Below are positions 1 through 64,000 of a DNA stretch of 64,000 bases, piece after piece. Both the position numbers and the translations under genes were made by a program. Source of the stretch: Erysipelotrichaceae bacterium 7770_A6 (GTDB taxonomy: Bacteria; Bacillota_I; Bacilli_A; Erysipelotrichales; Erysipelotrichaceae); NCBI GenBank assembly GCA_014610835.1, contig QQXM01000001.1, positions 1-64,000 of the forward strand, written 5' to 3'. The first letter of the stretch is position 1. Each line of letters begins with the position of its first letter. The notes beneath the pieces were generated by a model, which was not told the DNA's origin, made no database searches, and saw nothing but the letters and a program-made list of their open reading frames with translations.

Positions 1-2
1 TC

Positions 3-341
3 TTTACAATCACATTTAATGATCAAAAAGGTAACGTAACTACTGTTAAAGCAGAAGAAGGCAGTGAAGTTGCATTCCCATCTGATCCAACATGTGATGG
101 ATTTAAATTTGAAGGCTGGTTTACAGAGGCTAAGAACGGCACAAAGATTACTTCATTGATTGCTGAAAAGGATATGACAGTCTATGCACAGTGGACAGAT
201 TTGAAGAAGGCTGAAAGCAAAAATAACAAGTCTGCAGATACAAGCGATCAGTCAAATCCAGTAATTTATATTGTTGGTGTGATTGCTGCAGTTGCTGTTG
301 CTGGATTCGTATTTAAAAATCGTATTCATAATACAAAGTAA
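3..341 (+). CDS. C-terminal end of a repeat-containing surface protein (partial)
   Basis: The frame is open from the window edge to the stop at 339-341, so only the last 112 residues are visible. They contain an InlB B-repeat / Listeria-Bacteroides repeat unit: an alternating beta pattern ending in the motifs FEGWFTEA and TVYAQW. A low-complexity Ser/Asp/Lys linker, a single membrane segment (about 20 residues, rich in V, A and I) and a short basic tail KNRIHNTK follow. The layout fits a wall- or membrane-anchored extracellular protein, with the repeat outside and the tail inside. There is no LPXTG, but a TSD motif lies just before the membrane segment, and the same arrangement recurs in a remnant at 1246-1392. 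The start and full domain content lie outside the window. Confidence 0.8.
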   Translation, partial: FTITFNDQKGNVTTVKAEEGSEVAFPSDPTCDGFKFEGWFTEAKNGTKITSLIAEKDMTVYAQWTDLKKAESKNNKSADTSDQSNPVIYIVGVIAAVAVAGFVFKNRIHNTK

Positions 342-356
342 AACATTATAACTATG

Positions 357-392
357 AAAAATACTTACACAAATAAAGTGTAGGTATTTTTT
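357..392 (+). terminator. Rho-independent terminator after surface protein gene
   Basis: The arm at 357-370 (AAAAATACTTACAC) pairs with GTGTAGGTATTTTT at 378-391 across a 7-nt loop, with one G-U pair, and is followed by T residues. It begins 15 bp after the stop codon. Confidence 0.85.
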
Positions 393-668
393 CTTTGATC
401 AAGTAAATGTGAATGAATTTTTCTTTCAACTCTTACAGTGATGAAGTTTTTACAGAATGACTTCAGAAAATCTTGAAAGGAAGCTAATTCTAACACACAA
501 CTACACCCAAAAGTTACACGCATCAAAAATATGCTGTGACTCGTGGAATGATATATTACCAAAGTCGGAATATATTATGTTAATCGACATAAAACTTTCC
601 GAAATGGGAAACTAATTTGCTTCTCTAGTTATATGATGCTATCGCGGGAAAAAAGGATAACTGAAGAT
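393..668. other. No recognisable gene
   Basis: AT-rich stretch between the terminator and the decayed ATPase. No open frame with a plausible start or family resemblance was seen. It may hold the eroded 5' end of the ATPase pseudogene that follows. Confidence 0.4.
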
Positions 669-1235
669 ATGGTTGATTACAAAGAATATTTTGACCAGTT
701 TTGAACATGGAAAGATGAGCAACAGATCAAAGTTGTGAGCGGAATCCTGCGCTTTGAAAAATCTGTGCTTTTGAAGCAGTATCAGCAGAGATTCTTAGCA
801 AATATCGTCATGCCATAACAAATTATTTCTATTAATTTTGAAAATCTGGATTTTGAACTATTAAAAGATTGTATGAAACTGAACAATTATCTTAAAGAAC
901 GTTTGTGTACAGATAAGATGACATATATCTTTTTGGATAAAGTTCATAAACTTCCATTATTTGAAAATGTTTGAAAGCCTTTATAACAGAAACTATGTTA
1001 ATGTTTATATCACAGGTTCCAATGTATATGTGCTATCAAGTGAACTTGCAATGCTTTTGTCAGGAAGGTGCAAAGAATTCAAGATGCGGTTGTTTTCTTT
1101 TCACGATTATATGGCGAAAGAAGAGGTTTTTGCAGAGTTTATGAAAACTAGTAAAATTCCGTCTGTAGCAGCAATAAACCGCACAGAAAAAATAGATTAG
1201 TATTAGGAAGGTATCTACAACAGTGCCATTGTAAA
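669..1235 (+). pseudogene. Decayed AAA_14-type ATPase (DUF4143 relatives)
   Basis: Translating 669 onward gives pieces of an ATPase of the AAA_14 family, interrupted by TGA at 702, TAA at 816 and a +1 shift near 960-972. More stops follow at 1198 and 1204. Recognisable parts in order: WKDEQQIKVVSGILRFEKS at the Walker A position, where family members have G(I/V)RRCGKS (the essential glycine is now Glu); ISINFENLDFE; the Walker B-like YIFLDKVHKLP (usually FLDE(I/V)Q); VYITGSN and SSELAMLLSGR in the next frame; and EGIYNSAIVK after the last stops. The family is common as stand-alone ATPases in gut anaerobes. With both nucleotide-binding motifs damaged and at least five lesions, the gene cannot make an active enzyme. 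Confidence 0.8.
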
Positions 1236-1245
1236 AGAGAGTTTT

Positions 1246-1392
1246 ATGTTTGAAATAGAAGAAGACAAACTGGCAAGCAAATCATCTGATACGAGTGATA
1301 CAGCAATCGTTACATTCTATGCAATTGGTGTGGTTGCTGCAGTTAGTGTTGCTGAAATGATAATCAGAAATAGAATGTATAAATCTAACTGA
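1246..1392 (+). pseudogene. Orphan surface-protein tail fragment
   Basis: A 48-codon frame starting with ATG and ending with TGA. Its last 37 codons align with the tail of the gene at the left edge: KSSDTSD against KSADTSD, then a membrane segment (YAIGVVAAVSVA against YIVGVIAAVAVA), then a basic R/K-rich end. It has no signal peptide, no repeat domain and no visible ribosome binding site. It therefore looks like the 3' scrap of a second copy of the surface protein, left when the ATPase pseudogene was joined to it. Confidence 0.6.
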
Positions 1393-1452
1393 ATTTTAAA
1401 ATCTTGCTCATTGCGTATGATTTTTTTGTGATTTTTCTAAAACATTTTATTC

Positions 1453-1472
1453 TTTTGATGAATTCATCAAAA
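1453..1472. promoter_or_regulatory. Perfect 20-bp palindrome upstream of ECF transporter genes
   Basis: TTTTGATGAATTCATCAAAA reads the same on both strands. It lies 92 bp upstream of the ECF S-component start. There is no T-run beyond the arm itself, so an operator is as likely as a terminator. No regulator is encoded nearby to assign to it. Confidence 0.45.
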
Positions 1473-1564
1473 ATGTAATGGCTTTCACGATATTTTTGAA
1501 AAACTTTGGTAGCTAGAAAGCGTTTTATGTACTATACTTATTGACATTAAGAAGGGGATTAAAT

Positions 1565-2123
1565 ATGGAAAAGAAAAGTTTATTTTCAACAAAGACAATG
1601 GTAGCTACAGCATTAAGGCGCTGCTCTATTCTTTGTCCTATTCGCTTACGTAAAGATTCCTAGTCCAATTCCAGAAACAAACTTCCAGTTGGCTTATGGT
1701 GTCTCTGCATTCTTTGGATGCTTGTTTGGTCCAGTTGCTTCATGCTTGATTGCTGCAATTGGTCATACACTCAACGACTTTATCTTCTACGGTTCACCAT
1801 GGTGGAGCTGGGTTGTAGCATCTGCAGTATCCGGACTTGTTGCTGGTTTTGCATATTACTACACAAAGCTTGATGAAGGTGAATTCAACAAAAAGACTAT
1901 CTTGGCAATTATCGTCATCAACGTGATTGGAAATGCCATTGCATGGGTGCTTGTAGCTCCATGCTTAGATATTGTTATCTATGCTGAACCTGTAAAGAAA
2001 GTATTCCTGCAGGGTTTAATGAGCTTCGCTGCGGATGGAATTTCTTCTATCGTTGTATGCCTGCTGTTAACTGCAGCATATTCTAAAACACGTACTAAGA
2101 CTGGTTCTTTGGATCAAGAATAA
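1565..2123 (+). pseudogene. ECF transporter substrate-binding (S) component, frameshifted
   Basis: Membrane S component of an energy-coupling-factor transporter, UPF0397-like (a family often named riboflavin-type). The ATG at 1565 is preceded by AAGGGG and encodes MEKKSLFSTKTMVATAL. One extra A at 1615 or 1616 (TTAAGG where TTAGG is expected) then moves translation to a stop at 1676-1678. Dropping that base restores the expected GAALFFVLFAYVKIPSP and joins the long frame that ends at 2123, giving about 185 residues, the normal family length. The downstream part keeps the conserved GHTLNDFIFYGSPWWSW segment and several membrane helices. It is followed by its ATPase and T partners. Either a true inactivating mutation or a sequencing/assembly error is possible. 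Confidence 0.8.
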
Positions 2124-2133
2124 TACGAACAAG

Positions 2134-2162
2134 AACCTGCTATTAATCAGCAGGTTTTTTAT
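2134..2162 (+). terminator. Hairpin with T-run between S component and ATPase
   Basis: AACCTGCT (2134-2141) pairs with AGCAGGTT (2149-2156) and is followed by T6. It lies between the stop of the S component and the ATPase start, so it probably attenuates the downstream genes relative to the S component. Confidence 0.8.
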
Positions 2163-2181
2163 ATTTTTGAGGACTTTTTAA

Positions 2182-3882
2182 ATGAAAACAATGATTGAAT
2201 TTAAAGATTTTTCTTTTCAATACAAATCACAAAAAAAGCCAACACTGCATCATATCAATCTTGAAATCAAAGAAGGTGAAAAGGTATTGATCGTTGGTCC
2301 AAGCGGCAGTGGGAAATCTACACTTGGTCATTGCATTAATGGATTGATTCCATTTGCCTATCCTGGAAAAAAAGAAGGCAAGCTGTTCATTGAAGAAAAT
2401 GACAGTGAAAAGCTCGATATCTTTTCCTCCAGCAAGCTTGTTGGTACAGTCATGCAGGATGCAGACTCTCAATTTGTTGGACTCAATGTCGGTGAAGATA
2501 TTGCTTTCTCTTTAGAAAACAATGCCGTTGAAACAGACAAGATGCATGAAATCGTTAAAAAGGTGGCAAATCTTGTTGGTATGGGTGAGTTTCTCGAACA
2601 GTCACCACTTGAACTATCAGGAGGGCAGAAGCAGGATGTCTGTATGGCTGGTGTTATGGTTGATGAAGCACCAATCTTATTGTTTGATGAACCGCTTGCC
2701 AATCTAGATCCTGCAACCGGAAAGCTTGTGATTGAATTGATTGATGAAATCAATAAGACACAGAAGAAAACAATTATTATTATCGAACATCGATTAGAAG
2801 ATGTATTGCATCGTCCTGTGGATCGTATTGTGCTTGTTAACAATGGTGAAATTCTTGCTGACTGCAAGCCAGAAGAATTATTTGCGACAACACTGCTGGA
2901 AGATAATGGAATTCGTCTGCCATTGTATGTGCAGGCAATGAAGTATGCTGATGTTGATCTTGGTAAAGTAAAAAATCTTGCAGATGATACTGATTATGAT
3001 TTACAGGATCAAAAAGAAAAACTCGTTCACTGGTACAACACAAATAAAACAGATGTAAAGAAAATAGAATCTGCGCCATTACTGACCATCAAAGATCTAT
3101 GCTTTTCATATGATGGTGTTAAGCCAATCCTGGATCATGTCTCTCTAGATGTTCACCAGGGTGAAATGATTTCTGTTGTTGGCAAGAACGGTGCTGGTAA
3201 ATCTACACTTTGTAAATGCATCTGTGCCTTTGAAAAAGCAGATGCTGGTACATTGACATTTGAAAATACAGATATGAATGATCTGTCTGTCAAAGAAAGA
3301 GCAGATCGTATTGGATTTGTATTACAGAATCCAAACCAGATGATCTGTAATACAATGATTTTTGATGAAGTTGCAATGGGTCTTAGAAACCGTGGCATCA
3401 GTGAAGATAAAATCAAAGAAAAAGTTGAAAATACATTAAAGATCTGTGGTCTGTATCCATTTAGAAACTGGCCAATATCTGCACTCAGCTATGGTCAGAA
3501 AAAGCGTGTGACAATTGCTTCTATTCTTGCATTAGAACCAAAGATGATCATTCTTGATGAACCAACTGCTGGACAAGACTATCGCAGATATTCAGAAATC
3601 ATGGAATTCTTGAAGAGCCTGAATGAAATGGGTATCGCAATTGTTATGATCACACATGATATGCACTTGATGCTGGAATATACAACGAGAAGTGTTGTAT
3701 TAACAGGCGGTAAGAAGATTGCTGATGCTACGCCTAGTGAAGTCCTTGGCAATGAAGCACTCATTGAACGTGCAAATCTTAAAAAGACAAGTTTATCAAC
3801 ACTTGCTGCAAAAGCAGGCATTGAAGATCGTATCGCATTTATTGATACATTTATCCAACATGAAAGGGGACATCAGATATGA
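2182..3882 (+). CDS. ECF transporter ATPase with two fused ABC domains
   Basis: Energy-coupling ATPase (A and A' in one chain) of an ECF vitamin/cofactor importer. 566 residues. Domain 1 has Walker A GPSGSGKST near residue 38, signature LSGGQKQ near 145 and Walker B ILLFDEP near 165. Domain 2 has Walker A GKNGAGKST near 333, a relaxed signature LSYGQKKR near 434 and Walker B MIILDEPTAGQD near 455. A linker of about 60 residues separates them. The gene overlaps the T component by 4 nt (ATGA) and follows the S component, giving the full S-A/A'-T set. It would act at the inner face of the membrane. The substrate cannot be read from the sequence. Confidence 0.9.
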   Translation: MKTMIEFKDFSFQYKSQKKPTLHHINLEIKEGEKVLIVGPSGSGKSTLGHCINGLIPFAYPGKKEGKLFIEENDSEKLDIFSSSKLVGTVMQDADSQFVGLNVGEDIAFSLENNAVETDKMHEIVKKVANLVGMGEFLEQSPLELSGGQKQDVCMAGVMVDEAPILLFDEPLANLDPATGKLVIELIDEINKTQKKTIIIIEHRLEDVLHRPVDRIVLVNNGEILADCKPEELFATTLLEDNGIRLPLYVQAMKYADVDLGKVKNLADDTDYDLQDQKEKLVHWYNTNKTDVKKIESAPLLTIKDLCFSYDGVKPILDHVSLDVHQGEMISVVGKNGAGKSTLCKCICAFEKADAGTLTFENTDMNDLSVKERADRIGFVLQNPNQMICNTMIFDEVAMGLRNRGISEDKIKEKVENTLKICGLYPFRNWPISALSYGQKKRVTIASILALEPKMIILDEPTAGQDYRRYSEIMEFLKSLNEMGIAIVMITHDMHLMLEYTTRSVVLTGGKKIADATPSEVLGNEALIERANLKKTSLSTLAAKAGIEDRIAFIDTFIQHERGHQI

Positions 3883-4709
3883 AAATTAAAATGTTTTCCT
3901 ATTCACAGCTAGATACATTCATTCATCGTTTATCTGGTTTGACAAAACTGATCAGTTTCCTGTTTCTATCCTTTGCGGTCATGTTGACATATGACTACCG
4001 CATTATGTTATTGACACTTGTCATTTCTATGATTGCTTTTAAAGTTGCAAAAATACAATTGAAGCAAATCAAGATCGTACTGCTTTATGTACTATTCTTC
4101 TTAGTCATGAATATTGTACTCACATATGTACTAGAACCAGATTTTGGAACAGAAGTCTACGGAACACGAACGATTCTATTTCAGTTCAATTCCTACTTCA
4201 TTGTCACAAAAGAAACAATGTTCTATCTGGCAGTCAAAACATTAAAATACTTTTCTATGATTCCTCTTGGTTTGATCTTTATCTTTACAACAAACCCAAG
4301 TGAATTTGCATCCTCTTTAAACCATATTGGTGTTCCATACAAAGTATGTACAACACTTTCCTTGACACTCCGTTACTTCCCAGATATTATTCGTGACTAT
4401 ACAAATATCTCTTTAGCCCAGCAGGCACGTGGTATTGAATTGAGTAAAAAAGAAAAATTCTCCAAGAGATTTGTCATGACAGTCAAAATGGTCATTCCAC
4501 TTATTTTCTCTACATTAGACCGTGTTGAAGTCATCTCTAATGCAATGAGCTTAAGAGGCTATGGCAAGCTGAAGAAAAGAAGCTGGTATTCTTATCGTAA
4601 ATTACAGGCAAGTGACTACTGCGTATGCCTATTAAGCTTAGCAGTGCTTGTATTAAGCATGGTGATGCGTTTCTATGTCACAAAAACAATGTTTTACTAT
4701 CCATTTTAA
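3879..4709 (+). CDS. ECF transporter transmembrane (T) component, CbiQ family
   Basis: Membrane scaffold that couples the ECF ATPase to the S component. 276 residues with several hydrophobic segments. It carries the two short Ala-Arg-Gly-type coupling motifs of the family: QQARGIEL near residue 182 and SLRGYGK near 225. These form the helices that sit on the ATPases. The start overlaps the ATPase stop by 4 nt, indicating translational coupling. It ends 19 bp before the first SAM hydroxide adenosyltransferase and probably shares its transcript. Confidence 0.9.
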   Translation: MKIKMFSYSQLDTFIHRLSGLTKLISFLFLSFAVMLTYDYRIMLLTLVISMIAFKVAKIQLKQIKIVLLYVLFFLVMNIVLTYVLEPDFGTEVYGTRTILFQFNSYFIVTKETMFYLAVKTLKYFSMIPLGLIFIFTTNPSEFASSLNHIGVPYKVCTTLSLTLRYFPDIIRDYTNISLAQQARGIELSKKEKFSKRFVMTVKMVIPLIFSTLDRVEVISNAMSLRGYGKLKKRSWYSYRKLQASDYCVCLLSLAVLVLSMVMRFYVTKTMFYYPF

Positions 4710-4728
4710 TAGAAAGAAGGTTATTTAA

Positions 4729-5583
4729 ATGATTGATTATTCTAAACCAATGCTTGTATTCCAGACAGACTTTACATATGCAGAAGGTGCCGTTGCATCT
4801 ATGTATGGTGTTGTAAAATCTGTAGACCGTACTCTTGAAATTATTGATGCGACACATCAGATTCCACAGTACGATACATATTCTGCATCCTACAGATTAA
4901 TGCAGTATATGCGTTTCTGGCCAAAGGGAACAATCTTTGTATCTGTTGTAGATCCAGGTGTCGGTACATCTAGAAAAGCATGTGTTGCAAAATCAAAAGA
5001 TGGCTATTATGTAGTCACTCCAGATAATGGTGCATTAACACATATTGCACTTACAAGCGGCATTGAAGAAGTCAGAGAAATCGATGAATCCATTAACCGT
5101 TTAAAGGGCAAGGACAATGACCGTGTTGCTATCTTCGGCGGCAGAGACGTATTTGGCTATACAGCAGCTAGACTTGCTTCTGGTGTCATTACATATGAAC
5201 AGGTAGGACCAAGCTATCCAGTAGAAGATATCCAGATGTTTGATCTTCCTGAACCAGTTGTAGAAGGCAATACAGTCACAGGCTTCATGGAAATTGATGA
5301 CCCTAACTTTGGCAACCTATGGACAAACATCCATATGGATTACTTCGAAAAGCTCGATATTCATCATGGCGATACAATCCATGCATGTATTTCAAAGAAC
5401 GGTGAAGTTCTATTTGATGAAGACATCACTTACTACAAGTCTTTCGGTGACAGTGAAAAGGGCAAGGCACTTCTTTACAATAATGAAGTCAACAAAATCT
5501 CTTTCGCTATGAATCAGAACAGCTTCAAAAATAATTACCATGTAGATCATGGCGCTGACTATAAAGTTGTATTTTCAAAGTGA
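4729..5583 (+). CDS. SAM hydroxide adenosyltransferase (DUF62), copy 1
   Basis: Predicted to hydrolyse S-adenosylmethionine to adenosine and methionine, as known members of the DUF62 / SAM hydrolase-halogenase family do. 284 residues. The N-terminal FQTDF and the conserved VSVVDPGVGT and VTPDNG motifs line the SAM site. GGRDVFGYTAARLA and a C-terminal beta domain follow. A ribosome binding site (AAGAAGG) precedes ATG 4729. It lies in the same direction as the ECF genes and 9 bp before a paralogue, suggesting one operon and perhaps a substrate linked to SAM or adenosine. Confidence 0.88.
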   Translation: MIDYSKPMLVFQTDFTYAEGAVASMYGVVKSVDRTLEIIDATHQIPQYDTYSASYRLMQYMRFWPKGTIFVSVVDPGVGTSRKACVAKSKDGYYVVTPDNGALTHIALTSGIEEVREIDESINRLKGKDNDRVAIFGGRDVFGYTAARLASGVITYEQVGPSYPVEDIQMFDLPEPVVEGNTVTGFMEIDDPNFGNLWTNIHMDYFEKLDIHHGDTIHACISKNGEVLFDEDITYYKSFGDSEKGKALLYNNEVNKISFAMNQNSFKNNYHVDHGADYKVVFSK

Positions 5584-5592
5584 GACAGACAT

Positions 5593-6441
5593 ATGAATAA
5601 GACATTAGTATTTCAGTCAGATTTCGGTCTTGTTGATGGTGCTGTCAGCGCAATGGAAGGTGTTGCCTTACAGGTAGATCCTGAATTAAAGCTTCATCAT
5701 TTAACACATGACATCACACCATATAACATCTTTGAAGGCAGCTATCGTTTATTCCAGACAGTCAACTACTGGCCTGAGGGTACAGTATTTGTATCTGTTG
5801 TAGACCCAGGTGTAGGTACAAATCGTAAATCAGTTGTTGCGAAAACAAAGACAGGTCACTATATCGTTACACCAGATAACGGTACATTAACACACTTAAA
5901 CAAGTACTTAGGTATCGTTGCACTCAGAGAAATCGAAGAAAGCATCAACCGTAGAAAGAATACAGAATTATCTTATACATTCCATGGCCGTGATGTTTAT
6001 GCATATACTGGTGCAAGACTAGCAGCTGGAGTCATCACATATGAAGAAGTTGGAAAAGAACTTCCATTATCTGATATTGTTGAGCTGGATGTTGTTGAAA
6101 CAGAATATAACGCTGAAGAAAAGAGTGTGAAGGGATGTGTCGACATTCTTGATGTACGCTTTGGTTCTTTATGGACATCTATTTCTAGAGATGATTTCTA
6201 TCAGCTGAATCCTGAATTTGGCAAGCGTTATGAAGTATCTATTTTCCATGAAAATATGCTTGTATACCAGAACCAGGTTGTTTACCAGCATTCCTTTGCG
6301 GAAGTTCCTGTTGGTTCACCTTTGCTGTATATCAACTCTGTATATCGTGTTGGTATCGCAATCAACCAGGGTTCCTTCGCACGTGCCTATAACGTAGGCA
6401 CTGGTACAAACTGGAAGATTCGTATTCGTGCAATTGACTAA
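5593..6441 (+). CDS. SAM hydroxide adenosyltransferase (DUF62), copy 2
   Basis: Paralogue of the preceding gene, 282 residues, with the same order of motifs: FQSDFG at the N terminus, VSVVDPGVGT, VTPDNGT and HGRDVYAYTGARLA. The two copies differ throughout, so this is an old duplication and not a recent one. The substrate or oligomer role may have diverged, and a hetero-trimer is conceivable because characterised family members are trimeric. The stop codon is embedded in the terminator that closes this operon. Confidence 0.86.
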   Translation: MNKTLVFQSDFGLVDGAVSAMEGVALQVDPELKLHHLTHDITPYNIFEGSYRLFQTVNYWPEGTVFVSVVDPGVGTNRKSVVAKTKTGHYIVTPDNGTLTHLNKYLGIVALREIEESINRRKNTELSYTFHGRDVYAYTGARLAAGVITYEEVGKELPLSDIVELDVVETEYNAEEKSVKGCVDILDVRFGSLWTSISRDDFYQLNPEFGKRYEVSIFHENMLVYQNQVVYQHSFAEVPVGSPLLYINSVYRVGIAINQGSFARAYNVGTGTNWKIRIRAID

Positions 6442-6470
6442 GACCCGTACGCATGTACGAGTCTTTTTTT
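6440..6470 (+). terminator. Terminator of the ECF / SAM hydrolase operon
   Basis: AAGACCCGTAC pairs with GTACGAGTCTT (one C-A mismatch) across a GCAT loop and is followed by a T-run. It overlaps the stop codon of the second SAM hydrolase. Confidence 0.85.
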
Positions 6471-6475
6471 GGTTG

Positions 6476-6484
6476 TGCTATAAT
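6476..6484 (+). promoter_or_regulatory. Extended -10 promoter of the Nudix gene, leaderless type
   Basis: TGCTATAAT, with TATAAT at 6479-6484. The in-frame ATG codons at 6485 and 6491 leave no room for a Shine-Dalgarno site. A start site about 7 nt past the -10 box would fall on the ATG at 6491. No clear -35 element. Confidence 0.7.
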
Positions 6485-6490
6485 ATGCGT

Positions 6491-6910
6491 ATGTCAAAAA
6501 CGAATATCGAAAAATCATGTGGTGCTGTCATTTTTGAAAGCCGTAAGAAAGATGCCAAAGTACTGATCATTCGTCAGCTTGCCGGCCACTATTGTTTTGT
6601 CAAAGGGCATATCGAATCAAGTGAAACAGAAGCAGAAACTGCTCTTAGAGAAATCAAGGAAGAAACAGGACTTGTAGTAAAACTGGATACAAAGTTTTCA
6701 CAGAAGACTCATTATATGCTTTCCAATGGCAATGAAAAAGAAAATACTTATTTTATTGCGTATGTGAGTGGCGGCAAAGAACATATGGAAAAGGATGAAT
6801 TGAGTCATATGTACTGGATGAAGCCAATCGAAGCATTGGGCTGTATTACATATGACAATGATGCTGAAGTATTGAAACAGGCAATGCAGTACAGGAAGGC
6901 ACCATGGTAA
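6491..6910 (+). CDS. Nudix hydrolase, bis(5'-nucleosyl)-tetraphosphatase-like
   Basis: Small cytoplasmic Nudix enzyme of 139 residues. The Nudix box GHIESSETEAETALREIKEE has the consensus spacing G-x5-E-x7-R-E-x2-E-E and lies near residues 38-60. The early motif SCGAVIF and a VKGHIE-type entry resemble Ap4A hydrolases, so dinucleoside polyphosphates are the likeliest substrate. The start was placed at 6491 because the -10 box ends at 6484. ATG 6485 is an alternative, and a longer frame upstream would run into the preceding terminator. The stop overlaps the next start (ATGGTAA), so it heads an operon ending with rluB. Confidence 0.82.
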   Translation: MSKTNIEKSCGAVIFESRKKDAKVLIIRQLAGHYCFVKGHIESSETEAETALREIKEETGLVVKLDTKFSQKTHYMLSNGNEKENTYFIAYVSGGKEHMEKDELSHMYWMKPIEALGCITYDNDAEVLKQAMQYRKAPW

Positions 6911-7731
6911 AGATTGTGTTGTTAAAAAGTGATGCGGATCATATGCATCGTATGAAACTCATGCATACACCTGAGGATGCTTTTATTTTGTCGTATACAT
7001 ATGACCATGATATTGTATCGATTGAAATTGAATCGTCTGGAAACAGCGAAGACACATTTCATGATCTTTGTTTTATGACTGAATGGTGTATCAAGAAATT
7101 TCATCCAGAAAAGATTGTTGTAGCGTGTGAAGCTTCTTTATGTAAATTAATGAATGCTGCTGGGTATTATGCAAAGGGAAAATCCTTCCAGCATGTCATA
7201 GAGCCATATCGGTATATACTGGATGATCATGTATTTGATGAAGAAGGATATATTATTGATCAGGGCAGTATGCAATCCATTCCTTTTGGATGGTTTGATA
7301 CGCAAAGAAAAGGGTGTGGATGGATTGCAGCATATAACCTGTTAAAGCTAAACAGAAAATATACGCCAATGCATGAAGTCATACACGACTTAGAAAAGCA
7401 TAATTTACTAGGAAAAGTGTCTGGTCAGGAAATGTTATGGCTTGTTGTCTATCTCAAACAGAAAGGTTTGGATATTTTTGTTTCTCTTCCAGGATTTTCT
7501 GCTGCAATGCATGCGTTTCAATCATGTTCTTCAGGAATCCTTGCGTACTCGCATGCAAGAGGCGCTCATTATGCGATGTTTGATAAAGTTAATGAAACAG
7601 ATGCACATTTCTATAATGCCGTCTATCGCAGAAGAAATCATCAAGAAAATTTTGCAAATTTTCTGCATACGTATACAATATTGCATGGCTGCATCGTTAT
7701 CGGTGTAAGAAAGAAGGAAATACATGATTAA
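6904..7731 (+). CDS. Two-part protein with a papain-like cysteine protease-type C-terminal half
   Basis: 275 residues, no family recognised with certainty. The C-terminal half has the layout of a papain-like (C39/NlpC-type) fold: a Cys followed by a hydrophobic helix (KGCGWIAAYNLLKLN, Cys near residue 138) and a later His in ARGAHYAMFD near 221. The N-terminal half contains EASLCKLMNAAGYYAKG and could be a degenerate GNAT-like domain. No signal peptide or membrane segment is present, so an intracellular role is expected. The gene is coupled to the Nudix gene upstream and overlaps the next gene by 8 nt. Function unknown. Confidence 0.6.
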   Translation: MVKIVLLKSDADHMHRMKLMHTPEDAFILSYTYDHDIVSIEIESSGNSEDTFHDLCFMTEWCIKKFHPEKIVVACEASLCKLMNAAGYYAKGKSFQHVIEPYRYILDDHVFDEEGYIIDQGSMQSIPFGWFDTQRKGCGWIAAYNLLKLNRKYTPMHEVIHDLEKHNLLGKVSGQEMLWLVVYLKQKGLDIFVSLPGFSAAMHAFQSCSSGILAYSHARGAHYAMFDKVNETDAHFYNAVYRRRNHQENFANFLHTYTILHGCIVIGVRKKEIHD

Positions 7732-7999
7732 TACAATCGTTGATATCAAAGATATTCACTATACATATACAGATCCAGGACATTTACTAGAGTCCATAGA
7801 AAAAAGAGGCGTAGCGATTGCGGTACAGGTCAATGTACGTGAAGGATACTATGAATGTATTGATGGAAACAAAAGACTGTCTGCGTGTCAGATATTAAGC
7901 GAAAAAAATGATAAATTCAGAAGAATTCCAGTTGTATTGATGAATGACTATTCACATGCGGGAAGTGGCTTCTGGGGAAATACAAGAAATCACCATTAG
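7724..7999 (+). CDS. Small ParB/sulfiredoxin-like domain protein
   Basis: 91 residues. The central stretch YYECIDGNKRLSAC matches the DG-x-(H/K)-R-x-x-A core of the ParB N-terminal / sulfiredoxin-like fold, which binds a nucleotide in known members. No helix-turn-helix or DNA-binding domain follows, so this is the stand-alone nuclease-like domain and not a partition protein. The C terminus ends in a Gly/His/Asn-rich tail. It overlaps the papain-like gene by 8 nt and is followed 9 bp later by rluB, so it is co-transcribed with both. Role unknown. Confidence 0.6.
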   Translation: MINTIVDIKDIHYTYTDPGHLLESIEKRGVAIAVQVNVREGYYECIDGNKRLSACQILSEKNDKFRRIPVVLMNDYSHAGSGFWGNTRNHH

Positions 8000-8007
8000 G
8001 AGGGTAC

Positions 8008-8748
8008 ATGGAAAGATTACAAAAAGTCATTGCCGCAAGCGGCATTGCTTCTAGAAGAAAAGCAGAAGAAATGATTCAGCAGGGTCGTGTGAAAGTCAAT
8101 GGTCAGACAGTGAAAGAAATGGGTGTCAAAGTATCTACACAGGATAGAATTGAAGTCGATGGTCATGAAATCAACAAGGAAGAAAAAGTATATTATCTTT
8201 TAAATAAGCCAAAAAGAACGATTTGTTCTGTTTCTGATGATAAGGAAAGAGATACCGTTGTAGATATCATTGACTGCAAGGAAAGAATTTTTCCTGTCGG
8301 TCGATTGGATTATGAAACAACAGGATTGCTTCTTTTAACAAATGATGGTGAATTTGCCAATGGCTTAATGCATCCAAGAAATCATATCCGTAAGACATAT
8401 GAAGTCGCTGTTAAGGGTGTATTGACAGATGGCATGTGTGCTCTATTAGAAAAAGGTATAGAGCTGGAAGATGGAAAGACACTGCCTGCAGAAGTATTTG
8501 TTCTGCAAAGAAGTGAAAAGAAAAATAAAACAGTTCTACAGATTACAATTCAGGAAGGAAGAAACCGTCAGGTAAGAAGAATGATGGAATTCTTCAATTG
8601 TGAAGTGACAAGATTGAATCGTATTCAATATGCATTCCTTGATCTAGGCAATCTAAGACAAGGACAGTATCGTAAGCTGCGTATGTTTGAGGTACGCAAG
8701 CTGATGTCCATTGTAAATAAAAACGATCAGTCATTAACTGATCGCTAG
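8008..8748 (+). CDS. rluB: 23S rRNA pseudouridine synthase RluB-type
   Basis: Converts a specific uridine in 23S rRNA to pseudouridine. 246 residues. The N-terminal S4 RNA-binding domain (residues 1-60, with ASGIASRRKAEEMIQQG) is followed by the catalytic domain. The catalytic Asp lies in GRLDYETTGLLLLTNDG near residues 104-120, and the QEGRNRQVRRM motif is near 185. A good ribosome binding site (TAGGAGGG) sits 7 nt before the ATG. The last 15 nt overlap the convergent rqcH gene. Confidence 0.93.
   Translation: MERLQKVIAASGIASRRKAEEMIQQGRVKVNGQTVKEMGVKVSTQDRIEVDGHEINKEEKVYYLLNKPKRTICSVSDDKERDTVVDIIDCKERIFPVGRLDYETTGLLLLTNDGEFANGLMHPRNHIRKTYEVAVKGVLTDGMCALLEKGIELEDGKTLPAEVFVLQRSEKKNKTVLQITIQEGRNRQVRRMMEFFNCEVTRLNRIQYAFLDLGNLRQGQYRKLRMFEVRKLMSIVNKNDQSLTDR
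8719..8744 (-). terminator. Terminator of rqcH embedded in the rluB coding end
   Basis: CGATCAGT (8724-8731) pairs with ACTGATCG (8737-8744) across CATTA. Read on the minus strand, the hairpin is followed by TTTTTATTT (8715-8723). The rqcH stop lies in its loop, and the hairpin is also coding sequence of rluB. Confidence 0.75.
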
Positions 8749-10380
8749 TCCAATCGATTTTAAATACTCTTCATCTGGATCAATATAGATTGTTTTATAA
8801 GATGTGAGTTGTACCATTCCAGGTTTTGCACCTGGAATTTTTTTGAGGTCTTTGACCTGACAATAGACAACAGGAACACTGGAAGAATATCTTCCCTTAG
8901 AATAATATGCAGCAATCATTGCAGCATTACGAATGGTTTCTTCATCCAGCCTGTCACTATGTACAAGCACATGAGAACCATGGAAATCTTTTGTATGGAA
9001 CCAGTATTCACTTTTTCTGGCAAGTTTCCATGTCAATGCATCGTTCTGCAGATTATTTTTGCCATAAGTAACTGTAATGCCATTCAAAAGCGTAATGGAA
9101 GAAAGATGAGGACCATCATCCTTTTTCTTTTTCTTTGGCTTTTTCTGCTTGTCAGTCATGTAGTTCTGCTTTACAAGTTCTTCTTTGATTTCTAGCGCAG
9201 TTTCAAAATCAGCAAGATCCAGCTGTTCCAGTAAACCTTCAAAATAGGATATTTCATTTTCACAGATTGCAATCTGTTCTTCCAGATACTTCTGACCTTT
9301 TTTCAGCTTGTTATATTTTGTAAAGCATTTGCGTGCATTGGCTTTTCCATCCAGTTTTTCATCCAGTGGAACTTTGATCATCGCACCATCTTCATAGTTT
9401 TCCAGGTCGATGTATTTCAAACCTTTTGTATCATTTACATTGTATGTATAGAGCAGATCTCCATATATTTTCCATTTTTCACAATCCTTTGCTTCATCAT
9501 AGCTCTTCAATAGACGAGGAAGCTTTGTTGACTGATGTTTCAATTCTTTCTTTACAAAGTGATAGATATCTCCAGAAATGGATTTGATTCTTTCTTTTTC
9601 TTCCTTGTGGAAGTAAAGAATATCAAAAGCTTCCATCAATGGGTATTTCCTGCATTCGCCAATACTTGTAAGAGGAATGCAATGGAATACAGGAACATCA
9701 TTCACATTGGCAACATACAAAGAATCTGAACATTCAATTTCATGCATGATATCCGCAAAGCTTTCATTCATAGATAAGCGATATTCAATCTCCCTGGAAA
9801 GAAAAGGTGAAAAGCCAGCAAACTGTTTTGTTAAAGATACATTTGGATCAATTGTATGATCTGTAAATGGATTTTTTTTATCTTGTGGAGGGGTAGGTGT
9901 AAACAGCACATTTGGCTGGATGACACGCTTTTGATTTTCAAATGGAGGAATTCTCTTTAATGCATCAATGATCTTTCCATCTGCACCAACGAGAATGACA
10001 TTTGCATATTTTCCCATCAGTTCAACATACAAAGGAATATATTCAACATCTCCTAATGTGTTTCTTCTACGGATCTTCATCGTACACCAGCGGTCTAGAC
10101 CAGCCTGTGTAATTTCTTCAATGATACCGCCTTCCAGATATTTTCTTAAAAGCATAACAAAATTACCTGGCTCTTTTGGAGTCGGATAATTTCTTGTTGT
10201 AAATAACAAACGATTATATTCAGAATGCGTACTGATCAACAGCTGTTTTTTGCCATTGTTTGTATGTACCTGAAATAATACTTCTGTTGTAGAAACCTGA
10301 TAAATTTTCTGTATTCTCATCGGAAGACTGCCAGCGAGTTCCGGAATAATTTTGTGTAATAAAATACCATCTAGTGCCAT
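8734..10380 (-). CDS. rqcH: RqcH / NFACT family ribosome quality control protein
   Basis: Bacterial Rqc2 homologue. Family members bind stalled 50S subunits and add C-terminal Ala tails to the trapped peptide. 548 residues, typical length. The NFACT-N domain begins MALDGILLHKIIPEL. A long coiled-coil middle (about residues 270-400) precedes a Lys-rich segment. The NFACT-R domain has SEYWFHTKDFHGSHVLV, AAYYSKGRYSSSVPV and PGMVQLTSYKTIYI. The start has AAAGGATG as ribosome binding site and a TATGAT -10 box about 40 nt upstream on the minus strand. Convergent with rluB. Confidence 0.93.
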   Translation of the reverse strand: MALDGILLHKIIPELAGSLPMRIQKIYQVSTTEVLFQVHTNNGKKQLLISTHSEYNRLLFTTRNYPTPKEPGNFVMLLRKYLEGGIIEEITQAGLDRWCTMKIRRRNTLGDVEYIPLYVELMGKYANVILVGADGKIIDALKRIPPFENQKRVIQPNVLFTPTPPQDKKNPFTDHTIDPNVSLTKQFAGFSPFLSREIEYRLSMNESFADIMHEIECSDSLYVANVNDVPVFHCIPLTSIGECRKYPLMEAFDILYFHKEEKERIKSISGDIYHFVKKELKHQSTKLPRLLKSYDEAKDCEKWKIYGDLLYTYNVNDTKGLKYIDLENYEDGAMIKVPLDEKLDGKANARKCFTKYNKLKKGQKYLEEQIAICENEISYFEGLLEQLDLADFETALEIKEELVKQNYMTDKQKKPKKKKKDDGPHLSSITLLNGITVTYGKNNLQNDALTWKLARKSEYWFHTKDFHGSHVLVHSDRLDEETIRNAAMIAAYYSKGRYSSSVPVVYCQVKDLKKIPGAKPGMVQLTSYKTIYIDPDEEYLKSIGLAIS

Positions 10381-10470
10381 TGTTCTTTACATCCTTTAAT
10401 GAGTACTATCATACCATTGACGCAACAAATGAAAAAGAGTAATCTAGTATGCAAACAAAAGAGGTGAATG

Positions 10471-11040
10471 ATGGAAAATAAAGGTTTGTTGATTGTATTG
10501 AGTGGACCAAGTGGTGTAGGAAAAGGAACAATTTTAAAGAAATTTGTGAATGATCCATCTTTAAAACTTGCATTCTCTGTTTCTATGACGACACGTGCAA
10601 AAAGAGAAGGTGAAGAAGAAGGCGTAAACTATTACTACGTTACAAAGGAAAGATTCCAGGAAGCCATCGACAATGGTGAATTGCTGGAACATGCAGAATT
10701 TGTTGGAAACTGCTATGGTACACCTTTAAAGGAAGTGGAACGTTTAAGAAATGAAGGAAAGAATGTTCTGCTTGAAATTGAAGTACAGGGTGCACAACAA
10801 GTCATGGCGAAAGCAAAAGATGCATTAACAATCTTTATCGTACCACCAAGCATGGAAGAATTAGAAAAGAGAATTCGTGGCAGAGGTACAGAAAGTAATG
10901 ATGTTATCGAATCTAGACTTGCGAAGGCAAAAGGGGAGCTTGCATTAAAAGACAAGTATGAATATGTCGTATGTAATGATGATGTGGATCGTGCCGCAAG
11001 TGAAATCACAAATATCATTAAAAAACATATGGCAAAATAA
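10471..11040 (+). CDS. gmk: Guanylate kinase
   Basis: Phosphorylates GMP to GDP. 189 residues. P-loop GPSGVGKGT near residues 10-18, the GMP-binding MTTRAKREGEEEGVNYYYV, and the lid region GRGTESNDVIESRL. Two ATG codons are adjacent (10468 and 10471). 10471 gives the better distance to GAGGTG. rpoZ, which often follows gmk, is absent here; the locus is followed directly by two small RNA repeats. Confidence 0.95.
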   Translation: MENKGLLIVLSGPSGVGKGTILKKFVNDPSLKLAFSVSMTTRAKREGEEEGVNYYYVTKERFQEAIDNGELLEHAEFVGNCYGTPLKEVERLRNEGKNVLLEIEVQGAQQVMAKAKDALTIFIVPPSMEELEKRIRGRGTESNDVIESRLAKAKGELALKDKYEYVVCNDDVDRAASEITNIIKKHMAK

Positions 11041-11063
11041 TTTTATGCTATTGTATTAATGAA

Positions 11064-11146
11064 GAGTTACCGATGAGCGGTTGACTCCACATTTAGTTAA
11101 AAATGACCACTAAAGTTTGGGAGCTACTAGCGGTCATTTTTCTTTA
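11064..11146 (+). ncRNA. Small RNA copy 1 (candidate type I antitoxin RNA)
   Basis: About 83 nt, almost identical to the element at 11248. The 5' part GAGTTACC...GGTTGACTC can fold as a short hairpin. The 3' part is an intrinsic terminator (AAAATGACC...GGTCATTTTT) ending in T residues. A TGCTATTGT extended -10 lies just upstream, after the gmk stop. No open frame inside. Its 3' half is complementary to the end of the toxin-like gene at 11311-11424. Confidence 0.65.
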
Positions 11147-11247
11147 CCAATTTACCAATTCAATAAACTTGTAAAAAGCACTTGTAAAAAGATTCGTATG
11201 TAATCTTTTCATTTTTTGTATTTGTGCTAATATAAAGATGTAAAAAA

Positions 11248-11330
11248 GAGTTACCGATGAGCGGTTAACTCCAAGATTAGTTGAAAATGACCACTAAAGT
11301 TTGGAAGAGTCTAGCGGTCATTTTTCTTTT
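11248..11330 (+). ncRNA. Small RNA copy 2 (candidate type I antitoxin RNA)
   Basis: Second copy of the 83-nt unit, about 184 bp downstream, with only about ten differences. It is preceded by TGCTAATAT, an extended -10. Its terminator hairpin overlaps, on the opposite strand, the last codons of the small hydrophobic peptide gene. The two transcripts would therefore meet tail to tail and share a bidirectional terminator, as in Fst/par-type loci. Confidence 0.65.
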
Positions 11331-11424
11331 TATTTTTTGATTCCAGATAGGAATCAACTGCGATACAAAAACTAAAGATTGAGAATATCAACGATATTAC
11401 ACCAATCAGTGAATCCATTGTCAT
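11311..11424 (-). CDS. Small hydrophobic peptide, candidate type I toxin (holin-like)
   Basis: 37 residues: MTMDSLIGVISLIF, then more hydrophobic residues forming one membrane helix, then a charged tail ESKNKKKNDR. This is the usual layout of type I toxins of the Fst/TxpA/holin-like class (short N terminus, single helix, basic tail). The start ATG (11422-11424) has GAGGG 7 nt upstream. The final codons lie inside the terminator of small RNA copy 2 on the opposite strand. No family is asserted by similarity; the case rests on size, hydrophobicity and the antisense arrangement. Confidence 0.6.
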   Translation of the reverse strand: MTMDSLIGVISLIFSIFSFCIAVDSYLESKNKKKNDR

Positions 11425-11431
11425 ATGCAAT

Positions 11432-11530
11432 CCCTCAAAAGAGAGTATCTAAGAAAAGAACCCTCTCTTGTTTTCCTTTCTATAAAGCTAACATTTGAGG
11501 GAGCCAACCGCTTACCGTTTCTGGTAACTC
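11432..11530 (-). promoter_or_regulatory. Toxin mRNA leader with ribosome binding site sequestered by a distal arm
   Basis: On the minus strand the leader contains CCCTCAAA (11494-11501), which is perfectly complementary to TTTGAGGG (11432-11439). That arm includes the GAGGG ribosome binding site of the peptide. The leader also carries a GAGTTACC...GGTTGGCTCC element (11500-11530) resembling the 5' end of both small RNAs. A TAAAAT -10 lies further upstream near 11560. Confidence 0.55.
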
Positions 11531-11632
11531 ATGGCATTTCTGCCACTTATATTTTACTATAAGAGACATGAAAATACTTTTGAAACAATATGGAGAAATG
11601 TGTGAAGAATTAAAAAGATATTTCTCATATGG

Positions 11633-11737
11633 ATGGCATATTTTGGCACTGCAGAATCCTTTTGTATCGATCTTGGATTCTGGATTGGGTTGTTTCTTGT
11701 CATGATGATTGTGATCTTGATAAATCTTGTGTACTAA
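11633..11737 (+). CDS. Possible 34-residue membrane peptide
   Basis: ATG at 11633 opens a frame of 34 codons. The last 20 or so residues are strongly hydrophobic (WIGLFLVMMIVILINLVY), a single membrane span. There is no clear ribosome binding site and no relative was recognised, so it may be spurious. Its position beside a type I toxin-like locus is the reason for listing it. Confidence 0.3.
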   Translation: MAYFGTAESFCIDLGFWIGLFLVMMIVILINLVY

Positions 11738-11761
11738 ACAATGACACTAAAAAGAAAGTGT

Positions 11762-11799
11762 AAAAAAAAGCACAGAAAACTTACTTCAGTTTCTCTGTG
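11762..11799 (-). terminator. Terminator of rnhC, overlapping its stop codon
   Basis: On the minus strand CACAGAGAAAC (11789-11799) pairs with GTTTTCTGTG (11771-11780, one bulge) and is followed by a T-run at 11762-11769. The stop codon at 11781-11783 lies in the loop. Confidence 0.75.
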
Positions 11800-12650
11800 T
11801 TTTTAAAATGTAGTTTTGCAACGTTTTCTAATGCATCAAAACCATATTGCTTCACAAACTGTTTCGCACATGCATCGACATTGCTTCCAGCACCTTTTGC
11901 AAAATGCATATTCCATTTTGCATCCATTTCTTCCATTTTCTTCAAGAAGGCATAGCGTGCAATAACAGATGCACATCCAACCGCAATATATTTATCTTCT
12001 GCTTTTGTTTCAAAGTGAATGTTTCGAATGACCATCGGTTCATTTTGAATATAACGGTAATAGCTTCTTTCTGGTGTGAACTGATCAATGACTTTGAGCT
12101 GTGGCAAGCCATATTTGCGATTTAGATGGACGTATGCCTGATTATGCAGTTTTGCCTTGATCGCATTGAGGTTGTTTGTTTCATGTACAGCATTATATTT
12201 CTTGTTATCTACGATGAGTAAAGAATGTGGAACCTTCGCAATGATTTCAGGTGCAATCTTTAAGATATCTTCATCTTTGAGCTGCTTAGAATCTCTAACA
12301 CCTAAAGAATGCAGAAGGGCATCTGTATTCTTATCTACGATTGCGGCACATACAACAACAGGTCCAAAATAATCTCCTGTACCAACTTCATCTGACCCAG
12401 CCTGTGGAAGGGTATCCTTCACTGCAAGCTTAGGCTGCATCAATTCTTCTTCCATAAATGGAGAAGCATATACATTTGCTTCCTTTCCCTGAAAGACTGT
12501 CTTTCCAGATGTATAGCAGGTAATGACGCAATTCTCACATTTCAGCTGCCATTTGGCATATTGAGGTGGTGTTTTTGCATTTTCACTCCATGCTTCGTAT
12601 AATTTCGCTTCTTGCGCGTGTGTTAACTTTAATGTTATGACGTTTGGCAT
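11781..12650 (-). CDS. rnhC: Ribonuclease HIII
   Basis: Degrades RNA in RNA-DNA hybrids. 289 residues. An N-terminal TBP-like substrate-binding domain (residues 1-75) precedes the type 2 RNase H domain. GSDEVGTGDYFGPVVV near residues 85-100 carries the Asp-Glu pair with the DEVG(T/K)GD signature of RNase HIII. ASVIARYAFL and a C-terminal Asp-containing helix follow. The start was set at ATG 12650 (MPNVIT) because a TACAAT -10 box lies only 7 nt upstream; the longer frame to 12695 would cross this promoter and that of the divergent cvpA gene. Confidence 0.92.
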   Translation of the reverse strand: MPNVITLKLTHAQEAKLYEAWSENAKTPPQYAKWQLKCENCVITCYTSGKTVFQGKEANVYASPFMEEELMQPKLAVKDTLPQAGSDEVGTGDYFGPVVVCAAIVDKNTDALLHSLGVRDSKQLKDEDILKIAPEIIAKVPHSLLIVDNKKYNAVHETNNLNAIKAKLHNQAYVHLNRKYGLPQLKVIDQFTPERSYYRYIQNEPMVIRNIHFETKAEDKYIAVGCASVIARYAFLKKMEEMDAKWNMHFAKGAGSNVDACAKQFVKQYGFDALENVAKLHFKNTEKLK

Positions 12651-12653
12651 GTA

Positions 12654-12688
12654 TTCAATTGTACCATTGAATACAATGATGGTAAAAT
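12654..12688. promoter_or_regulatory. Back-to-back leaderless promoters of rnhC and cvpA
   Basis: Minus strand: TACAAT at 12663-12658, 7 nt before the rnhC ATG. Plus strand: TAAAAT at 12683-12688, 7 nt before the cvpA ATG. Between them lies an imperfect inverted repeat TTCAAT-N6-ATTGAA (about 12654-12671). Only 45 bp separate the two start codons, and neither has a Shine-Dalgarno sequence. Confidence 0.6.
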
Positions 12689-12695
12689 AGCACAT

Positions 12696-13325
12696 ATGGT
12701 AAATTTAAATGAATCAATGATCATGCCAGTTAATGGCATTGTAATCCTGCTTGCATTCGTATGCATGTGGAATGGATATCGCAAAGGACTGTTACGTTCT
12801 TTATTGTCACTTGCTGGAACAGTTGCTTCCTTTTATCTTGCATGGATGTTTTCTGAAAACTTAAGTACTTCTATGCCTTTGATCAGGAATACAAATTTAG
12901 ATCCACTTTTACAGACGCTCACAGCACAGTACTACACACTTGCAAATCGACTGCTCTATTTTGTAATTTTATTTCTAGTATTCCGTATTGTATGCATACT
13001 TCTAGATTTCTTGCTCAAAGTACTGCAGACGATGCCTGGCTATCACTTTGTATCAAGTGTATCAGGTATGATACTAGGTCTCATACAGACATGTATCTGG
13101 TGTCTGGTAATATGCGTTGTACTGGAAAGTCCCGTATTTTATCATGGCTCTATGATTGTAAATGAAACGATACTTTCACCAATCAAGGAAGCAGGCACAC
13201 TTGTATTTACTTCATTTTCACTTCCACTTCAGCAGGCAGATATGCTTTCTGAAATGCTGCAGGAAGTGGAACAGAACAAAAACAGATTAGAAGAGTTTCA
13301 AAAAATCTTCTCACAGGGAGAATAA
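12696..13325 (+). CDS. cvpA: CvpA family membrane protein
   Basis: 209 residues with four hydrophobic segments in the first 150 residues (NGIVILLAFVCMW, LLSLAGTVASFYLAW, LLYFVILFLVFRIVCILLDFLL and VSGMILGLIQTCIWCLVICVV) and a Glu/Lys-rich cytoplasmic end. The early WNGYRKGLLRS is typical of the CvpA/YshB family. In Bacillus yshB likewise sits next to mutSB and rnhC, which supports the call. Biochemical role unknown. The gene ends 3 bp before mutS2. Confidence 0.82.
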   Translation: MVNLNESMIMPVNGIVILLAFVCMWNGYRKGLLRSLLSLAGTVASFYLAWMFSENLSTSMPLIRNTNLDPLLQTLTAQYYTLANRLLYFVILFLVFRIVCILLDFLLKVLQTMPGYHFVSSVSGMILGLIQTCIWCLVICVVLESPVFYHGSMIVNETILSPIKEAGTLVFTSFSLPLQQADMLSEMLQEVEQNKNRLEEFQKIFSQGE

Positions 13326-13328
13326 GAT

Positions 13329-15647
13329 ATGTCTATTGAAAATGCATTAGAGTTAAACACAATCCTCCAGCAGGTAGAAAAATACAGCTGTTTTTCTTTA
13401 GGGAAAAAGCTGATTCAAAATACAAAACCAACATATGAATCACTTTTGATTCAACAGGAAAACGAAAGAATCAAAGAAGCACTGGCTTGTACTGTTCAAT
13501 ATGGTTCACTGCCAATCCAGGGGTTCCATGACATTCGAGAAATCTTAGACAATGCTTTAAAAGGCAGAATTCTTTCTTCCTTTGATCTCTTGAAAGAATA
13601 TCAGGTCATTTTAGGCATCAAGGCAATCTTGTCATATGAAAAGTCATGCGGCGATATTGCACATCCAGCACTCAATGATCTTTATTCAACGCTGATCGTA
13701 CATACAAAAGTAGAAACAATGTTGAATCATTGTCTTAATGAATACGGTGAAATCAAAGATAATGCAACACCTGCATTAAAAACAATTCGCGCGCAGTTAA
13801 GAAATATTGATGCAGAAATAACATCTGTCGCAACTCACTTTTTAAAGTCTCACAAAGATACATGTGTTGATGGCATTATCACAAACCGTAACGGCAGATG
13901 TGTTGTACTTGTCAAGGCAAGTGACAAGAATACATTTGGTGGATTTGTATATGGGGATTCCCAATCTGGAAATACATCATACATCGAACCGCCAGCACTC
14001 ATTTCCATCAATAACAGAAAACAGGAACTTGTATCTTCAGAACAGGAAGAAATTGCGAAAATACTGAAAGAATGTTCCAAAGCTGTTAGTAGCGTTGCTG
14101 AAGAAGAAAAGGCAAACATTGAAACAGTTGCAATTTTAGATTGTATTTTTGCAAAAGCATCCTGGGGAAAAGATCGTGATGCAACGGCAGCTTCTTTAAC
14201 AAAAGAAAAAGAAATTTCTATTACAGATGCACGTCATCCACTCATTGATCCTTTGAAGGTTGTCAGCAACTCCTATCACTTAACAAAAGAAAAGAAGATA
14301 TTATTGATTACAGGTCCAAATACAGGCGGCAAGACAGTTTCCATGAAAATCATTGGCTTATTTACACTTATGACATATTGTGGAATGCCTATTCCTTGTA
14401 AAGAAGCCGTGATTCCATTCTTTGATCGTGTATTCGTTGATATTGGAGATGAACAGTCAGTCGAATCTTCCTTGTCTTCTTTTTCATCACATATGAAGAA
14501 ACAGGCTGAAGTATGTCAGTATGCAACAAAAGATTCTCTTGTCTTGTTAGATGAAGTTGGTTCTGGTACAGATCCTAGAGAAGGAGAAGCACTTGCCATT
14601 TCTATTATGAATGAATTACGTCATCTTGGTACGATGGCCGTTTTAACAACACACTATGACCGCTTGAAGGCATATGGAAAAAGACATGCGGATATCATGA
14701 TTGCTTCCGTACAGTTTGATACAAATACATTGTCTCCAACGTATCGTTATCTTGAAGGAATGAGCGGTCAATCCAATGCATTTGAAATTGCGGAGAGATA
14801 TGGCCTACCAAAATCGATTGTAAAATATGCAAGATATTTGAAGAATCAGGCAAAAACAAAAGAAGACGAACTGATTGAACAGCTAGAAAAAGAACTCAAT
14901 GAAGCAACACTGAAGCAGGATGCGTTAAACAAGCAGCTTGCTGAGATTGAAAAGCTGAAGAAACAGTTAACAAAAGAAAAAGATGCATTGGAAAAACAGA
15001 AAGAAAACCTGCAGACAAAGGCAAAGAAAGAAGCAGATGCCTATGTTGCTACAGTGCAGAATAAAGCAAACCGTATCTTAAAAGATATTCGCAAGCGTCA
15101 GGAACAAGTCAAGTATCATGAAGCATTGCAGGCAGTCCAGGAATTGAATTCTTTCTATGATACACCACAAGAAGAGGAAGAAGAAAAACAATACGTATTC
15201 CATGTTGGAGATGCGGTTGAACTCAAAGGTAATTCACAAGTATGTGAAATCATTTCTATCAAGAAGAAAGATATTACAATTTTAATGAATGGCAGGGAAG
15301 TACGTGTGAAACCAAACCAGATTCGTCCAAGTATTCATGTGCTTCCAAAGATGAAGAAACAGGACAATGTCAGTATCAATACAGGGCGTTCTTTATTTAC
15401 AACAATGCCTTTAGAAGTGAATCTGATTGGCTTGCATGTAGATGAAGCCATGGAGAAACTGGACAGCTACATGGACCAGGCTTCTCTCAATGGATTAAAG
15501 AGTTTCCGTATCATTCATGGAGATGGTACTGGTAGACTCCGTAAAGCTGTTCACGAAAGATTAAAACGTGACAGTGGTGTCAAAGAATTTCGATTGGGCA
15601 TGCCACAAGAAGGTGGTACAGGTGCAACGATCGTTACAATGAAGTAA
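13329..15647 (+). CDS. mutS2: MutS2 family ATPase / endonuclease
   Basis: 772 residues, normal family length. No mismatch-recognition domain I. Order: core/clamp helices, an ATPase with Walker A GPNTGGKT near residue 330, Walker B LVLLDEVGSGTDPREGEAL and the TTHYDRLK switch, a long coiled coil (about residues 515-610), and a C-terminal Smr nuclease domain (about 697-772) with LIGLHVDEAMEKL and IIHGDGTGRLRKAV. Members suppress recombination and split collided ribosomes. Part of the cvpA-mutS2-uvrC run. Confidence 0.95.
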   Translation: MSIENALELNTILQQVEKYSCFSLGKKLIQNTKPTYESLLIQQENERIKEALACTVQYGSLPIQGFHDIREILDNALKGRILSSFDLLKEYQVILGIKAILSYEKSCGDIAHPALNDLYSTLIVHTKVETMLNHCLNEYGEIKDNATPALKTIRAQLRNIDAEITSVATHFLKSHKDTCVDGIITNRNGRCVVLVKASDKNTFGGFVYGDSQSGNTSYIEPPALISINNRKQELVSSEQEEIAKILKECSKAVSSVAEEEKANIETVAILDCIFAKASWGKDRDATAASLTKEKEISITDARHPLIDPLKVVSNSYHLTKEKKILLITGPNTGGKTVSMKIIGLFTLMTYCGMPIPCKEAVIPFFDRVFVDIGDEQSVESSLSSFSSHMKKQAEVCQYATKDSLVLLDEVGSGTDPREGEALAISIMNELRHLGTMAVLTTHYDRLKAYGKRHADIMIASVQFDTNTLSPTYRYLEGMSGQSNAFEIAERYGLPKSIVKYARYLKNQAKTKEDELIEQLEKELNEATLKQDALNKQLAEIEKLKKQLTKEKDALEKQKENLQTKAKKEADAYVATVQNKANRILKDIRKRQEQVKYHEALQAVQELNSFYDTPQEEEEEKQYVFHVGDAVELKGNSQVCEIISIKKKDITILMNGREVRVKPNQIRPSIHVLPKMKKQDNVSINTGRSLFTTMPLEVNLIGLHVDEAMEKLDSYMDQASLNGLKSFRIIHGDGTGRLRKAVHERLKRDSGVKEFRLGMPQEGGTGATIVTMK

Positions 15648-15651
15648 ATCT

Positions 15652-17430
15652 ATGGATAGAGAATATATCAAAGCAAAACTATCGCAGCTTCCACATAGTC
15701 CTGGAAGCTATCAGATGAAGGATAAGAATGGAGAAATCATTTATGTAGGTAAAGCCAAAGACCTGCATAATCGCGTGAACTCCTACTTTGTTGGTGTACA
15801 TAACTTTAAAACAACAAAGCTTGTAGAAAATATTGATGATTTTGATTTTATTGTCACAAAGACAGAAAAAGAAGCATTGGTTCTGGAAATCAATCTGATC
15901 AAAAAGAATCGTCCGAAATATAACATTCAATTTATGGATGACTCTTCTTATCCATACATCAAACTCACAAGAGAAACATATCCAAGGCTATCCGTAGCAC
16001 GTGATATTAAAAAAGATAAGCGTGCACGATACTTTGGACCTTTTCCTGATGCCAATGCTGCCAGGGATACATTAAAGCTTCTGCAGGGGATGTTTCCATT
16101 CCGTAGATGTAATCATATGGGAGATAAATTATGTCTTTACTATCATATGGGACAGTGTCTAGGACCTTGTGAAAAAGAAATTGATCCTGCAGTCTATGAA
16201 GAATACTGTTCCAGCGTTGTATCCTTTATGAATGGTGATACAAAAGATGTCGAAAAAGATATCAAGGAAAAAATGATCCAGGCAAGTGAAAATCTGGAGT
16301 TTGAAAAAGCACTGATGTATAAAAATATGCTGGAATCTATTTCTAAAGTTGTCAGTGACAAACAGAATATTGAAAAGGATAATCGAGGAGATCGTGATAT
16401 CTTTGCCTATTATACAGATCGAGGCTATCTAGCGATTGCAGGCATGCTCGTAAGAAAAGGTACGATTTTAAACAAAGAATATAAGCTCAAACCATTATAT
16501 GGCGACGCACAGGAAGAGTTTATTTCCTTTCTGTTTCAGTACTATGAAGCAAATCCTGCCGCAAGAGAACTCGTATTGCCATTAGATATGGATATTGCAA
16601 CAATCCAGGAAGTACTCCCATTTCCAATCTTTCAGCCGCAGAAGGGCTACCGTCAGAAACTCATAGATATGTGTATTGAAAATGCAAAGACGCAATTAGA
16701 TCTGAAGTTTTCTGTGATTGAAAAACAAGACAAGAAAACAGAAGAAGCCATCCGTCAGCTGAATGCAATTGCACGCCATCCGATGAATCGTGTTGAACTG
16801 TTTGATAACTCTCATATTTCTGGTGCATTTACTGTTGCAAGCTGTGTTGTATATGAAGATGGAAAACCTAGAAAGAATGACTATCGTCTGTTTAAGCTGC
16901 ACACAGGTAATTCTGATATTGATTCGATGAAGGAAGTCATCTACCGTAGATATTTTAGACTTTTGAAAGATAACGGAAGACTGCCAGATGGAATTATTGT
17001 TGATGGTGGATGGATCCAGATTGAAGCGGCAAAAGAAATTCTAGATGCTTTAGATTTATCTAACACAATCAAATTGATGGGTCTTGTAAAAAATGACAGG
17101 CATTCTACAAATGCACTGATGGATACCGATGGCAATACTGTTGAAATTGATAAGAACAGTGAATTGTTTTTCCTGTTAACAAGAATGCAGGATGAAGTGC
17201 ATCGTGTTGCGATCAGCTACCATAGAAAGCTTAGAAGCAAGGCACAGACAAAATCCATCCTGGATGATATTGAAGGGGTTGGACCAAAAAGAAAGAAAGA
17301 TCTGTTAAAGGCATTTGGCGGCATCACAAAATTAAAAGAAGCGTCAGTAGAAGATCTTGCAAAGGTTGTTCCAGAGGCTGTTGCGAAAAATGTTTATCTA
17401 ACACTGCATGAAGAAATTGAAGATAAATAA
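15652..17430 (+). CDS. uvrC: Excinuclease ABC subunit C
   Basis: Makes the dual incisions in nucleotide excision repair. 592 residues. The GIY-YIG domain is at the N terminus (SPGSYQMKDKNGEIIYVGKA). Next come a Cys-rich stretch, a UVR motif that binds UvrB (ASENLEFEKALMYKNML near 205-225), the RNase H-like 5' incision domain (VELFDNSHISG and DGIIVDGG) and helix-hairpin-helix motifs (IEGVGPKRKKDLLKAFGG). It starts 4 bp after the mutS2 stop with no obvious ribosome binding site, so coupling is likely. Confidence 0.95.
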   Translation: MDREYIKAKLSQLPHSPGSYQMKDKNGEIIYVGKAKDLHNRVNSYFVGVHNFKTTKLVENIDDFDFIVTKTEKEALVLEINLIKKNRPKYNIQFMDDSSYPYIKLTRETYPRLSVARDIKKDKRARYFGPFPDANAARDTLKLLQGMFPFRRCNHMGDKLCLYYHMGQCLGPCEKEIDPAVYEEYCSSVVSFMNGDTKDVEKDIKEKMIQASENLEFEKALMYKNMLESISKVVSDKQNIEKDNRGDRDIFAYYTDRGYLAIAGMLVRKGTILNKEYKLKPLYGDAQEEFISFLFQYYEANPAARELVLPLDMDIATIQEVLPFPIFQPQKGYRQKLIDMCIENAKTQLDLKFSVIEKQDKKTEEAIRQLNAIARHPMNRVELFDNSHISGAFTVASCVVYEDGKPRKNDYRLFKLHTGNSDIDSMKEVIYRRYFRLLKDNGRLPDGIIVDGGWIQIEAAKEILDALDLSNTIKLMGLVKNDRHSTNALMDTDGNTVEIDKNSELFFLLTRMQDEVHRVAISYHRKLRSKAQTKSILDDIEGVGPKRKKDLLKAFGGITKLKEASVEDLAKVVPEAVAKNVYLTLHEEIEDK

Positions 17431-17444
17431 ATCGCTTTCTGATG

Positions 17445-17450
17445 TATAAT
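17445..17450 (+). promoter_or_regulatory. -10 box of polC, 9 nt before the start
   Basis: TATAAT followed by AGGTGGGCT and then ATG at 17460. The predicted transcript would have only about 3 nt before the ATG. The AGGTGG would work as a ribosome binding site only on read-through transcripts from uvrC. Confidence 0.65.
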
Positions 17451-17459
17451 AGGTGGGCT

Positions 17460-20400
17460 ATGAAATTACTTGTTAAAGATTTTGCGAATGGTAAATTTAA
17501 TGATTTATCCTCACAGTTAACGGATAGTACGATTGAACGTGTACGTATGTTCCAGAAGAAAAATATTGTAGAAATTACATTACATACGTATGATGTTTTA
17601 TCTTTTGAAGACTATTCTTCTTTTTGCTATGGGATTGAAGAAATGACAGGCTGTCATATTCAATTATTGATTCATAGTGATCAATGCAATACAAATATTG
17701 TCGGAATCAAAAAGTATTTAAGCTATCTGGCAAAAATTCATGGCGACTATAGTGATCTTGCCCATACTGTTTTTACATATGACAGTGATTCTAAAACAAT
17801 TTCTTTCCTGTTAAATTCACAGGAAGATGTTGAAAGAAGCAGTGTATATGTAAATGATATTGAAAATGACCTGGCTTCGTGTGGTTTGACAATCCATGTC
17901 AAATGCATTACCAATGCACCACATGTTGAAGATGTACGAGAAGTTGTCATGAATGTCATTCCAGAAAAGGAACAGACTTTTCAGCAAAAACCAGTAGAAA
18001 AGAAAAAAAATAATTACCGTCGCTTAAAGATGGAAGACTATACACGTATCAATCTGAAAGATATCAAAGATCCAATTTCTGACATTCAGTTTGAAGGAGA
18101 AATCTTCCAGGAAGAAAAGACAATTACAAAAAATGATCGTATGATCCAGACAATGGCCATTTATGATGGTACAGATGCAATGATCATGAAGCGTTTTGAA
18201 GGCAGAGGCATCACACGTGAAATTCTTTCCAGCTATGGAGAAGGAAACTATGTACGTGTGTATGGTTCCATTCAGTTTGATAACTTTGCGAAAGATCTTG
18301 TTGTCATGCCACAGGAAATTGAAGTCTTAGAAAAATCGGAAGAAAAAGATACGGCAGAAAAGAAGAGAATTGAATTCCATATGCATTCCAATATGAGTGA
18401 AATGGATGGTGTATGTGATCCTGTCAGTATAGTAAAATATGCATACAATATTGGTCATCGTGGTATTGTGATTACGGACCACGCAGACGTACAGTCTTTT
18501 GTCAAAGCTTATAATACAGGCGCATCTCTTGCGAAAAAAGATCCTGAAAGAGGATTCCGTGTTGGCTTTGGCTGTGAATTAAATATGGTTGATGACTGTT
18601 TAGCGATTGTTAGAAATGGTGTAGATACCAAGATCGATGATGCTGAATATATTTCTTTTGACTTAGAAACAACTGGTCTATCTGCATATTATGATCACAT
18701 TATTGAATTTGGTGCGGTCAAAATCAAAAACCAGACAGTCGTAGATCGTCTGCAGATGTTTATCAAACCGCCAATTCCAATTCCACCATTCATTTCTCAT
18801 AAGACAAATATCACAAATGATATGGTCAAAGATGCAAAGCCTTTTAGTGAATGCATTGATGAAATCCTGGAGTGGATCGGAGATGGTGTTCTTGTTGCAC
18901 ATAATGCAAGTTTTGACTATCACTTTATCAATGAAGAGTTAAGAAGAATCCATCGTCCGCAATTAAAAAATACAGTCATCGATACATTGGATCTTTCTCG
19001 TGCTATCTTGAGAAATCGTAGAGCATATCGTTTAGGTAATATCTCACGTTATTATCACGTGGAATATGATGAAGAAGTTGCACATAGAGCTGACTACGAT
19101 GCAGAGAGTCTTTCTGGTGTATTTATGTGTCTTCTAAAAGATGCAAAGGATCAGTATGACTGTGTTACAATCAATGATCTGCAGGAAAAGACACAGGATG
19201 ATGAAATTTTCAAGAAGGTTAGAAGATCACATATTTGTGCGATTGTTAAAAACCAGGATGGTATGAGAGATCTGTATCGTCTTGTTACAAAGAGTAATAC
19301 AAAAACACTTGCGGTCATGGGAAAAGCAAGTGGAAAAGAAGGTACAGACGTTGCGGCAGAAGCACGCGTTACGCGTAGTGATATCCAGGAACATCGTCAT
19401 AATCTGTTAATTGGTTCTGCATGTCTGAATGGTGAATTATTTGAACTTGCATGTAATGGTGAAGATGCTCGATTAGAACAGGCTATGATGTTCTATGACT
19501 ATATTGAATTACAGCCATTAGGCAATTACTCTACATCCATTGCATTAGGTTCTATTCCAAACATTACACGTTTAAAACAAGTACAGAAACGTATCATTGC
19601 TATGGCAAAGAAACTTGGCATTCTAGTCATTGCAGATAGTGATGCACATTACTGTACTAAGGATCAGAAGATCTTTAGAGATGTTTATATCATGTCACAA
19701 GGTGTAGGTGGTGCAACACATCCTCTCTATATCCGTGATGATGATTTACGATTGCGTACAAAGAATCCGGATCAGCATATTCGTATGACAAATGAAATGT
19801 GCAGTGAATTTGACTGGCTGGAGGATAAAGATCTTGTTCAGCAGCTTGTGATAGATAATCCAAATAAACTGTTTGATTCTATTGATGAAAATATTCGCCC
19901 TGTTCCTAGTGGAACATTTCCGCCACACATTGAAGCTTCTGGTGATAAACTGCGTAATATCTGTCACAAGACAGCGAAAGAAATGTATGAGTTTGAAGGA
20001 AAGATACCTGAAGAAGTATCAGAACGTCTGGAATTTGAGCTGAACAACATCATTACAAATGGATTTGATGTGCACTATTATATTGCGCATCTGCTTGTAA
20101 AAAAGAGCAACAAGGATGGATATGTTGTAGGTTCCCGTGGATCTGTAGGATCTTCCTTTACAGCTACGATGTCAGGCATTACAGAAGTAAATCCATTAAA
20201 ACCACATTATCGCTGTACATGCTGTCACTATACTGAATGGATCGATGATCCAGAAGTAAAGAGTGGATTTGACTTAGAAGAAAAGAAATGTCCAAAGTGC
20301 GGAGGCATTATGAAAGGGGATGGACAGAACATTCCTTTCCAGACATTCTTAGGATTTAATGCTGATAAGGTACCTGATATCGATTTAAACTTCTCCAATG

Positions 20401-21821
20401 AATATCAATGGAGAGCTCATGAATTCATTAAAGAAGTATTTGGGGCAAATCATGCGTTTAGAGCCGGTACCATTGGTACTGTCGCAGATAAAACTGCATA
20501 TGGTTACGTTACGGGATATTGTGAAAAGATGCATCGTGAAGATATGAGACGTGCAATGAAAGATTATCTGGCAAAAGGCTGTACAAACGTTAAAAGAACA
20601 ACAGGACAGCATCCTGGTGGTATTATCATCATTCCTGATGAGTATGAAGCAGAAGACTTTACACCAGTACAGTATCCAGCCAACGATCCAACAGCAGCTT
20701 GGATGACAACACATTACGACTTCCATGATATTCATGATAATGTATTGAAATTTGATATTCTTGGTCATGTTGATCCAACTGCGATTCGTATGCTGCAAAG
20801 AATTGGTACAGTCAAACCTCTGGATATTCCAATGAATGATCCAGAAACACTTTCTTTGTTCTATTGTGATGATGCTTTACATGCAGATCCAAGAATCTAT
20901 AAGAAAGAAAATGGAGCCTTAGGTTTACCAGAATTCGGTACACGTATAACACGTCGTGTTCTTGAAGAAACAAAACCAGCATCATTCTCAGAACTTGTAA
21001 TGATTTCTGGTCTGACACATGGTACTGACGTCTGGGCTGGTAATGCACAATCGCTCGTACAGGCAGGTCATCCATTAAGTGAAGTGATTGCGTGTCGTGA
21101 CGATATCATGACATATCTATTAGATAAAAAACTGAAACCATTGGATGCGTTTAAGATCATGGAATCTGTACGTAAGGGGAAAGGTCTTACGGCAGAATGG
21201 GAAGAAGATATGAAGGCACATAATGTACCTGACTGGTATATTGATTCTTGTAAAAAAATCAAGTACATGTTCCCGAAAGCACATGCGGTTGCCTATGTTA
21301 TGATGGCAGTTAGAATTGCCTGGTATAAAGTGCATGAACCACAGAACTTCTATATCCAGTTCTTCACACATCGTTGTGATGCATATGAAATTGATACGAT
21401 GTCAAAGGGTATTGAAGCCATTCGTGTGCGTATGAAAGATATCCAGGATCGTCAGAATTCTAGAGATACAATCAATCCAGTCACAAATAAAGAAAAATCT
21501 TTATTTGATACATTGGAGGCATGTGAAGAGTTATATGCAAGAGGCTATCGTATTTCTAATGTTGATCTGTATAAATCACTTTCTACGGAATTTAGAAGTG
21601 ATCCAGATGATGTGAAAACAATCATTCCTCCATTTACTGTTATTGATGGATTGGGTGCAAACGTTGCGCGTTCTATTGAAACTGCAAGAAGTGAAGCAGA
21701 ATTCCTTTCTAAAGAAGATTTGGAAAAACGTACACAGCTATCTGGTACTTTAATTAAAAAACTGGATGCGATGGGTGTATTAGAAGGATTGCAGGATTTG
21801 AATCAGTTATCATTGTTCTAA
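17460..21821 (+). CDS. polC: DNA polymerase III alpha subunit, PolC type
   Basis: Main replicative polymerase of low-GC Firmicutes, with built-in 3'-5' proofreading. 1453 residues. An N-terminal region and OB fold (around 190-290) precede a PHP domain opening with EFHMHSNMSEMDG near 302. The exonuclease domain is inserted in the PHP domain, with DLETTGLSAYYDH near 400 and VAHNASFDYHF near 480. After that come CTCCHYTEW...CPKCGG (zinc finger, about 918-950), the polymerase acidic motif PDIDLNFS near 970, and HPGGIIIIP. The start at 17460 was chosen because the -10 box ends at 17450. The C terminus ends in QLSLF, a clamp-binding motif. Confidence 0.97.
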   Translation: MKLLVKDFANGKFNDLSSQLTDSTIERVRMFQKKNIVEITLHTYDVLSFEDYSSFCYGIEEMTGCHIQLLIHSDQCNTNIVGIKKYLSYLAKIHGDYSDLAHTVFTYDSDSKTISFLLNSQEDVERSSVYVNDIENDLASCGLTIHVKCITNAPHVEDVREVVMNVIPEKEQTFQQKPVEKKKNNYRRLKMEDYTRINLKDIKDPISDIQFEGEIFQEEKTITKNDRMIQTMAIYDGTDAMIMKRFEGRGITREILSSYGEGNYVRVYGSIQFDNFAKDLVVMPQEIEVLEKSEEKDTAEKKRIEFHMHSNMSEMDGVCDPVSIVKYAYNIGHRGIVITDHADVQSFVKAYNTGASLAKKDPERGFRVGFGCELNMVDDCLAIVRNGVDTKIDDAEYISFDLETTGLSAYYDHIIEFGAVKIKNQTVVDRLQMFIKPPIPIPPFISHKTNITNDMVKDAKPFSECIDEILEWIGDGVLVAHNASFDYHFINEELRRIHRPQLKNTVIDTLDLSRAILRNRRAYRLGNISRYYHVEYDEEVAHRADYDAESLSGVFMCLLKDAKDQYDCVTINDLQEKTQDDEIFKKVRRSHICAIVKNQDGMRDLYRLVTKSNTKTLAVMGKASGKEGTDVAAEARVTRSDIQEHRHNLLIGSACLNGELFELACNGEDARLEQAMMFYDYIELQPLGNYSTSIALGSIPNITRLKQVQKRIIAMAKKLGILVIADSDAHYCTKDQKIFRDVYIMSQGVGGATHPLYIRDDDLRLRTKNPDQHIRMTNEMCSEFDWLEDKDLVQQLVIDNPNKLFDSIDENIRPVPSGTFPPHIEASGDKLRNICHKTAKEMYEFEGKIPEEVSERLEFELNNIITNGFDVHYYIAHLLVKKSNKDGYVVGSRGSVGSSFTATMSGITEVNPLKPHYRCTCCHYTEWIDDPEVKSGFDLEEKKCPKCGGIMKGDGQNIPFQTFLGFNADKVPDIDLNFSNEYQWRAHEFIKEVFGANHAFRAGTIGTVADKTAYGYVTGYCEKMHREDMRRAMKDYLAKGCTNVKRTTGQHPGGIIIIPDEYEAEDFTPVQYPANDPTAAWMTTHYDFHDIHDNVLKFDILGHVDPTAIRMLQRIGTVKPLDIPMNDPETLSLFYCDDALHADPRIYKKENGALGLPEFGTRITRRVLEETKPASFSELVMISGLTHGTDVWAGNAQSLVQAGHPLSEVIACRDDIMTYLLDKKLKPLDAFKIMESVRKGKGLTAEWEEDMKAHNVPDWYIDSCKKIKYMFPKAHAVAYVMMAVRIAWYKVHEPQNFYIQFFTHRCDAYEIDTMSKGIEAIRVRMKDIQDRQNSRDTINPVTNKEKSLFDTLEACEELYARGYRISNVDLYKSLSTEFRSDPDDVKTIIPPFTVIDGLGANVARSIETARSEAEFLSKEDLEKRTQLSGTLIKKLDAMGVLEGLQDLNQLSLF

Positions 21822-21846
21822 AAGGTGTGTAAAATCACACCTTTTT
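21822..21846 (+). terminator. Terminator after polC
   Basis: AAGGTGTG pairs with CACACCTT across TAAAAT and is followed by TTTTAT. It begins directly at the polC stop. Confidence 0.88.
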
Positions 21847-21856
21847 ATAATAATTC

Positions 21857-21865
21857 TGATAAAAT
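21857..21865 (+). promoter_or_regulatory. Extended -10 promoter of zinc-ribbon gene
   Basis: TGATAAAAT, 26 nt before the ATG at 21892, leaving room for the AGGAAGAG ribosome binding site. No -35 consensus. Confidence 0.5.
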
Positions 21866-21891
21866 ATATGTATTTATAGGAAGAGATATAT

Positions 21892-22113
21892 ATGAAATAT
21901 AAGAAGATATGTCCGAAATGCAGTAGTACAGATATCATTATGATTCCTGGAAACACAGGTGCTTATGGATCAGGCAATAATATTCAAATAGGATTGACAA
22001 GTTTCTCCGCAGTTCTAGTTCATCGATATCTATGTTGTAATTGTGGCTATTCAGAAGAATGGATTAACAAAAAAGACATTCCTACTTTAAAGAAGAAGTT
22101 TCAATCCAAATAA
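21892..22113 (+). CDS. Small zinc-ribbon protein
   Basis: 73 residues with two Cys pairs, CPKCSSTD near residue 8 and CCNCGYSEEW near 47. This is a single zinc-ribbon knuckle set spaced by a Gly/Asn-rich loop (PGNTGAYGSGNN). No other domain. AGGAAGAG precedes the ATG, and the gene stands alone between two terminators. Such ribbons are often nucleic-acid or protein adaptors, but no function can be named. Confidence 0.7.
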   Translation: MKYKKICPKCSSTDIIMIPGNTGAYGSGNNIQIGLTSFSAVLVHRYLCCNCGYSEEWINKKDIPTLKKKFQSK

Positions 22114-22130
22114 AATCAAAGCTGTTTATA

Positions 22131-22163
22131 AAAAAATCTCACTTTTTACAAGTGAGGTTTTTT
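22131..22163. terminator. Bidirectional terminator between the zinc-ribbon gene and trpS
   Basis: A-run, then CTCACTT-TTTAC-AAGTGAG, then a T-run. The flanking A and T runs let it serve the plus-strand zinc-ribbon gene and the minus-strand trpS. Confidence 0.85.
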
Positions 22164-22169
22164 GAGTAT

Positions 22170-23162
22170 TTATTTAACAATTTCCATGCCAATCGCTTTT
22201 TGAACCTTCTTAACTTTTTCGTTGGCAATGACATTTGCTTTTTCAGCACCTTGCTGCAATGTCTTTTCAATGATATCTGAATTACAGATTTCATTATATT
22301 TTGTCTGAATGCTTTCTAGTAATTCACAAACACTGTCAGCAACTGCACACTTGAAGTCACCATATCCTTTTCCTTCAAATTCCTTTTCAATTTCATCAAA
22401 AGGACGATCATTGTTTAAGGAAGAGTAAATCTGCATCAAGTTAGAAATACCAGGCTGATTTTCTGGATCATAATGAACATGTGCCAGATTATCAGTGACT
22501 GCACCCATAACTTTTTTACGTGCTGCTTTTAGATCATCTAATAAATAAATGCATCCTTTATTGATACCATCAGATTTACTCATTTTCTTTGTAGGATCTG
22601 TTAAAGACATGATTCTAGCACCAACCTTGCCAACAAGTGGTTCAGGAACAGTAAACAAGTCACCATAACGGTTATTCATTCTTTGTGCAATATCTCTTGT
22701 TAATTCAACATGCTGCTTCTGATCTTCTCCAACTGGTACGTAGGATGGATCATATAAAAGAATATCCGCAGCCATTAAAGCAGGGTATGTATATAGACCG
22801 CCACTCAGATTCTTTTCACCTTTCGCCTGCTTGTCTTTGAACTGTGTCATACGGTTTAATTCACCCATATATGTATGACAGCACATGATATAGCCAAGTG
22901 TAGCGTGTGCAGGAACATCAGTCTGTAAGAAGATTGTTGCCTTTTTTGGATCCAGACCACATGCTAGATATAAAGCGACACAATCATGAAGATTCTTCTG
23001 CAGAACTTCTGGTTCCTGTGGAACAGTAATGCAGTGAAGATTTGCGATAAAGGCAAACATTTCATAATCATCCTGATACTTCACAAATTGTTTGAGTGCA
23101 CCGATGTAAGAGCCTAGATGCAATTCACCAGTAGGCTTGATGCCAGATAACATTCTTTTCAT
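22170..23162 (-). CDS. trpS: Tryptophanyl-tRNA synthetase
   Basis: Charges tRNA-Trp. 330 residues, the standard class I TrpRS length. The HIGH-like motif is PTGELHLGSYIG near residues 9-20 and the KMSKS motif is KKMSKSDG near 193. Start at 23162 (MKRMLSGIKPTG) with GGAGGTT 5 nt before it; the upstream codons lie in the T-box terminator region. Expression is controlled by the T-box leader that precedes it. Confidence 0.95.
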   Translation of the reverse strand: MKRMLSGIKPTGELHLGSYIGALKQFVKYQDDYEMFAFIANLHCITVPQEPEVLQKNLHDCVALYLACGLDPKKATIFLQTDVPAHATLGYIMCCHTYMGELNRMTQFKDKQAKGEKNLSGGLYTYPALMAADILLYDPSYVPVGEDQKQHVELTRDIAQRMNNRYGDLFTVPEPLVGKVGARIMSLTDPTKKMSKSDGINKGCIYLLDDLKAARKKVMGAVTDNLAHVHYDPENQPGISNLMQIYSSLNNDRPFDEIEKEFEGKGYGDFKCAVADSVCELLESIQTKYNEICNSDIIEKTLQQGAEKANVIANEKVKKVQKAIGMEIVK

Positions 23163-23390
23163 AATAACCTCCAAATAAAAACGTCTCTTCAATCAAACTG
23201 AAGGGACGCAAGAGACGACTTTGCGCGGTACCACCCGTCTTATCTCAATGTATGAGATCACTTTTATGAAGGTAAACGATTCACGTATAAAAGTTTGTTA
23301 TAAAGCTCCAGTACATTTCTATTTATGAACAGTTTACATCAGCCACTGTCTTTCTTTACAGGGAAATAGAAACGTTGCACTTTCTTTTAT
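23163..23390 (-). promoter_or_regulatory. T-box riboswitch of trpS
   Basis: On the minus strand the T-box core GGGTGGTACCGCG (23236-23224) lies before a terminator whose arms CGTCTCTT and AAGAGACG (about 23176-23218) are followed by TTTTT. Uncharged tRNA-Trp would favour the antiterminator. A Stem I-like stretch contains TTTCTATTT/AAATAGAAA. A TGG followed by A (23310-23308) is the likely specifier codon, matching the gene. Confidence 0.9.
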
Positions 23391-23396
23391 GTTGTT

Positions 23397-23425
23397 ATTT
23401 TATTCTGTTTGACAATTACAATCAA
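23397..23425 (-). promoter_or_regulatory. Promoter of the trpS T-box transcript
   Basis: Minus strand TTGATT (23425-23420), a 17-bp spacer, then TAAAAT (23402-23397). Divergent from the spx promoter about 50 bp away. Confidence 0.6.
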
Positions 23426-23451
23426 GTGTATGTTATAGTTGTTGACAGATT

Positions 23452-23460
23452 TGATATAAT
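23452..23460 (+). promoter_or_regulatory. Extended -10 promoter of spx
   Basis: TGATATAAT; a strong ribosome binding site AAAGGAGGG follows before ATG 23489. A TTGACA at 23442 is too close to act as its -35. Confidence 0.6.
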
Positions 23461-23488
23461 ATTTTTGATTTAACAAAGGAGGGTATTT

Positions 23489-23920
23489 ATGATCGTTGTA
23501 TATACATCACCAGGCTGTGCTTCCTGTAGAAAAGTGAAACAGTGGCTGAAAGATCGCAATCTTCCTTTCATTGAAAAGAACATCTTTAAAACATTATTGA
23601 ATGATAATGAAATCAAACATTTATTGATGAGAAGTGAAAATGGCACTGATGATATCATTTCTAAAAGAAGCAAGATCATTCAAGGAAGTAATATTGATAT
23701 TGATGCGATGAAAACGGATGAATTGATTCATTTTATAAAAAACAATCCAAGTGTTCTGAAACGTCCAATTATCTTGAATGAAAGTAATTTCCAGGTTGGA
23801 TATGATGAAGAAGAAATTGGTGTATTTGTGCCAAGAGAATTGCGAAATCTTGCAGATCACGTATGTAATCCGGATTGTCCAAACTATAAAACATGTGGAG
23901 AGGTGCATAAAGAAGCTTAA
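23489..23920 (+). CDS. spx: Spx-family transcriptional regulator (ArsC-like)
   Basis: Thioredoxin-fold regulator that binds the RNA polymerase alpha C-terminal domain under disulfide stress. 143 residues. The redox motif CASC is at residues 10-13 and the conserved RPII segment near residue 92. The C terminus is longer and richer in cysteine than in typical Spx (about 131 residues): it ends with a CNPDCPNYKTC segment holding three Cys, which could bind a metal or form a second redox site. The stop codon is inside the terminator hairpin. Confidence 0.85.
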   Translation: MIVVYTSPGCASCRKVKQWLKDRNLPFIEKNIFKTLLNDNEIKHLLMRSENGTDDIISKRSKIIQGSNIDIDAMKTDELIHFIKNNPSVLKRPIILNESNFQVGYDEEEIGVFVPRELRNLADHVCNPDCPNYKTCGEVHKEA

Positions 23921-23933
23921 TTGCTTCTTTTTT
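23909..23933 (+). terminator. Terminator overlapping the spx stop codon
   Basis: AAAGAAGC pairs with GCTTCTTT across TTAATT, followed by more T. The stop codon TAA lies in the loop. Confidence 0.8.
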
Positions 23934-23937
23934 GTTG

Positions 23938-23943
23938 TATAAT
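23938..23943 (+). promoter_or_regulatory. -10 box of mnmA, leaderless type
   Basis: TATAAT followed by GATACTC and then ATG at 23951. The predicted start site falls on or next to the ATG, and no ribosome binding site can fit. It directly follows the spx terminator, so no upstream transcript supplies a leader. Confidence 0.75.
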
Positions 23944-23950
23944 GATACTC

Positions 23951-25090
23951 ATGAAAAAAGTACTAGTAGGATTAAGTGGCGGTGTTGATTCCGCAATCGC
24001 CGCATATCTTTTAAAGAAAGACGGATATGATGTTACGTGTGCATTTATGCGTAACTGGGACTCTATGGCAAATGATGATTTTGAAGGAAATCCAACAATC
24101 AATGATGCTGTATGTCCACAGGAAGCAGACTATAAAGATGCACAGGATGTTGCTGATAAATTAGGTTTACCTTTACTGAGAATCGATTTTATTAAAGAGT
24201 ACTGGGATGATGTATTTAAAACATTCCTGGATGAATACAAGCGTGGAAGAACTCCAAATCCAGATATTCTATGCAATCGATATATCAAATTTGATTCTTT
24301 TATGAAGTTTGCTGAAAGCAAAGGCTTTGATACAGTTGCGACAGGACACTATGCAAAACTTGGTGAAGAAAATGGAGTGCATGTACTGCAGAAGGCAGAT
24401 GACCGCAATAAAGATCAGTCTTACTTCTTGACAGAGATTCATCGTGAAGTACTTGATCACGTTTTATTTCCATTAGGAAAAGTAGATAAGCCAACAGTTA
24501 GAAAATTGGCTGAAGAATTAGATCTTTCCATTGCAAAAAAGAAAGATTCTACAGGAATCTGCTTTATTGGAGAAAGAAACTTCAGACAGTTCTTGTCAAA
24601 CTATCTTCCAATGAAACCTGGCGATATTATTGACATCAATACAAAGAAAGTTGTCGGTCAGCATGGTGGTGTCATGTATTACACTGTTGGTCAAAGAAAA
24701 GGCCTGGATATTGGCGGCATTGGTCCTTTCTATGTCATTGGCAAGGACGTTACAAAAAATGAATTGTATGTTACGGATGAAGAACATCAAGAGTGGCTCT
24801 ATTCTACATCCTGTTCTATCATTGATGTAAACTGGCTTGCGGATAGAAAGCTTCCATTAACATGTAACGCAAAGTTCCGCTATCGTCAGCAGGATAATCC
24901 TGTCACTGTTTCTTTGAGAGAAGATGGCACACTCATTGCATCTTTTCCAGAAAAGATTCGTTCTGTAACGCCTGGTCAGGAAGCTGTCATTTATGATGGG
25001 GATACACTGGTGTGTGGCGGCAAGATCGATGTTGTATATCAAAATGATAAAGATTTAATGAAAGAAATCTTAGATACAGTCAATGCGTAA
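23951..25090 (+). CDS. mnmA: tRNA-specific 2-thiouridylase MnmA
   Basis: Forms 2-thiouridine at the wobble position 34 of Glu, Gln and Lys tRNAs. 379 residues. PP-loop GLSGGVDSA near residue 7; Cys in CNRYIKFD near 108; second catalytic Cys in STGICFIGERNFR near 200; a C-terminal beta-barrel domain follows. The start at 23951 is fixed by the strong MKKVLVGLSGG opening and the -10 box 7 nt upstream; in-frame codons further up lie inside the spx terminator. The end overlaps the next start by 8 nt. Confidence 0.95.
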   Translation: MKKVLVGLSGGVDSAIAAYLLKKDGYDVTCAFMRNWDSMANDDFEGNPTINDAVCPQEADYKDAQDVADKLGLPLLRIDFIKEYWDDVFKTFLDEYKRGRTPNPDILCNRYIKFDSFMKFAESKGFDTVATGHYAKLGEENGVHVLQKADDRNKDQSYFLTEIHREVLDHVLFPLGKVDKPTVRKLAEELDLSIAKKKDSTGICFIGERNFRQFLSNYLPMKPGDIIDINTKKVVGQHGGVMYYTVGQRKGLDIGGIGPFYVIGKDVTKNELYVTDEEHQEWLYSTSCSIIDVNWLADRKLPLTCNAKFRYRQQDNPVTVSLREDGTLIASFPEKIRSVTPGQEAVIYDGDTLVCGGKIDVVYQNDKDLMKEILDTVNA

Positions 25091-25775
25091 TACTTTATCT
25101 AACAAAAAAACAATTGTTTTTCTTATATTGTATTTTGGTGTCTATCTTCTTGTATTTCAGGATTTTCTGAGTGTTTTGATAGGAAAGCATTTTGGAATAG
25201 AAATGTATTTTATCAGCAGTATTGTAATGGATCTATGTATGGTTCTTGCATTTGTTTTCATCGGACTAAAATACTTTACGCAAAACTTTCAAATATTTGT
25301 AGAAAACTACAAATGGAATATCAAACATATTCTTACGACAGTTGGGTCTTTATTTTTAACAAATCTGTTTTTAGCACAATTGATTTATTTCTTTCTGCCA
25401 ACGGTACAGGCAGACAATCAAATCAATAACGATCTTGTATTTCAGTCTGCACCAGCTTTCTACATCTTAACTGCAGTAATATTTGCACCATTTCTAGAAG
25501 AAACGATCTTTCGTGGATGTATTTTTGCTAAAATTCGTGAAAAGCATTCTTTTCTTCTATCTGCAACGATTTCAGGTTGTGCATTTGGATTCTTGCATAT
25601 CGTTGCATCCTTACTCTCGCAGAATTATTCTAACTGTATTTTCTTTGTGATCTATGCGATGTGCGGGTTTGTATTGTGTATTCCCTATGAAGATACAGAT
25701 ACCATTACTACATCGATATTTTCACATATGCTATATAACTTTATGACGATTTTAATTACATTATGGATGAGCTGA
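25083..25775 (+). CDS. CPBP family intramembrane metalloprotease
   Basis: 230 residues, about six to seven membrane segments. Carries the CPBP (CAAX/Abi) motifs: FLEETIFRG near residue 138 with the paired Glu and Arg, then FGFLHIV near 176 with the metal-binding His, and a late SHMLYNF His. Such proteases act in the membrane on prenyl, bacteriocin or unknown substrates. It overlaps mnmA by 8 nt and recD2 by 13 nt, so it is translated with both; no bacteriocin gene lies nearby. Confidence 0.85.
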   Translation: MRNTLSNKKTIVFLILYFGVYLLVFQDFLSVLIGKHFGIEMYFISSIVMDLCMVLAFVFIGLKYFTQNFQIFVENYKWNIKHILTTVGSLFLTNLFLAQLIYFFLPTVQADNQINNDLVFQSAPAFYILTAVIFAPFLEETIFRGCIFAKIREKHSFLLSATISGCAFGFLHIVASLLSQNYSNCIFFVIYAMCGFVLCIPYEDTDTITTSIFSHMLYNFMTILITLWMS

Positions 25776-27943
25776 TTACATTAAATGGTAAAATTACATA
25801 TGTTCTGTATCGTAATGAAACGAACTTCTATACGGTAGCTAAGTTCCTTGTCAACGATGAAAAAGAACGTCATATTACAATCACAGGCATCTTACCCGAA
25901 ATTGAGGAAGATGTCCTTTATGATATTCAGGGAACATACGTAGAACACCCAAAATACGGAATGCAGTTTCAGGTACAGACGATACAGCAGCCTTTGCCAA
26001 GTGAAAGGGAAGGCATCATTCGATATTTATCTTCTTCCCAGTTTCCTCACATTGGGAAAAAACTTGCGGAAAGAGTTGTAGAAGCACTGGGAGAAGATTG
26101 TCTAGCCATGATCAAGGATAATCCTGACTGCCTTTTGCGTGTACCACGCTTAAGCAAAGCGCAGTATGAAAGTATCGTTAATGGAATACAGGAAGATGAC
26201 AGTGGTCTTCAGCAGCTTGTTTCTTTTATGAATATCCATGGCATTGGTATTCGTAATCTGATTCGTATCAATCAGAAATATGGCAAAGATGCATTAAAGC
26301 TGATCAAGGAAAATCCATACCGTGTCGTTGAAGAACTGGATGGGTTTGGATTTGCGACTGCAGACAAAATTGGTAAAGAACTTGGCTTTGAAAAAAATGA
26401 CCCAAATCGTCTGCATGCGTATCTGATTGCTTTGTGTGAAATGTTCTGTATGAAAAATGGAGATTCTTATATTCCTGAAGCATTGTTGAAGGAATCATTC
26501 TTGAAAAAAACAAAAGAGTTTGAAGTTAACTTTGATGAAGTCTTAGACAGCTGTGTTTTATCAAGAGCTTTGATCAATGATGATGGCTGTATTTATCCAA
26601 AAGCGCAGTATGATGCAGAAACATACATTGCTTCTTTTTTAGCAGCATTTCCATATCGTACATTGGAACCTTGTGATGATGATGAAGTCAAAGATGCATT
26701 GAAAAACATACAAGATAGCATTGGTATTACATATGATGAAACACAGATCCATGCCATTCATACATTATTTGATACGCCTGTATCGATTATGAGCGGTGGA
26801 CCTGGAACAGGAAAAACAACTGTTGTACGCGCCATTGTAGAACTTTTAAAAAGAATGTATCCAAACTGTATCATTGAATGTTGTGCTCCAACAGGCAGAG
26901 CCGCAAAGCGACTGTCACAGCTATGTGAAACAAAGTCATCTACGATTCATTCTCTTTTACAGTGGAATCTGGAAAGTAATGAATTTAAAAAGAATGAGAA
27001 AGAACCACTCATGTGTGATGTACTCATTATTGATGAGTTTTCTATGGTAGACAGCTATTTATTTGCGAATCTTTTAAAAGCGAGTCATAACGTTAAAAAG
27101 ATCTGTATCATTGGTGATGAAGATCAGCTGCCGTCTGTTTCTCCTGGATGCGTGTTAAGAGATCTTATTGCATCAAATGTGATTCCGACTGTTCGTCTTG
27201 AACATATCTACCGTCAGAAAGATGACAGCAGTGTCATCACTTTATCTAAAGATTTATTAGAGAATCGTATAGATTTTAATACATATGAAAAAGGTGTTTT
27301 GTTCTATGAAACGGATGAAATCAATATCAAACAAAGCATTCTTAAGATCGTACAGAATTGTTTAGAGAAGGGATATGAGTTATCAGATATTCAAGTATTA
27401 TCTCCAATGTATGCGGGAAATGCTGGAATTACAGTATTAAACCAGGCGCTTCAGGAAACGTTTAATCCAAAGACTGTTGATAAGAATGAAGTACGATTAG
27501 GATATATAACATTTCGAGAAGGAGATAAAATTCTGCAGTTGAAGAATCAGCCTGATGATGAAGTCTCAAATGGTGATATTGGAACTTTAATAGAAATCGT
27601 AGATGCAAAAGAAACAGAAGACAAAAAGACAACCATTGTTGTGGATTTTGATGGTAACTTTGTAGAATATAAACCTGACAGCTTTTCAAATATTACGCTT
27701 GCATATTGCATTTCTGTACATAAATCACAAGGCAGTGAGTATCCGATTGTGATTATGCCATTTGCGAAAAATCAGTGGATCATGCTGAATAAAAAGTTAA
27801 TTTATACAGCGATAACACGCTGCAAAAATACTTTGATTCTTATTGGAAACAAAGAGGTATTCTTTCAAGGATGCAATGTGGAAGAAAGACATCAGAGAAA
27901 TACAAAGTTAGTACAAAAAATAAAATCAAAAAGTAAAGTTTGA
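25763..27943 (+). CDS. recD2: RecD2 (RecD/TraA-type) DNA helicase
   Basis: 5'-3' DNA helicase of the SF1B group that works without RecBC and aids repair and fork restart. 726 residues. An N-terminal OB-like domain and tandem helix-hairpin-helix motifs (near 90-200) precede the motor. Walker A GGPGTGKTT is near residue 347, motif II LIIDEFSMVD near 425, then GDEDQLPSV, and the C-terminal CISVHKSQGSEYP. The start is inside the protease gene. This is the last gene of the mnmA operon. Confidence 0.94.
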   Translation: MDELITLNGKITYVLYRNETNFYTVAKFLVNDEKERHITITGILPEIEEDVLYDIQGTYVEHPKYGMQFQVQTIQQPLPSEREGIIRYLSSSQFPHIGKKLAERVVEALGEDCLAMIKDNPDCLLRVPRLSKAQYESIVNGIQEDDSGLQQLVSFMNIHGIGIRNLIRINQKYGKDALKLIKENPYRVVEELDGFGFATADKIGKELGFEKNDPNRLHAYLIALCEMFCMKNGDSYIPEALLKESFLKKTKEFEVNFDEVLDSCVLSRALINDDGCIYPKAQYDAETYIASFLAAFPYRTLEPCDDDEVKDALKNIQDSIGITYDETQIHAIHTLFDTPVSIMSGGPGTGKTTVVRAIVELLKRMYPNCIIECCAPTGRAAKRLSQLCETKSSTIHSLLQWNLESNEFKKNEKEPLMCDVLIIDEFSMVDSYLFANLLKASHNVKKICIIGDEDQLPSVSPGCVLRDLIASNVIPTVRLEHIYRQKDDSSVITLSKDLLENRIDFNTYEKGVLFYETDEINIKQSILKIVQNCLEKGYELSDIQVLSPMYAGNAGITVLNQALQETFNPKTVDKNEVRLGYITFREGDKILQLKNQPDDEVSNGDIGTLIEIVDAKETEDKKTTIVVDFDGNFVEYKPDSFSNITLAYCISVHKSQGSEYPIVIMPFAKNQWIMLNKKLIYTAITRCKNTLILIGNKEVFFQGCNVEERHQRNTKLVQKIKSKSKV

Positions 27944-28026
27944 GTCCGGAATCAAATGAACAAAATAACACAATCAGTAAAAAATTAATTGCAACTTCTG
28001 TCAGCCAAATACTCAGCTACTTTTGT

Positions 28027-28058
28027 TGTGACTAAATTCAGGATATAATATAGTCACA
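28027..28058 (+). promoter_or_regulatory. Operator-like inverted repeat around the antitoxin promoter
   Basis: TGTGACTA (28027-28034) and TAGTCACA (28051-28058) form a perfect 8-bp inverted repeat with a 16-bp centre. The centre contains the -10 box TATAAT (28044-28049). The last A of the repeat is the first base of the ATG. A YefM-type protein bound here would block its own transcription, as known antitoxins do. Confidence 0.6.
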
Positions 28059-28333
28059 TGAAAAGAGTTGATTTTATGCAGATTATTCCAATGCGTGATT
28101 TGAAAAATACGGTTGAAGTAGAACGCCGCTGTGCAGAAGAAAATGGTCCTATATTCGTAACCAAGAATGGGTATGGCAGATTGGTTGTTATGGACATCGA
28201 TTATTACGAAAAAACTATGCAAAAAATGTATGAAGCAAAAACAATCCTGGATGGTTTAGAAGATGTAAAATCTGGAAACACTGTAGACGCAGACGCTGCA
28301 ATTTCTAGTATAAGAAGCAAGTATGGCATTTAA
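28058..28333 (+). CDS. YefM/Phd/RelB-type antitoxin
   Basis: 91 residues. IIPMRDLKNTVEVERRCAEENGP is the N-terminal DNA-binding part of the Phd/YefM fold, followed by FVTKNGYGRLVVMDIDYYE and a C-terminal helix that would wrap around a toxin. The ATG at 28058 lies 8 nt after the -10 box with no ribosome binding site; ATG 28076 is an alternative. The partner toxin that overlaps the 3' end is truncated, so this antitoxin is now an orphan, perhaps acting in trans. Confidence 0.82.
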   Translation: MKRVDFMQIIPMRDLKNTVEVERRCAEENGPIFVTKNGYGRLVVMDIDYYEKTMQKMYEAKTILDGLEDVKSGNTVDADAAISSIRSKYGI

Positions 28334-28433
28334 ATTTGGATATCGACTGACCAAAATAGCAGAATCTGATTTAGAAAGAATTGTCTCATATATCACAGTT
28401 GACCTTTACAAAAAGAATGAATCATATGAATAA
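28323..28433 (+). pseudogene. Truncated RelE/ParE-type toxin
   Basis: ATG 28323 overlaps the antitoxin end by 11 nt, the usual antitoxin-toxin arrangement. The first 30 or so codons (YRLTKIAESDLERIVSYI) match the N-terminal helix of RelE/ParE toxins. After TVDLY the sequence changes to KKNESYE and a TAA stop at 28431. A full toxin has about 95-100 residues, so the beta-sheet and catalytic end are missing and no active toxin is expected. Confidence 0.75.
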
Positions 28434-28559
28434 CATTTTCAAAAAGCAGCAAAAAATCCTCTTGCAAGAAAAGTGAAAATAGCCGATTTAAAACATAATT
28501 CTGACCTAACCAGATTAAAGAAAATCACAGAGAAAGATATTGCAAGAGTTGAAAAATAA
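28413..28559 (+). pseudogene. Remnant of an HD-domain phosphohydrolase
   Basis: In the same frame as the truncated toxin, KKNESYE-stop-HFQKAAKNPLAR continues into KVKIADLKHNSDLTRLKK and ITEKDIARVEK. This is the C-terminal part of small HD-domain (p)ppGpp hydrolase-like proteins, where the KxADLxHN core follows the metal-binding part. The whole N-terminal HD motif is missing. It looks like the downstream side of a deletion that removed the toxin end and the HD gene start. Confidence 0.65.
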
Positions 28560-28695
28560 CAAAAATGCTTAAATTTTTTGCTGGAAGTAGATAAGCACGC
28601 ATCAGTAAAATAATTGCTTATTTTATCATTTCAAACAGTGATAACAATGTATGTTTTATACACACAATGCATAAAAAACAGAAATCAATTTTATC
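28560..28695. other. Spacer without a recognisable gene
   Basis: AT-rich, no supported frame. It separates the decayed toxin/HD remnant from the alaS promoter. Confidence 0.4.
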
Positions 28696-28723
28696 TTGAC
28701 ATATTCAAATAATGAAATATCAT
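28696..28723 (+). promoter_or_regulatory. Promoter of the alaS T-box transcript
   Basis: TTGACA (28696-28701), 16-bp spacer, TATCAT (28718-28723). One of the few promoters in the window with a consensus -35 box. Confidence 0.65.
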
Positions 28724-28729
28724 TAGATT

Positions 28730-28948
28730 TGCAAATCAATGACAAAGACAAGTAACGCTGTATAGGATGTCTAGAGAGAAGCTGTAAGGTGAAAAGCTTT
28801 CAATTATACATGTCGTGAAGCTACTTTTGAGAGTATGAAAACATACCGTTATCCACGTTACGGATGAAATTAAGGTGCACATATTACATATGTGAATCAG
28901 GATGGTACCGCGTTAATGACGTTCCTGTATATACAGGAACGTTTTATT
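28730..28948 (+). promoter_or_regulatory. T-box riboswitch of alaS
   Basis: The T-box core AGGATGGTACCGCG lies at 28899-28912. The terminator ACGTTCCTG-TATATA-CAGGAACGT followed by TTTTATTATT ends just before the ribosome binding site. GCT followed by A at 28820-28822, in GTGAAGCTAC, is the likely alanine specifier codon, matching the gene controlled. Confidence 0.92.
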
Positions 28949-28961
28949 ATTGGAGGAATGT

Positions 28962-31592
28962 ATGAAAAAGAATTTAACAGGAAATCAAATTCGTCAGATG
29001 TTCTTGGATTTCTTCAAATCCAAAGGATTCATGATTGAACCAAGTGCTAGTTTGATTCCACACAACGACCCAACATTGTTATGGATCAATGCTGGTGTAT
29101 CCACTTTAAAAAAGTATTTTGATGGTACAGAAAAGCCAGCATGCCCACGTATCGCAAACGCACAGAAATGTATTCGTACAAACGATATTGAAAATGTAGG
29201 CAGAACTGCACGTCACCACACATTCTTTGAAATGTTAGGAAACTTCTCCATTGGTGATTACTTCAAGAAGGAAGCAATTCCATGGGCTTGGGAATTCTTA
29301 ACAAGTGAAGAATGGATCGGTATGGATAAAGAAAGACTCTACGTTACAGTTTATCCAGATGATCAGGAAGCATATGATTTATGGGTTCAGGCAGGTATGA
29401 TTGAATCCCATATTTCAAGAAACAAAGATAACTTCTGGGAAATCGGCAGAGGACCTGGTGGACCAGACTCAGAACTTTACTATGACCGTGGTGAAAAATA
29501 TGATCCAGAAGGTATTGGTGAAAAGCTGTTCTTTGACGATATGGAAAATGATCGTTATGTAGAATTATGGAATATCGTATTCTCTCAGTATGACTGCAGA
29601 CCTGGTGAAATGCCAAGAACAGAGTACAAAGAACTTCCACAGAAGAATATTGATACAGGTATGGGTCTAGAACGTCTTGTATGTTTCCTGCAGGAAGGCG
29701 AAACAAACTTTGATACAGACTTGTTCCTTCCAATCATTCACGCTACTGAGAAGTATGCAAAGCATTCTTATGACGAAGCTGAATACAAGATGGCTTATCG
29801 TGTTATTGCAGACCATATCCGTACAGTTACATTTGCATTAGCAGATGGTGCAATGTTCTCCAATGAAGGAAGAGGCTATGTATTAAGACGTGTTCTTCGT
29901 AGAGCTGTTCGTTATGGTATCAAGCTTGGAATTGATGGCAGCTTCATGTATAACCTTGTGCAGATTTGTGCAGATAACATGAAAGACTACTATGGATATG
30001 TTGAAGACAAGGTTGCTCTTGTTTCTAAACTAGTAAAGAATGAAGAAGAAAGTTTCCATAAGACACTTGCTAATGGTGAAGCTTTATTGAATGATGCATT
30101 AAAAGAACATGCTGATACAAAGCAGCTGCCAGGTGAAGTTGTATTCAAGCTCTATGATACATATGGATATCCAAGAGAACTGACAGAAGAAATTGCTTCT
30201 GATCAGGGATATACAATTGATGAAGCTGGATTTGAAAGAGAAATGGAAGCACAGAAAGAACGTGCTAGAGCTGCTAGAGGTGCAGAACAGTCTATGCATG
30301 GTCAGTCCAAGGATTTAATGGATTTCACAGAAGAAAGCAAATTCACAGGCTATACAGATTCTCATTCAACAGGTAAAGTTATCGGTTTATTCAAGGATGG
30401 CGTAAAGGTTGATTCCTTGAGTGACAGTGGTGATGTTATTTTAAGTGAAACTTGCTTCTATGCTGAAAGCGGTGGTCAGTGTGCTGATACTGGTAAAGTA
30501 TGGAATGATACATTCAATGCAGATGTAACTGACGTACAGAAGGCTCCACACAAACAGCCATTGCATCATCTAGAAAACATTGAAGGTACACTGCATGTTG
30601 GTGATATTCTAGAAGGTGAATATGACTATGCTGCTAGACAGCGTACACGTGCAAATCACTCTTCCTTGCATTTGCTGCAGGCTGCATTAAAAAAAGTTCT
30701 TGGAGATCATATTGCACAGGCTGGTTCTTATAACTGTCCTGAATATGGCAGATTTGACTTCACACACTTTGAAAAGCCAACAGATGAACAGTTAAGTGAA
30801 GTTGAAAGAATCGTCAATGAAAAGATCAATGCATCTCTTCCAGTAACTACAGAAGTACTGGCAATTGAAGATGCAAAGAAGACTGGCGCAACAGCTCTAT
30901 TTGATGAAAAATATGGCGATGAAGTCAGAGTCGTATCCATGGGGGATTTCTCTAAGGAATTCTGTGGTGGTACACACGTAGATAACACAAACAATCTTGG
31001 CTCATTCAGAATCGTTTCAGAAGAATCTATCGGCAGTGGTGTCAGACGTATTACTTGTGAAACAAAGATGGAAGCTTATAACTCTTTCAAGAGCGAAGAA
31101 GAATATCTGAAGCAGACTGCTGCCTTATTAAAGATGAAGAGTTTTGATGGCTTACATGAAAGAATTCAGAAGCTATTGGAAGAAAATGCATCCTTAAAGA
31201 AACAGATCAATGAAGCCGAAAGCAAAGCAATGGCTTCTGAAGCTGATTCTGTACTAAGCAAGGCTGAAGAATACAATGGTATTCAGGCATTATTCCTGAA
31301 ACTGCAGGGTAAAGATACAAAGGGATTGAAAGAATATGCTGAAACTTTAAGAAATAAATTAACAAACGGATTTGTATTTATTTCTAATGAAATTGATGGC
31401 AAGACGACTTTCGTATGTGCTTCCAGCAAGGAAGCAATCCAGAAGGGCATCAAAGCAGGTGATATCGTGAAGATGGCTGCTACAATGTGTGGCGGTAATG
31501 GTGGCGGTAGACCTGATATGGCACAGGCTGGTGCAAAGGATGCTTCCAAGGTTGATGAAGCAATCCAAGCCATTAAAGAAAAGCTGCAATAA
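28962..31592 (+). CDS. alaS: Alanyl-tRNA synthetase
   Basis: Charges tRNA-Ala and edits mischarged Ser or Gly. 876 residues, full length. Class II catalytic core at the N terminus (FFKSKGFMIEPSASLIPHNDPTLL split around residue 15-40), the tRNA-recognition helices, the editing domain with RANHSSLHLLQ (HxxxH near residue 565) and CGGTHVDNT (near 665), and a C-terminal C-Ala domain ending with GGNGGGRPDMAQAG. ATG 28962 follows GGAGGAATGT; an in-frame TTG 12 nt upstream overlaps the ribosome binding site and is rejected. Confidence 0.97.
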   Translation: MKKNLTGNQIRQMFLDFFKSKGFMIEPSASLIPHNDPTLLWINAGVSTLKKYFDGTEKPACPRIANAQKCIRTNDIENVGRTARHHTFFEMLGNFSIGDYFKKEAIPWAWEFLTSEEWIGMDKERLYVTVYPDDQEAYDLWVQAGMIESHISRNKDNFWEIGRGPGGPDSELYYDRGEKYDPEGIGEKLFFDDMENDRYVELWNIVFSQYDCRPGEMPRTEYKELPQKNIDTGMGLERLVCFLQEGETNFDTDLFLPIIHATEKYAKHSYDEAEYKMAYRVIADHIRTVTFALADGAMFSNEGRGYVLRRVLRRAVRYGIKLGIDGSFMYNLVQICADNMKDYYGYVEDKVALVSKLVKNEEESFHKTLANGEALLNDALKEHADTKQLPGEVVFKLYDTYGYPRELTEEIASDQGYTIDEAGFEREMEAQKERARAARGAEQSMHGQSKDLMDFTEESKFTGYTDSHSTGKVIGLFKDGVKVDSLSDSGDVILSETCFYAESGGQCADTGKVWNDTFNADVTDVQKAPHKQPLHHLENIEGTLHVGDILEGEYDYAARQRTRANHSSLHLLQAALKKVLGDHIAQAGSYNCPEYGRFDFTHFEKPTDEQLSEVERIVNEKINASLPVTTEVLAIEDAKKTGATALFDEKYGDEVRVVSMGDFSKEFCGGTHVDNTNNLGSFRIVSEESIGSGVRRITCETKMEAYNSFKSEEEYLKQTAALLKMKSFDGLHERIQKLLEENASLKKQINEAESKAMASEADSVLSKAEEYNGIQALFLKLQGKDTKGLKEYAETLRNKLTNGFVFISNEIDGKTTFVCASSKEAIQKGIKAGDIVKMAATMCGGNGGGRPDMAQAGAKDASKVDEAIQAIKEKLQ

Positions 31593-31597
31593 GTGAT

Positions 31598-31626
31598 AAA
31601 AAGAGAGAGCGCTGCTCTCTTTTATT
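31598..31626 (+). terminator. Terminator after alaS
   Basis: A-run then GAGAGC-GCT-GCTCTC then TTTTATT, with extra A-U and G-U pairs extending the stem. Confidence 0.8.
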
Positions 31627-31727
31627 GTTTCTTAAGATTTCCTTTATTTCTCATAATTTTTGCTTTTGGCTTTCTATACAATTTGTATATTTTAGAGTAG
31701 AATAGAAGCAATAAGGAGGATTCTATT

Positions 31728-31994
31728 ATGGCTCAAAAAAGTGTTACAGAAACAATTAGCTTTTCAGCAGAAGAATTAAGACGTGAGAATATCCGTGAAG
31801 TACTGAAACATGTTGAAAAAGCATTAAATGAAAGAGGGTACAATGCAATCAATCAGCTTGCTGGATACCTGATCAGTAATGATCCTGCTTATATTTCCTC
31901 TCATAACAATGCTAGAAGTGTCATTCAGTCAATTGAGCGTCATGAAATCATTGAGGAACTCGTTCGTTTCTATTTAGAGGAGCATGATAAATGA
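31728..31994 (+). CDS. ireB: IreB family regulatory phosphoprotein (UPF0297)
   Basis: 88 residues, typical length. Matches the IreB/YrzL family: [22 protein letters not shown] at the N terminus, the [23 protein letters not shown] core, and a helical end. In Enterococcus IreB is phosphorylated by the PASTA kinase IreK and lowers cephalosporin resistance; the phospho-acceptor Thr residues are in the N-terminal part. AAGGAGG precedes the ATG. It overlaps ruvX by 4 nt, in the conserved ireB-ruvX-yrzB order. Confidence 0.93.
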
Positions 31995-32404
31995 GTAAAT
32001 ACCTTGGATTAGACCTGGGTAGTGTTACTTGTGGAGTTAGTTTTTCTGAGACTGGTTTTATCGCATCTACTGTAAAAACAATACGCTTTAAACCAGATGA
32101 CTATGATACAGCGATGGATCGTGTATTAGAAGTGGTTGAAGAAATGAAACCAGATGTCATCGTACTTGGACTACCATTGCTTGAAAATGGAGATGTTGCG
32201 GAAAGAGCTCAAATCTGCCTGGAATTTGGAAAAGTTTTAGAAGTTGAAAGTGGAATTCCTGTAAAAATGCAAGATGAAAGAAATACAACACAGGAATCTG
32301 AATCAATTCTACTGATGGCAGATGTTTCCAGAAAACATCGTAAAAAGAAAATCGATCAGTTAGCTGCTGTCCAGATTTTACAGCGCTATCTAGATTCACA
32401 TTAA
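31991..32404 (+). CDS. ruvX: RuvX/YqgF family nuclease
   Basis: 137-residue RNase H-like protein of the YqgF family, implicated in 16S rRNA 5' maturation and proposed as a Holliday junction resolvase. Opening [17 protein letters not shown] supplies the first catalytic Asp. [12 protein letters not shown], the [10 protein letters not shown] region and the final [14 protein letters not shown] hold the remaining acidic residues. ATGA overlap with ireB. Confidence 0.93.
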
Positions 32405-32424
32405 AAGGCGCAAAACGCCTTTTG
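32403..32424 (+). terminator. Weak hairpin after ruvX
   Basis: AAAGGCG-CAAAA-CGCCTTT with a short T-run, directly at the ruvX stop and 20 nt before yrzB. Probably an attenuator or processing site, since the downstream genes have no separate promoter that can be seen. Confidence 0.5.
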
Positions 32425-32443
32425 CTTTGATAGGAGAATGAAC

Positions 32444-32692
32444 ATGGAAGATACAAAAATTATGACAATCACTGACGAAAACGGTCAGGAAAAAGAAGTA
32501 GAAATCATTTTAACTTTTGAAGATGACAAGAACAAAAAGAAATATGTTCTATTTACTGATGCTAGTACAGATGATGGAAATGTATATGCATACAGCTATG
32601 ATGAAGATGGCAATATGATTGACATCGAAGATGAAGAAGAATGGAACATGTGTCAGGAAGTATTAGGTGCTTTTTTAGAGGAAGATGAATAA
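32444..32692 (+). CDS. yrzB: YrzB family protein (DUF1292)
   Basis: 82 residues, strongly acidic. Contains the DUF1292 pattern: ITDENGQEKEVEIILTFE, then KKYVLFTD and VYAYSYDEDGN, ending in runs of Glu/Asp. Function unknown; the family follows ireB and ruvX in most Firmicutes. ATG 32444 is 7 nt after AGGAG; ATG 32438 is too close. The stop shares one base with the mltG start. Confidence 0.88.
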   Translation: MEDTKIMTITDENGQEKEVEIILTFEDDKNKKKYVLFTDASTDDGNVYAYSYDEDGNMIDIEDEEEWNMCQEVLGAFLEEDE

Positions 32693-34548
32693 TGGCTGAG
32701 AATAACACAAGAAAGGATCAAATCATCGACTACGATGAACTCGATGAATTGCCTGATGTTGTTCTTGGGGAACAGACGCTTGCCATGCGTAAATTACGTG
32801 AAAATGGCAAACCCGTTGTAGATACACAACCAAAGCAGCAATCTAAGCAGAATAAAGCTTTAGATGAAGTAAATGTATATGATCAGACAACAGGCATTCC
32901 TAGTGTAGAAGAATTGCTGAAACAGAAAATCGAACAGTCTGAAATTCCAAAGGCTGATTCTGCACAGGAAAAGACAGTTGTTTTAGAAAAATCTGTAGAT
33001 GATGATCTTCACTTAGAAGAATTGAAAAAAGGGCAGAAATATAGAAACGGTACTAGAATTGATTATCTTGGAAATGAAGTTGAAATTGAAGACTTCAACC
33101 CAAATACTGCACGTTATAAAATCGTAGATAATGGCAGAACAAAATGGGTGACAGACAAGAACCTGAAGCTGATTGATCCTGAAATTCCTGTTTTTCTGCA
33201 AGATGAAGACCCTGGTGTAAACGATGAATTGTCTCCTGTTCTAGAAGAAGAAAATCAGGAAACAAAAGCGATTCCATTAGAAACAAAAAATGAAAATATC
33301 AATGCGTTAGATTCTGTATATACAGGTACAGCAAGTGTTCCAAAACATGCTAGAACAACAAAACAGAGGGTCATTCCAACAAACCCAGTTCCATTTGAAG
33401 AATTATATAAAGAAGCATTTGTTTCCAGTGGTGAAACAGATGAAGAAAGGGCAATCCGTATGAAGAAAAGAAAAACAACACCTTTGATTCAGAAAATCGT
33501 TACTGTTATTATTGTTGTTCTTTTAGCAATTCTTTGTACTGGTGTATATTTGATTTATTCTGGTTTACAGCCAGTGTCTTCTACAAGTGAAGAAGTGAAG
33601 TTTATGGTAGAAGATGGCTCAACTGTAAAAGACGTTGCGAAAAAGCTGCAGGAAGAAAACATCATTAAGAATGCTGATGTTGCATATACTTATGCAAGAT
33701 TGAATCAATTGACTGATGTAAAGCAAGGTCTGTTTACATTAGATAAAAGCTGGGGTATCAAGCAGATGTTTACGTATCTGAATGATCAGAATGCAGCTAG
33801 AAGAGATCAGGTTTCCGTGACTGTGATCGAAGGTGACTGGGCAAAAGATGCTGCAAAAAAGTTCAGTGAAGTTACAAATGTATCCAGTGAAGATTTATTA
33901 GCATTATGGAATAATAAAGACTGGATCGTTTCACAGAAAGAAAAATATCCATTCTTGACGGATGATATGTTTAAGAGTGGTGTTCGTATCTATCTAGAAG
34001 GGTATCTTGCTCCGGATACATACTATGTCAATAAAGAGACAACTGCAGAAGAAATCACAACAACACTTCTTGATCAGTCTTTGACAATCTTTAATAAGTA
34101 CAAGGATCAGATTGCATCAAGTAATCATAGCATTGCGGATATCTATACAATGGCATCTATTATTCAGTACGAAGCTGGAACAAATCCTGAAGATCTTGCA
34201 AAGGTTGCTTCTGTATTCTATAACCGCTTAGCACAAGGAATGAAACTGCAGAGTTCTGTAACTGTATGCTATGCAATTGACTTTGACAAGCTTGAGGATA
34301 ACTGGCAGGCATGTGAAGTAAATCCTGATTTTGATTCTCCATATAACACATACAAATATGATGGTTTGACACCTGGTCCAATTGAAAATGCTGGAGAAGC
34401 AGCAATCAAAGCTGCAATTTCACCTGCAGATACTGATTATTTGTATTTTATGGCTGAGGTTTGTCCTGGTGGAGATGGTACGGTACATTATGCAAAAACA
34501 TTAGATGAACATAATGCAAATGTATCGAAATATTTGAAATGTTATTAA
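32692..34548 (+). CDS. mltG: Endolytic transglycosylase MltG
   Basis: Cuts nascent glycan strands and is linked to ending or releasing peptidoglycan polymerisation. 618 residues. An unusually long cytoplasmic N-terminal region (about 265 residues, acidic, with a small beta-rich unit around residues 105-165) precedes a single membrane helix (KIVTVIIVVLLAILCTGVYL). The extracellular LysM-like and YceG domains follow. The catalytic Glu is in ASIIQYEAGTNPEDL, followed by VASVFYNRLAQGMKLQSSVTV. Most relatives have 340-400 residues, so the extra length is in the cytoplasmic part. Confidence 0.92.
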   Translation: MAENNTRKDQIIDYDELDELPDVVLGEQTLAMRKLRENGKPVVDTQPKQQSKQNKALDEVNVYDQTTGIPSVEELLKQKIEQSEIPKADSAQEKTVVLEKSVDDDLHLEELKKGQKYRNGTRIDYLGNEVEIEDFNPNTARYKIVDNGRTKWVTDKNLKLIDPEIPVFLQDEDPGVNDELSPVLEEENQETKAIPLETKNENINALDSVYTGTASVPKHARTTKQRVIPTNPVPFEELYKEAFVSSGETDEERAIRMKKRKTTPLIQKIVTVIIVVLLAILCTGVYLIYSGLQPVSSTSEEVKFMVEDGSTVKDVAKKLQEENIIKNADVAYTYARLNQLTDVKQGLFTLDKSWGIKQMFTYLNDQNAARRDQVSVTVIEGDWAKDAAKKFSEVTNVSSEDLLALWNNKDWIVSQKEKYPFLTDDMFKSGVRIYLEGYLAPDTYYVNKETTAEEITTTLLDQSLTIFNKYKDQIASSNHSIADIYTMASIIQYEAGTNPEDLAKVASVFYNRLAQGMKLQSSVTVCYAIDFDKLEDNWQACEVNPDFDSPYNTYKYDGLTPGPIENAGEAAIKAAISPADTDYLYFMAEVCPGGDGTVHYAKTLDEHNANVSKYLKCY

Positions 34549-34549
34549 T

Positions 34550-35008
34550 ATGAAATACAGTTCTTGTGTTTATTTAGTAAAAGATGAACAGTGGCTGTTC
34601 TTAAAAAGAAACAAGAAGAAAAATGACGTTAATCACAACAAATATATTGGGGTTGGCGGAAAGTTAGAAGAAAATGAAACGATGGAACAATGTGCACGCA
34701 GAGAAGTGTTTGAAGAAACAGGATTGCATGTACATGCATTAGAACATTATGGAACCATTCGTTTTCATTATCCGCATTTTGAAGATGAAATATGTGAGAT
34801 TTATTTATCATATGATTTCAGTGGAACAATCCATTCTTGTGATGAAGGTGAACTAATATGGATTCCACAAGATCAGATTTTTACACTTGACTTATGGGAA
34901 GGTGATATTCTTTTCTTAAAGAAAATGTTACGGAAAAAGCATTTTGATTTTGATCTTACATATGATGCATCGGATCGCTTAATACAATGCGTGGAGAATA
35001 CAGTATGA
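34550..35008 (+). CDS. Nudix hydrolase, MutT/8-oxo-dGTP type
   Basis: 152 residues. Nudix box [20 protein letters not shown] with consensus spacing, near residues 38-60. The substrate is unknown; the opening [19 protein letters not shown] and [13 protein letters not shown] resemble MutT-like 8-oxo-dGTP diphosphatases of Firmicutes. It begins 1 bp after mltG and overlaps udk by 4 nt, so it depends on the ireB/mltG transcript. Confidence 0.85.
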
Positions 35009-35634
35009 AACCATTAATTATAGGAATTGCTGGTGGTTCTGCCAGCGGAAAAACATCTATTTCTAGACATATTCAGGAAAAATTTTCTGATTTGACTAGA
35101 GTACTTGTCATACGTCAGGATGATTACTATAAAGATCAGTCTCATAAGCCCATGAGTGAAAGAATCAAGACAAACTATGATCACCCAAGTGCTTTTGACA
35201 ATGATCTGCTTGTACAGCAGGTACATGATCTGATGGATGGAAAGCCTATTGAGAAGCCTACCTATGATTTTGTAAATCATACAAGAAGTGATGTGAGTGA
35301 ATGCTGTTATCCATGTGATGTTTTGATTCTTGAAGGGTTATTTATCTTAGAGGATGAAAATCTTAGAAATCTATTGGATATCAAAGTGTTTGTTGATACG
35401 GATGCAGATATTCGTTTTATTCGCAGATTGAATCGAGATGTACAGGAACGTGGCAGAACAATGGAAAGTGTTGTGAATCAATACATGTCTACGGTTCGAC
35501 CAATGCATGAATCATTTATTGAACCATCAAAACGATTTGCGGATATAATCATCCCTGAAGGTGGTGCAAATACTGTTGCAATTGATTTGTTAAACACAAA
35601 AATTTCTAGCATACTGACAAGTGAAATGCTATAA
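35005..35634 (+). CDS. udk: Uridine kinase
   Basis: Phosphorylates uridine and cytidine in nucleoside salvage. 209 residues. P-loop [12 protein letters not shown] near residues 5-16, [23 protein letters not shown] and the [13 protein letters not shown] motif, all diagnostic of Udk. The start at 35005 uses the ATGA overlap with the Nudix stop. The end overlaps the greA promoter. Confidence 0.94.
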
Positions 35635-35635
35635 T
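35627..35635 (+). promoter_or_regulatory. Extended -10 promoter of greA
   Basis: TGCTATAAT, which includes the udk stop codon. AAAGGAG follows before the greA ATG. Confidence 0.6.
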
Positions 35636-35663
35636 ACGAAAGCATGTAAAAAGGAGTAGAACA

Positions 35664-36143
35664 ATGGCTGAAGAAAATAAAATCTATGTCACTGAAGAAG
35701 GTCTGAAAAAATTACAAGATGAATATGATAATCTGGTTCATGTAGTCCGTGAAGAAGTTAAGGCTGAACTTGCTGAAGCTCGTTCTCAGGGTGACTTGAG
35801 TGAAAACGCTGACTATGATGCTGCAAGAGAAAAGCAGGCTGAAGTTGAACATCGTATCCAGGAATTGGAAAACATGTTACAGGTTGGACATTATGAAATC
35901 ATTTCTACACAGAAGAAGGGTAAGAAAAATGTTCAGATTGGTAGCACAGTTACATTGAAGTTCATGGATACTGAAGAAGAAGCTCAGTATCATATTGTTG
36001 GTTCAACAGAAGCTGATCCATTAAATGGTAAAGTATCAAATGAAACACCTTTAGCGCAGGCTATCTTAGGAAGCAAAACTGGAGATGTTGTTACTGTTGA
36101 AGTTGCTAAGCCTTACAAGGTTACAATTCTAAACATTAAGTAA
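35664..36143 (+). CDS. greA: Transcription elongation factor GreA
   Basis: Rescues backtracked RNA polymerase by stimulating transcript cleavage. 159 residues, standard length. The N-terminal coiled coil has the tip acidic residues in EARSQGDLSENADYDAAREKQ (split around residue 36-56), and the C-terminal FKBP-like domain ends with VEVAKPYKVTILNIK. Ribosome binding site AAAGGAG. It has its own promoter and terminator. Confidence 0.97.
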   Translation: MAEENKIYVTEEGLKKLQDEYDNLVHVVREEVKAELAEARSQGDLSENADYDAAREKQAEVEHRIQELENMLQVGHYEIISTQKKGKKNVQIGSTVTLKFMDTEEEAQYHIVGSTEADPLNGKVSNETPLAQAILGSKTGDVVTVEVAKPYKVTILNIK

Positions 36144-36169
36144 GTTGGAAATTTTCCAACTTTTTTTTT
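36142..36169 (+). terminator. Terminator after greA
   Basis: AAGTTGGAA pairs with TTCCAACTT and is followed by a T-run of more than seven. Overlaps the greA stop. Confidence 0.88.
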
Positions 36170-36170
36170 G

Positions 36171-36484
36171 GAACTTTAGAAAAATACGTGAATAACTATA
36201 TTGTAGGAGTTTATGTTATGAACCAGAATAGCATTCACAATATAGAGCATTCTTATCTGTTTCATCCTGTTTTCTTGAATTCTATAAATGATAAAAGAAT
36301 CATTCAATGGATTGAATCCATCACTCATCTTAAAATTCAATCCATAAAAAACATCATTCAACTGATGCTGAAGATGATGATTCTGTTGTATTTGAAGTCG
36401 TTTTTGAAGGGTCAGACGACGTATATACTGTCATCATTAAACTTGGCAAAAAGCTTCTAAAAGACAAAATCATAAATACACAAA
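36171..36484. other. Spacer with no convincing gene
   Basis: A 90-codon frame (36188-36460) exists but is rich in Ile, Asn and His with no family pattern. A second frame without a start codon reads DDDSVVFEVVFEGSDDVYTV and then IIKLGKKLLKD, which looks more protein-like and ends inside comEA. Together they may be a frameshifted remnant of a small protein. The comEA promoter must also lie here but was not identified. Confidence 0.35.
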
Positions 36485-36490
36485 ATGCAT

Positions 36491-36970
36491 ATGAAAAGAC
36501 AGTTTTTGATTATCGTCCTTCTTCTTGCAGGAATTTTAAGTGTTGATCTTAAACCAGTTTCCTTATCTGATCCTGAAAATACACGAATTCATGTTTCTAT
36601 CAAAGGTGCAGTTGAAAAAGAAGAAACAATCAGTTTAAAGCAATATGCAACGGTACAGGAAGCAATTGACCAGATTCGGCTTAAAGAGAATGCTGATATT
36701 TCTTCTCTTAACCCAAACATGGTATTAAAAGATGCCGACGTATTATCGATACCATATCAGACAGATGAAAAAGAACTCCCACGCGTTTCTATCAATCAGG
36801 CAACACGTGAAGAACTGCAGCAGTTAGATGGTATTGGTCCATCAACTGCAGATGCAATTATTCAATATCGTGAGGAACATGGTCTGTATCAGACAATTGA
36901 AGATATCATGAAAGTCAAAGGGATTGGAAATGCAAAGTTTGAGAAAATCAAAGAGAAGATTACGTTATGA
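36491..36970 (+). CDS. comEA: Competence DNA receptor ComEA
   Basis: Binds incoming double-stranded DNA at the outer face of the membrane during transformation. 159 residues. One N-terminal membrane anchor (QFLIIVLLLAGIL), an SLBB-type beta domain (HVSIKGAVEKEETISL), then a tandem helix-hairpin-helix domain: SINQATREELQQLDGIGPS and IMKVKGIGNAKFEKIKE. ATG 36485 is an alternative start 6 nt upstream; neither has a good ribosome binding site. It overlaps comEC by 4 nt (ATGA). Confidence 0.92.
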   Translation: MKRQFLIIVLLLAGILSVDLKPVSLSDPENTRIHVSIKGAVEKEETISLKQYATVQEAIDQIRLKENADISSLNPNMVLKDADVLSIPYQTDEKELPRVSINQATREELQQLDGIGPSTADAIIQYREEHGLYQTIEDIMKVKGIGNAKFEKIKEKITL

Positions 36971-37269
36971 CTTCGTGTAAGAATCATTGTGTATTTTTAT
37001 CTCTTCTTATGTTTCTTTTTGCTTTGTGTTATCAAAAGATATTTGTTTTATCTCTTTGCTGCTGTATTGTTCTTTGGATACTTCGTACAAAAGATCATAG
37101 CTTTTTATTTGTATGTATTATTTTAGCGATATTTTCTATACCACGAGGATATACAAGATATCCTGACATGAAGGAAGCAAAAGCAATCCAGGTTTCTTCA
37201 TCGTATGCAGTTTTAAAAAGTGGAAATCAAAAGGTTATTGTCTATACAAAAGAACCTTTATTTTTTGAT
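36967..37269 (+). CDS. comEC: ComEC, upstream exon (split by the IStron)
   Basis: First 101 codons of the competence DNA channel ComEC, with two hydrophobic segments (HCVFLSLLMFLFALCYQ and IFVLSLCCCIVLWIL) and the start of the DUF4131 OB-like domain. On genomic DNA the frame ends at a TAG two codons into the inserted element. The last codons are TTT TTT GAT, so the insertion lies exactly after TTGAT. The rest of the gene continues at 39473. If the element is spliced or excised, the joined gene encodes about 632 residues. Confidence 0.85.
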
Positions 37270-37660
37270 TAGACGTTTGGTGCACACTCGTGACTTCAGT
37301 CGTGAGTAAACCAAACAATATAGTTAGCGTATAGAGAAATTTGTACGTAGTGGTATACTACAATACCCAACAAAGAGACTGAATTGCTGGAATAATTCGT
37401 AAAGGCAGTTGAGCTACAACGCAGGTTTGAAATACAGCCAAGCGTGAATGCGGCGAAAGCAGAAAAAATCAACTGTATGGTGCATGGTCAAACCCTAAAC
37501 GCTTGCAAATCGAAAATCAGCAGCTAAGCTCCGAATAGGAGAAAGTTCAACGACTATCCCTCGTGAGGGGAGTACATCCAAGCGGATGGAAGTGGTCTCG
37601 CCTGAAGCAGTGGAGATAACATCAAAGCTGTCATGGATAAGATATAGTCTGTGCCTGTAT
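37270..37660 (+). ncRNA. Group I intron catalytic core
   Basis: Conserved group I elements in the right order: Q-like AATCAGCAGC (37515-37524), R-like GTTCAACGACTA (37545-37556) and S-like AAGATATAGTC (37639-37649). P7 forms between GACTAT (37552-37557) and ATAGTC (37644-37649). Between R and S are small hairpins CCCTC-GT-GAGGG and CATCC-AAGC-GGATG, at the place of the P7.1/P7.2 extensions of group IA introns. A long-range CAGTTGA/TCAACTG stem, closing just before the core, could be P2. P1 would pair exon TTGAT with 37321-37327. The 3' splice site is 1.8 kb away at the right end of the element. Confidence 0.85.
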
Positions 37661-37721
37661 GAAAGTTCAGGATGTCCCAAAAGGACTGCCATAGAAGCAG
37701 CGAGCTATGGTGAACAACAAC

Positions 37722-37745
37722 TACTCAAAGTTCTTTTGAGTTTTT
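37722..37745 (+). terminator. Terminator between intron core and tnpA
   Basis: ACTCAAAG-TT-CTTTTGAGT (one bulge) followed by TTTTT. It would stop part of the comEC read-through transcript before tnpA and before the distant 3' splice site. Confidence 0.6.
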
Positions 37746-37806
37746 ACATATGTTATTTTAAAATATTTATATTTGTTTACAAATCAAAGGATTTTGCTTA
37801 TACCTA

Positions 37807-37815
37807 TGTTATAAT
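37807..37815 (+). promoter_or_regulatory. Extended -10 promoter of tnpA
   Basis: TGTTATAAT, followed by AGAGG and ATG at 37834. It gives the transposase genes a promoter separate from that of comEC. Confidence 0.6.
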
Positions 37816-37833
37816 ATTTATAGAGAGGTTTCT

Positions 37834-38238
37834 ATGAATATTGTACATGGCAGAGGTTACGTTTACGGATTGCAATACCACATTGTGTTTTGTGTGAAAT
37901 ACAGAAAACCAATACTTACTGGCGAAGCTGAAACTCGATTGAGAGACATATTCTCAATGATTGCTGAAGATAACTGCTTCACAATCGAGGAGATGAATAT
38001 GGACAAGGATCATGTTCACCTGCTTATAAGCTGCTCCCCTCAAAACTATATACCTTCAATGATGAAGGCCTTGAAAGGTGTATCAGCACATAAGCTGTTC
38101 AAACAAATGCCAGAATTGAAAAAGGAATTGTATAAAGGTCATTTGTGGAATCCATCTTATTTCGTGGCTACTGTGTCAGAAAATACAGAAACCCAGATAA
38201 GAGAATACATTCGAGCACAGAAGGTGGTAAATGTATGA
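37834..38238 (+). CDS. tnpA: IS200/IS605 transposase TnpA (Y1 HUH type)
   Basis: Single-strand transposase that cuts and joins the hairpin ends. 134 residues, normal size. The HUH motif is DHVHLLI near residues 59-65 and the catalytic Tyr is in REYIRAQ near residue 126. Early YHIVFCVKYRKP is typical. No frameshift or stop, so it looks intact. The stop overlaps the tnpB start (ATGA). Confidence 0.94.
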   Translation: MNIVHGRGYVYGLQYHIVFCVKYRKPILTGEAETRLRDIFSMIAEDNCFTIEEMNMDKDHVHLLISCSPQNYIPSMMKALKGVSAHKLFKQMPELKKELYKGHLWNPSYFVATVSENTETQIREYIRAQKVVNV

Positions 38239-39347
38239 CTATCGCAAAAGCCTATAAAGTCAGACTTTACCCAACAAAAACACAGCAAGAACTGATGATC
38301 AAAACATTTGGATGTACACGGTTTGTGTACAACAAAGCATTACACATCTGCCAGGAAACATATCGTACATCAAAAAGACCTGTGTTTTATGGTGAACTTA
38401 GCAGAATGCTCACGTTTTGGAAAACTACGACAGAGTTAAGCTTTTTGAAAGCGGTAGATAAGTTTGCTCTGCAGAATAGTTTGAGAGACCTTTGCCAAGG
38501 CTTCACAAACATGAAACATGGAGCAGGTTATCCAAAGTATAAATCCAAACACGATCATCACGATTCTTACAAAACACAGTTTACGAATAACAACATTGCG
38601 GTGGATAACACATATATCAAATTGCCGAAATTAGGGCACATTAGATATAGAGATAAGAAAACACCACAAGGTAAAATTCGTAATGTCACTATATCTAGAA
38701 CGCCTTCTGGCAAGTATTATGCCAGCGTTTGTGTTGAGACAGAGGATGTTAGGGAATTGCCGATGACAGGTAATCAAATCGGTATTGATCTTGGAATCAA
38801 AGGATTCTGTGCTATGAGCAATCACGAGAAAGTAGAAAATCCTCGCTTTCTGAATAAGACACTGCAACAGATACAGAAACTCCAAAGAGAGCTATCTCGA
38901 AAATCAAAAGGTAGTTCCAATTGGGAGAAGAACCGTATCAGACTTGCACGTTTGTATGAAAAAGCAACAAATCAGAAAAGGGATTTTCTTGAGAAACTGT
39001 CCACAAGAATAGTGAGTGAGAATGATGTCATCTGTATTGAAGATTTACATGTGTCAGGTATGGTGAAAAATTATAATCTTGCACAATCCATTCTCAGTGC
39101 ATCGTGGTATGAATTTGTGGCTAAGCTAATATACAAAGCTAAGTGGTACGGTAAGACGGTAATCAAAGTCAATCGTTTCTACCCAAGCAGTCAGCTTTGT
39201 TCTGCATGCGGTCATAAAAATCCGTTGGTTAAAGATCTATCAATTAGAGAGTGGATATGTCCAGTATGTGGAATATCTCACGATAGAGATATCAACGCAA
39301 GTACAAATATTTTAAACGAAGGCTTAAGGCAACTTGAAGTTGTCTAA
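38235..39347 (+). CDS. tnpB: TnpB RNA-guided nuclease
   Basis: RNA-guided DNA nuclease of IS605-type elements, ancestor group of Cas12. 370 residues. N-terminal KAYKVRLYPTKTQQELM (helix-turn-helix/OB part). The RuvC residues are all present: Asp in IGIDLGIKGF near 185, Glu in VICIEDLHVSGM near 270 and Asp in SHDRDINAS near 355. The zinc ribbon has CSACGH and CPVCG. Start at 38235 overlaps the tnpA stop; codons further upstream are tnpA in another frame. It probably cleaves targets flanked by TTGAT, the insertion motif. Confidence 0.93.
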   Translation: MTIAKAYKVRLYPTKTQQELMIKTFGCTRFVYNKALHICQETYRTSKRPVFYGELSRMLTFWKTTTELSFLKAVDKFALQNSLRDLCQGFTNMKHGAGYPKYKSKHDHHDSYKTQFTNNNIAVDNTYIKLPKLGHIRYRDKKTPQGKIRNVTISRTPSGKYYASVCVETEDVRELPMTGNQIGIDLGIKGFCAMSNHEKVENPRFLNKTLQQIQKLQRELSRKSKGSSNWEKNRIRLARLYEKATNQKRDFLEKLSTRIVSENDVICIEDLHVSGMVKNYNLAQSILSASWYEFVAKLIYKAKWYGKTVIKVNRFYPSSQLCSACGHKNPLVKDLSIREWICPVCGISHDRDINASTNILNEGLRQLEVV

Positions 39348-39472
39348 CATATGTAAGAACCGCAGGAACTGCGGGGATAGCCTGCTAATATATCTGAGAA
39401 CGGGGAATGAACAATCATTCTAGGGATACAGAGTTCGCAGGAACCTCGTGACTTCAGTCATGAGTAGTTCAG
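39348..39472 (+). ncRNA. Predicted TnpB guide RNA (omega RNA) scaffold and right end
   Basis: The 125 nt after tnpB are non-coding and rich in hairpins: ACCGCAG-GAA-CTGCGG, further short stems, then the right-end hairpin CTCGTGAC-TTCA-GTCATGAG at about 39446-39465. In IS605 elements the RNA from this region binds TnpB, and the sequence just outside the element is the guide. Here that guide would be comEC sequence from 39473. The same stretch must carry the 3' splice site of the intron. Confidence 0.75.
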
Positions 39473-41068
39473 GCATCATATACAGTGACTCCTGAATTTA
39501 AAAGGGTTGATGAATCCTTTCATTCATATGGATTTTCGTATTCACACTGGCTGAACAGTCAGGGAATCTATTATGCAGTAGATGAATCTTTCATTACGTT
39601 AAAGAAAGAAAACATTTCGATACGAAGATGGATTCAGAAAAAAATCAATACCATAGAAGATGTATCGATACAGTCACTATTAAATAAAAGCCTGTTAAAT
39701 ATTAAAGATACGAAAGAAAACTCATGGATGAAAGAAGCAGGGTTTTCTTATATTTCGATACTGTTTCTGTTTCATGTAATCTGTAAATATTTCATGAGTG
39801 AAAAAAAGAAAGATGTCGTGCTTTCTGTAATTACGATTCTTCTATTAATTGTGTATCGCTTTCCTATGATTCTTGTTGAAAATCTTTTATTCCGCGTATC
39901 TCGCTATTTTCCACTGTCCAGACAGAAGTCTGCTTCACTTATCACAATGTTCATTATGTTTTGTTATCCTTCTGAGATTACTTCTGCTTCTTTTCTGATT
40001 CCTTCTCTCTACCATTATTCATTTTTATTTAATGAGCACAAAAAAGGAATCCTGTTTCTATTGATTTCAATCTTGCAAAGTATCTTATTTCAGACAATCA
40101 ATCCAATGCGTTCTTTCCTGTATCCCTTGAACATGTTTCTGCATGGTTTCTTCTTTCTGTTTTCTCTTGTGCGTTTCTTTACACCGGTTGATTTTGTGTC
40201 TTTGATTGCTTCAGCATTACAGTCATTCAATACATTGATGAATGCATTTTCTCTAAAAGGTTCCATTGCTGGTGCTGGATGTATTTTATATATCCTCGTT
40301 GTCAGCATGTTTCATCATAAAGTCAGAGCTGCAATTGTATTGTTATATATATTTCAGATGACTGGATTATTTCATCCATGCATGGAAATGACAATGATCA
40401 ATATAGGACAGGGAGATGCTATCTTAATTCGTGCACCATTGAACAGTGACAATATCTTGATTGATACTGGTAAACCATCAGCATACAACGCTTTAAAAAC
40501 ATATCTGGATGCAAAAAGTATTTATGTCATTAATACATTGATCATTACACATAATGATAATGATCATAGTGGAAACAAGACGAACATTCAAAAAGACTTT
40601 GCAGTAAAGCAATGCATTGAAACACATCAAACAACAATACAGTCTTCTATTTTCACACTCCTGGATATCAATGAAATACAAAGTGAAGATGAGAATGGCA
40701 GCTCCATTGTCAATGTCGTTAACTTTAATGGAAAACAGGTGTGTCTAATGGGCGTTGCATCAGACAAAACAGAAGAAGAAATCATCCATAAATATCCAAC
40801 GTTATCTTGCGATATTTTAAAACTTGGTCATCATGGTTCATCAACATCATCCTCTGATCAGTTTTTAGATGTTGTACGTCCAGAAACTGCCCTGATTTCA
40901 TCAGGTGCCTACCGTATCTATCATCATCCAAGTGAAGAAACAATACAGAAATTATTGAAACGACATATCCCATATTTCGATACAAAAACAAGTGGGGATA
41001 TCACAATTCTATGTTTTGGCAAGATTCGTGTTTTTATTACATCGAGATTTGAAATAGGTCTGATATAA
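39473..41068 (+). CDS. comEC: ComEC, downstream exon (rest of the competence channel)
   Basis: Continues comEC in the same frame as 36967-37269, with no stop from the element edge: GCA TCA TAT ACA GTG ACT. Contains the rest of the OB-like domain (HSYGFSYSHWLNSQGIYY), the many-spanning ComEC/Rec2 channel domain (residues about 170-380 of the joined protein) and the C-terminal metallo-beta-lactamase-like nuclease domain with MINIGQGDAILI, ITHNDNDHSGN and LKLGHHGSSTSS. A GTG at 39485 could in principle start a truncated protein but has no ribosome binding site. Confidence 0.88.
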   Translation, partial: ASYTVTPEFKRVDESFHSYGFSYSHWLNSQGIYYAVDESFITLKKENISIRRWIQKKINTIEDVSIQSLLNKSLLNIKDTKENSWMKEAGFSYISILFLFHVICKYFMSEKKKDVVLSVITILLLIVYRFPMILVENLLFRVSRYFPLSRQKSASLITMFIMFCYPSEITSASFLIPSLYHYSFLFNEHKKGILFLLISILQSILFQTINPMRSFLYPLNMFLHGFFFLFSLVRFFTPVDFVSLIASALQSFNTLMNAFSLKGSIAGAGCILYILVVSMFHHKVRAAIVLLYIFQMTGLFHPCMEMTMINIGQGDAILIRAPLNSDNILIDTGKPSAYNALKTYLDAKSIYVINTLIITHNDNDHSGNKTNIQKDFAVKQCIETHQTTIQSSIFTLLDINEIQSEDENGSSIVNVVNFNGKQVCLMGVASDKTEEEIIHKYPTLSCDILKLGHHGSSTSSSDQFLDVVRPETALISSGAYRIYHHPSEETIQKLLKRHIPYFDTKTSGDITILCFGKIRVFITSRFEIGLI

Positions 41069-41069
41069 T
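41061..41069 (+). promoter_or_regulatory. Extended -10 promoter of holA, leaderless type
   Basis: TGATATAAT overlaps the comEC stop. Only 6 nt (AGATGC) separate the box from ATG 41076, so the start site would be at or next to the start codon. No ribosome binding site. Confidence 0.7.
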
Positions 41070-41075
41070 AGATGC

Positions 41076-42140
41076 ATGTCAGTTTATATTTATTGTGGTG
41101 AAGATATCTATCGTATTGAAGAAGGCTTGAAACTGCTTTTAACCAAAAGGCATATTGATGCAGATCATACAGTTACAATTGATGCATCAGACAAGCGTTC
41201 TTTTACGATTGAAAGTGTACTTGTTGAATGCGATTCTTTTTCCTTGTTTGATGATGAATGTAAAGCCGTTATTGTGAAAAATCCTTTCTTTCTTTCATCC
41301 AGTTCCAAGGAAGCTGAAAAGCCAGCAAAAACAGATACACCTGCAGTCAAAAAAAGGAAAGAAAATGAAGCAGGTAGACGTGAGAAAAGATTAGCTTTGA
41401 TGGAAAAGTATTTGTTGAATGAAAATCCAAATACAATTCTTGTTTTTGAATGCCATGGATATCAGGCCGACTCCAGAAAAAAAGATTTCAAGCTTTTAGA
41501 AAAGTACAATGCACAGATTGTATCCTTCAAAAAAATGGATGAAATGGAATTTCAAAAATATGTTGATCAGAATCTCAAGCAAAAAGGAATTTCATTGACT
41601 GCAGAAGCAAAAGCTGAACTTCTTTTACGCCTTGGCGGAGATACAATGCTGCTCCATTCTGCAATTGAAAAATTAGATCTTTACGGAGAAAAAAATCTGA
41701 ATCTGAATGATATCAAGCATCTTGTATCTTTAAATTCAGATGTGAATATTTTTCAATTGACAACTGCGTTTACACAAGGAGATTTGAAGGGCTGTATGGA
41801 AGCTGTAGATGATATGCTTCTTGCCAATTACAACTATACAGTCATGATCAGTATGTTATCCAAAAGATTACGTACGCTGTATAATATGATGTTGCTGCAT
41901 GAAACTGGATATTCCAATGATGAAGTTGCAGCAAGGATGCATGTGAAAAGCGGGTTTGTATATTATGCATTAAAAGATGCTTCTCATTTTTCATCAAAGC
42001 AGATATTATCTTATTTAAACGAACTGGCAGGTATGGATCAAGGAATCAAGCAAGGCACATTAGATCCAAAAAACAGTTTTGAAAATTTTTTAATCAGAAA
42101 CGGAAAGAGGAAACATGCAGGGTATCAAAGAACTTTTTAA
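41076..42140 (+). CDS. holA: DNA polymerase III delta subunit
   Basis: Clamp-loader subunit that opens the sliding clamp. 354 residues. Opens with VYIYCGEDIYRIEEGL, the usual ATPase-like but P-loop-less domain I, and carries the lid region LLLRLGGDTMLLHSAIEKLDL and the C-terminal collar domain. A Lys/Glu-rich insert lies near residues 75-115 (KEAEKPAKTDTPAVKKRKE), longer than usual. It overlaps the next gene by 26 nt. comEC-holA adjacency is standard in Firmicutes. Confidence 0.9.
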   Translation: MSVYIYCGEDIYRIEEGLKLLLTKRHIDADHTVTIDASDKRSFTIESVLVECDSFSLFDDECKAVIVKNPFFLSSSSKEAEKPAKTDTPAVKKRKENEAGRREKRLALMEKYLLNENPNTILVFECHGYQADSRKKDFKLLEKYNAQIVSFKKMDEMEFQKYVDQNLKQKGISLTAEAKAELLLRLGGDTMLLHSAIEKLDLYGEKNLNLNDIKHLVSLNSDVNIFQLTTAFTQGDLKGCMEAVDDMLLANYNYTVMISMLSKRLRTLYNMMLLHETGYSNDEVAARMHVKSGFVYYALKDASHFSSKQILSYLNELAGMDQGIKQGTLDPKNSFENFLIRNGKRKHAGYQRTF

Positions 42141-43311
42141 AATTGGAAGAGGACCATCATCTTCACATACACTTGCGCCAGAAAGAGCGTGCAAGTTATT
42201 TCTAGAGGTCAATGGAACATATCCAGGATATCTCGTAGAACTTTATGGATCATTATCTTTAACAGGAAAAGGGCACCACACAGATAAGATCATTGAAGAA
42301 ACGTTAGGTGGCAATTGTAAAGTTGTCTTTAAACTTGACTGGGACGAAAGCTTTCCAAATGGATTCTATATATATGGATTAGATACAAATGGAAACAAGC
42401 AGGTGAAATGGACTGTCTTCTCGATTGGTGGAGGAAGCATTCAAATCAAGGAACATCCTGTCAATTACAATGATGAAGTGTATTTTGAAACTTCTTTAGA
42501 AGAAATCTATCAGGTTTGTGAAAAGAATCATGAAACTTTAATGGAGTATGCGCAAAGACACGAAAGTGATATTCGTACATATCTTTCTGATATTCTAGAT
42601 GCGATGTGTGCTTGTGTGAAACGTGGATTAAGTGAAGAAGGCATGCTTCCTGGTGAATTACAGATGCGTCGTTCTGCGCATGATTTATATTTACAAGGAT
42701 TGCATGCAAATATGTCTGATCAAAGAGATATTCGCCTGATGTCATATGCATATGCGGCAAGTGAAGAAAATGCTGCAGGACATACATGTGTTACTGCACC
42801 AACGCTAGGTGCATGTGGGGTACTTGCTGCATTTATGTATTACGCATATAACGATTGTGAAATTACAAGAGAAAAATGTATTGATGCTTTGATCATTGCT
42901 GGTATTTTTGGAAATGTTGTAAAAACAAATGCTACGATTTCCGGTGCAGTTGGCGGATGCCAGGCAGAAGTTGGTACTGCCGTATCTATGACTGCTGCTG
43001 CCTGTGCATATTTAGAAGGTCTGCAGCCTTCCCAGATTGAATATGCTGCAGAAATTGGTATGGAACACAATCTTGGCTTGACTTGTGATCCAGTTCTTGG
43101 ATATGTCATGATTCCGTGTATTGAAAGAAATGCCGTTGGTGTTAGAAGAGCAGTCGATTCTGCAAATCTTGCAAAGTATTTATCTAGAGTCAGAAGTCAT
43201 CTTGTATCTTTTGATATGGTCGTAGAAACAATGAAAGATACAGGCTCTCAGCTGCCTCGTTCCTTACGCGAAACTGCAGAAGGAGGATTAGCAAAAGAGT
43301 GGGAGAAATAA
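42115..43311 (+). CDS. L-serine dehydratase, single-chain iron-sulfur type
   Basis: Deaminates L-serine to pyruvate and ammonia using a 4Fe-4S cluster. 398 residues. The beta-type domain (residues 1-150, FKIGRGPSSSHTLAPERACK) is fused to the alpha-type domain (about 170-390), instead of being two genes as in Bacillus. Cluster-ligand candidates are the Cys in GHTCVTAPTLGACG, GGCQAEVGT, LTCDPVLGY and MIPCIERN. GGAAAGAGG precedes ATG 42115, which lies inside the end of holA. The enzyme would feed pyruvate towards the butyrate pathway. Confidence 0.92.
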   Translation: MQGIKELFKIGRGPSSSHTLAPERACKLFLEVNGTYPGYLVELYGSLSLTGKGHHTDKIIEETLGGNCKVVFKLDWDESFPNGFYIYGLDTNGNKQVKWTVFSIGGGSIQIKEHPVNYNDEVYFETSLEEIYQVCEKNHETLMEYAQRHESDIRTYLSDILDAMCACVKRGLSEEGMLPGELQMRRSAHDLYLQGLHANMSDQRDIRLMSYAYAASEENAAGHTCVTAPTLGACGVLAAFMYYAYNDCEITREKCIDALIIAGIFGNVVKTNATISGAVGGCQAEVGTAVSMTAAACAYLEGLQPSQIEYAAEIGMEHNLGLTCDPVLGYVMIPCIERNAVGVRRAVDSANLAKYLSRVRSHLVSFDMVVETMKDTGSQLPRSLRETAEGGLAKEWEK

Positions 43312-43778
43312 AACATATTATTCATCCATTTGAACCAGTTTATGATGCTTCTAGTAAAGTATTGATTCTTGGTTCTTTTCCATCTGTTGTTTCTAGAGAA
43401 AAAAACTTCTATTACATGAATGCAAACAATCGTTTCTGGAAAGTCATGGAAGCTTTATTTCAAGAAGAAATACATGATAAAAAACAATTCTGTCTTGATC
43501 ATCATATTGCATTATGGGATGTTATTTATTCTTGTACGATTGAAGGAAGCTCAGATTCTTCCATTCAGAATGTACAGGTCAATGACATTCCGCTGCTATG
43601 TCAAAATTCAAATATTCATGCAATATTTTTAACAGGCAAGAAAGCATTTCAGCTATATGAGAAATATATTGATTTAGACGTAGAACATATTTACTTACCA
43701 TCTACAAGCAGTGCAAATGCAAAAATGCATTTAGATCAGCTTGTAGAATCATACAAAGTTATTTTGGAGAAATTATGA
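43299..43778 (+). CDS. Hypoxanthine/uracil-DNA glycosylase (mismatch-type)
   Basis: 159 residues of the uracil-DNA glycosylase superfamily. Motif 1 is the LGSFPSVVSREKNFYYMN stretch near residues 25-45, the pattern of hypoxanthine-DNA glycosylases that remove deaminated adenine. ALWDVIYSCTIEGSSDSSI and LPSTSSANA (motif 2 position) follow. GTG start; AGGAGG lies about 13 nt upstream inside the serine dehydratase gene, with a 13-nt overlap. Confidence 0.85.
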   Translation: MGEIKHIIHPFEPVYDASSKVLILGSFPSVVSREKNFYYMNANNRFWKVMEALFQEEIHDKKQFCLDHHIALWDVIYSCTIEGSSDSSIQNVQVNDIPLLCQNSNIHAIFLTGKKAFQLYEKYIDLDVEHIYLPSTSSANAKMHLDQLVESYKVILEKL

Positions 43779-45922
43779 AGAAAGTCGAACTATTAGCACC
43801 TGCAGGAAATATGGAAGCTTTAAAGGCAGCAGTCAATGCAGGGTGTGATGCAGTATATCTCGGATTGAAATCTTTTTCTGCAAGGGCGTTTGCGGGAAAC
43901 TTTTCTCATGAAGAATTTATAGAAGCCATTCATTATTGTCATACAAGAGATGTTAAGATTTATTGTACGATCAATACAATGCTTTATGAAACGGAAATAG
44001 AAAATGCCAAAAAAGAAGTTGACTTTCTGTATGAAAATGACTGTGATGCAATTTTAATTCAGGATCTTGGACTGTTCCATTATGTTAGAACCTGTTATCC
44101 AGATATGCCTGTTCATTGTTCTACACAGATGCACATTCATAATCTCAAAAGCGTTGAATTCATGAAAAATCAAGGTGTTGAAAGAGTTGTTCTTGCTAGA
44201 GAAACACCACTCGAGATCATTCAGCAGGCATGTCAAATGGGTGTTGAAATTGAAGTATTCACGTATGGTGCAATCTGTATTTCTTACAGCGGCCAATGTA
44301 TGATGAGTGCCAGTGTGAAAAACAGAAGTGCAAATCGAGGGATGTGTGCACAATGCTGCAGACTGAAATATACGCGTGTTGATGGCTCTCACTTCAAAGA
44401 AGGAGATTATATTCTTTCTCCAAAAGATCTGAATGTCATTGATCAGCTTCCTTCACTCCTTGATGCTGGTGTATCTTCATTGAAAATTGAAGGCAGAATG
44501 AAGAGAAGTGAATATGTCTATCTTGTGATTAAAACATTTAGAGAAGCAATTGATGCATACTATGCAAACAAAACATATCATGTATCCAGCGAACGCTTGA
44601 AGCAGCTGGAAGAAATGTTCTATCGTGGATTTTCTAATGGTCATTTATTCCATGATGATGTTACGCATCGAATGAGTCAGTATCGTCCAAACCATCAAGG
44701 TATTGCTATTGGTAAAGTATTAGCATATCGCAATGGTCGAGTACAGGTAAAATTAAGTGATGATCTATATCAGAATGATGGTTTACGAATTATCAATGAA
44801 CCACATGATACAGGCTTATCTGCAATCAAGATCTATAAGAATGACTTGCTTGTAAATCATGCAAAAGCAAATGATATCGTATGGATTACATGTCCAAGTG
44901 ATCCTGCACCAAAAAAAGGACAAATACTACGTAAAACAACAGATACACACCTGCTAGACTGGATCCATGCACAGATGGAAGAACATCCTCGTTTGATTCC
45001 ATTGCGTATGAAATATCGCGCATTGACCGGTCAGCCATTTGAAGTCATTGTAGAAGATGAAAATGGACATGCAGCAAAGGCACAAAGTGATTCCATCATT
45101 GAAAAAGCAAAGAATGCTGCTGTTACACAAGACAAAATCGTGCGTTCTCTATCTAAAACAGGAGAATATCCATACGAAATTGTAGATATTCATGGCGAGG
45201 CAGAAGATATTTTCTTGCCTGTTTCTATCATGAATGAAACAAGAAGACGTGCGTTGCAGTTGCTTGATGAAGCAAGAAGTACCTATCGCATCAATGCTGG
45301 CAAACAGCCATATCATCTAGAATTATGTGAAAACACGGATGTATTGTCTAGAATCATCTATGAATCTTCTTCAGTTGATTTCAATAATAGCGATATCCAT
45401 CACATGCATCATTTAGATGTCATTGATGAAGATAACAAAGAGAAAAATACATACAGTGATGTACTGATCAGCAGTGTATGTGATTTGAATAATACATTAG
45501 ATCATTGTATTGCTTCACCAACAATGAATCTTGCCAACTCATATGCTTTAGCATATGTATTATCGCAAGGTGCAAGTGGAGTTGTATTCTCCTCTGAAAT
45601 GGACAATGAACAAATCAAACAGGCTCTTGATACATTTACAAACCGTTATGGCTTTGTACCGAAAACATATCGTCTTGTATATGGCAAGCGTACTGTCATG
45701 TATATCAAAGACCGTTTTGTTAACGAAGATATAAATGCAATTAGAGATTTGAATGATCTTGTATATGAAGTTAAAAAAGAAAATAAAATCACTACGATCC
45801 ATGAACCAACACTCTACGTTTCCAAAAATCCATATTGTTATGGATCTTACTTGATAGTTGAAGGAAAGAAGAGTATGGATATCCTGGAGGAAAGCTATGA
45901 AGAAATTTCTAGAAGAATTTAA
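43775..45922 (+). CDS. U32 family peptidase-like protein with DUF3656 domain
   Basis: 715 residues. The N-terminal U32 domain begins ELLAPAGNMEALKAAVNAGCDAVYLG, with CSTQMHIHN and the U32 signature EVFTYGAICISYSGQCMMS containing the Cys set (about residues 165-200: CISYSGQC and GMCAQCC). A C-terminal DUF3656 part follows. U32/DUF3656 proteins such as RlhA of E. coli are rRNA hydroxylation factors, so an RNA-modifying role is likelier than proteolysis. ATGA overlap with the glycosylase gene. Confidence 0.88.
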   Translation: MKKVELLAPAGNMEALKAAVNAGCDAVYLGLKSFSARAFAGNFSHEEFIEAIHYCHTRDVKIYCTINTMLYETEIENAKKEVDFLYENDCDAILIQDLGLFHYVRTCYPDMPVHCSTQMHIHNLKSVEFMKNQGVERVVLARETPLEIIQQACQMGVEIEVFTYGAICISYSGQCMMSASVKNRSANRGMCAQCCRLKYTRVDGSHFKEGDYILSPKDLNVIDQLPSLLDAGVSSLKIEGRMKRSEYVYLVIKTFREAIDAYYANKTYHVSSERLKQLEEMFYRGFSNGHLFHDDVTHRMSQYRPNHQGIAIGKVLAYRNGRVQVKLSDDLYQNDGLRIINEPHDTGLSAIKIYKNDLLVNHAKANDIVWITCPSDPAPKKGQILRKTTDTHLLDWIHAQMEEHPRLIPLRMKYRALTGQPFEVIVEDENGHAAKAQSDSIIEKAKNAAVTQDKIVRSLSKTGEYPYEIVDIHGEAEDIFLPVSIMNETRRRALQLLDEARSTYRINAGKQPYHLELCENTDVLSRIIYESSSVDFNNSDIHHMHHLDVIDEDNKEKNTYSDVLISSVCDLNNTLDHCIASPTMNLANSYALAYVLSQGASGVVFSSEMDNEQIKQALDTFTNRYGFVPKTYRLVYGKRTVMYIKDRFVNEDINAIRDLNDLVYEVKKENKITTIHEPTLYVSKNPYCYGSYLIVEGKKSMDILEESYEEISRRI

Positions 45923-46286
45923 AACATTTGCTTTAAAGGGTAATGTGATGGACATGGCTGTTGGCGTTATTATTGGCGCTGCATTTCAGGCAATTGTTTC
46001 TTCAATTGTTTCAGACATCATTTCACCATTGCTTGGATCATTTGCGGGAATGAATTTTGATACCTTATCGGTATCAATCAATGGTGCTACATTAGCATAT
46101 GGAAAGTTTATTACTGCAGTGATCAACTTTCTCATCATGGCATTTGTACTATTCATGATTGTGAAAACAATCAATAAAATATCTTCAATGCTCCATGAAG
46201 AAAAAGTAGAAGAAAATGAAAAGAAAAAGAGTGATGAACTGATTGCTTTAGAAAAAATCGTTTCCTTGCTGGAAGAAAAAAAATAA
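45897..46286 (+). CDS. mscL: Large-conductance mechanosensitive channel
   Basis: Emergency pressure valve of the cell membrane. 129 residues, normal length. First membrane helix with the gate region GNVMDMAVGVIIGAAFQAIVS (about residues 14-34), second helix ITAVINFLIMAFVLFMIV, then a charged cytoplasmic helix. GGAGG precedes ATG 45897, inside the end of the U32 gene by 26 nt. Confidence 0.95.
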   Translation: MKKFLEEFKTFALKGNVMDMAVGVIIGAAFQAIVSSIVSDIISPLLGSFAGMNFDTLSVSINGATLAYGKFITAVINFLIMAFVLFMIVKTINKISSMLHEEKVEENEKKKSDELIALEKIVSLLEEKK

Positions 46287-46287
46287 A

Positions 46288-46338
46288 AAATGAAACTGTT
46301 TTGTTTAGGAAATACTTCTTGAATCAAACAGTTTTTTA
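46288..46338 (+). terminator. Terminator after mscL
   Basis: GAAACTGTTT pairs with AAACAGTTTTTT over a 25-nt loop region, followed by T residues. The operon from holA to mscL ends here. Confidence 0.75.
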
Positions 46339-46450
46339 TTTGAAAAATATATCTGAAAATGTAATGAAATCTTGTGTATTTTTTAACAAATCAAACGTTC
46401 GTAAAAAGAAGTGGAAATGTTCGTTTTCCATTTATTTTATGCGCCTTTTT

Positions 46451-46459
46451 TGATATAAT
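46451..46459 (+). promoter_or_regulatory. Extended -10 promoter of the smc operon
   Basis: TGATATAAT, 27 nt before ATG 46487, with AAAAGGAG between. No -35 consensus. Confidence 0.65.
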
Positions 46460-46486
46460 CGTCTGTGGTCTAAAAAGGAGTTATCA

Positions 46487-49426
46487 ATGTTTTTAAAAAG
46501 AATTGAAATGCAGGGTTTTAAAAGCTTTGCGGATAAGACAATCATCTCATTTGATAATCCAATTACAGGTGTTGTTGGACCAAATGGCTGCGGTAAATCA
46601 AACATCACTGATGCAGTTCGTTGGGTCCTGGGTGAACAAAGTGCAAAAAGTATGCGTGGTGAGAAAATGAATGATGTGATCTTTGCCGGAAGTGCAGATC
46701 GCAGAAAACTCAACATGGCAGAAGTTACACTTGTTTTTGATAACAGCAATCATATTTTAAATAGTGAAAAAGAAGAAATAGAAGTGACAAGAAGATTGTT
46801 CAGAGATTCAGGAGATGCTGAATATCTGATTGATCGTAATCACGTACGTCTAAAGGATATCGTTGATTTATTTTTGGATACTGGACTTGGAAAAGATTCC
46901 TTGTCCATTATTTCTCAGGGTACAGTCGTTTCCTTTGCGGATGCAAAACCACAAGAGCGTAGAGGCATCTTTGAAGAAGCGGCTGGTGTAGCAAAGTACA
47001 AAAAGAGAAAACTGGAAAGTTTATCGAAACTGGAACGCACAAAAGAAAATCTTGAAAGATCAGCGGATATTTTAAATGAGCTTGAAAAGCAGGTTTCTCC
47101 TCTGAAGCGTCAAGCACGTAAAGCTGAGTTGTATCGTGAAAAGAAGGCACGTTTAGAAGAAATTGAAATATCTGTATTGGTAAATGAAATTGATGATGCA
47201 AATAGAGAAATTGAAGCTTTAGAAAAAGCTTTATTTGATGTAGAAACAAAGGCAACAATGTTTTCTACAGATATTCAAATATCAGAAACAAAATTACAAG
47301 ATGCAAGAAAACAGATTTCTGCATTAGATAAAGAAGTACAAACATTACAGGATGAATTAATGCAGAACTTCAATGATGTATCTGCATTAGAGTCTCGTAA
47401 GACAGAACTTGATGAAAAAAGAAAATACATCGTCGAAACTGGAAGTAATGAACAAAAAGTAAAAGAATTAAAAGAGTTAGTCGATGCAGCAAAAATTGAA
47501 TTTGAAGATCGTAAATCTAGACTGGATGCTTTAAATACTGAAATTCGTCTGTATTCAGAAAAACTGAATCAGGCTGCTACAAATATTGTAGACAAATCCA
47601 GCACTTATGATCAGGCATCCAATCGTTTAAGATCTTTAGAAAACAGAAAGAACGTTCTGGATTCATTATTGCGTAATCCATTCAATAACCAGCAGGGTAT
47701 CAAATCCATTATGGATCATGCAAATGCATTGCATGGTATCTTAGGTGTTATTGGTCAGGTATTGAATGTGAAAGATGGCTATGAAGAAGCAATTTCTACA
47801 TCTCTTGGCGGTGCAATGAATAACATTGTGACGCAGGATGAACAATCCGCAAGAGACGCTATCCGTTTCTTGACAAGAAATATGAGTGGTAGAGCTACGT
47901 TCTTGCCTTTAAATGTCTGCAAGCCTCGCTATGTACGTAAAGAAGATCTGATTGTCTGTGAAAATACAGAAGGATATTTAGGAACAGCTTCTTCCTTTGT
48001 TGAAAATGATCCTAGATTCAATCCTGTTGTAGAAAATCTTTTAAGCAATGTTCTGATCGTAGATTCCATGGAACATGGTAACCGCCTGTCAGCTTTAACG
48101 AATCGTTTATACAAAATCGTTACGCTGGATGGAGATGTTATCCATCGTGGTGGTTCTATGACGGGTGGCAAGACAAAGCACAACACAAATCTTGTCACAA
48201 TGAAAAAAGAAAGTGATGAGATTGCTGGAAAGATTGACGCTGAAAGAGCACGTGTAGCGCTTGCTAGAAAAGAATATGATCAGGCGAATCGTGAACGTGA
48301 AGAAGCCGCAAGATATCTTCAGGAAAAAAGATATTCTGCAGCTGCTTTGGAACCTGTTGTTGATGCAAAGCAGGCAAAATATGAAAAGCTAAGCAATGAT
48401 CTCTCTTTATTATCTCCTAATCAGGTAGATGATAGTGATGCTACGCAGGCACATGCTGATGATCTGGTTGTTAGATTGAATGAAGCATATTCAAGAAGAG
48501 ATGCGATTACAAATGAAATCAAAGTGAAACGTGAAAGAAGAATCTCATTGAATACTGATATTGAGCGTAAAGAAGCACAGCTTTCTCAAATGCGTAAAGA
48601 TTTGAAAAATGCAGAAGATTCGATTGCCAATATCAAAATAGACCGTTCTAGATTTGAATCCAGAATGGAAGCAAATTTACAGCGTCTTGCGAGTGAATAT
48701 CAGCTGACATTTGAATTTGCAAAAACAAAAGTAGATGGCGAAATCATTGAAAATGCAAAAGAAGAAGTTGCAAAATTGAGAAGCGAAATTGAACATCTTG
48801 GCAACATCAATATGAATGCTCCAGAAGAATATTCTGAAGTGAATGAAAGATACGAAACGTTAAAGAAGAATATCGAAGAACTTACAATGAGCAGAGATAA
48901 GATCTTATCCGCAATTGATGAAATGGATACAATCATGAAGAAGCAATTCAAAGAAACATTTGATGCAATCAACAGTGCATTTGATGATATCTTCAGAAGC
49001 TTATATGGTGGGGGAAAGGCAAAATTATTTTTACTGGATCCGTCTGATATCTTAAATACAGGCATTGACATTGATGCACAGCCTCCAGGAAAAGCAGTAC
49101 AGAATAACATGTTATTCTCAGGTGGTGAAAAGAGTTTAATAGCCTTGTGTGTGTTATTTGCAATATTAAAGGTTAAACCTGTACCACTTGTTATTCTAGA
49201 TGAAGTTGAAGCTGCCTTAGATCCAGGCAACGTAGAACGTTTTGCTTCTTTCCTGCATAACTACACAGATCGTACACAATTCTTAGTTGTAACGCACCGT
49301 GTTGGTACAATGGAAAAAGCAGATGTTCTGTATGGTGTAACAATGCAGAAACAAGGTGTCTCTCAAATGCTCAAAGTTGAATTAAAGGAAGCTGTGAATC
49401 TCGCAGATACAGGAGAAAGTGCATGA
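46487..49426 (+). CDS. smc: Chromosome condensation protein SMC
   Basis: Chromosome-organising ATPase. 979 residues. Walker A GPNGCGKSN near residue 31, a coiled coil from about 165 to 400, a hinge about 403-560 (HGILGVIGQVL to GGSMTGGKT), the return coiled coil, signature LFSGGEKSLIALC near 880 and Walker B LVILDEVEAALDP near 900. Bacillus SMC has about 1186 residues, so each arm here is roughly 100 residues shorter while heads and hinge look complete. Start follows AAAAGGAG. ATGA overlap with ftsY. Confidence 0.95.
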   Translation: MFLKRIEMQGFKSFADKTIISFDNPITGVVGPNGCGKSNITDAVRWVLGEQSAKSMRGEKMNDVIFAGSADRRKLNMAEVTLVFDNSNHILNSEKEEIEVTRRLFRDSGDAEYLIDRNHVRLKDIVDLFLDTGLGKDSLSIISQGTVVSFADAKPQERRGIFEEAAGVAKYKKRKLESLSKLERTKENLERSADILNELEKQVSPLKRQARKAELYREKKARLEEIEISVLVNEIDDANREIEALEKALFDVETKATMFSTDIQISETKLQDARKQISALDKEVQTLQDELMQNFNDVSALESRKTELDEKRKYIVETGSNEQKVKELKELVDAAKIEFEDRKSRLDALNTEIRLYSEKLNQAATNIVDKSSTYDQASNRLRSLENRKNVLDSLLRNPFNNQQGIKSIMDHANALHGILGVIGQVLNVKDGYEEAISTSLGGAMNNIVTQDEQSARDAIRFLTRNMSGRATFLPLNVCKPRYVRKEDLIVCENTEGYLGTASSFVENDPRFNPVVENLLSNVLIVDSMEHGNRLSALTNRLYKIVTLDGDVIHRGGSMTGGKTKHNTNLVTMKKESDEIAGKIDAERARVALARKEYDQANREREEAARYLQEKRYSAAALEPVVDAKQAKYEKLSNDLSLLSPNQVDDSDATQAHADDLVVRLNEAYSRRDAITNEIKVKRERRISLNTDIERKEAQLSQMRKDLKNAEDSIANIKIDRSRFESRMEANLQRLASEYQLTFEFAKTKVDGEIIENAKEEVAKLRSEIEHLGNINMNAPEEYSEVNERYETLKKNIEELTMSRDKILSAIDEMDTIMKKQFKETFDAINSAFDDIFRSLYGGGKAKLFLLDPSDILNTGIDIDAQPPGKAVQNNMLFSGGEKSLIALCVLFAILKVKPVPLVILDEVEAALDPGNVERFASFLHNYTDRTQFLVVTHRVGTMEKADVLYGVTMQKQGVSQMLKVELKEAVNLADTGESA

Positions 49427-50394
49427 GTTTTTTAAGCAAACTAAAAGAAGCTTTTTCTAAAAAAGAAGATAAAGCACAATATTTAGCTGGATTTCAGAAA
49501 ACAAACGAAACATTCGGTGATGCTTTAAGCAAGATGGAATATGAATTCCATGGATGTGATGATGATTTTCTGGAACAGTTAACAATTATTTTACTGGAAA
49601 GTGATGTTGGTATTGAAACTGCAGATTTGATCTGTGACAAACTCAAAGAAAAATGCAAAGACTTTCCATCACTTACATTCCATTGGACAATGAACTTCTT
49701 AATGGAAATCATGAAGGAAATCTATGATGAATATGAAGATGTTCCTGTACAGTGGAATGAAAATGGAACAACAGTATTCTTTCTGGAAGGTGTTAATGGT
49801 TCTGGCAAAACGACAACTGCTGCAAAGCTTGCGTATATGTGGGTGAATCAAGGCAAAAAAGTTGCGTTTGTTGCGGCAGATACATTTAGAGCTGGTGCAA
49901 TTGATCAGCTTGCTGAGTGGGGGGAAAGACTCAACTGTCCAGTCATCAAAGGCAGAGAAAATGGTGACCCTTCTGCAGCAATCGTAGATGGATGTCGTTT
50001 TGCAAAAGAAAAGGGTGCAGATATATTGATTTGTGATACTGCAGGCAGACTGCAGAACAAAGTCAATCTCATGAAAGAACTTGAAAAAATGAATCGTGTC
50101 AGTGCGCGTGAAATTGAAGGTGCACCGCATAATACATGGCTTGTATTAGATGCTACAACTGGACAGAATGGTTTATCCCAGGCTGAAGTATTTGCACAAA
50201 GTACTAAGCTGACAGGCATCATTCTGACAAAGATGGATGGTACTGCAAAGGGTGGGATTGTCCTTGCAATCAAACATAAATTACATGTACCTGTATTGTA
50301 TCTAGGCCTTGGTGAACATCCAGATGATCTCAGACCATTTGATTTAGATTCATATCTATACAGTATCTCTGAAGGACTGAACCATAATGGATAA
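49423..50394 (+). CDS. ftsY: Signal recognition particle receptor FtsY
   Basis: SRP receptor GTPase that targets membrane proteins to SecYEG. 323 residues with little acidic N-terminal domain. NG domain: G1 GVNGSGKTTTAAKLA near residue 117, DTFRAGAIDQLAEW, DTAGR, TKMDGTAKGG and GLGEHPDDLRPFD. ATGA overlap with smc, 8-nt overlap with ylxM; the usual next gene, ffh, is absent. Confidence 0.95.
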   Translation: MSFLSKLKEAFSKKEDKAQYLAGFQKTNETFGDALSKMEYEFHGCDDDFLEQLTIILLESDVGIETADLICDKLKEKCKDFPSLTFHWTMNFLMEIMKEIYDEYEDVPVQWNENGTTVFFLEGVNGSGKTTTAAKLAYMWVNQGKKVAFVAADTFRAGAIDQLAEWGERLNCPVIKGRENGDPSAAIVDGCRFAKEKGADILICDTAGRLQNKVNLMKELEKMNRVSAREIEGAPHNTWLVLDATTGQNGLSQAEVFAQSTKLTGIILTKMDGTAKGGIVLAIKHKLHVPVLYLGLGEHPDDLRPFDLDSYLYSISEGLNHNG

Positions 50395-50716
50395 GTTTGA
50401 AATGAATGAATTATTAGATTTCTATGGTGGCTTATTAACAGAAAACCAGCAGAAGATTTCAAATGATTATTTCAGAGAAGATTATTCATATCAGGAAATT
50501 GCTGAAAATATGAATATTTCTAGAACAGCAGTCTATGATACGATCAAACGTGTAAAACAAGAACTGGAAAATTATGAGTCCATTCTTGGCTGCAGCAAAG
50601 CGTATAAAAACAGATGCAGTATTTATAAAAAAATCGAAGAAAGTACAACAGACGAAAATGTGCTTTCTTATATCAAGGAATTAGAAAGTAATGAAAATGG
50701 AGGGTATTATGAGTAA
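50387..50716 (+). CDS. ylxM: YlxM family SRP-associated HTH protein (UPF0122)
   Basis: 109 residues. Sigma-70 region 4-like helix-turn-helix: LTENQQKISNDYFREDYSYQEIA and NISRTAVYDTIKRVKQ. Relatives sit between ftsY and ffh and modulate SRP assembly. It shares 8 nt with ftsY and overlaps the ackA start. Confidence 0.9.
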   Translation: MDKFEMNELLDFYGGLLTENQQKISNDYFREDYSYQEIAENMNISRTAVYDTIKRVKQELENYESILGCSKAYKNRCSIYKKIEESTTDENVLSYIKELESNENGGYYE

Positions 50717-51905
50717 AGTTATCGCGGTGAATTCTGGTTCTTCTTCTTTAAAGTTTCAGGTATTTGATATGCCTAGTGAAACTGTATTAACAAGTGGTCA
50801 GGCAGAAAGAATTGGCCAGGAAATGGGTGCATTTACGATTAAAGTAAATGGAGAAAAGAAAACACAGGAATTACCAATTGCAGATCATCAGGTAGCTGTT
50901 GATTTAATGTTAAAGGAATTGGTTGAAAACAATATTGTTGCTTCTTTAGATGAAATCAAGGGTGCTGGACATAGAATCGTTCAGGGTGGTTCTTATTTCT
51001 CTGGCAGCGTTGAAGTAAATGAAGATGTTGTCAATAAGGTTGAAGAGCTGAGTGATCTTGCTCCATTACACAATCCAGCACACTTAGTATGCTATAGAGC
51101 TTTATGCAAGGCATTGCCAAATATCAAGCATGTATTTGTATTTGATACAGCTTTCCATCAGACAATGACAGAAGAATCCTACTTATTCCCAGTACCATAT
51201 GAATGGTATGAAAATTATAAAGTAAGAAGCTATGGTGCACATGGTACATCTCACTGGTATGTTAACCGTAGAACTGCTGAAATCTTAAACAAGAACGTTG
51301 AAGAAATGAACATGATTACATGTCATTTAGGAAACGGTGCTTCTATTACAGCAATCCGTAACGGTAAAGTCATCAATACATCTATGGGTCTAACTCCACT
51401 TGGAGGAATCATGATGGGTACACGTTGTGGCGATATCGATCCAACAGTTGTTTTCTACATGGAAGAAAAATTACATGCTACTCCAGAAGACATGGATAAC
51501 TACCTCAATAAGAAGTCTGGTATGCTAGGTGTATCTGGAATTTCCAGTGACTGTAGAGATATTGAAGCTGCATATAACAAGGGTGATGAAAGAGCAGTTC
51601 GTACAATGAATCTTTACATCAACCGTATTGTCAATGTTGTTGGTGGCTACTTTGCACAGTTAGGTCACGTTGATGCAATTGCATTCACAGCTGGTATTGG
51701 TGAAAATGACTCTTTAGTTCGTGAAAAGGTATGTCAGGGTCTTGAAGAATGTATGGGTCTTTCTGTTGACTATGAAGCTAACAGAAATTGTCATGGAGAA
51801 GAGCTTGTGATTTCCAAGAAAGATTCTAAAGTTGACGTTGTTGTATGTCCAACAAATGAAGAACTTGTTATCGCAAGAGATACAGTTCGTATTTTAGGCC
51901 TTTAA
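50709..51905 (+). CDS. ackA: Acetate kinase
   Basis: Interconverts acetyl phosphate and acetate with ATP formation. 398 residues. VIAVNSGSSSLKFQVFD at the N terminus, GHRIVQGG, HLGNGASITAI and MGTRCGDIDP are diagnostic. Start at 50709 with GGAGGG 5 nt upstream. No phosphotransacetylase gene is seen nearby, although ptb lies 3 kb downstream. Confidence 0.96.
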   Translation: MSKVIAVNSGSSSLKFQVFDMPSETVLTSGQAERIGQEMGAFTIKVNGEKKTQELPIADHQVAVDLMLKELVENNIVASLDEIKGAGHRIVQGGSYFSGSVEVNEDVVNKVEELSDLAPLHNPAHLVCYRALCKALPNIKHVFVFDTAFHQTMTEESYLFPVPYEWYENYKVRSYGAHGTSHWYVNRRTAEILNKNVEEMNMITCHLGNGASITAIRNGKVINTSMGLTPLGGIMMGTRCGDIDPTVVFYMEEKLHATPEDMDNYLNKKSGMLGVSGISSDCRDIEAAYNKGDERAVRTMNLYINRIVNVVGGYFAQLGHVDAIAFTAGIGENDSLVREKVCQGLEECMGLSVDYEANRNCHGEELVISKKDSKVDVVVCPTNEELVIARDTVRILGL

Positions 51906-51906
51906 T

Positions 51907-52848
51907 ATGGACTTCTCTGTATTATTAGAAGAAATTAAACAGGCAGATACGATTACAATTTTTCGTCACGTATCGCCAGATTGTGATGCGGTTGGCTCAC
52001 AATTTGCATTGAAAAACTGGATTGAAGAAAATTTTGAAGGAAAACATGTGTATGCCTGCGGGAAAGAAGTTACACATCAGGCAGAATGGCCTGACAATGA
52101 TGAAGTCAACGATGATATTATTGCTTCTTCCATTGCTATCGTACTCGATACCGCAAATAAACAACGCGTAGATGATGAACGTTTCGCTCAAGCTTTAAAA
52201 GTAATTAAAGTGGATCATCATCCTGATCGTGAACCATTTGGTGATATTTGTCTCATCAATGATTCAGCAGCTGCAACATGTGAAATACTTACATTTTTCT
52301 TTGATACATATAAAGAATATGTTTTTTCTCAAAAGACAGCAGAATATTTATATCGCGGATTATTAACAGATTCTTTGAATTACACGACAAACAATACAAC
52401 ACAGGAAACATTAAAAGCAGGAGGAATTCTTGCTTCTACGGGCTTAGATCTATCAAAGATTTCTCATGATGTATTTGATAATAGTATTCGTGGATTCAAG
52501 TTTACAGGATATATTATTTCTCATACAGAAGTACTCGATAATGCATTTGCCTATGTCATTATTGATGAAGAAACATATACGTCATATGGTCTAAATGCTT
52601 CTGATGCTCGTAGTTTTGTTGGTAAATTATCAAATGTCAGAGACTTTTCTGTCTATGCTGTATTTACAACAAAAAAAGATGCATCTGGCAAAACATTATA
52701 TGATGGATCACTCAGATCTAAAAAGAATAGAATTAATGACATTGCTGAGAAGTTTGGTGGAGGAGGACATGCCTGCGCTGCTGGCGTGAAAAATCTGACA
52801 CAGGAAAACATGACAAATATACTGAATTTATTAAGAAAAAGAATTTAA
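51907..52848 (+). CDS. nrnA: Oligoribonuclease NrnA / pAp phosphatase (DHH-DHHA1)
   Basis: Degrades very short RNAs and dephosphorylates pAp. 313 residues. The DHH domain carries HVSPDCDAVGSQFALK (residues 20-36), a VLDTAN motif and VDHHPDREPFGD near 103. The DHHA1 domain ends with GGGGHACAAGV. It begins 1 bp after ackA. Confidence 0.92.
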   Translation: MDFSVLLEEIKQADTITIFRHVSPDCDAVGSQFALKNWIEENFEGKHVYACGKEVTHQAEWPDNDEVNDDIIASSIAIVLDTANKQRVDDERFAQALKVIKVDHHPDREPFGDICLINDSAAATCEILTFFFDTYKEYVFSQKTAEYLYRGLLTDSLNYTTNNTTQETLKAGGILASTGLDLSKISHDVFDNSIRGFKFTGYIISHTEVLDNAFAYVIIDEETYTSYGLNASDARSFVGKLSNVRDFSVYAVFTTKKDASGKTLYDGSLRSKKNRINDIAEKFGGGGHACAAGVKNLTQENMTNILNLLRKRI

Positions 52849-52868
52849 AAAAGTTTATTTGTCAAGTA

Positions 52869-52896
52869 TTGTATAAACTCAATAGCATGATAGAAT
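52869..52896 (+). promoter_or_regulatory. Promoter of the HU gene
   Basis: TTGTAT, 16-bp spacer, TAGAAT. AAAGGAGG follows before ATG 52923. Confidence 0.5.
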
Positions 52897-52922
52897 AGTT
52901 TAGCCATAAAGGAGGATATATT

Positions 52923-53204
52923 ATGGAAGTTGTTAACAAGAAAATACTCGCTGACAAAGTCGCAGAAGAAAATGGAATCACTAAGAAGCTTGCTTCTGAA
53001 GTAATCGATACATTATTTGCTACAATGACTGAAGCATTAAAGGATGGCAAGAAAGTAGATATCACAGGATTTGGAAAGTTTGAAGTTAAGCAGAGAGCTG
53101 CAAGAACTGGAATCAATCCTCAGACAAAAGAACAGATCCAGATTGCTGCTACAAACGTTCCTGGTTTCAAAGCTAGTAAATCTTTAAAAGATATCGTTCG
53201 TTAA
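52923..53204 (+). CDS. hup: DNA-binding protein HU
   Basis: Nucleoid protein that bends and wraps DNA. 93 residues. VVNKKILADKVAEENGITKK at the N terminus, the GFGKFEVKQRAARTGINPQT arm region and VPGFKASKSLKDIV at the end match HU closely. Ribosome binding site AAAGGAGG. Own promoter and terminator. Confidence 0.97.
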   Translation: MEVVNKKILADKVAEENGITKKLASEVIDTLFATMTEALKDGKKVDITGFGKFEVKQRAARTGINPQTKEQIQIAATNVPGFKASKSLKDIVR

Positions 53205-53212
53205 TAAGCATA

Positions 53213-53240
53213 TCAGAAGAGGGAAACCTCTTCTTTTTTT
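53213..53240 (+). terminator. Terminator of the HU gene
   Basis: AGAAGAGG-GAAA-CCTCTTCT followed by a T-run. Confidence 0.9.
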
Positions 53241-53244
53241 ATGC

Positions 53245-53280
53245 ATGAAAAAAGCTCATTTCACATGAATGAGCTTTTAC
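53245..53280 (-). terminator. Terminator of coaD
   Basis: AAAAGCTCATT/AATGAGCTTTT hairpin flanked by A and T runs; on the minus strand it overlaps the coaD stop and is followed by TTTTTT. Confidence 0.8.
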
Positions 53281-53774
53281 ATAGACTGATTCTGTTTTAA
53301 TCGTTTTAATACATCTTCCAGAATTGGAGAAGGAACGAAGTCACGAATATCACCATCGTTCATTGCAATCTCCTTCACAGTAGAAGAAGAAAGGAATGTG
53401 TATTCTGGTCGAGCAATCAAGAAGAATGTTTCGATAGAAGGGTTGATCTTCATATTTGCAGTTGCAGTAGCCAATTCATATTCATAGTCAGAAACTGCTC
53501 GAATACCACGGATCATCGTTTTTGCACCAATGCCTTCAGCAATATTGACCGTTAATCCTTTTCCACTCATGACAGAGATCTTAGATGCATTTTTTAGTGT
53601 ATTTATGCTCTTTTGAATCATTTCGATTCTTTCTTCAACTGTAAAAAGGTTTTGTTTTCTTGGATTCTGATTAATTAATACGACAACTTCATCAAAGATA
53701 TTTGCTGCTCGTTCAATAATATCTAAATGTCCATTTGTTAATGGATCAAATGTTCCAGGATAAACTGCTTTCAT
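53277..53774 (-). CDS. coaD: Phosphopantetheine adenylyltransferase
   Basis: Fourth step of coenzyme A synthesis. 165 residues. KAVYPGTFDPLTNGHLDII holds the nucleotide-binding GTFDPxTxGH motif, then RGIRAVSDYEYE and FLSSSTVKEIA. Start at 53774 with GAGGTGA 5 nt upstream. The gene is transcribed away from the butyrate operon, which depends heavily on CoA. Confidence 0.95.
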   Translation of the reverse strand: MKAVYPGTFDPLTNGHLDIIERAANIFDEVVVLINQNPRKQNLFTVEERIEMIQKSINTLKNASKISVMSGKGLTVNIAEGIGAKTMIRGIRAVSDYEYELATATANMKINPSIETFFLIARPEYTFLSSSTVKEIAMNDGDIRDFVPSPILEDVLKRLKQNQSM

Positions 53775-53833
53775 AATTTCACCTCGCATGTCTACTGTAA
53801 AGTTAGAAAACTATTTTGTAAAGAATTTTTGAA

Positions 53834-53847
53834 TGTAAGCGCTTAGA
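53834..53847 (+). promoter_or_regulatory. cre-like (CcpA) site upstream of the butyrate operon
   Basis: TGTAAGCGCTTAGA fits the catabolite-response element core with the AAGCGCTT palindrome. It lies about 139 bp before the ptb start and 60 bp from the divergent coaD start. Confidence 0.55.
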
Positions 53848-53854
53848 GTTGTGT

Positions 53855-53879
53855 ACTTTGTAAAAGGCTTTCACAAAGT
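53855..53879 (+). promoter_or_regulatory. Inverted repeat resembling a redox-repressor operator
   Basis: ACTTTGTAAAAG and CTTTCACAAAGT form an inverted repeat with a 1-nt centre. It resembles the TTGTNAAN-type operator of Rex, which controls butyrate genes in clostridia, but the spacing differs by one base. A second half-site CTTTCACAAA lies at 53888. Confidence 0.4.
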
Positions 53880-53972
53880 GTTAAAACTTTCACAAATTAC
53901 TCAGAAATCTTATTGAATTTCAATTGTGAATAGTTTAACATGGTAGAGATAAAAGGAGATTTTACAAAAACT

Positions 53973-54899
53973 ATGAGTAAAGATTTCAGTGATTTAATTG
54001 CTAAAGCTAAATCTGGTGAAAAGAAAATTTTATCAGTAGCAAATGCGCAAGATCATGCGGTACTCGAAGCTGTGGATGAAGCACACAAAGATGGTATCGT
54101 AGATGCAATTCTGGTCGGAGATGAAGCTAAGATCAAAGAAATTGCAAGTGAAATTGGAATGAATCTCGATGAATACAAAATCGTCAACGTTCCTGATGTT
54201 ACGGAGGCTACACTTGTCGCTGTCAAATATGTACACGATGGTGAAGCAGATATGTACATGAAAGGAATTGTACCAACGGCTACATTCTTAAAGAGCGTTC
54301 TCAATAAGGAAGTTGGTTTAAGAACTGGCAAGACATTGTCTCATGTAGCTGTATTCAAGGTCCCTACAATTGATCGTTTATTATTCTTAACAGACGTTGC
54401 TTTCTTGCCTTATCCTGATGTAGAAGCTAAGAAGCAGATCATTAACTATACAGTAGACGTTGCTAGAGCTTGTGGTGTAGAAACACCAAAGGTTGCTCCA
54501 CTTGCTGCAGTAGAAGTTGTCAATCCTAAGATGCAGAACACAGTCGATGCAGATGAACTTCGCAAGCTCAACGAAGCTGGTGAAATCAAGAACTGTATCG
54601 TTGATGGTCCATTATCATTCGATATTGCAATTGATAGTGAAGCAGCAAAGGAAAAAGGTGCTGAAAATAGACCATGTGCTGGACGTGCTGATATCTTATT
54701 ATTCCCTGATATTCATGCAGGAAATATTACATATAAGGCTATCGACCATTTAGTTCCAGGTGTTCAGATTGGATGTATCTTAACAGGTACAACTGCTCCA
54801 GTTATCTTGACATCTAGAAGTGATACAAAACAGGTTAAGATCAATTCTATTGCACTTGCTGCAGTATTAAGTGATCATATGAAGAAAGTGAACGGTTAA
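53973..54899 (+). CDS. ptb: Phosphate butyryltransferase
   Basis: Converts butyryl-CoA to butyryl phosphate. 308 residues. ILSVANAQDHAVLEAVDEAH, MYMKGIVPTATFLKSVLNKE, DGPLSFDIAIDSEAA and the GRADILLFPDIHAGNITYKA region match Ptb. Start at 53973 gives the normal N terminus; AAAGGAG lies 14 nt upstream, somewhat far. ATG 53940 has no ribosome binding site. First gene of the operon. Confidence 0.93.
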   Translation: MSKDFSDLIAKAKSGEKKILSVANAQDHAVLEAVDEAHKDGIVDAILVGDEAKIKEIASEIGMNLDEYKIVNVPDVTEATLVAVKYVHDGEADMYMKGIVPTATFLKSVLNKEVGLRTGKTLSHVAVFKVPTIDRLLFLTDVAFLPYPDVEAKKQIINYTVDVARACGVETPKVAPLAAVEVVNPKMQNTVDADELRKLNEAGEIKNCIVDGPLSFDIAIDSEAAKEKGAENRPCAGRADILLFPDIHAGNITYKAIDHLVPGVQIGCILTGTTAPVILTSRSDTKQVKINSIALAAVLSDHMKKVNG

Positions 54900-54902
54900 T
54901 CT

Positions 54903-55982
54903 ATGGGCAAAAAAATTCTAGCAATCAATCCAGGTTCTACTTCAACAAAGATTGCCATCTTTGACGATGAAACTTTGGTTAACGAAACTGGTTTAAATCA
55001 TCCAGTATCTGAAATGAACAAGTTTCCTACAACATTCTCTCAGCTGGATTTCAGATATGAAGTTATTATGGACTATTTAAAATCCATCAACTTTGATATC
55101 AATTCATTAGATGCATGTGTAGGTAGAGGTGGTTATCTCCATCCAATTACAGCTGGTACATATACAGTCAATGATGCAATCAAGCATGACTTGGAAATTG
55201 CATTGAATGGTGACCATGCTGCAAACCTTGGCGGTTTACTTGCTCGCAAGATCGGTGAACAGGTTGGATGTCCAAGCTATATCGTTGACCCAACAGCCGT
55301 CGATGAATTACAGGATGTAGCTCGTTTATCTGGTATGCCAGAAATCAAGCGTGTATCTAAGATCCATGCTTTGAATATGAGAGCAGTTGCTCGTGAATAT
55401 GCTAAGAGCATTGGCAAGAAGATGGAAGATCTTAATCTTGTTGTTGCTCATATGGGTGGTGGATGTACAACTGGTGCATTGTCACATGGAAAAATGATTG
55501 ACATGTTCAACGGTCTTGATGGTGATGGTGCTTTTGCACCAACACGTTCTGGTGCAGTTCCTGTTGGTGATCTGATCAGATTATGCTATTCAGGAAAATA
55601 TGCAACAGTTGATGACATGATGAAGCGTGCTGTTGGTGATGCTGGTATTGCAGCATACCTTGGAACTGCTGATATGCGTGAAGTTAACAAGATGATTGAA
55701 AATGGTGATGAAAATGCAAAGCTTGTTAAAGAAGCATTTATTTATCAGCATGCAAAGGATATTGGTTCCTTATCTGTTGTTATGAAAGGTAAAGTTGATG
55801 CAATCTTATTAACAGGCGGCATTGCTTACGGTAAAGATATTACAGATGCAATTGCATCCTATACAGAATGGATTGCTCCTGTTGTAGTTATTCCTGGTGA
55901 AAGAGAAATGATTGCTCTTGCACAGGGTGCATTAAGAGTATTGAATGGCGAAGAAGAAGCCAAAGAATACGAAGCTTGGTAA
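54903..55982 (+). CDS. buk: Butyrate kinase
   Basis: Makes butyrate and ATP from butyryl phosphate. 359 residues. [53 protein letters not shown] and the [15 protein letters not shown] region are typical of Buk and distinct from acetate kinase. It begins 3 bp after ptb. The pair gives ATP from butyryl-CoA, in contrast to butyryl-CoA:acetate CoA-transferase pathways. Confidence 0.95.
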
Positions 55983-56008
55983 ATAACCATTTAAGGAGGA
56001 TAAAGAAA

Positions 56009-57208
56009 ATGGCTAATAAAAAAGTAGTAATTGCTAGTGCATGTAGAACAGCTATCGGTAAGATGGGCGGTGTGCTAAGTACAGTTCCTGCAGTTGATCT
56101 TGGTGCAACTGTTATTAAGGAAGCTGTAAAAAGAGCTGGTTTAAAACCAGAAGATGTTGATCATGTTTACATGGGTAATGTTATTCAGGCTGGTCTTGGA
56201 CAGAACCCAGCTAGACAGGCTTCTTTAAAGGCAGGTTTACCTGTTACTACACCTGCTGTCAGCGTTAACGTTGTATGTGGTTCTGGTTTGAACTGCGTAA
56301 ACATGGCTGCTGACATGATCATTGCTGGTGATGCAGATATCGTTGTTGCCGGTGGTATGGAAAATATGTCATTAGCACCATATGTATTACCACATGCTAG
56401 ATTTGGTTACAGAATGAACACACCTAAGGACGGTCTTGTAGATGCAATGGTACATGATGCTCTTTGGGATGCATTCAATGACTACCACATGATGGTTACA
56501 GCTGAAAACGTAGCTAAGCAGTGGAACTTAACAAGAGAAGAATTGGATGAATTCGCAGCTAACTCTCAGAACAAGGCTTGTGATGCTAGAGACAACGGAC
56601 GTTTCAAGGATGAAATCGTTCCTGTAGAAGTAAACATGGGCAAGAAGAAGGGTATCGTTGTTGTTGATACTGATGAAGGTCCACGTGAAGGACAGACTCC
56701 TGAAGTATTAGCTAAGCTAAGATGCTGCTCTGGTGTTGAAGGTGGTGTTGTTACTGCTGGTAATGCTTCTGGTATCAATGATGGTGCTGCTGCTCTTGTT
56801 ATCATGAGCGAAGAAAAGGCTAAGGAATTAGGTGTTAAGCCATTAGCTACATGGGTAGCTGGTGCATTAGGCGGTGTTGATCCATCTATCATGGGTGTTG
56901 GTCCTGTAGCTGCCACAAATAAGGTTATGGCTAAGACAGGTCTCAAGATTGAAGATTTCGACCTCTATGAAGCTAACGAAGCTTTCGCTGCTCAGTCTGT
57001 AGCTGTTGGTAAGGATCTACATTTTGATCTTTCTAAATTAAATGTTAACGGTGGTGCAATTGCATTAGGTCACCCAGTTGGCGCTTCAGGTGCAAGAATC
57101 CTTGTTACATTACTATATGCTATGCAGCAAAGAGATGCTAAGAGAGGCTTAGCTACACTATGTATCGGCGGTGGCATGGGATGTGCTACTGTTGTAGAAA
57201 GAGACTAA
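56009..57208 (+). CDS. thlA: Acetyl-CoA acetyltransferase (thiolase)
   Basis: Condenses two acetyl-CoA to acetoacetyl-CoA. 399 residues. Nucleophile Cys in [11 protein letters not shown] near residue 89, [15 protein letters not shown] (catalytic His near 355) and [13 protein letters not shown] (second Cys near 385). AAGGAGG precedes ATG 56009, which lies 26 nt after the buk stop. Confidence 0.96.
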
Positions 57209-57212
57209 TTGA

Positions 57213-58007
57213 ATGGGATTCGTTGATTATGAAGTAAACGGTCAGGTTGGTGTCATTACAATCAACCGACCAAAAGCATTAAATGCTTTGAATAGTGAAG
57301 TTTTAGATGATTTAAACGCTGTATTTGATGGCGTTGATCAGAATGAAGTACGTTGCTTAGTATTAACTGGTGCTGGCGACAAGAGCTTTGTTGCTGGTGC
57401 TGATATCGGTGAAATGAGCACACTTACAAAGGAAGAAGGAGAAGCATTTGGCAAGAAGGGTAATGATCTTTTCAGAAAGATCGAAACATTCCCATTACCA
57501 GTTATCGCTGCAGTCAATGGATTTGCTCTTGGTGGAGGAAATGAAATTGCAATGAGTTGTGATTTCAGAATCTGCAGTGACAATGCAGTATTTGGACAGC
57601 CAGAAACTGGTTTAGGTATTACTCCTGGTTTTGGTGGAACACAAAGACTTGCTCGTCTTGTTTCCCCTGGATATGCAAAGCAGCTGATCTACACAGCTAG
57701 AAATATCAAGGCTGATGAAGCATTCCGTATTGGACTTGTAAATCAGGTTACAACACAGGAAGAGTTACTTCCTACATGTTTGAAACTTGCTAATGTCATT
57801 GCTGGCAATGCACCAATTGCAGTTAGAAACTGCAAGAAGGCTGTTAACGATGGCTTACAGGTAAATATGGATGAAGCAATCGTTGTTGAAGAAAAACTAT
57901 TCGGTGATTGCTTTGAATCTTACGATCAAAAAGAAGGTATGGCTAACTTCTTACGTAAGAAGGATGATCCAGCTAAAGTAAAGCACGTTGCTTTTCAGAA
58001 TAAATAA
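57213..58007 (+). CDS. crt: 3-hydroxybutyryl-CoA dehydratase (crotonase)
   Basis: Dehydrates 3-hydroxybutyryl-CoA to crotonyl-CoA. 264 residues. Oxyanion-hole loops FVAGADIGEMS (near 65) and FALGGGNEIAMSCD (near 110). The catalytic Glu residues lie in GGNEIAM and QPETGLGITPGFGGTQRLARL. Starts 4 bp after thlA without a clear ribosome binding site, so coupling is likely. Confidence 0.95.
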   Translation: MGFVDYEVNGQVGVITINRPKALNALNSEVLDDLNAVFDGVDQNEVRCLVLTGAGDKSFVAGADIGEMSTLTKEEGEAFGKKGNDLFRKIETFPLPVIAAVNGFALGGGNEIAMSCDFRICSDNAVFGQPETGLGITPGFGGTQRLARLVSPGYAKQLIYTARNIKADEAFRIGLVNQVTTQEELLPTCLKLANVIAGNAPIAVRNCKKAVNDGLQVNMDEAIVVEEKLFGDCFESYDQKEGMANFLRKKDDPAKVKHVAFQNK

Positions 58008-58020
58008 AGGAGATTTTAAA

Positions 58021-58899
58021 ATGAAAGTAGCAATTATTGGCGCAGGCACAATGGGCCGCGGTATCGCTCAGACATTTGCACAATGTGCAGATGTTGAAAA
58101 GGTTTACCTCTGTGACATCAAGCAGGAATTTGCTGATGGTGGTAAAGCTAACATCAAGAAGGCTCTTGATAAAAGAGTTGCTAAAGGAAAAATGGATCAG
58201 GCTGCTGAAGATGCATTGCTTGACAAGATCGTTACAGGTCTAAATTCTCAGGCTGTTGATCCAGATCTTGTTGTTGAAGCTGCTCTTGAAGTAATGGACA
58301 TCAAGAAGGCAACATTCAAAGATCTTCAGGAAAACATCGTTAAGAATGAAAACTGCATTTATGCAACAAACACTTCATCTCTTTCTGTAACAGAAATTGG
58401 TGCTGGTCTTAAGAAGCCTGTAATTGGTATGCATTTCTTCAACCCAGCTCCAGTTATGAAGCTGATTGAAGTTATCAAGGGTGCAAATACTCCTGATGAA
58501 GATGTAGCTGCAGTTAAGGATATCGCTGTTAAGCTTGGTAAGACTCCAGTCGAAGTTAACGAAGCTCCTGGATTTGTTGTTAACAGAATCTTAATTCCAT
58601 TAATCAATGAAGGTATCTTCGTATATCAGGAAGGTATTTCCGATATCGAAGGCATCGATACAGCTATGAAGCTTGGTGCTAACCACCCAATGGGACCTCT
58701 AGAATTAGGTGACTATGTTGGTCTAGATATCGTTCTTGCTATTATGGATGTTATCTACAACGAAACAAAGGATCCTAAGTACAGAGCTTGCACAACTCTT
58801 AGAAAGATGGTTCGTGCTGGTCACTTAGGATGCAAGACAGGAAGAGGTTTCTACATCTATAACGCTGATCGTACAAAGACACCAATTGATAAGAAATAA
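58021..58899 (+). CDS. hbd: 3-hydroxybutyryl-CoA dehydrogenase
   Basis: Reduces acetoacetyl-CoA to 3-hydroxybutyryl-CoA. 292 residues. Nucleotide-binding VAIIGAGTMGRGIAQTFA at the N terminus, catalytic HFFNPAPVMKLIEVI near residue 140, and GFVVNRILIPLINEG. AAAGGAG precedes ATG 58021. Confidence 0.95.
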   Translation: MKVAIIGAGTMGRGIAQTFAQCADVEKVYLCDIKQEFADGGKANIKKALDKRVAKGKMDQAAEDALLDKIVTGLNSQAVDPDLVVEAALEVMDIKKATFKDLQENIVKNENCIYATNTSSLSVTEIGAGLKKPVIGMHFFNPAPVMKLIEVIKGANTPDEDVAAVKDIAVKLGKTPVEVNEAPGFVVNRILIPLINEGIFVYQEGISDIEGIDTAMKLGANHPMGPLELGDYVGLDIVLAIMDVIYNETKDPKYRACTTLRKMVRAGHLGCKTGRGFYIYNADRTKTPIDKK

Positions 58900-58910
58900 G
58901 ATTGTTTGTT

Positions 58911-58937
58911 ACTAGCTATGGCTAGGCCATAGCTAGT
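58911..58937 (+). repeat. Strong hairpin between hbd and bcd
   Basis: ACTAGCTATGG pairs perfectly with CCATAGCTAGT across CTAGG, followed by only TTT. Too weak a T-run for a clear terminator; likely an RNA processing or stability element inside the operon. Confidence 0.7.
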
Positions 58938-58968
58938 TTCAATATAAGGAAATTTGGAGGATAAAATA

Positions 58969-60126
58969 ATGGATTTCCAGCTTGATAAGAAGCATACTAT
59001 GGCGCAATCCTTATTTAAGGATTTTGCCGAAAAAGAAGTAAAGCCTCTTGCAATTGACACAGATGAAACAGAAGAATTCCCACGTGTTACAGTAGACAAG
59101 ATGGCAAAGAATGGTTTCCTTGGAATTGCTATTCCTGAACAGTATGGAGGCCAGGGTTGTGACCCATTAACATACGTTATGTGTGTTGAAGAACTCGCTA
59201 AGGTTTGCGGTACAACATCAGTTATCGTTTCCGCACATAGTTCTCTATGTTGTGATCCTATCTTACATTATGGTACAGAAGAACAGAAACAGAAGTATCT
59301 TGTTCCATTAGCTAAGGGTGAAAAACTTGGTGCATTTGGTTTAACAGAACCAGGTGCTGGTACAGATGCTCAGGGTGTTCAAACAAAGGCTGTATTAAGT
59401 GAAGATGGAAAAGAATGGATCTTAAATGGTTCTAAGTGCTTTATCACTAACGGTAAAGAAGCTGATGTTTATATCATCATTGCTTATACAGACGTTGTAG
59501 AAACAAAGAGAGGAAAGCAGAAGAAATTCACAGCTTTCATCGTTGAAAAGGGTACTGAAGGTTTCACATTTGGTACAAAGGAACATAAGATGGGTATCAG
59601 AGGTTCTGCTACTTATGAACTTATTTTCCAGGACTGCCATATCCCAGCTGAAAACCAGTTAGGTCCTCGTGGCAAGGGTTTCCCTATTGCTATGGGTACA
59701 CTTGATGGTGGACGTATTGGTATTGCAGCACAGGCTTTAGGTCTTGCTGAAGGTGCATTAGATAGAACTATTGCTTACGTTAAGGAAAGAAAACAGTTCG
59801 GTCGTTCCATTTCAGCTTTCCAGAACACACAGTTCCAGTTAGCTAACCTTGCTACTGAAGTTGAAGCTGCTAAGCTACTCGTTTATAGAGCTGCTGAAGC
59901 TAAGAGAACTAAGGATCGTTTCTCTGTAGAAGCTGCACAGGCTAAGCTATTTGCTGCTGAAACAGCTATGGACGTAACAACAAAGTGCGTACAGTTACTT
60001 GGTGGTTATGGTTACATCAGAGAATATGAAGTTGAAAGAATGATGAGAGATGCTAAGATCACTGAAATCTATGAAGGTACTTCTGAAGTTCAGAGAATGG
60101 TTATCTCTGGAGATCTTCTCAAGTAA
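58969..60126 (+). CDS. bcd: Butyryl-CoA dehydrogenase
   Basis: FAD enzyme that reduces crotonyl-CoA to butyryl-CoA, working with EtfAB. 385 residues. [14 protein letters not shown] and [13 protein letters not shown] line the flavin and substrate site; the catalytic Glu is in [19 protein letters not shown] near residue 365. GGAGG precedes ATG 58969. Confidence 0.94.
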
Positions 60127-60144
60127 TAGAAAGGGATATCAAAC

Positions 60145-60951
60145 ATGTTTAAAATCGTAGTTTGTGTAAAACAGGTTCCTGATACAGCTGGTGGAGTTAA
60201 GTTCAAGGCTGATGGAACACTGGATAGAGGTGCAATGCTCGCTATCATGAACCCTGATGACAAGGCTGGTCTTGAAGCAGCTCTTCGTATCAAGGAAAAG
60301 GATCCAGAAAATGTTAAGGTTACACTATTAACAATGGGTCTGCCAAAGGCTGAAGATGTATTGATCGAAGGTATCGCAATGGGTGCAGATGATGCATTAC
60401 TTGTTACTGATCGTGTACTTGGTGGTGCTGATACTTGGGCAACATCTTCTACAATTGCTGGTGCATTAAAGAATATGGAATATGACCTCATTATTACAGG
60501 TCGTCAGGCTATCGATGGTGATACTGCTCAGGTAGGACCACAGATTGCTGAACACTTAGCTATTCCAACAATTTCTTATGCTAAGGAAATCAATTGTGAT
60601 ACAGAAAACAAGACAGTTGAAGTTAAGAGACTCTTCGATGATGGATATATGATGGTTAAGGCTCAGTTGCCAGCTTTAGTTACATGCTTAGCTGAATTGA
60701 ATGAACCAAGATATATGACACCTGGTAGAATCTTCTATGCTTTAGATCATAAAGATGAGCTAATCACTGTTTGGGGCAGAGCAAATCTTGATGTTGATGA
60801 TTCTAACATCGGTTTAAAGGGTTCTCCTACAAAGATTGCTAAGGCAAGTGATAAGGTTGCTAAGGGCAAGGGAACAACAGTTACTCCTGAAAGCCCAGCA
60901 GATGCTGCTGATTACATTTTGAATGTACTTACAGATAAGCACGTTATCTAA
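60145..60951 (+). CDS. etfB: Electron transfer flavoprotein, beta subunit
   Basis: Partner of Bcd, probably in flavin-based electron bifurcation from NADH to ferredoxin as in other butyrate makers. 268 residues. VCVKQVPDTAGGVKF at the N terminus, TGRQAIDGDTAQVGPQIAEHL near residue 120. AAAGGGAT before ATG 60145, 18 bp after bcd. Confidence 0.94.
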   Translation: MFKIVVCVKQVPDTAGGVKFKADGTLDRGAMLAIMNPDDKAGLEAALRIKEKDPENVKVTLLTMGLPKAEDVLIEGIAMGADDALLVTDRVLGGADTWATSSTIAGALKNMEYDLIITGRQAIDGDTAQVGPQIAEHLAIPTISYAKEINCDTENKTVEVKRLFDDGYMMVKAQLPALVTCLAELNEPRYMTPGRIFYALDHKDELITVWGRANLDVDDSNIGLKGSPTKIAKASDKVAKGKGTTVTPESPADAADYILNVLTDKHVI

Positions 60952-60971
60952 GAAGAAGAGAGGATAAAACA

Positions 60972-62033
60972 ATGATTGAAAAGAATCTTGAAGAATACAA
61001 GGGCATTGCAATTTATGCTCAGCAGGTAGACGGAAAGCTTTCTAACATTGCCTTAGAACTTCTTGGTAAGGCAAGAGAGCTTGCAAATGATTTAGATGAC
61101 AAGACAGTTACAGCTGTATTAATTGGTGAAAACGTTGGTGGTTTAACTGATGAACTCGCTAAGTATGGTGCTGATCGTGTTGTTGTTATCGATGATCCTG
61201 AATTAAAAGACTATAGAACAGAACCATATACACAGGCATTAGCTGGCTATATTAACGAATTCAAGCCTGAAATCGTTCTTGTTGGCGCTACAGCTATTGG
61301 TCGTGACCTTGGTCCTAGAACAAGTGCTAGAGTTGAAACTGGTTTAACAGCTGACTGTACAGTACTTGAAATTGGTGATTTCCCACTCGTAGCTGCTCCT
61401 GGTACAGAACAGAAGCATAAGCAGTTATTAATGACACGTCCTGCATTTGGTGGAAACACAATCGCTACTATTGCATGTCCTGATCACCGTCCTCAGATGG
61501 CTACAGTTAGACCAGGCGTAATGCAGAAGATTGCTCCTATTGCTGATGCAAAGGCTGAAGTTATTAACTGGAAGCCAGCATTAGAAAAGAACAACTGCTA
61601 CGTTGAAATCGAAAAAGTAGTTAAGGAAGTATCTAATGTAGCTGATATCGCTGAAGCTAAGATCCTTGTATCTGGTGGACGTGGTGTTGGTTCTGCTGAA
61701 AACTTCAAGCTATTAGACGATCTAGCAGAAGTATTGCATGGTACAGTATCATGCTCACGTGCTGTTGTAGATAACGGATGGAAACCAAAGGAATTACAGG
61801 TTGGTCAGACAGGTAAGACTGTTCGTCCACATGTATATTTCGCAATTGGTATTTCTGGTGCTATCCAGCATGTAGCTGGTATGGAAGAATCTGACATTAT
61901 CATCGCTATCAACAAGGATGAAACAGCTCCTATCTTTGATGTAGCTGACTATGGTATCGTTGGTGATTTGAACAAGATTGTTCCATTACTCACAGATAAG
62001 ATCAAAACTGCTTTAGCAAGCAAAAACGCTTAA
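60972..62033 (+). CDS. etfA: Electron transfer flavoprotein, alpha subunit
   Basis: 353 residues. The C-terminal FAD domain carries VSGGRGVGSAENF, SRAVVDNGW, QVGQTGKTVRPHVYFAIGIS and AINKDETAPIFDVADYGIVGD, all typical. The N-terminal domain pairs with EtfB. AGAGGAT before ATG 60972. Last gene of the butyrate operon. Confidence 0.95.
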   Translation: MIEKNLEEYKGIAIYAQQVDGKLSNIALELLGKARELANDLDDKTVTAVLIGENVGGLTDELAKYGADRVVVIDDPELKDYRTEPYTQALAGYINEFKPEIVLVGATAIGRDLGPRTSARVETGLTADCTVLEIGDFPLVAAPGTEQKHKQLLMTRPAFGGNTIATIACPDHRPQMATVRPGVMQKIAPIADAKAEVINWKPALEKNNCYVEIEKVVKEVSNVADIAEAKILVSGGRGVGSAENFKLLDDLAEVLHGTVSCSRAVVDNGWKPKELQVGQTGKTVRPHVYFAIGISGAIQHVAGMEESDIIIAINKDETAPIFDVADYGIVGDLNKIVPLLTDKIKTALASKNA

Positions 62034-62045
62034 TTATTGTTACGT

Positions 62046-62077
62046 AAAGCTGTCTCCATATGAGATAGCTTTTTTTA
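62046..62077 (+). terminator. Terminator of the butyrate operon
   Basis: AAAGCTGTCTC-CATAT-GAGATAGCTTT (one G-U pair) followed by a T-run. Confidence 0.88.
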
Positions 62078-62118
62078 TTTTTTATGTAATAATAGAAGTG
62101 TAAAAAGAGGAATAAATT

Positions 62119-62988
62119 ATGAGTGAATATGCAGAAATTATTAGAAAAACCTTTTCAATGGAAGATATGGAAAGAGATAAAAACAATCAAATTCCAGAAG
62201 ATGTCGTTCGGTATTCAGATATAAGATATGCAAATCATGATGAAAAATGGAATCTTTTAGATGTGTATCGTCCAAAGAATATTAAAGGAAAACTTCCTGT
62301 CATTATGAGTGTTCATGGTGGCGGATGGGTATATGGTGATAAAAATGTATATCAATGGTACTGCATGAATCTAGCACAGCGTGGATTTGCGGTCGTCAAC
62401 TATTCTTATCGCTTAGCTCCAGAATACCAATATCCTGCATCTTTTGAAGATACATCTACTGTAGCACAATGGATTATTGATCATTGTGATGAATATGGAT
62501 TTGATACAGATTATATCTATGGTGTTGGAGACAGTGCAGGTGGACATATGCTCTCTTTATTTTCATGTGCTTTAACAAATCCTGATTATCACGTACCTTA
62601 TACATTACCAGAAGGGTTTTCTTTCAAGGCAATTGCATTGAACTGTGGTGTCTATGAAATGAAGAAAGAAACGCTTGGAGATACAGAAAAGCTAATGTAC
62701 GATTATCTTCCTGAACATGGAACAGAAAATGAATATTTTAATATCAGCAGTGTAAACTTTATTACACCTGCTTTCCCACCAAGCTATATCATGACCTGTC
62801 CTGGAGACTTCTTGAAAGATGCACCAGATGTTTTAATACCAGTTTTAAAGAAGAATAGTGTTCCATTCATGTATCGTGTATTTGGTAATCAATCCAATCC
62901 ATTGGCACATGTATTTCACTGCAATATTAACTTGCCTGAAGCAAAAATTTGCAATGATGAAGAATGCAATTTCTTCAAAGAATTTTAA
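62119..62988 (+). CDS. Alpha/beta hydrolase, esterase/lipase family
   Basis: 289 residues of the hormone-sensitive-lipase-like group. Oxyanion loop HGGGW in MSVHGGGWVYGD near residue 63, nucleophile Ser in GVGDSAGGHM near 141, Asp in PGDFLKDAPD and His in LAHVFHCN near 270. No signal peptide, so intracellular. GAGG before ATG 62119, with a separate promoter likely after the butyrate terminator. Substrate unknown, small esters likely. Confidence 0.88.
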   Translation: MSEYAEIIRKTFSMEDMERDKNNQIPEDVVRYSDIRYANHDEKWNLLDVYRPKNIKGKLPVIMSVHGGGWVYGDKNVYQWYCMNLAQRGFAVVNYSYRLAPEYQYPASFEDTSTVAQWIIDHCDEYGFDTDYIYGVGDSAGGHMLSLFSCALTNPDYHVPYTLPEGFSFKAIALNCGVYEMKKETLGDTEKLMYDYLPEHGTENEYFNISSVNFITPAFPPSYIMTCPGDFLKDAPDVLIPVLKKNSVPFMYRVFGNQSNPLAHVFHCNINLPEAKICNDEECNFFKEF

Positions 62989-63015
62989 AATAGAAAAAGA
63001 GAGAATTTATTTATT

Positions 63016-63624
63016 ATGAATCAGATGAAATTTCCAGTCATTACAATTGCTAGAGAATATGGAGCTGGCGGAAGAAGTGTTGCTTCTTTATTAGCTGAAA
63101 AATTAAATGTTCCCTGGTATGATAAGGATTTTATCATTACAACTGCAGAGAATTCTGGATTATCAATTGAACAGATTTCAAAAGACTCTGAAGAAATAGG
63201 GGATCGAGAAAAATTTATTGATACGCTCATTGGTGGCGGTAGCATGCATGATAAAGTCTTCTATGCACAAAGAGAAGTCATCATTGATCTTGCACATAAA
63301 CCTTGCATTATTATTGGTCGTGCTGCAGAAGCAATCTTAAAAGAAGCTGGTCTACCATCCATTGATGTATTCTTATATAGTGATATGAAGAGAAAAATTC
63401 AGCATGCCAAAGAATTAAAAGAATATGGCACAATGGATGTTGAAAAATACGTGCTTCTAAAAGATAAAAAAAGAGCAAATTTCTATAAACAATATACTGG
63501 AAAAGAATTCACAGATAAACATAATTATGATATCTGCTTAAATACATCTATTGGATTTGAACAATGTGCTACAATTCTTGAAACACTTGTACATCAACTT
63601 GTAGATCAGAAATATTTTGATTAA
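63016..63624 (+). CDS. Cytidylate kinase-like family protein
   Basis: 202 residues. P-loop-like TIAREYGAGGRSVASLLAEKL at the N terminus, YDKDFI and CIIIGRAAEAIL; the variant P-loop GAGGRS in place of GxGKS/T is typical of this family, often found as a second cytidylate-kinase-like protein in gut Firmicutes. Substrate unproven. Follows the esterase by 27 bp, probably the same operon. Confidence 0.82.
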   Translation: MNQMKFPVITIAREYGAGGRSVASLLAEKLNVPWYDKDFIITTAENSGLSIEQISKDSEEIGDREKFIDTLIGGGSMHDKVFYAQREVIIDLAHKPCIIIGRAAEAILKEAGLPSIDVFLYSDMKRKIQHAKELKEYGTMDVEKYVLLKDKKRANFYKQYTGKEFTDKHNYDICLNTSIGFEQCATILETLVHQLVDQKYFD

Positions 63625-63642
63625 TCAATAAATAGGTAAACT

Positions 63643-63978
63643 ATGTCTAAAATAGAGAAAGAATTGAATTGTAACTTTGATGAACTGCTTCAGCATATTG
63701 AAAATGGTATTTTAAATGGAAGTCTATCTGCTACGTTAGAAGATAGCAGTGACTTTATTCAAGAAAATGGAAGATGTAGCGTTCGCGTATTTGAAAGATA
63801 CAGTGCATTTGGAAATAATCGTGTAAGTTTAAATGTTACGTTGTTTCAATCAGTCAACAATCCAATTCAGCTTTCAGCAATTACATCCGGTGGAAGCCAG
63901 GCTGTATTCTTTAAAATCAATACATTAGGGGAAGATGCGTTTTTAGATTGTCTCATCAGTGTATTAAATCAGAAGTAG
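63643..63978 (+). CDS. Small protein of unknown function (DUF6054-like)
   Basis: 111 residues, no signal peptide or membrane segment. Pattern: an N-terminal helix, then a beta-rich part (LSATLEDSSDF, CSVRVFERYSAFGNNRVSLNV), then DAFLDCLISVL. It resembles the DUF6054 family found in Firmicutes, but this name is from memory of the pattern and uncertain. Linked to the kinase-like gene by an 18-bp gap. Confidence 0.6.
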   Translation: MSKIEKELNCNFDELLQHIENGILNGSLSATLEDSSDFIQENGRCSVRVFERYSAFGNNRVSLNVTLFQSVNNPIQLSAITSGGSQAVFFKINTLGEDAFLDCLISVLNQK

Positions 63979-63998
63979 TTTTTACTTCTGATTTTTGA
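63968..63998 (+). terminator. Terminator at the right edge
   Basis: AATCAGAAGTA pairs with TACTTCTGATT across GTTTT, followed by TTTGATT. The stop codon TAG of the last gene lies within it. Confidence 0.85.
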
Positions 63999-64000
63999 TT

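What the first reader, a model, noticed from the sequence alone, without database searches (positions are those of the whole stretch)
36967..41068. An IStron (group I intron + IS605) splits comEC, and the reading frame is preserved
Seen: comEC is interrupted by about 2.2 kb that begins with group I intron elements (Q, R, S motifs and a perfect 6-bp P7), carries intact tnpA and tnpB, and starts exactly after TTGAT. Joining 37269 to 39473 (or 39479) gives one open frame of about 632 codons. Known: CdISt1 in C. difficile has this composition and target and splices out of mRNA. Inference: comEC may be functional through RNA splicing, so the element is a near-silent passenger in a competence gene. 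I know of IStrons mainly from clostridia; an example in comEC of what appears to be an Erysipelotrichia genome would be new to me.
Basis: partly seen in the sequence, partly recalled or inferred. Interest (0 to 1): 0.95.

Follow-up and report, generated by a model that had tools for sequence, protein, structure and literature searches.

The report
Self-splicing transposon sitting inside comEC
A complete IStron (a jumping gene that carries its own self-splicing RNA intron) sits inside the DNA-uptake gene comEC of an uncultured, probably rumen, Erysipelotrichaceae bacterium; all the parts needed to splice itself back out of the message are there, which makes it a well-preserved new member of a known kind in a host class the earlier survey did not report.

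Summary
Confirmed. Bases 37270-39472 (2203 bp) are a complete group A IStron: a group I intron core (Rfam RF00028, 51.2 bits, gathering 50) followed by intact tnpA and tnpB of the ISDra2 type, inserted after TTGAT and ending TTCAG. Removing it joins comEC into one 632-codon frame. At the junction (D|A) that protein aligns without a gap to 24 uninterrupted comEC proteins from relatives, so the 3' boundary is 39473, not 39479. The ribozyme is under structural selection: over 10 related introns, 96.1% of pair cells hold and 27 of 49 pairs show changes on both sides (0 of 500 shuffles). P1 pairs UUGAU|UA with UAGUUAG, with the U.G pair at the splice site, and the guide sequence covaries with target type across elements. 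The preserved frame alone proves little, because this IS family inserts without target duplication. Splicing is inferred, not shown; a related intron in the same family sits in parC, which is expected to be essential. New here: IStrons in Erysipelotrichaceae, and a second one in the same genus splitting another competence gene (comGD). Verdict: new member of a known kind; whether competence genes are preferred is open.

The parts
36485..36970 (+). comEA, directly upstream; overlaps the comEC start (ATGA)
   Evidence: ORF; TIGR00426 ComEA HhH region, 94.5 bits
36967..37269 (+). comEC 5' exon, codons 1-101, ends ...LFFD
   Evidence: aligns to the N-termini of uninterrupted ComEC relatives up to the conserved D
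37265..37269 (+). target pentanucleotide TTGAT = TnpA target / predicted TnpB TAM / 5' exon half of P1
   Evidence: sequence; group A IStron target; ISDra2 target and TAM
37270..39472 (+). the IStron, 2203 bp, group A (IS200/IS605 type), TAG...TTCAG
37286..37307 (+). left-end subterminal hairpin, 9 bp (ACTCGTGAC-TTCA-GTCGTGAGT), presumed TnpA site; also the distal part of extended P1
   Evidence: fold, z -3.45; near-identical in CdISt1-type copies and in intron-less IS200-like elements L036/L037
37321..37327 (+). internal guide sequence UAGUUAG, pairs with UUGAU|UA (37265-37271), U37269.G at the 5' splice site
   Evidence: minimum-energy fold; pairing table over 7 insertions
37323..37671 (+). 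group I intron core (P2-P9)
   Evidence: RF00028 51.2 bits; 27 of 49 pairs with double changes over 10 introns
37552..37557 (+). P7 5' strand (R element), pairs with 37644-37649
37834..38238 (+). tnpA, Y1 HUH transposase, 134 aa (HVH at residue 60, Tyr125)
   Evidence: PF01797 E 2e-41; ISDra2 TnpA 2xm3 E 1e-40; residues
38235..39347 (+). tnpB, RNA-guided nuclease, 370 aa; RuvC motifs GIDLG, CIEDL, HDRD and both CxxC present
   Evidence: NF038281 486.7 bits; ISDra2 TnpB 8bf8 E 1e-91; residues
39350..39472 (+). right end: predicted omega/reRNA scaffold and 3' part of the intron (5' end of scaffold not determined)
   Evidence: aligns to right ends of CdISt1-type copies; sub-threshold Ref70 sRNA match 28.9 bits vs gathering 115; fold z -2.86
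39445..39464 (+). right-end subterminal hairpin (CTCGTGACTTCAGTCATGAG)
   Evidence: sequence and fold
39473..39492 (+). 3' exon start; predicted TnpB guide GCATCATATACAGTGACTCC, matching the empty site after TTGAT
   Evidence: inference from the ISDra2 reRNA layout; sequence
39473..41068 (+). comEC 3' exon, 531 codons, with the MBL-fold domain
   Evidence: TIGR00361 ComEC_Rec2 104.8 bits alone and 119.8 bits joined, both below its cut-off of 190; PF00753; relatives

Best explanation
A complete group A IStron has inserted after TTGAT in codon phase 0 of comEC. Shown by sequence: boundaries, intact ribozyme core, P1 pairing with the exon, intact TnpA and TnpB, conserved right end, undecayed exons. 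Inferred: (1) the comEA-comEC transcript runs through the element; (2) translation of unspliced RNA stops at the TAG at the junction, which keeps ribosomes off the ribozyme; (3) the group I intron excises itself, joining U37269 to G39473, and restores a 632-aa ComEC; (4) at DNA level TnpA moves the element as single strands between TTGAT sites, and TnpB, guided by a right-end RNA whose guide is the comEC sequence GCATCATATACAGTGACTCC, cuts the empty TTGAT-comEC site so that the element is copied back. Splicing separates that guide from its scaffold, so the two RNA fates compete.
For: Rfam hit. Covariation: 96.1% of cells paired, 27 pairs with double changes against a shuffled mean of 15.4, 0 of 500 shuffles; slid controls 37-45% paired. 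P1 across the splice site, minimum-energy fold z -3.45; guide covaries with target: TTGAT elements carry GUUAG/GUCAG, ATTAT/TTTAT elements carry GUAA(G). Gap-free ComEC junction against 24 relatives. Catalytic motifs intact. comGA, comGB and comGC intact in the same genome. Related introns in the same family in parC and in a HAD hydrolase, where joined exons restore conserved motifs.
Against: No RNA data. The RF00028 score only just exceeds its gathering threshold. A recent insertion that does not splice would leave equally intact exons. P10 and the 3' splice site are not supported by any pairing I tested. TnpB cutting and the competition between splicing and guide RNA are carried over from other elements.
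Confidence: 0.8

Rival explanations
1. The element is an IStron, but comEC is in practice knocked out: splicing is absent or too weak, the insertion is young, and it acts as other MGEs that break competence genes to avoid being removed by transformation.
For: MGE insertions that break competence genes are documented (comYC, comFA, comM, comK, comEC; PMC4774983), and comEC is interrupted by transposable elements in all Piscirickettsia salmonis genomes (PMC12955456). Intact exons are also expected for a young insertion.
Against: Every core helix of the ribozyme is maintained, most with compensatory changes; P1 matches this exon; insertion is phase 0 with a stop at the junction, the configuration over-represented among IStrons (PMC4227781).
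Confidence: 0.15
2. Regulated splicing: the element is a switch on competence, because splicing and guide-RNA formation compete for the same transcript and may respond to conditions or GTP level.
For: Intron 3' end and predicted TnpB guide scaffold share 39350-39472. A second IStron in the genus splits another competence gene, comGD.
Against: No data on regulation; two cases only, noticed after the fact; other insertions in the family lie in parC, a HAD hydrolase and non-coding DNA.
Confidence: 0.07
3. Assembly chimera: the element is joined to comEC by misassembly of a repeat in the MAG.
For: The genome is a 233-contig assembly.
Against: Single copy in the genome, so no repeat to misjoin; both junctions fall exactly on the expected target and terminus, and P1 matches this exon.
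Confidence: 0.02

Closest known systems
CdISt1 (Clostridioides difficile), group A IStron; copies used here on a Clostridioides phage (L049) and a C. difficile plasmid (L050)
   Same: TTGAT target, TCAG end, same kind of intron, same left hairpin, TnpB 52-53% identical, conserved right end
   Different: the two copies compared lack tnpA, whereas this one has intact tnpA and tnpB; different host class; inserted in comEC
EfISt1-like element (Enterococcus faecium; L048)
   Same: group A IStron with both ORFs; intron about 70% identical over 409 bp
   Different: ATTAT target with a matching change in the guide sequence; TnpA only 34% and TnpB 43% identical
ISDra2 / IS8301 (Deinococcus radiodurans)
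   Same: TTGAT target and TAM; closest solved natural TnpA and TnpB
   Different: carries no group I intron
Transposons and prophages that disrupt competence genes (comEC, comYC, comFA, comM, comK)
   Same: mobile element inside a DNA-uptake gene
   Different: those abolish the gene; this one carries the means to be spliced out of the message

Membership tests
Group A IStron (CdISt1-like) | insertion after TTGAT/ATTAT/TTTAT, terminus TCAG, no target duplication | tested here: met
   TTGAT at 37265-37269, TTCAG at 39468-39472; junction gap-free against 24 relatives
Group A IStron (CdISt1-like) | group I intron at the 5' end | tested here: met
   RF00028 51.2 bits, above gathering 50; covariation
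Group A IStron (CdISt1-like) | IA2 subgroup | tested here: inconclusive
   P7.1 and P7.2 present and alignable to CdISt1/EfISt1-type introns, but no subgroup-specific model was run
Group A IStron (CdISt1-like) | IS200/IS605 ORFs (Y1 TnpA and TnpB) | tested here: met
Group A IStron (CdISt1-like) | subterminal palindromes at both ends | tested here: met
   37286-37307 and 39445-39464
[quoted passage not shown]
Group A IStron (CdISt1-like) | splices in vivo | not testable with these tools
   no RNA data held
RNA-guided TnpB nuclease (IS200/IS605) | RuvC catalytic motifs and zinc finger | tested here: met
   GIDLG, CIEDL, HDRD and two CxxC; NF038281 above cut-off
RNA-guided TnpB nuclease (IS200/IS605) | right-end guide RNA and TAM-dependent cutting | not testable with these tools
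   conserved right end seen; activity needs experiment
ComEC/Rec2 | NCBIfam TIGR00361 above curated cut-off | tested here: not met
   119.8 bits against 190.05 for the joined protein. The protein is a divergent relative; I call it comEC by homology to full-length ORFs of relatives, MBL motifs and its place directly after comEA, not by this model

The most novel reading that the evidence does not exclude
IStrons in this lineage preferentially occupy DNA-uptake genes (comEC here, comGD in a congener), giving a reversible, RNA-level control of natural transformation instead of the outright knock-out used by other mobile elements.
Probability: 0.07. Interest if true: 0.75.

Novelty: new member of a known kind. 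Interest (0 to 1): 0.42.

Why it matters
It extends IStrons to Erysipelotrichaceae with a complete element (intact tnpA and tnpB, which the 2014 survey found uncommon in group A). It also places a self-splicing element in the DNA-import channel gene, in a literature where mobile elements in competence genes are read as knock-outs. If it splices, an interrupted competence gene in a genome need not mean a non-transformable strain.

Tried and rejected
3' boundary 39479: rejected, it deletes two residues against relatives and does not follow TCAG. Frame preservation as evidence of splicing: discarded as automatic for this IS family. Direct empty-site DNA: none; the nearest ComEC found is 43% identical in protein, so the empty site was tested at protein level only. 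TnpA relatives in viral contigs: none. Promoters and terminators inside the element: no excess over shuffles; a weak ACTCAAA/TTTTGAGT hairpin followed by T near 37727-37745 was seen by eye and not counted as evidence. Excess of competence genes: insertions found in the family are comEC (window), comGD and one non-coding copy (G044), parC and a HAD hydrolase (G559), and one unassigned (G528), too few and noticed afterwards.

Full report
WHAT IS THERE. comEA (36485-36970) is followed by comEC, whose reading frame stops at TAG 37270-37272 after 101 codons and resumes downstream. Between the two parts lies an element that begins directly after TTGAT (37265-37269) and ends with TTCAG at 39472. Rfam finds one group I intron in the window, 37323-37671, 51.2 bits against a gathering score of 50. 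It is followed by tnpA (37834-38238) and tnpB (38235-39347), both intact. TnpA matches PF01797 (E 2e-41) and ISDra2 TnpA (2xm3, E 1e-40); TnpB matches NF038281 above its cut-off and ISDra2 TnpB (8bf8, E 1e-91). The HVH motif, the C-terminal tyrosine, the three RuvC acidic motifs and both CxxC pairs are present.

BOUNDARIES. Group A IStrons insert after TTGAT, ATTAT or TTTAT and end TCAG (PMC4227781). This gives 37270-39472, 2203 bp. Joining 37269 to 39473 gives one 632-codon frame. Relatives of the genome carry uninterrupted comEC frames, about 630-680 codons long. Aligned to 24 of them, the joined protein runs through the junction (...FFD|ASYTV...) with no gap there, at an aspartate present in 23 of the 24. 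No nucleotide-level empty site was found, since the nearest ComEC is only 43% identical.

IS THE RIBOZYME REAL AND MAINTAINED? I aligned ten related introns: this one, two Clostridioides copies, two enterococcal ones, three from the same family and two from the same class. I then counted a hand-written structure: P2, P3, P4, P5, P6, P6a, P7, P7.1, P7.2, P9. 96.1% of cells pair (shuffled mean 79.5%), 27 of 49 pairs have changes on both sides (shuffled mean 15.4), the covariation score is 0.506 against 0.186, with 0 of 500 shuffles reaching any of these three; slid structures pair in 37-45% of cells. The shuffle control does not remove relatedness and the structure was written from the window sequence, so the slid control favours it somewhat, but the size of the effect and the number of double changes leave little doubt. 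P7 never varies and so says nothing either way.

P1 AND THE TARGET. The minimum-energy fold of 37255-37345 pairs UUGAU|UA with UAGUUAG (37321-37327), placing U37269.G at the splice site (z -3.45). Across seven insertions the guide tracks the target: TTGAT elements have GUUAG or GUCAG, ATTAT/TTTAT elements have GUAA(G). So the same five bases serve as transposase target, predicted TnpB TAM (TTGAT in ISDra2, PMC8612924) and 5' splice-site pairing.

WHAT THE FRAME DOES AND DOES NOT SHOW. More telling is that the insertion is in codon phase 0, so that the element's first three bases (TAG) form a stop at the junction. The 2014 survey reports that more than half of intragenic IStrons are in frame and proposes that such stops keep ribosomes out of the intron (PMC4227781). 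One case cannot test that.

RELATED INSERTIONS. In 273 genomes of the family, a conserved P7 motif was found in four. In a congener (G044) an IStron with tnpB but no recognisable tnpA splits comGD after ATTAT: the 5' part is on one contig (L053) and the 3' part on another (L052), and joined they read through in frame as a pseudopilin. A second copy in that genome follows TTTAT in non-coding DNA; because the two contigs share the repeat, the join is inferred. In G559 a 486-bp ORF-less intron splits a HAD hydrolase after TTTTGAT, restoring DFD|DTLYF, and another lies in parC, where the exons restore NSY..LFKNTDLQ. parC is expected to be essential (general knowledge), so that intron very probably splices. 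This is indirect support for the clade, not proof for this copy. G528 has a further, unassigned one next to an assembly gap. G044 also has intron-less IS200-like elements with a near-identical left end after TTGAT.

MECHANISM. Most likely the element is excised from comEC mRNA by the group I ribozyme and mobilised at DNA level by TnpA, with TnpB and a right-end guide RNA acting on the empty site as proposed for ISDra2. The predicted guide is GCATCATATACAGTGACTCC. Because the guide is 3' exon sequence and its scaffold is intron sequence, splicing and guide-RNA formation should exclude each other on one transcript. I recall published work on such a conflict in IStrons (Science 2024), but it is not in the held library and was not checked. 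The genome keeps comGA, comGB and comGC, consistent with, but not proving, a working uptake system.

COMPETENCE GENES. Mobile elements that break competence genes are well documented and read as defence against removal by transformation (PMC4774983); comEC is interrupted in P. salmonis (PMC12955456). Two of about six insertions in this family lie in competence genes, which is more than their share of a genome would suggest, but the sample is tiny and the pattern was noticed afterwards. I treat it as a lead.

MEMBERSHIP AND NOVELTY. All testable features of a group A IStron are met, except that the IA2 subgroup was not tested with a dedicated model and splicing could not be tested. The joined protein scores below the NCBIfam ComEC cut-off (119.8 vs 190), as a divergent family member; its name rests on homology, MBL motifs and position. 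IStrons in Erysipelotrichia are not named in the 2014 survey (0 mentions of 'Erysipelo'); later subscription papers could not be searched. The rumen origin of the host is inferred from its nearest named relatives (rumen MAGs). Verdict: new member of a known kind.

Noticed in passing
L053 (3' end) and L052 (about 4780-6640, minus strand), genome G044, same genus: A second IStron (tnpB, no recognisable tnpA) splits comGD after ATTAT with the frame preserved; its two halves are on different contigs. A further copy follows TTTAT.
   Followed up: partly
L065, about 504-989: A 486-bp ORF-less intron of the same clade splits a Cof/HAD hydrolase inside its catalytic motif (DFD|DTLYF) after TTTTGAT.
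   Followed up: partly
L066 (minus strand, about 3150-3850): A group I intron of the same clade interrupts parC, expected to be essential, in genome G559.
   Followed up: partly
L036 and L037, genome G044: IS200-like elements without intron after TTGAT, with a left end nearly identical to that of the IStron: possible relatives of the IS partner.
   Followed up: no
window 39354-39469: Sub-threshold match to Rfam Ref70 (Enterococcus sRNA 70), suggesting that this listed sRNA may itself be a TnpB right-end RNA.
   Followed up: no
G000:C96:31481-32584 (L068): A second, distant TnpB (41% identical) in the same genome, with no second copy of the intron detected in that genome.
   Followed up: partly
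window 28730-28929: T-box leader (RF00230, 104.9 bits).
   Followed up: no
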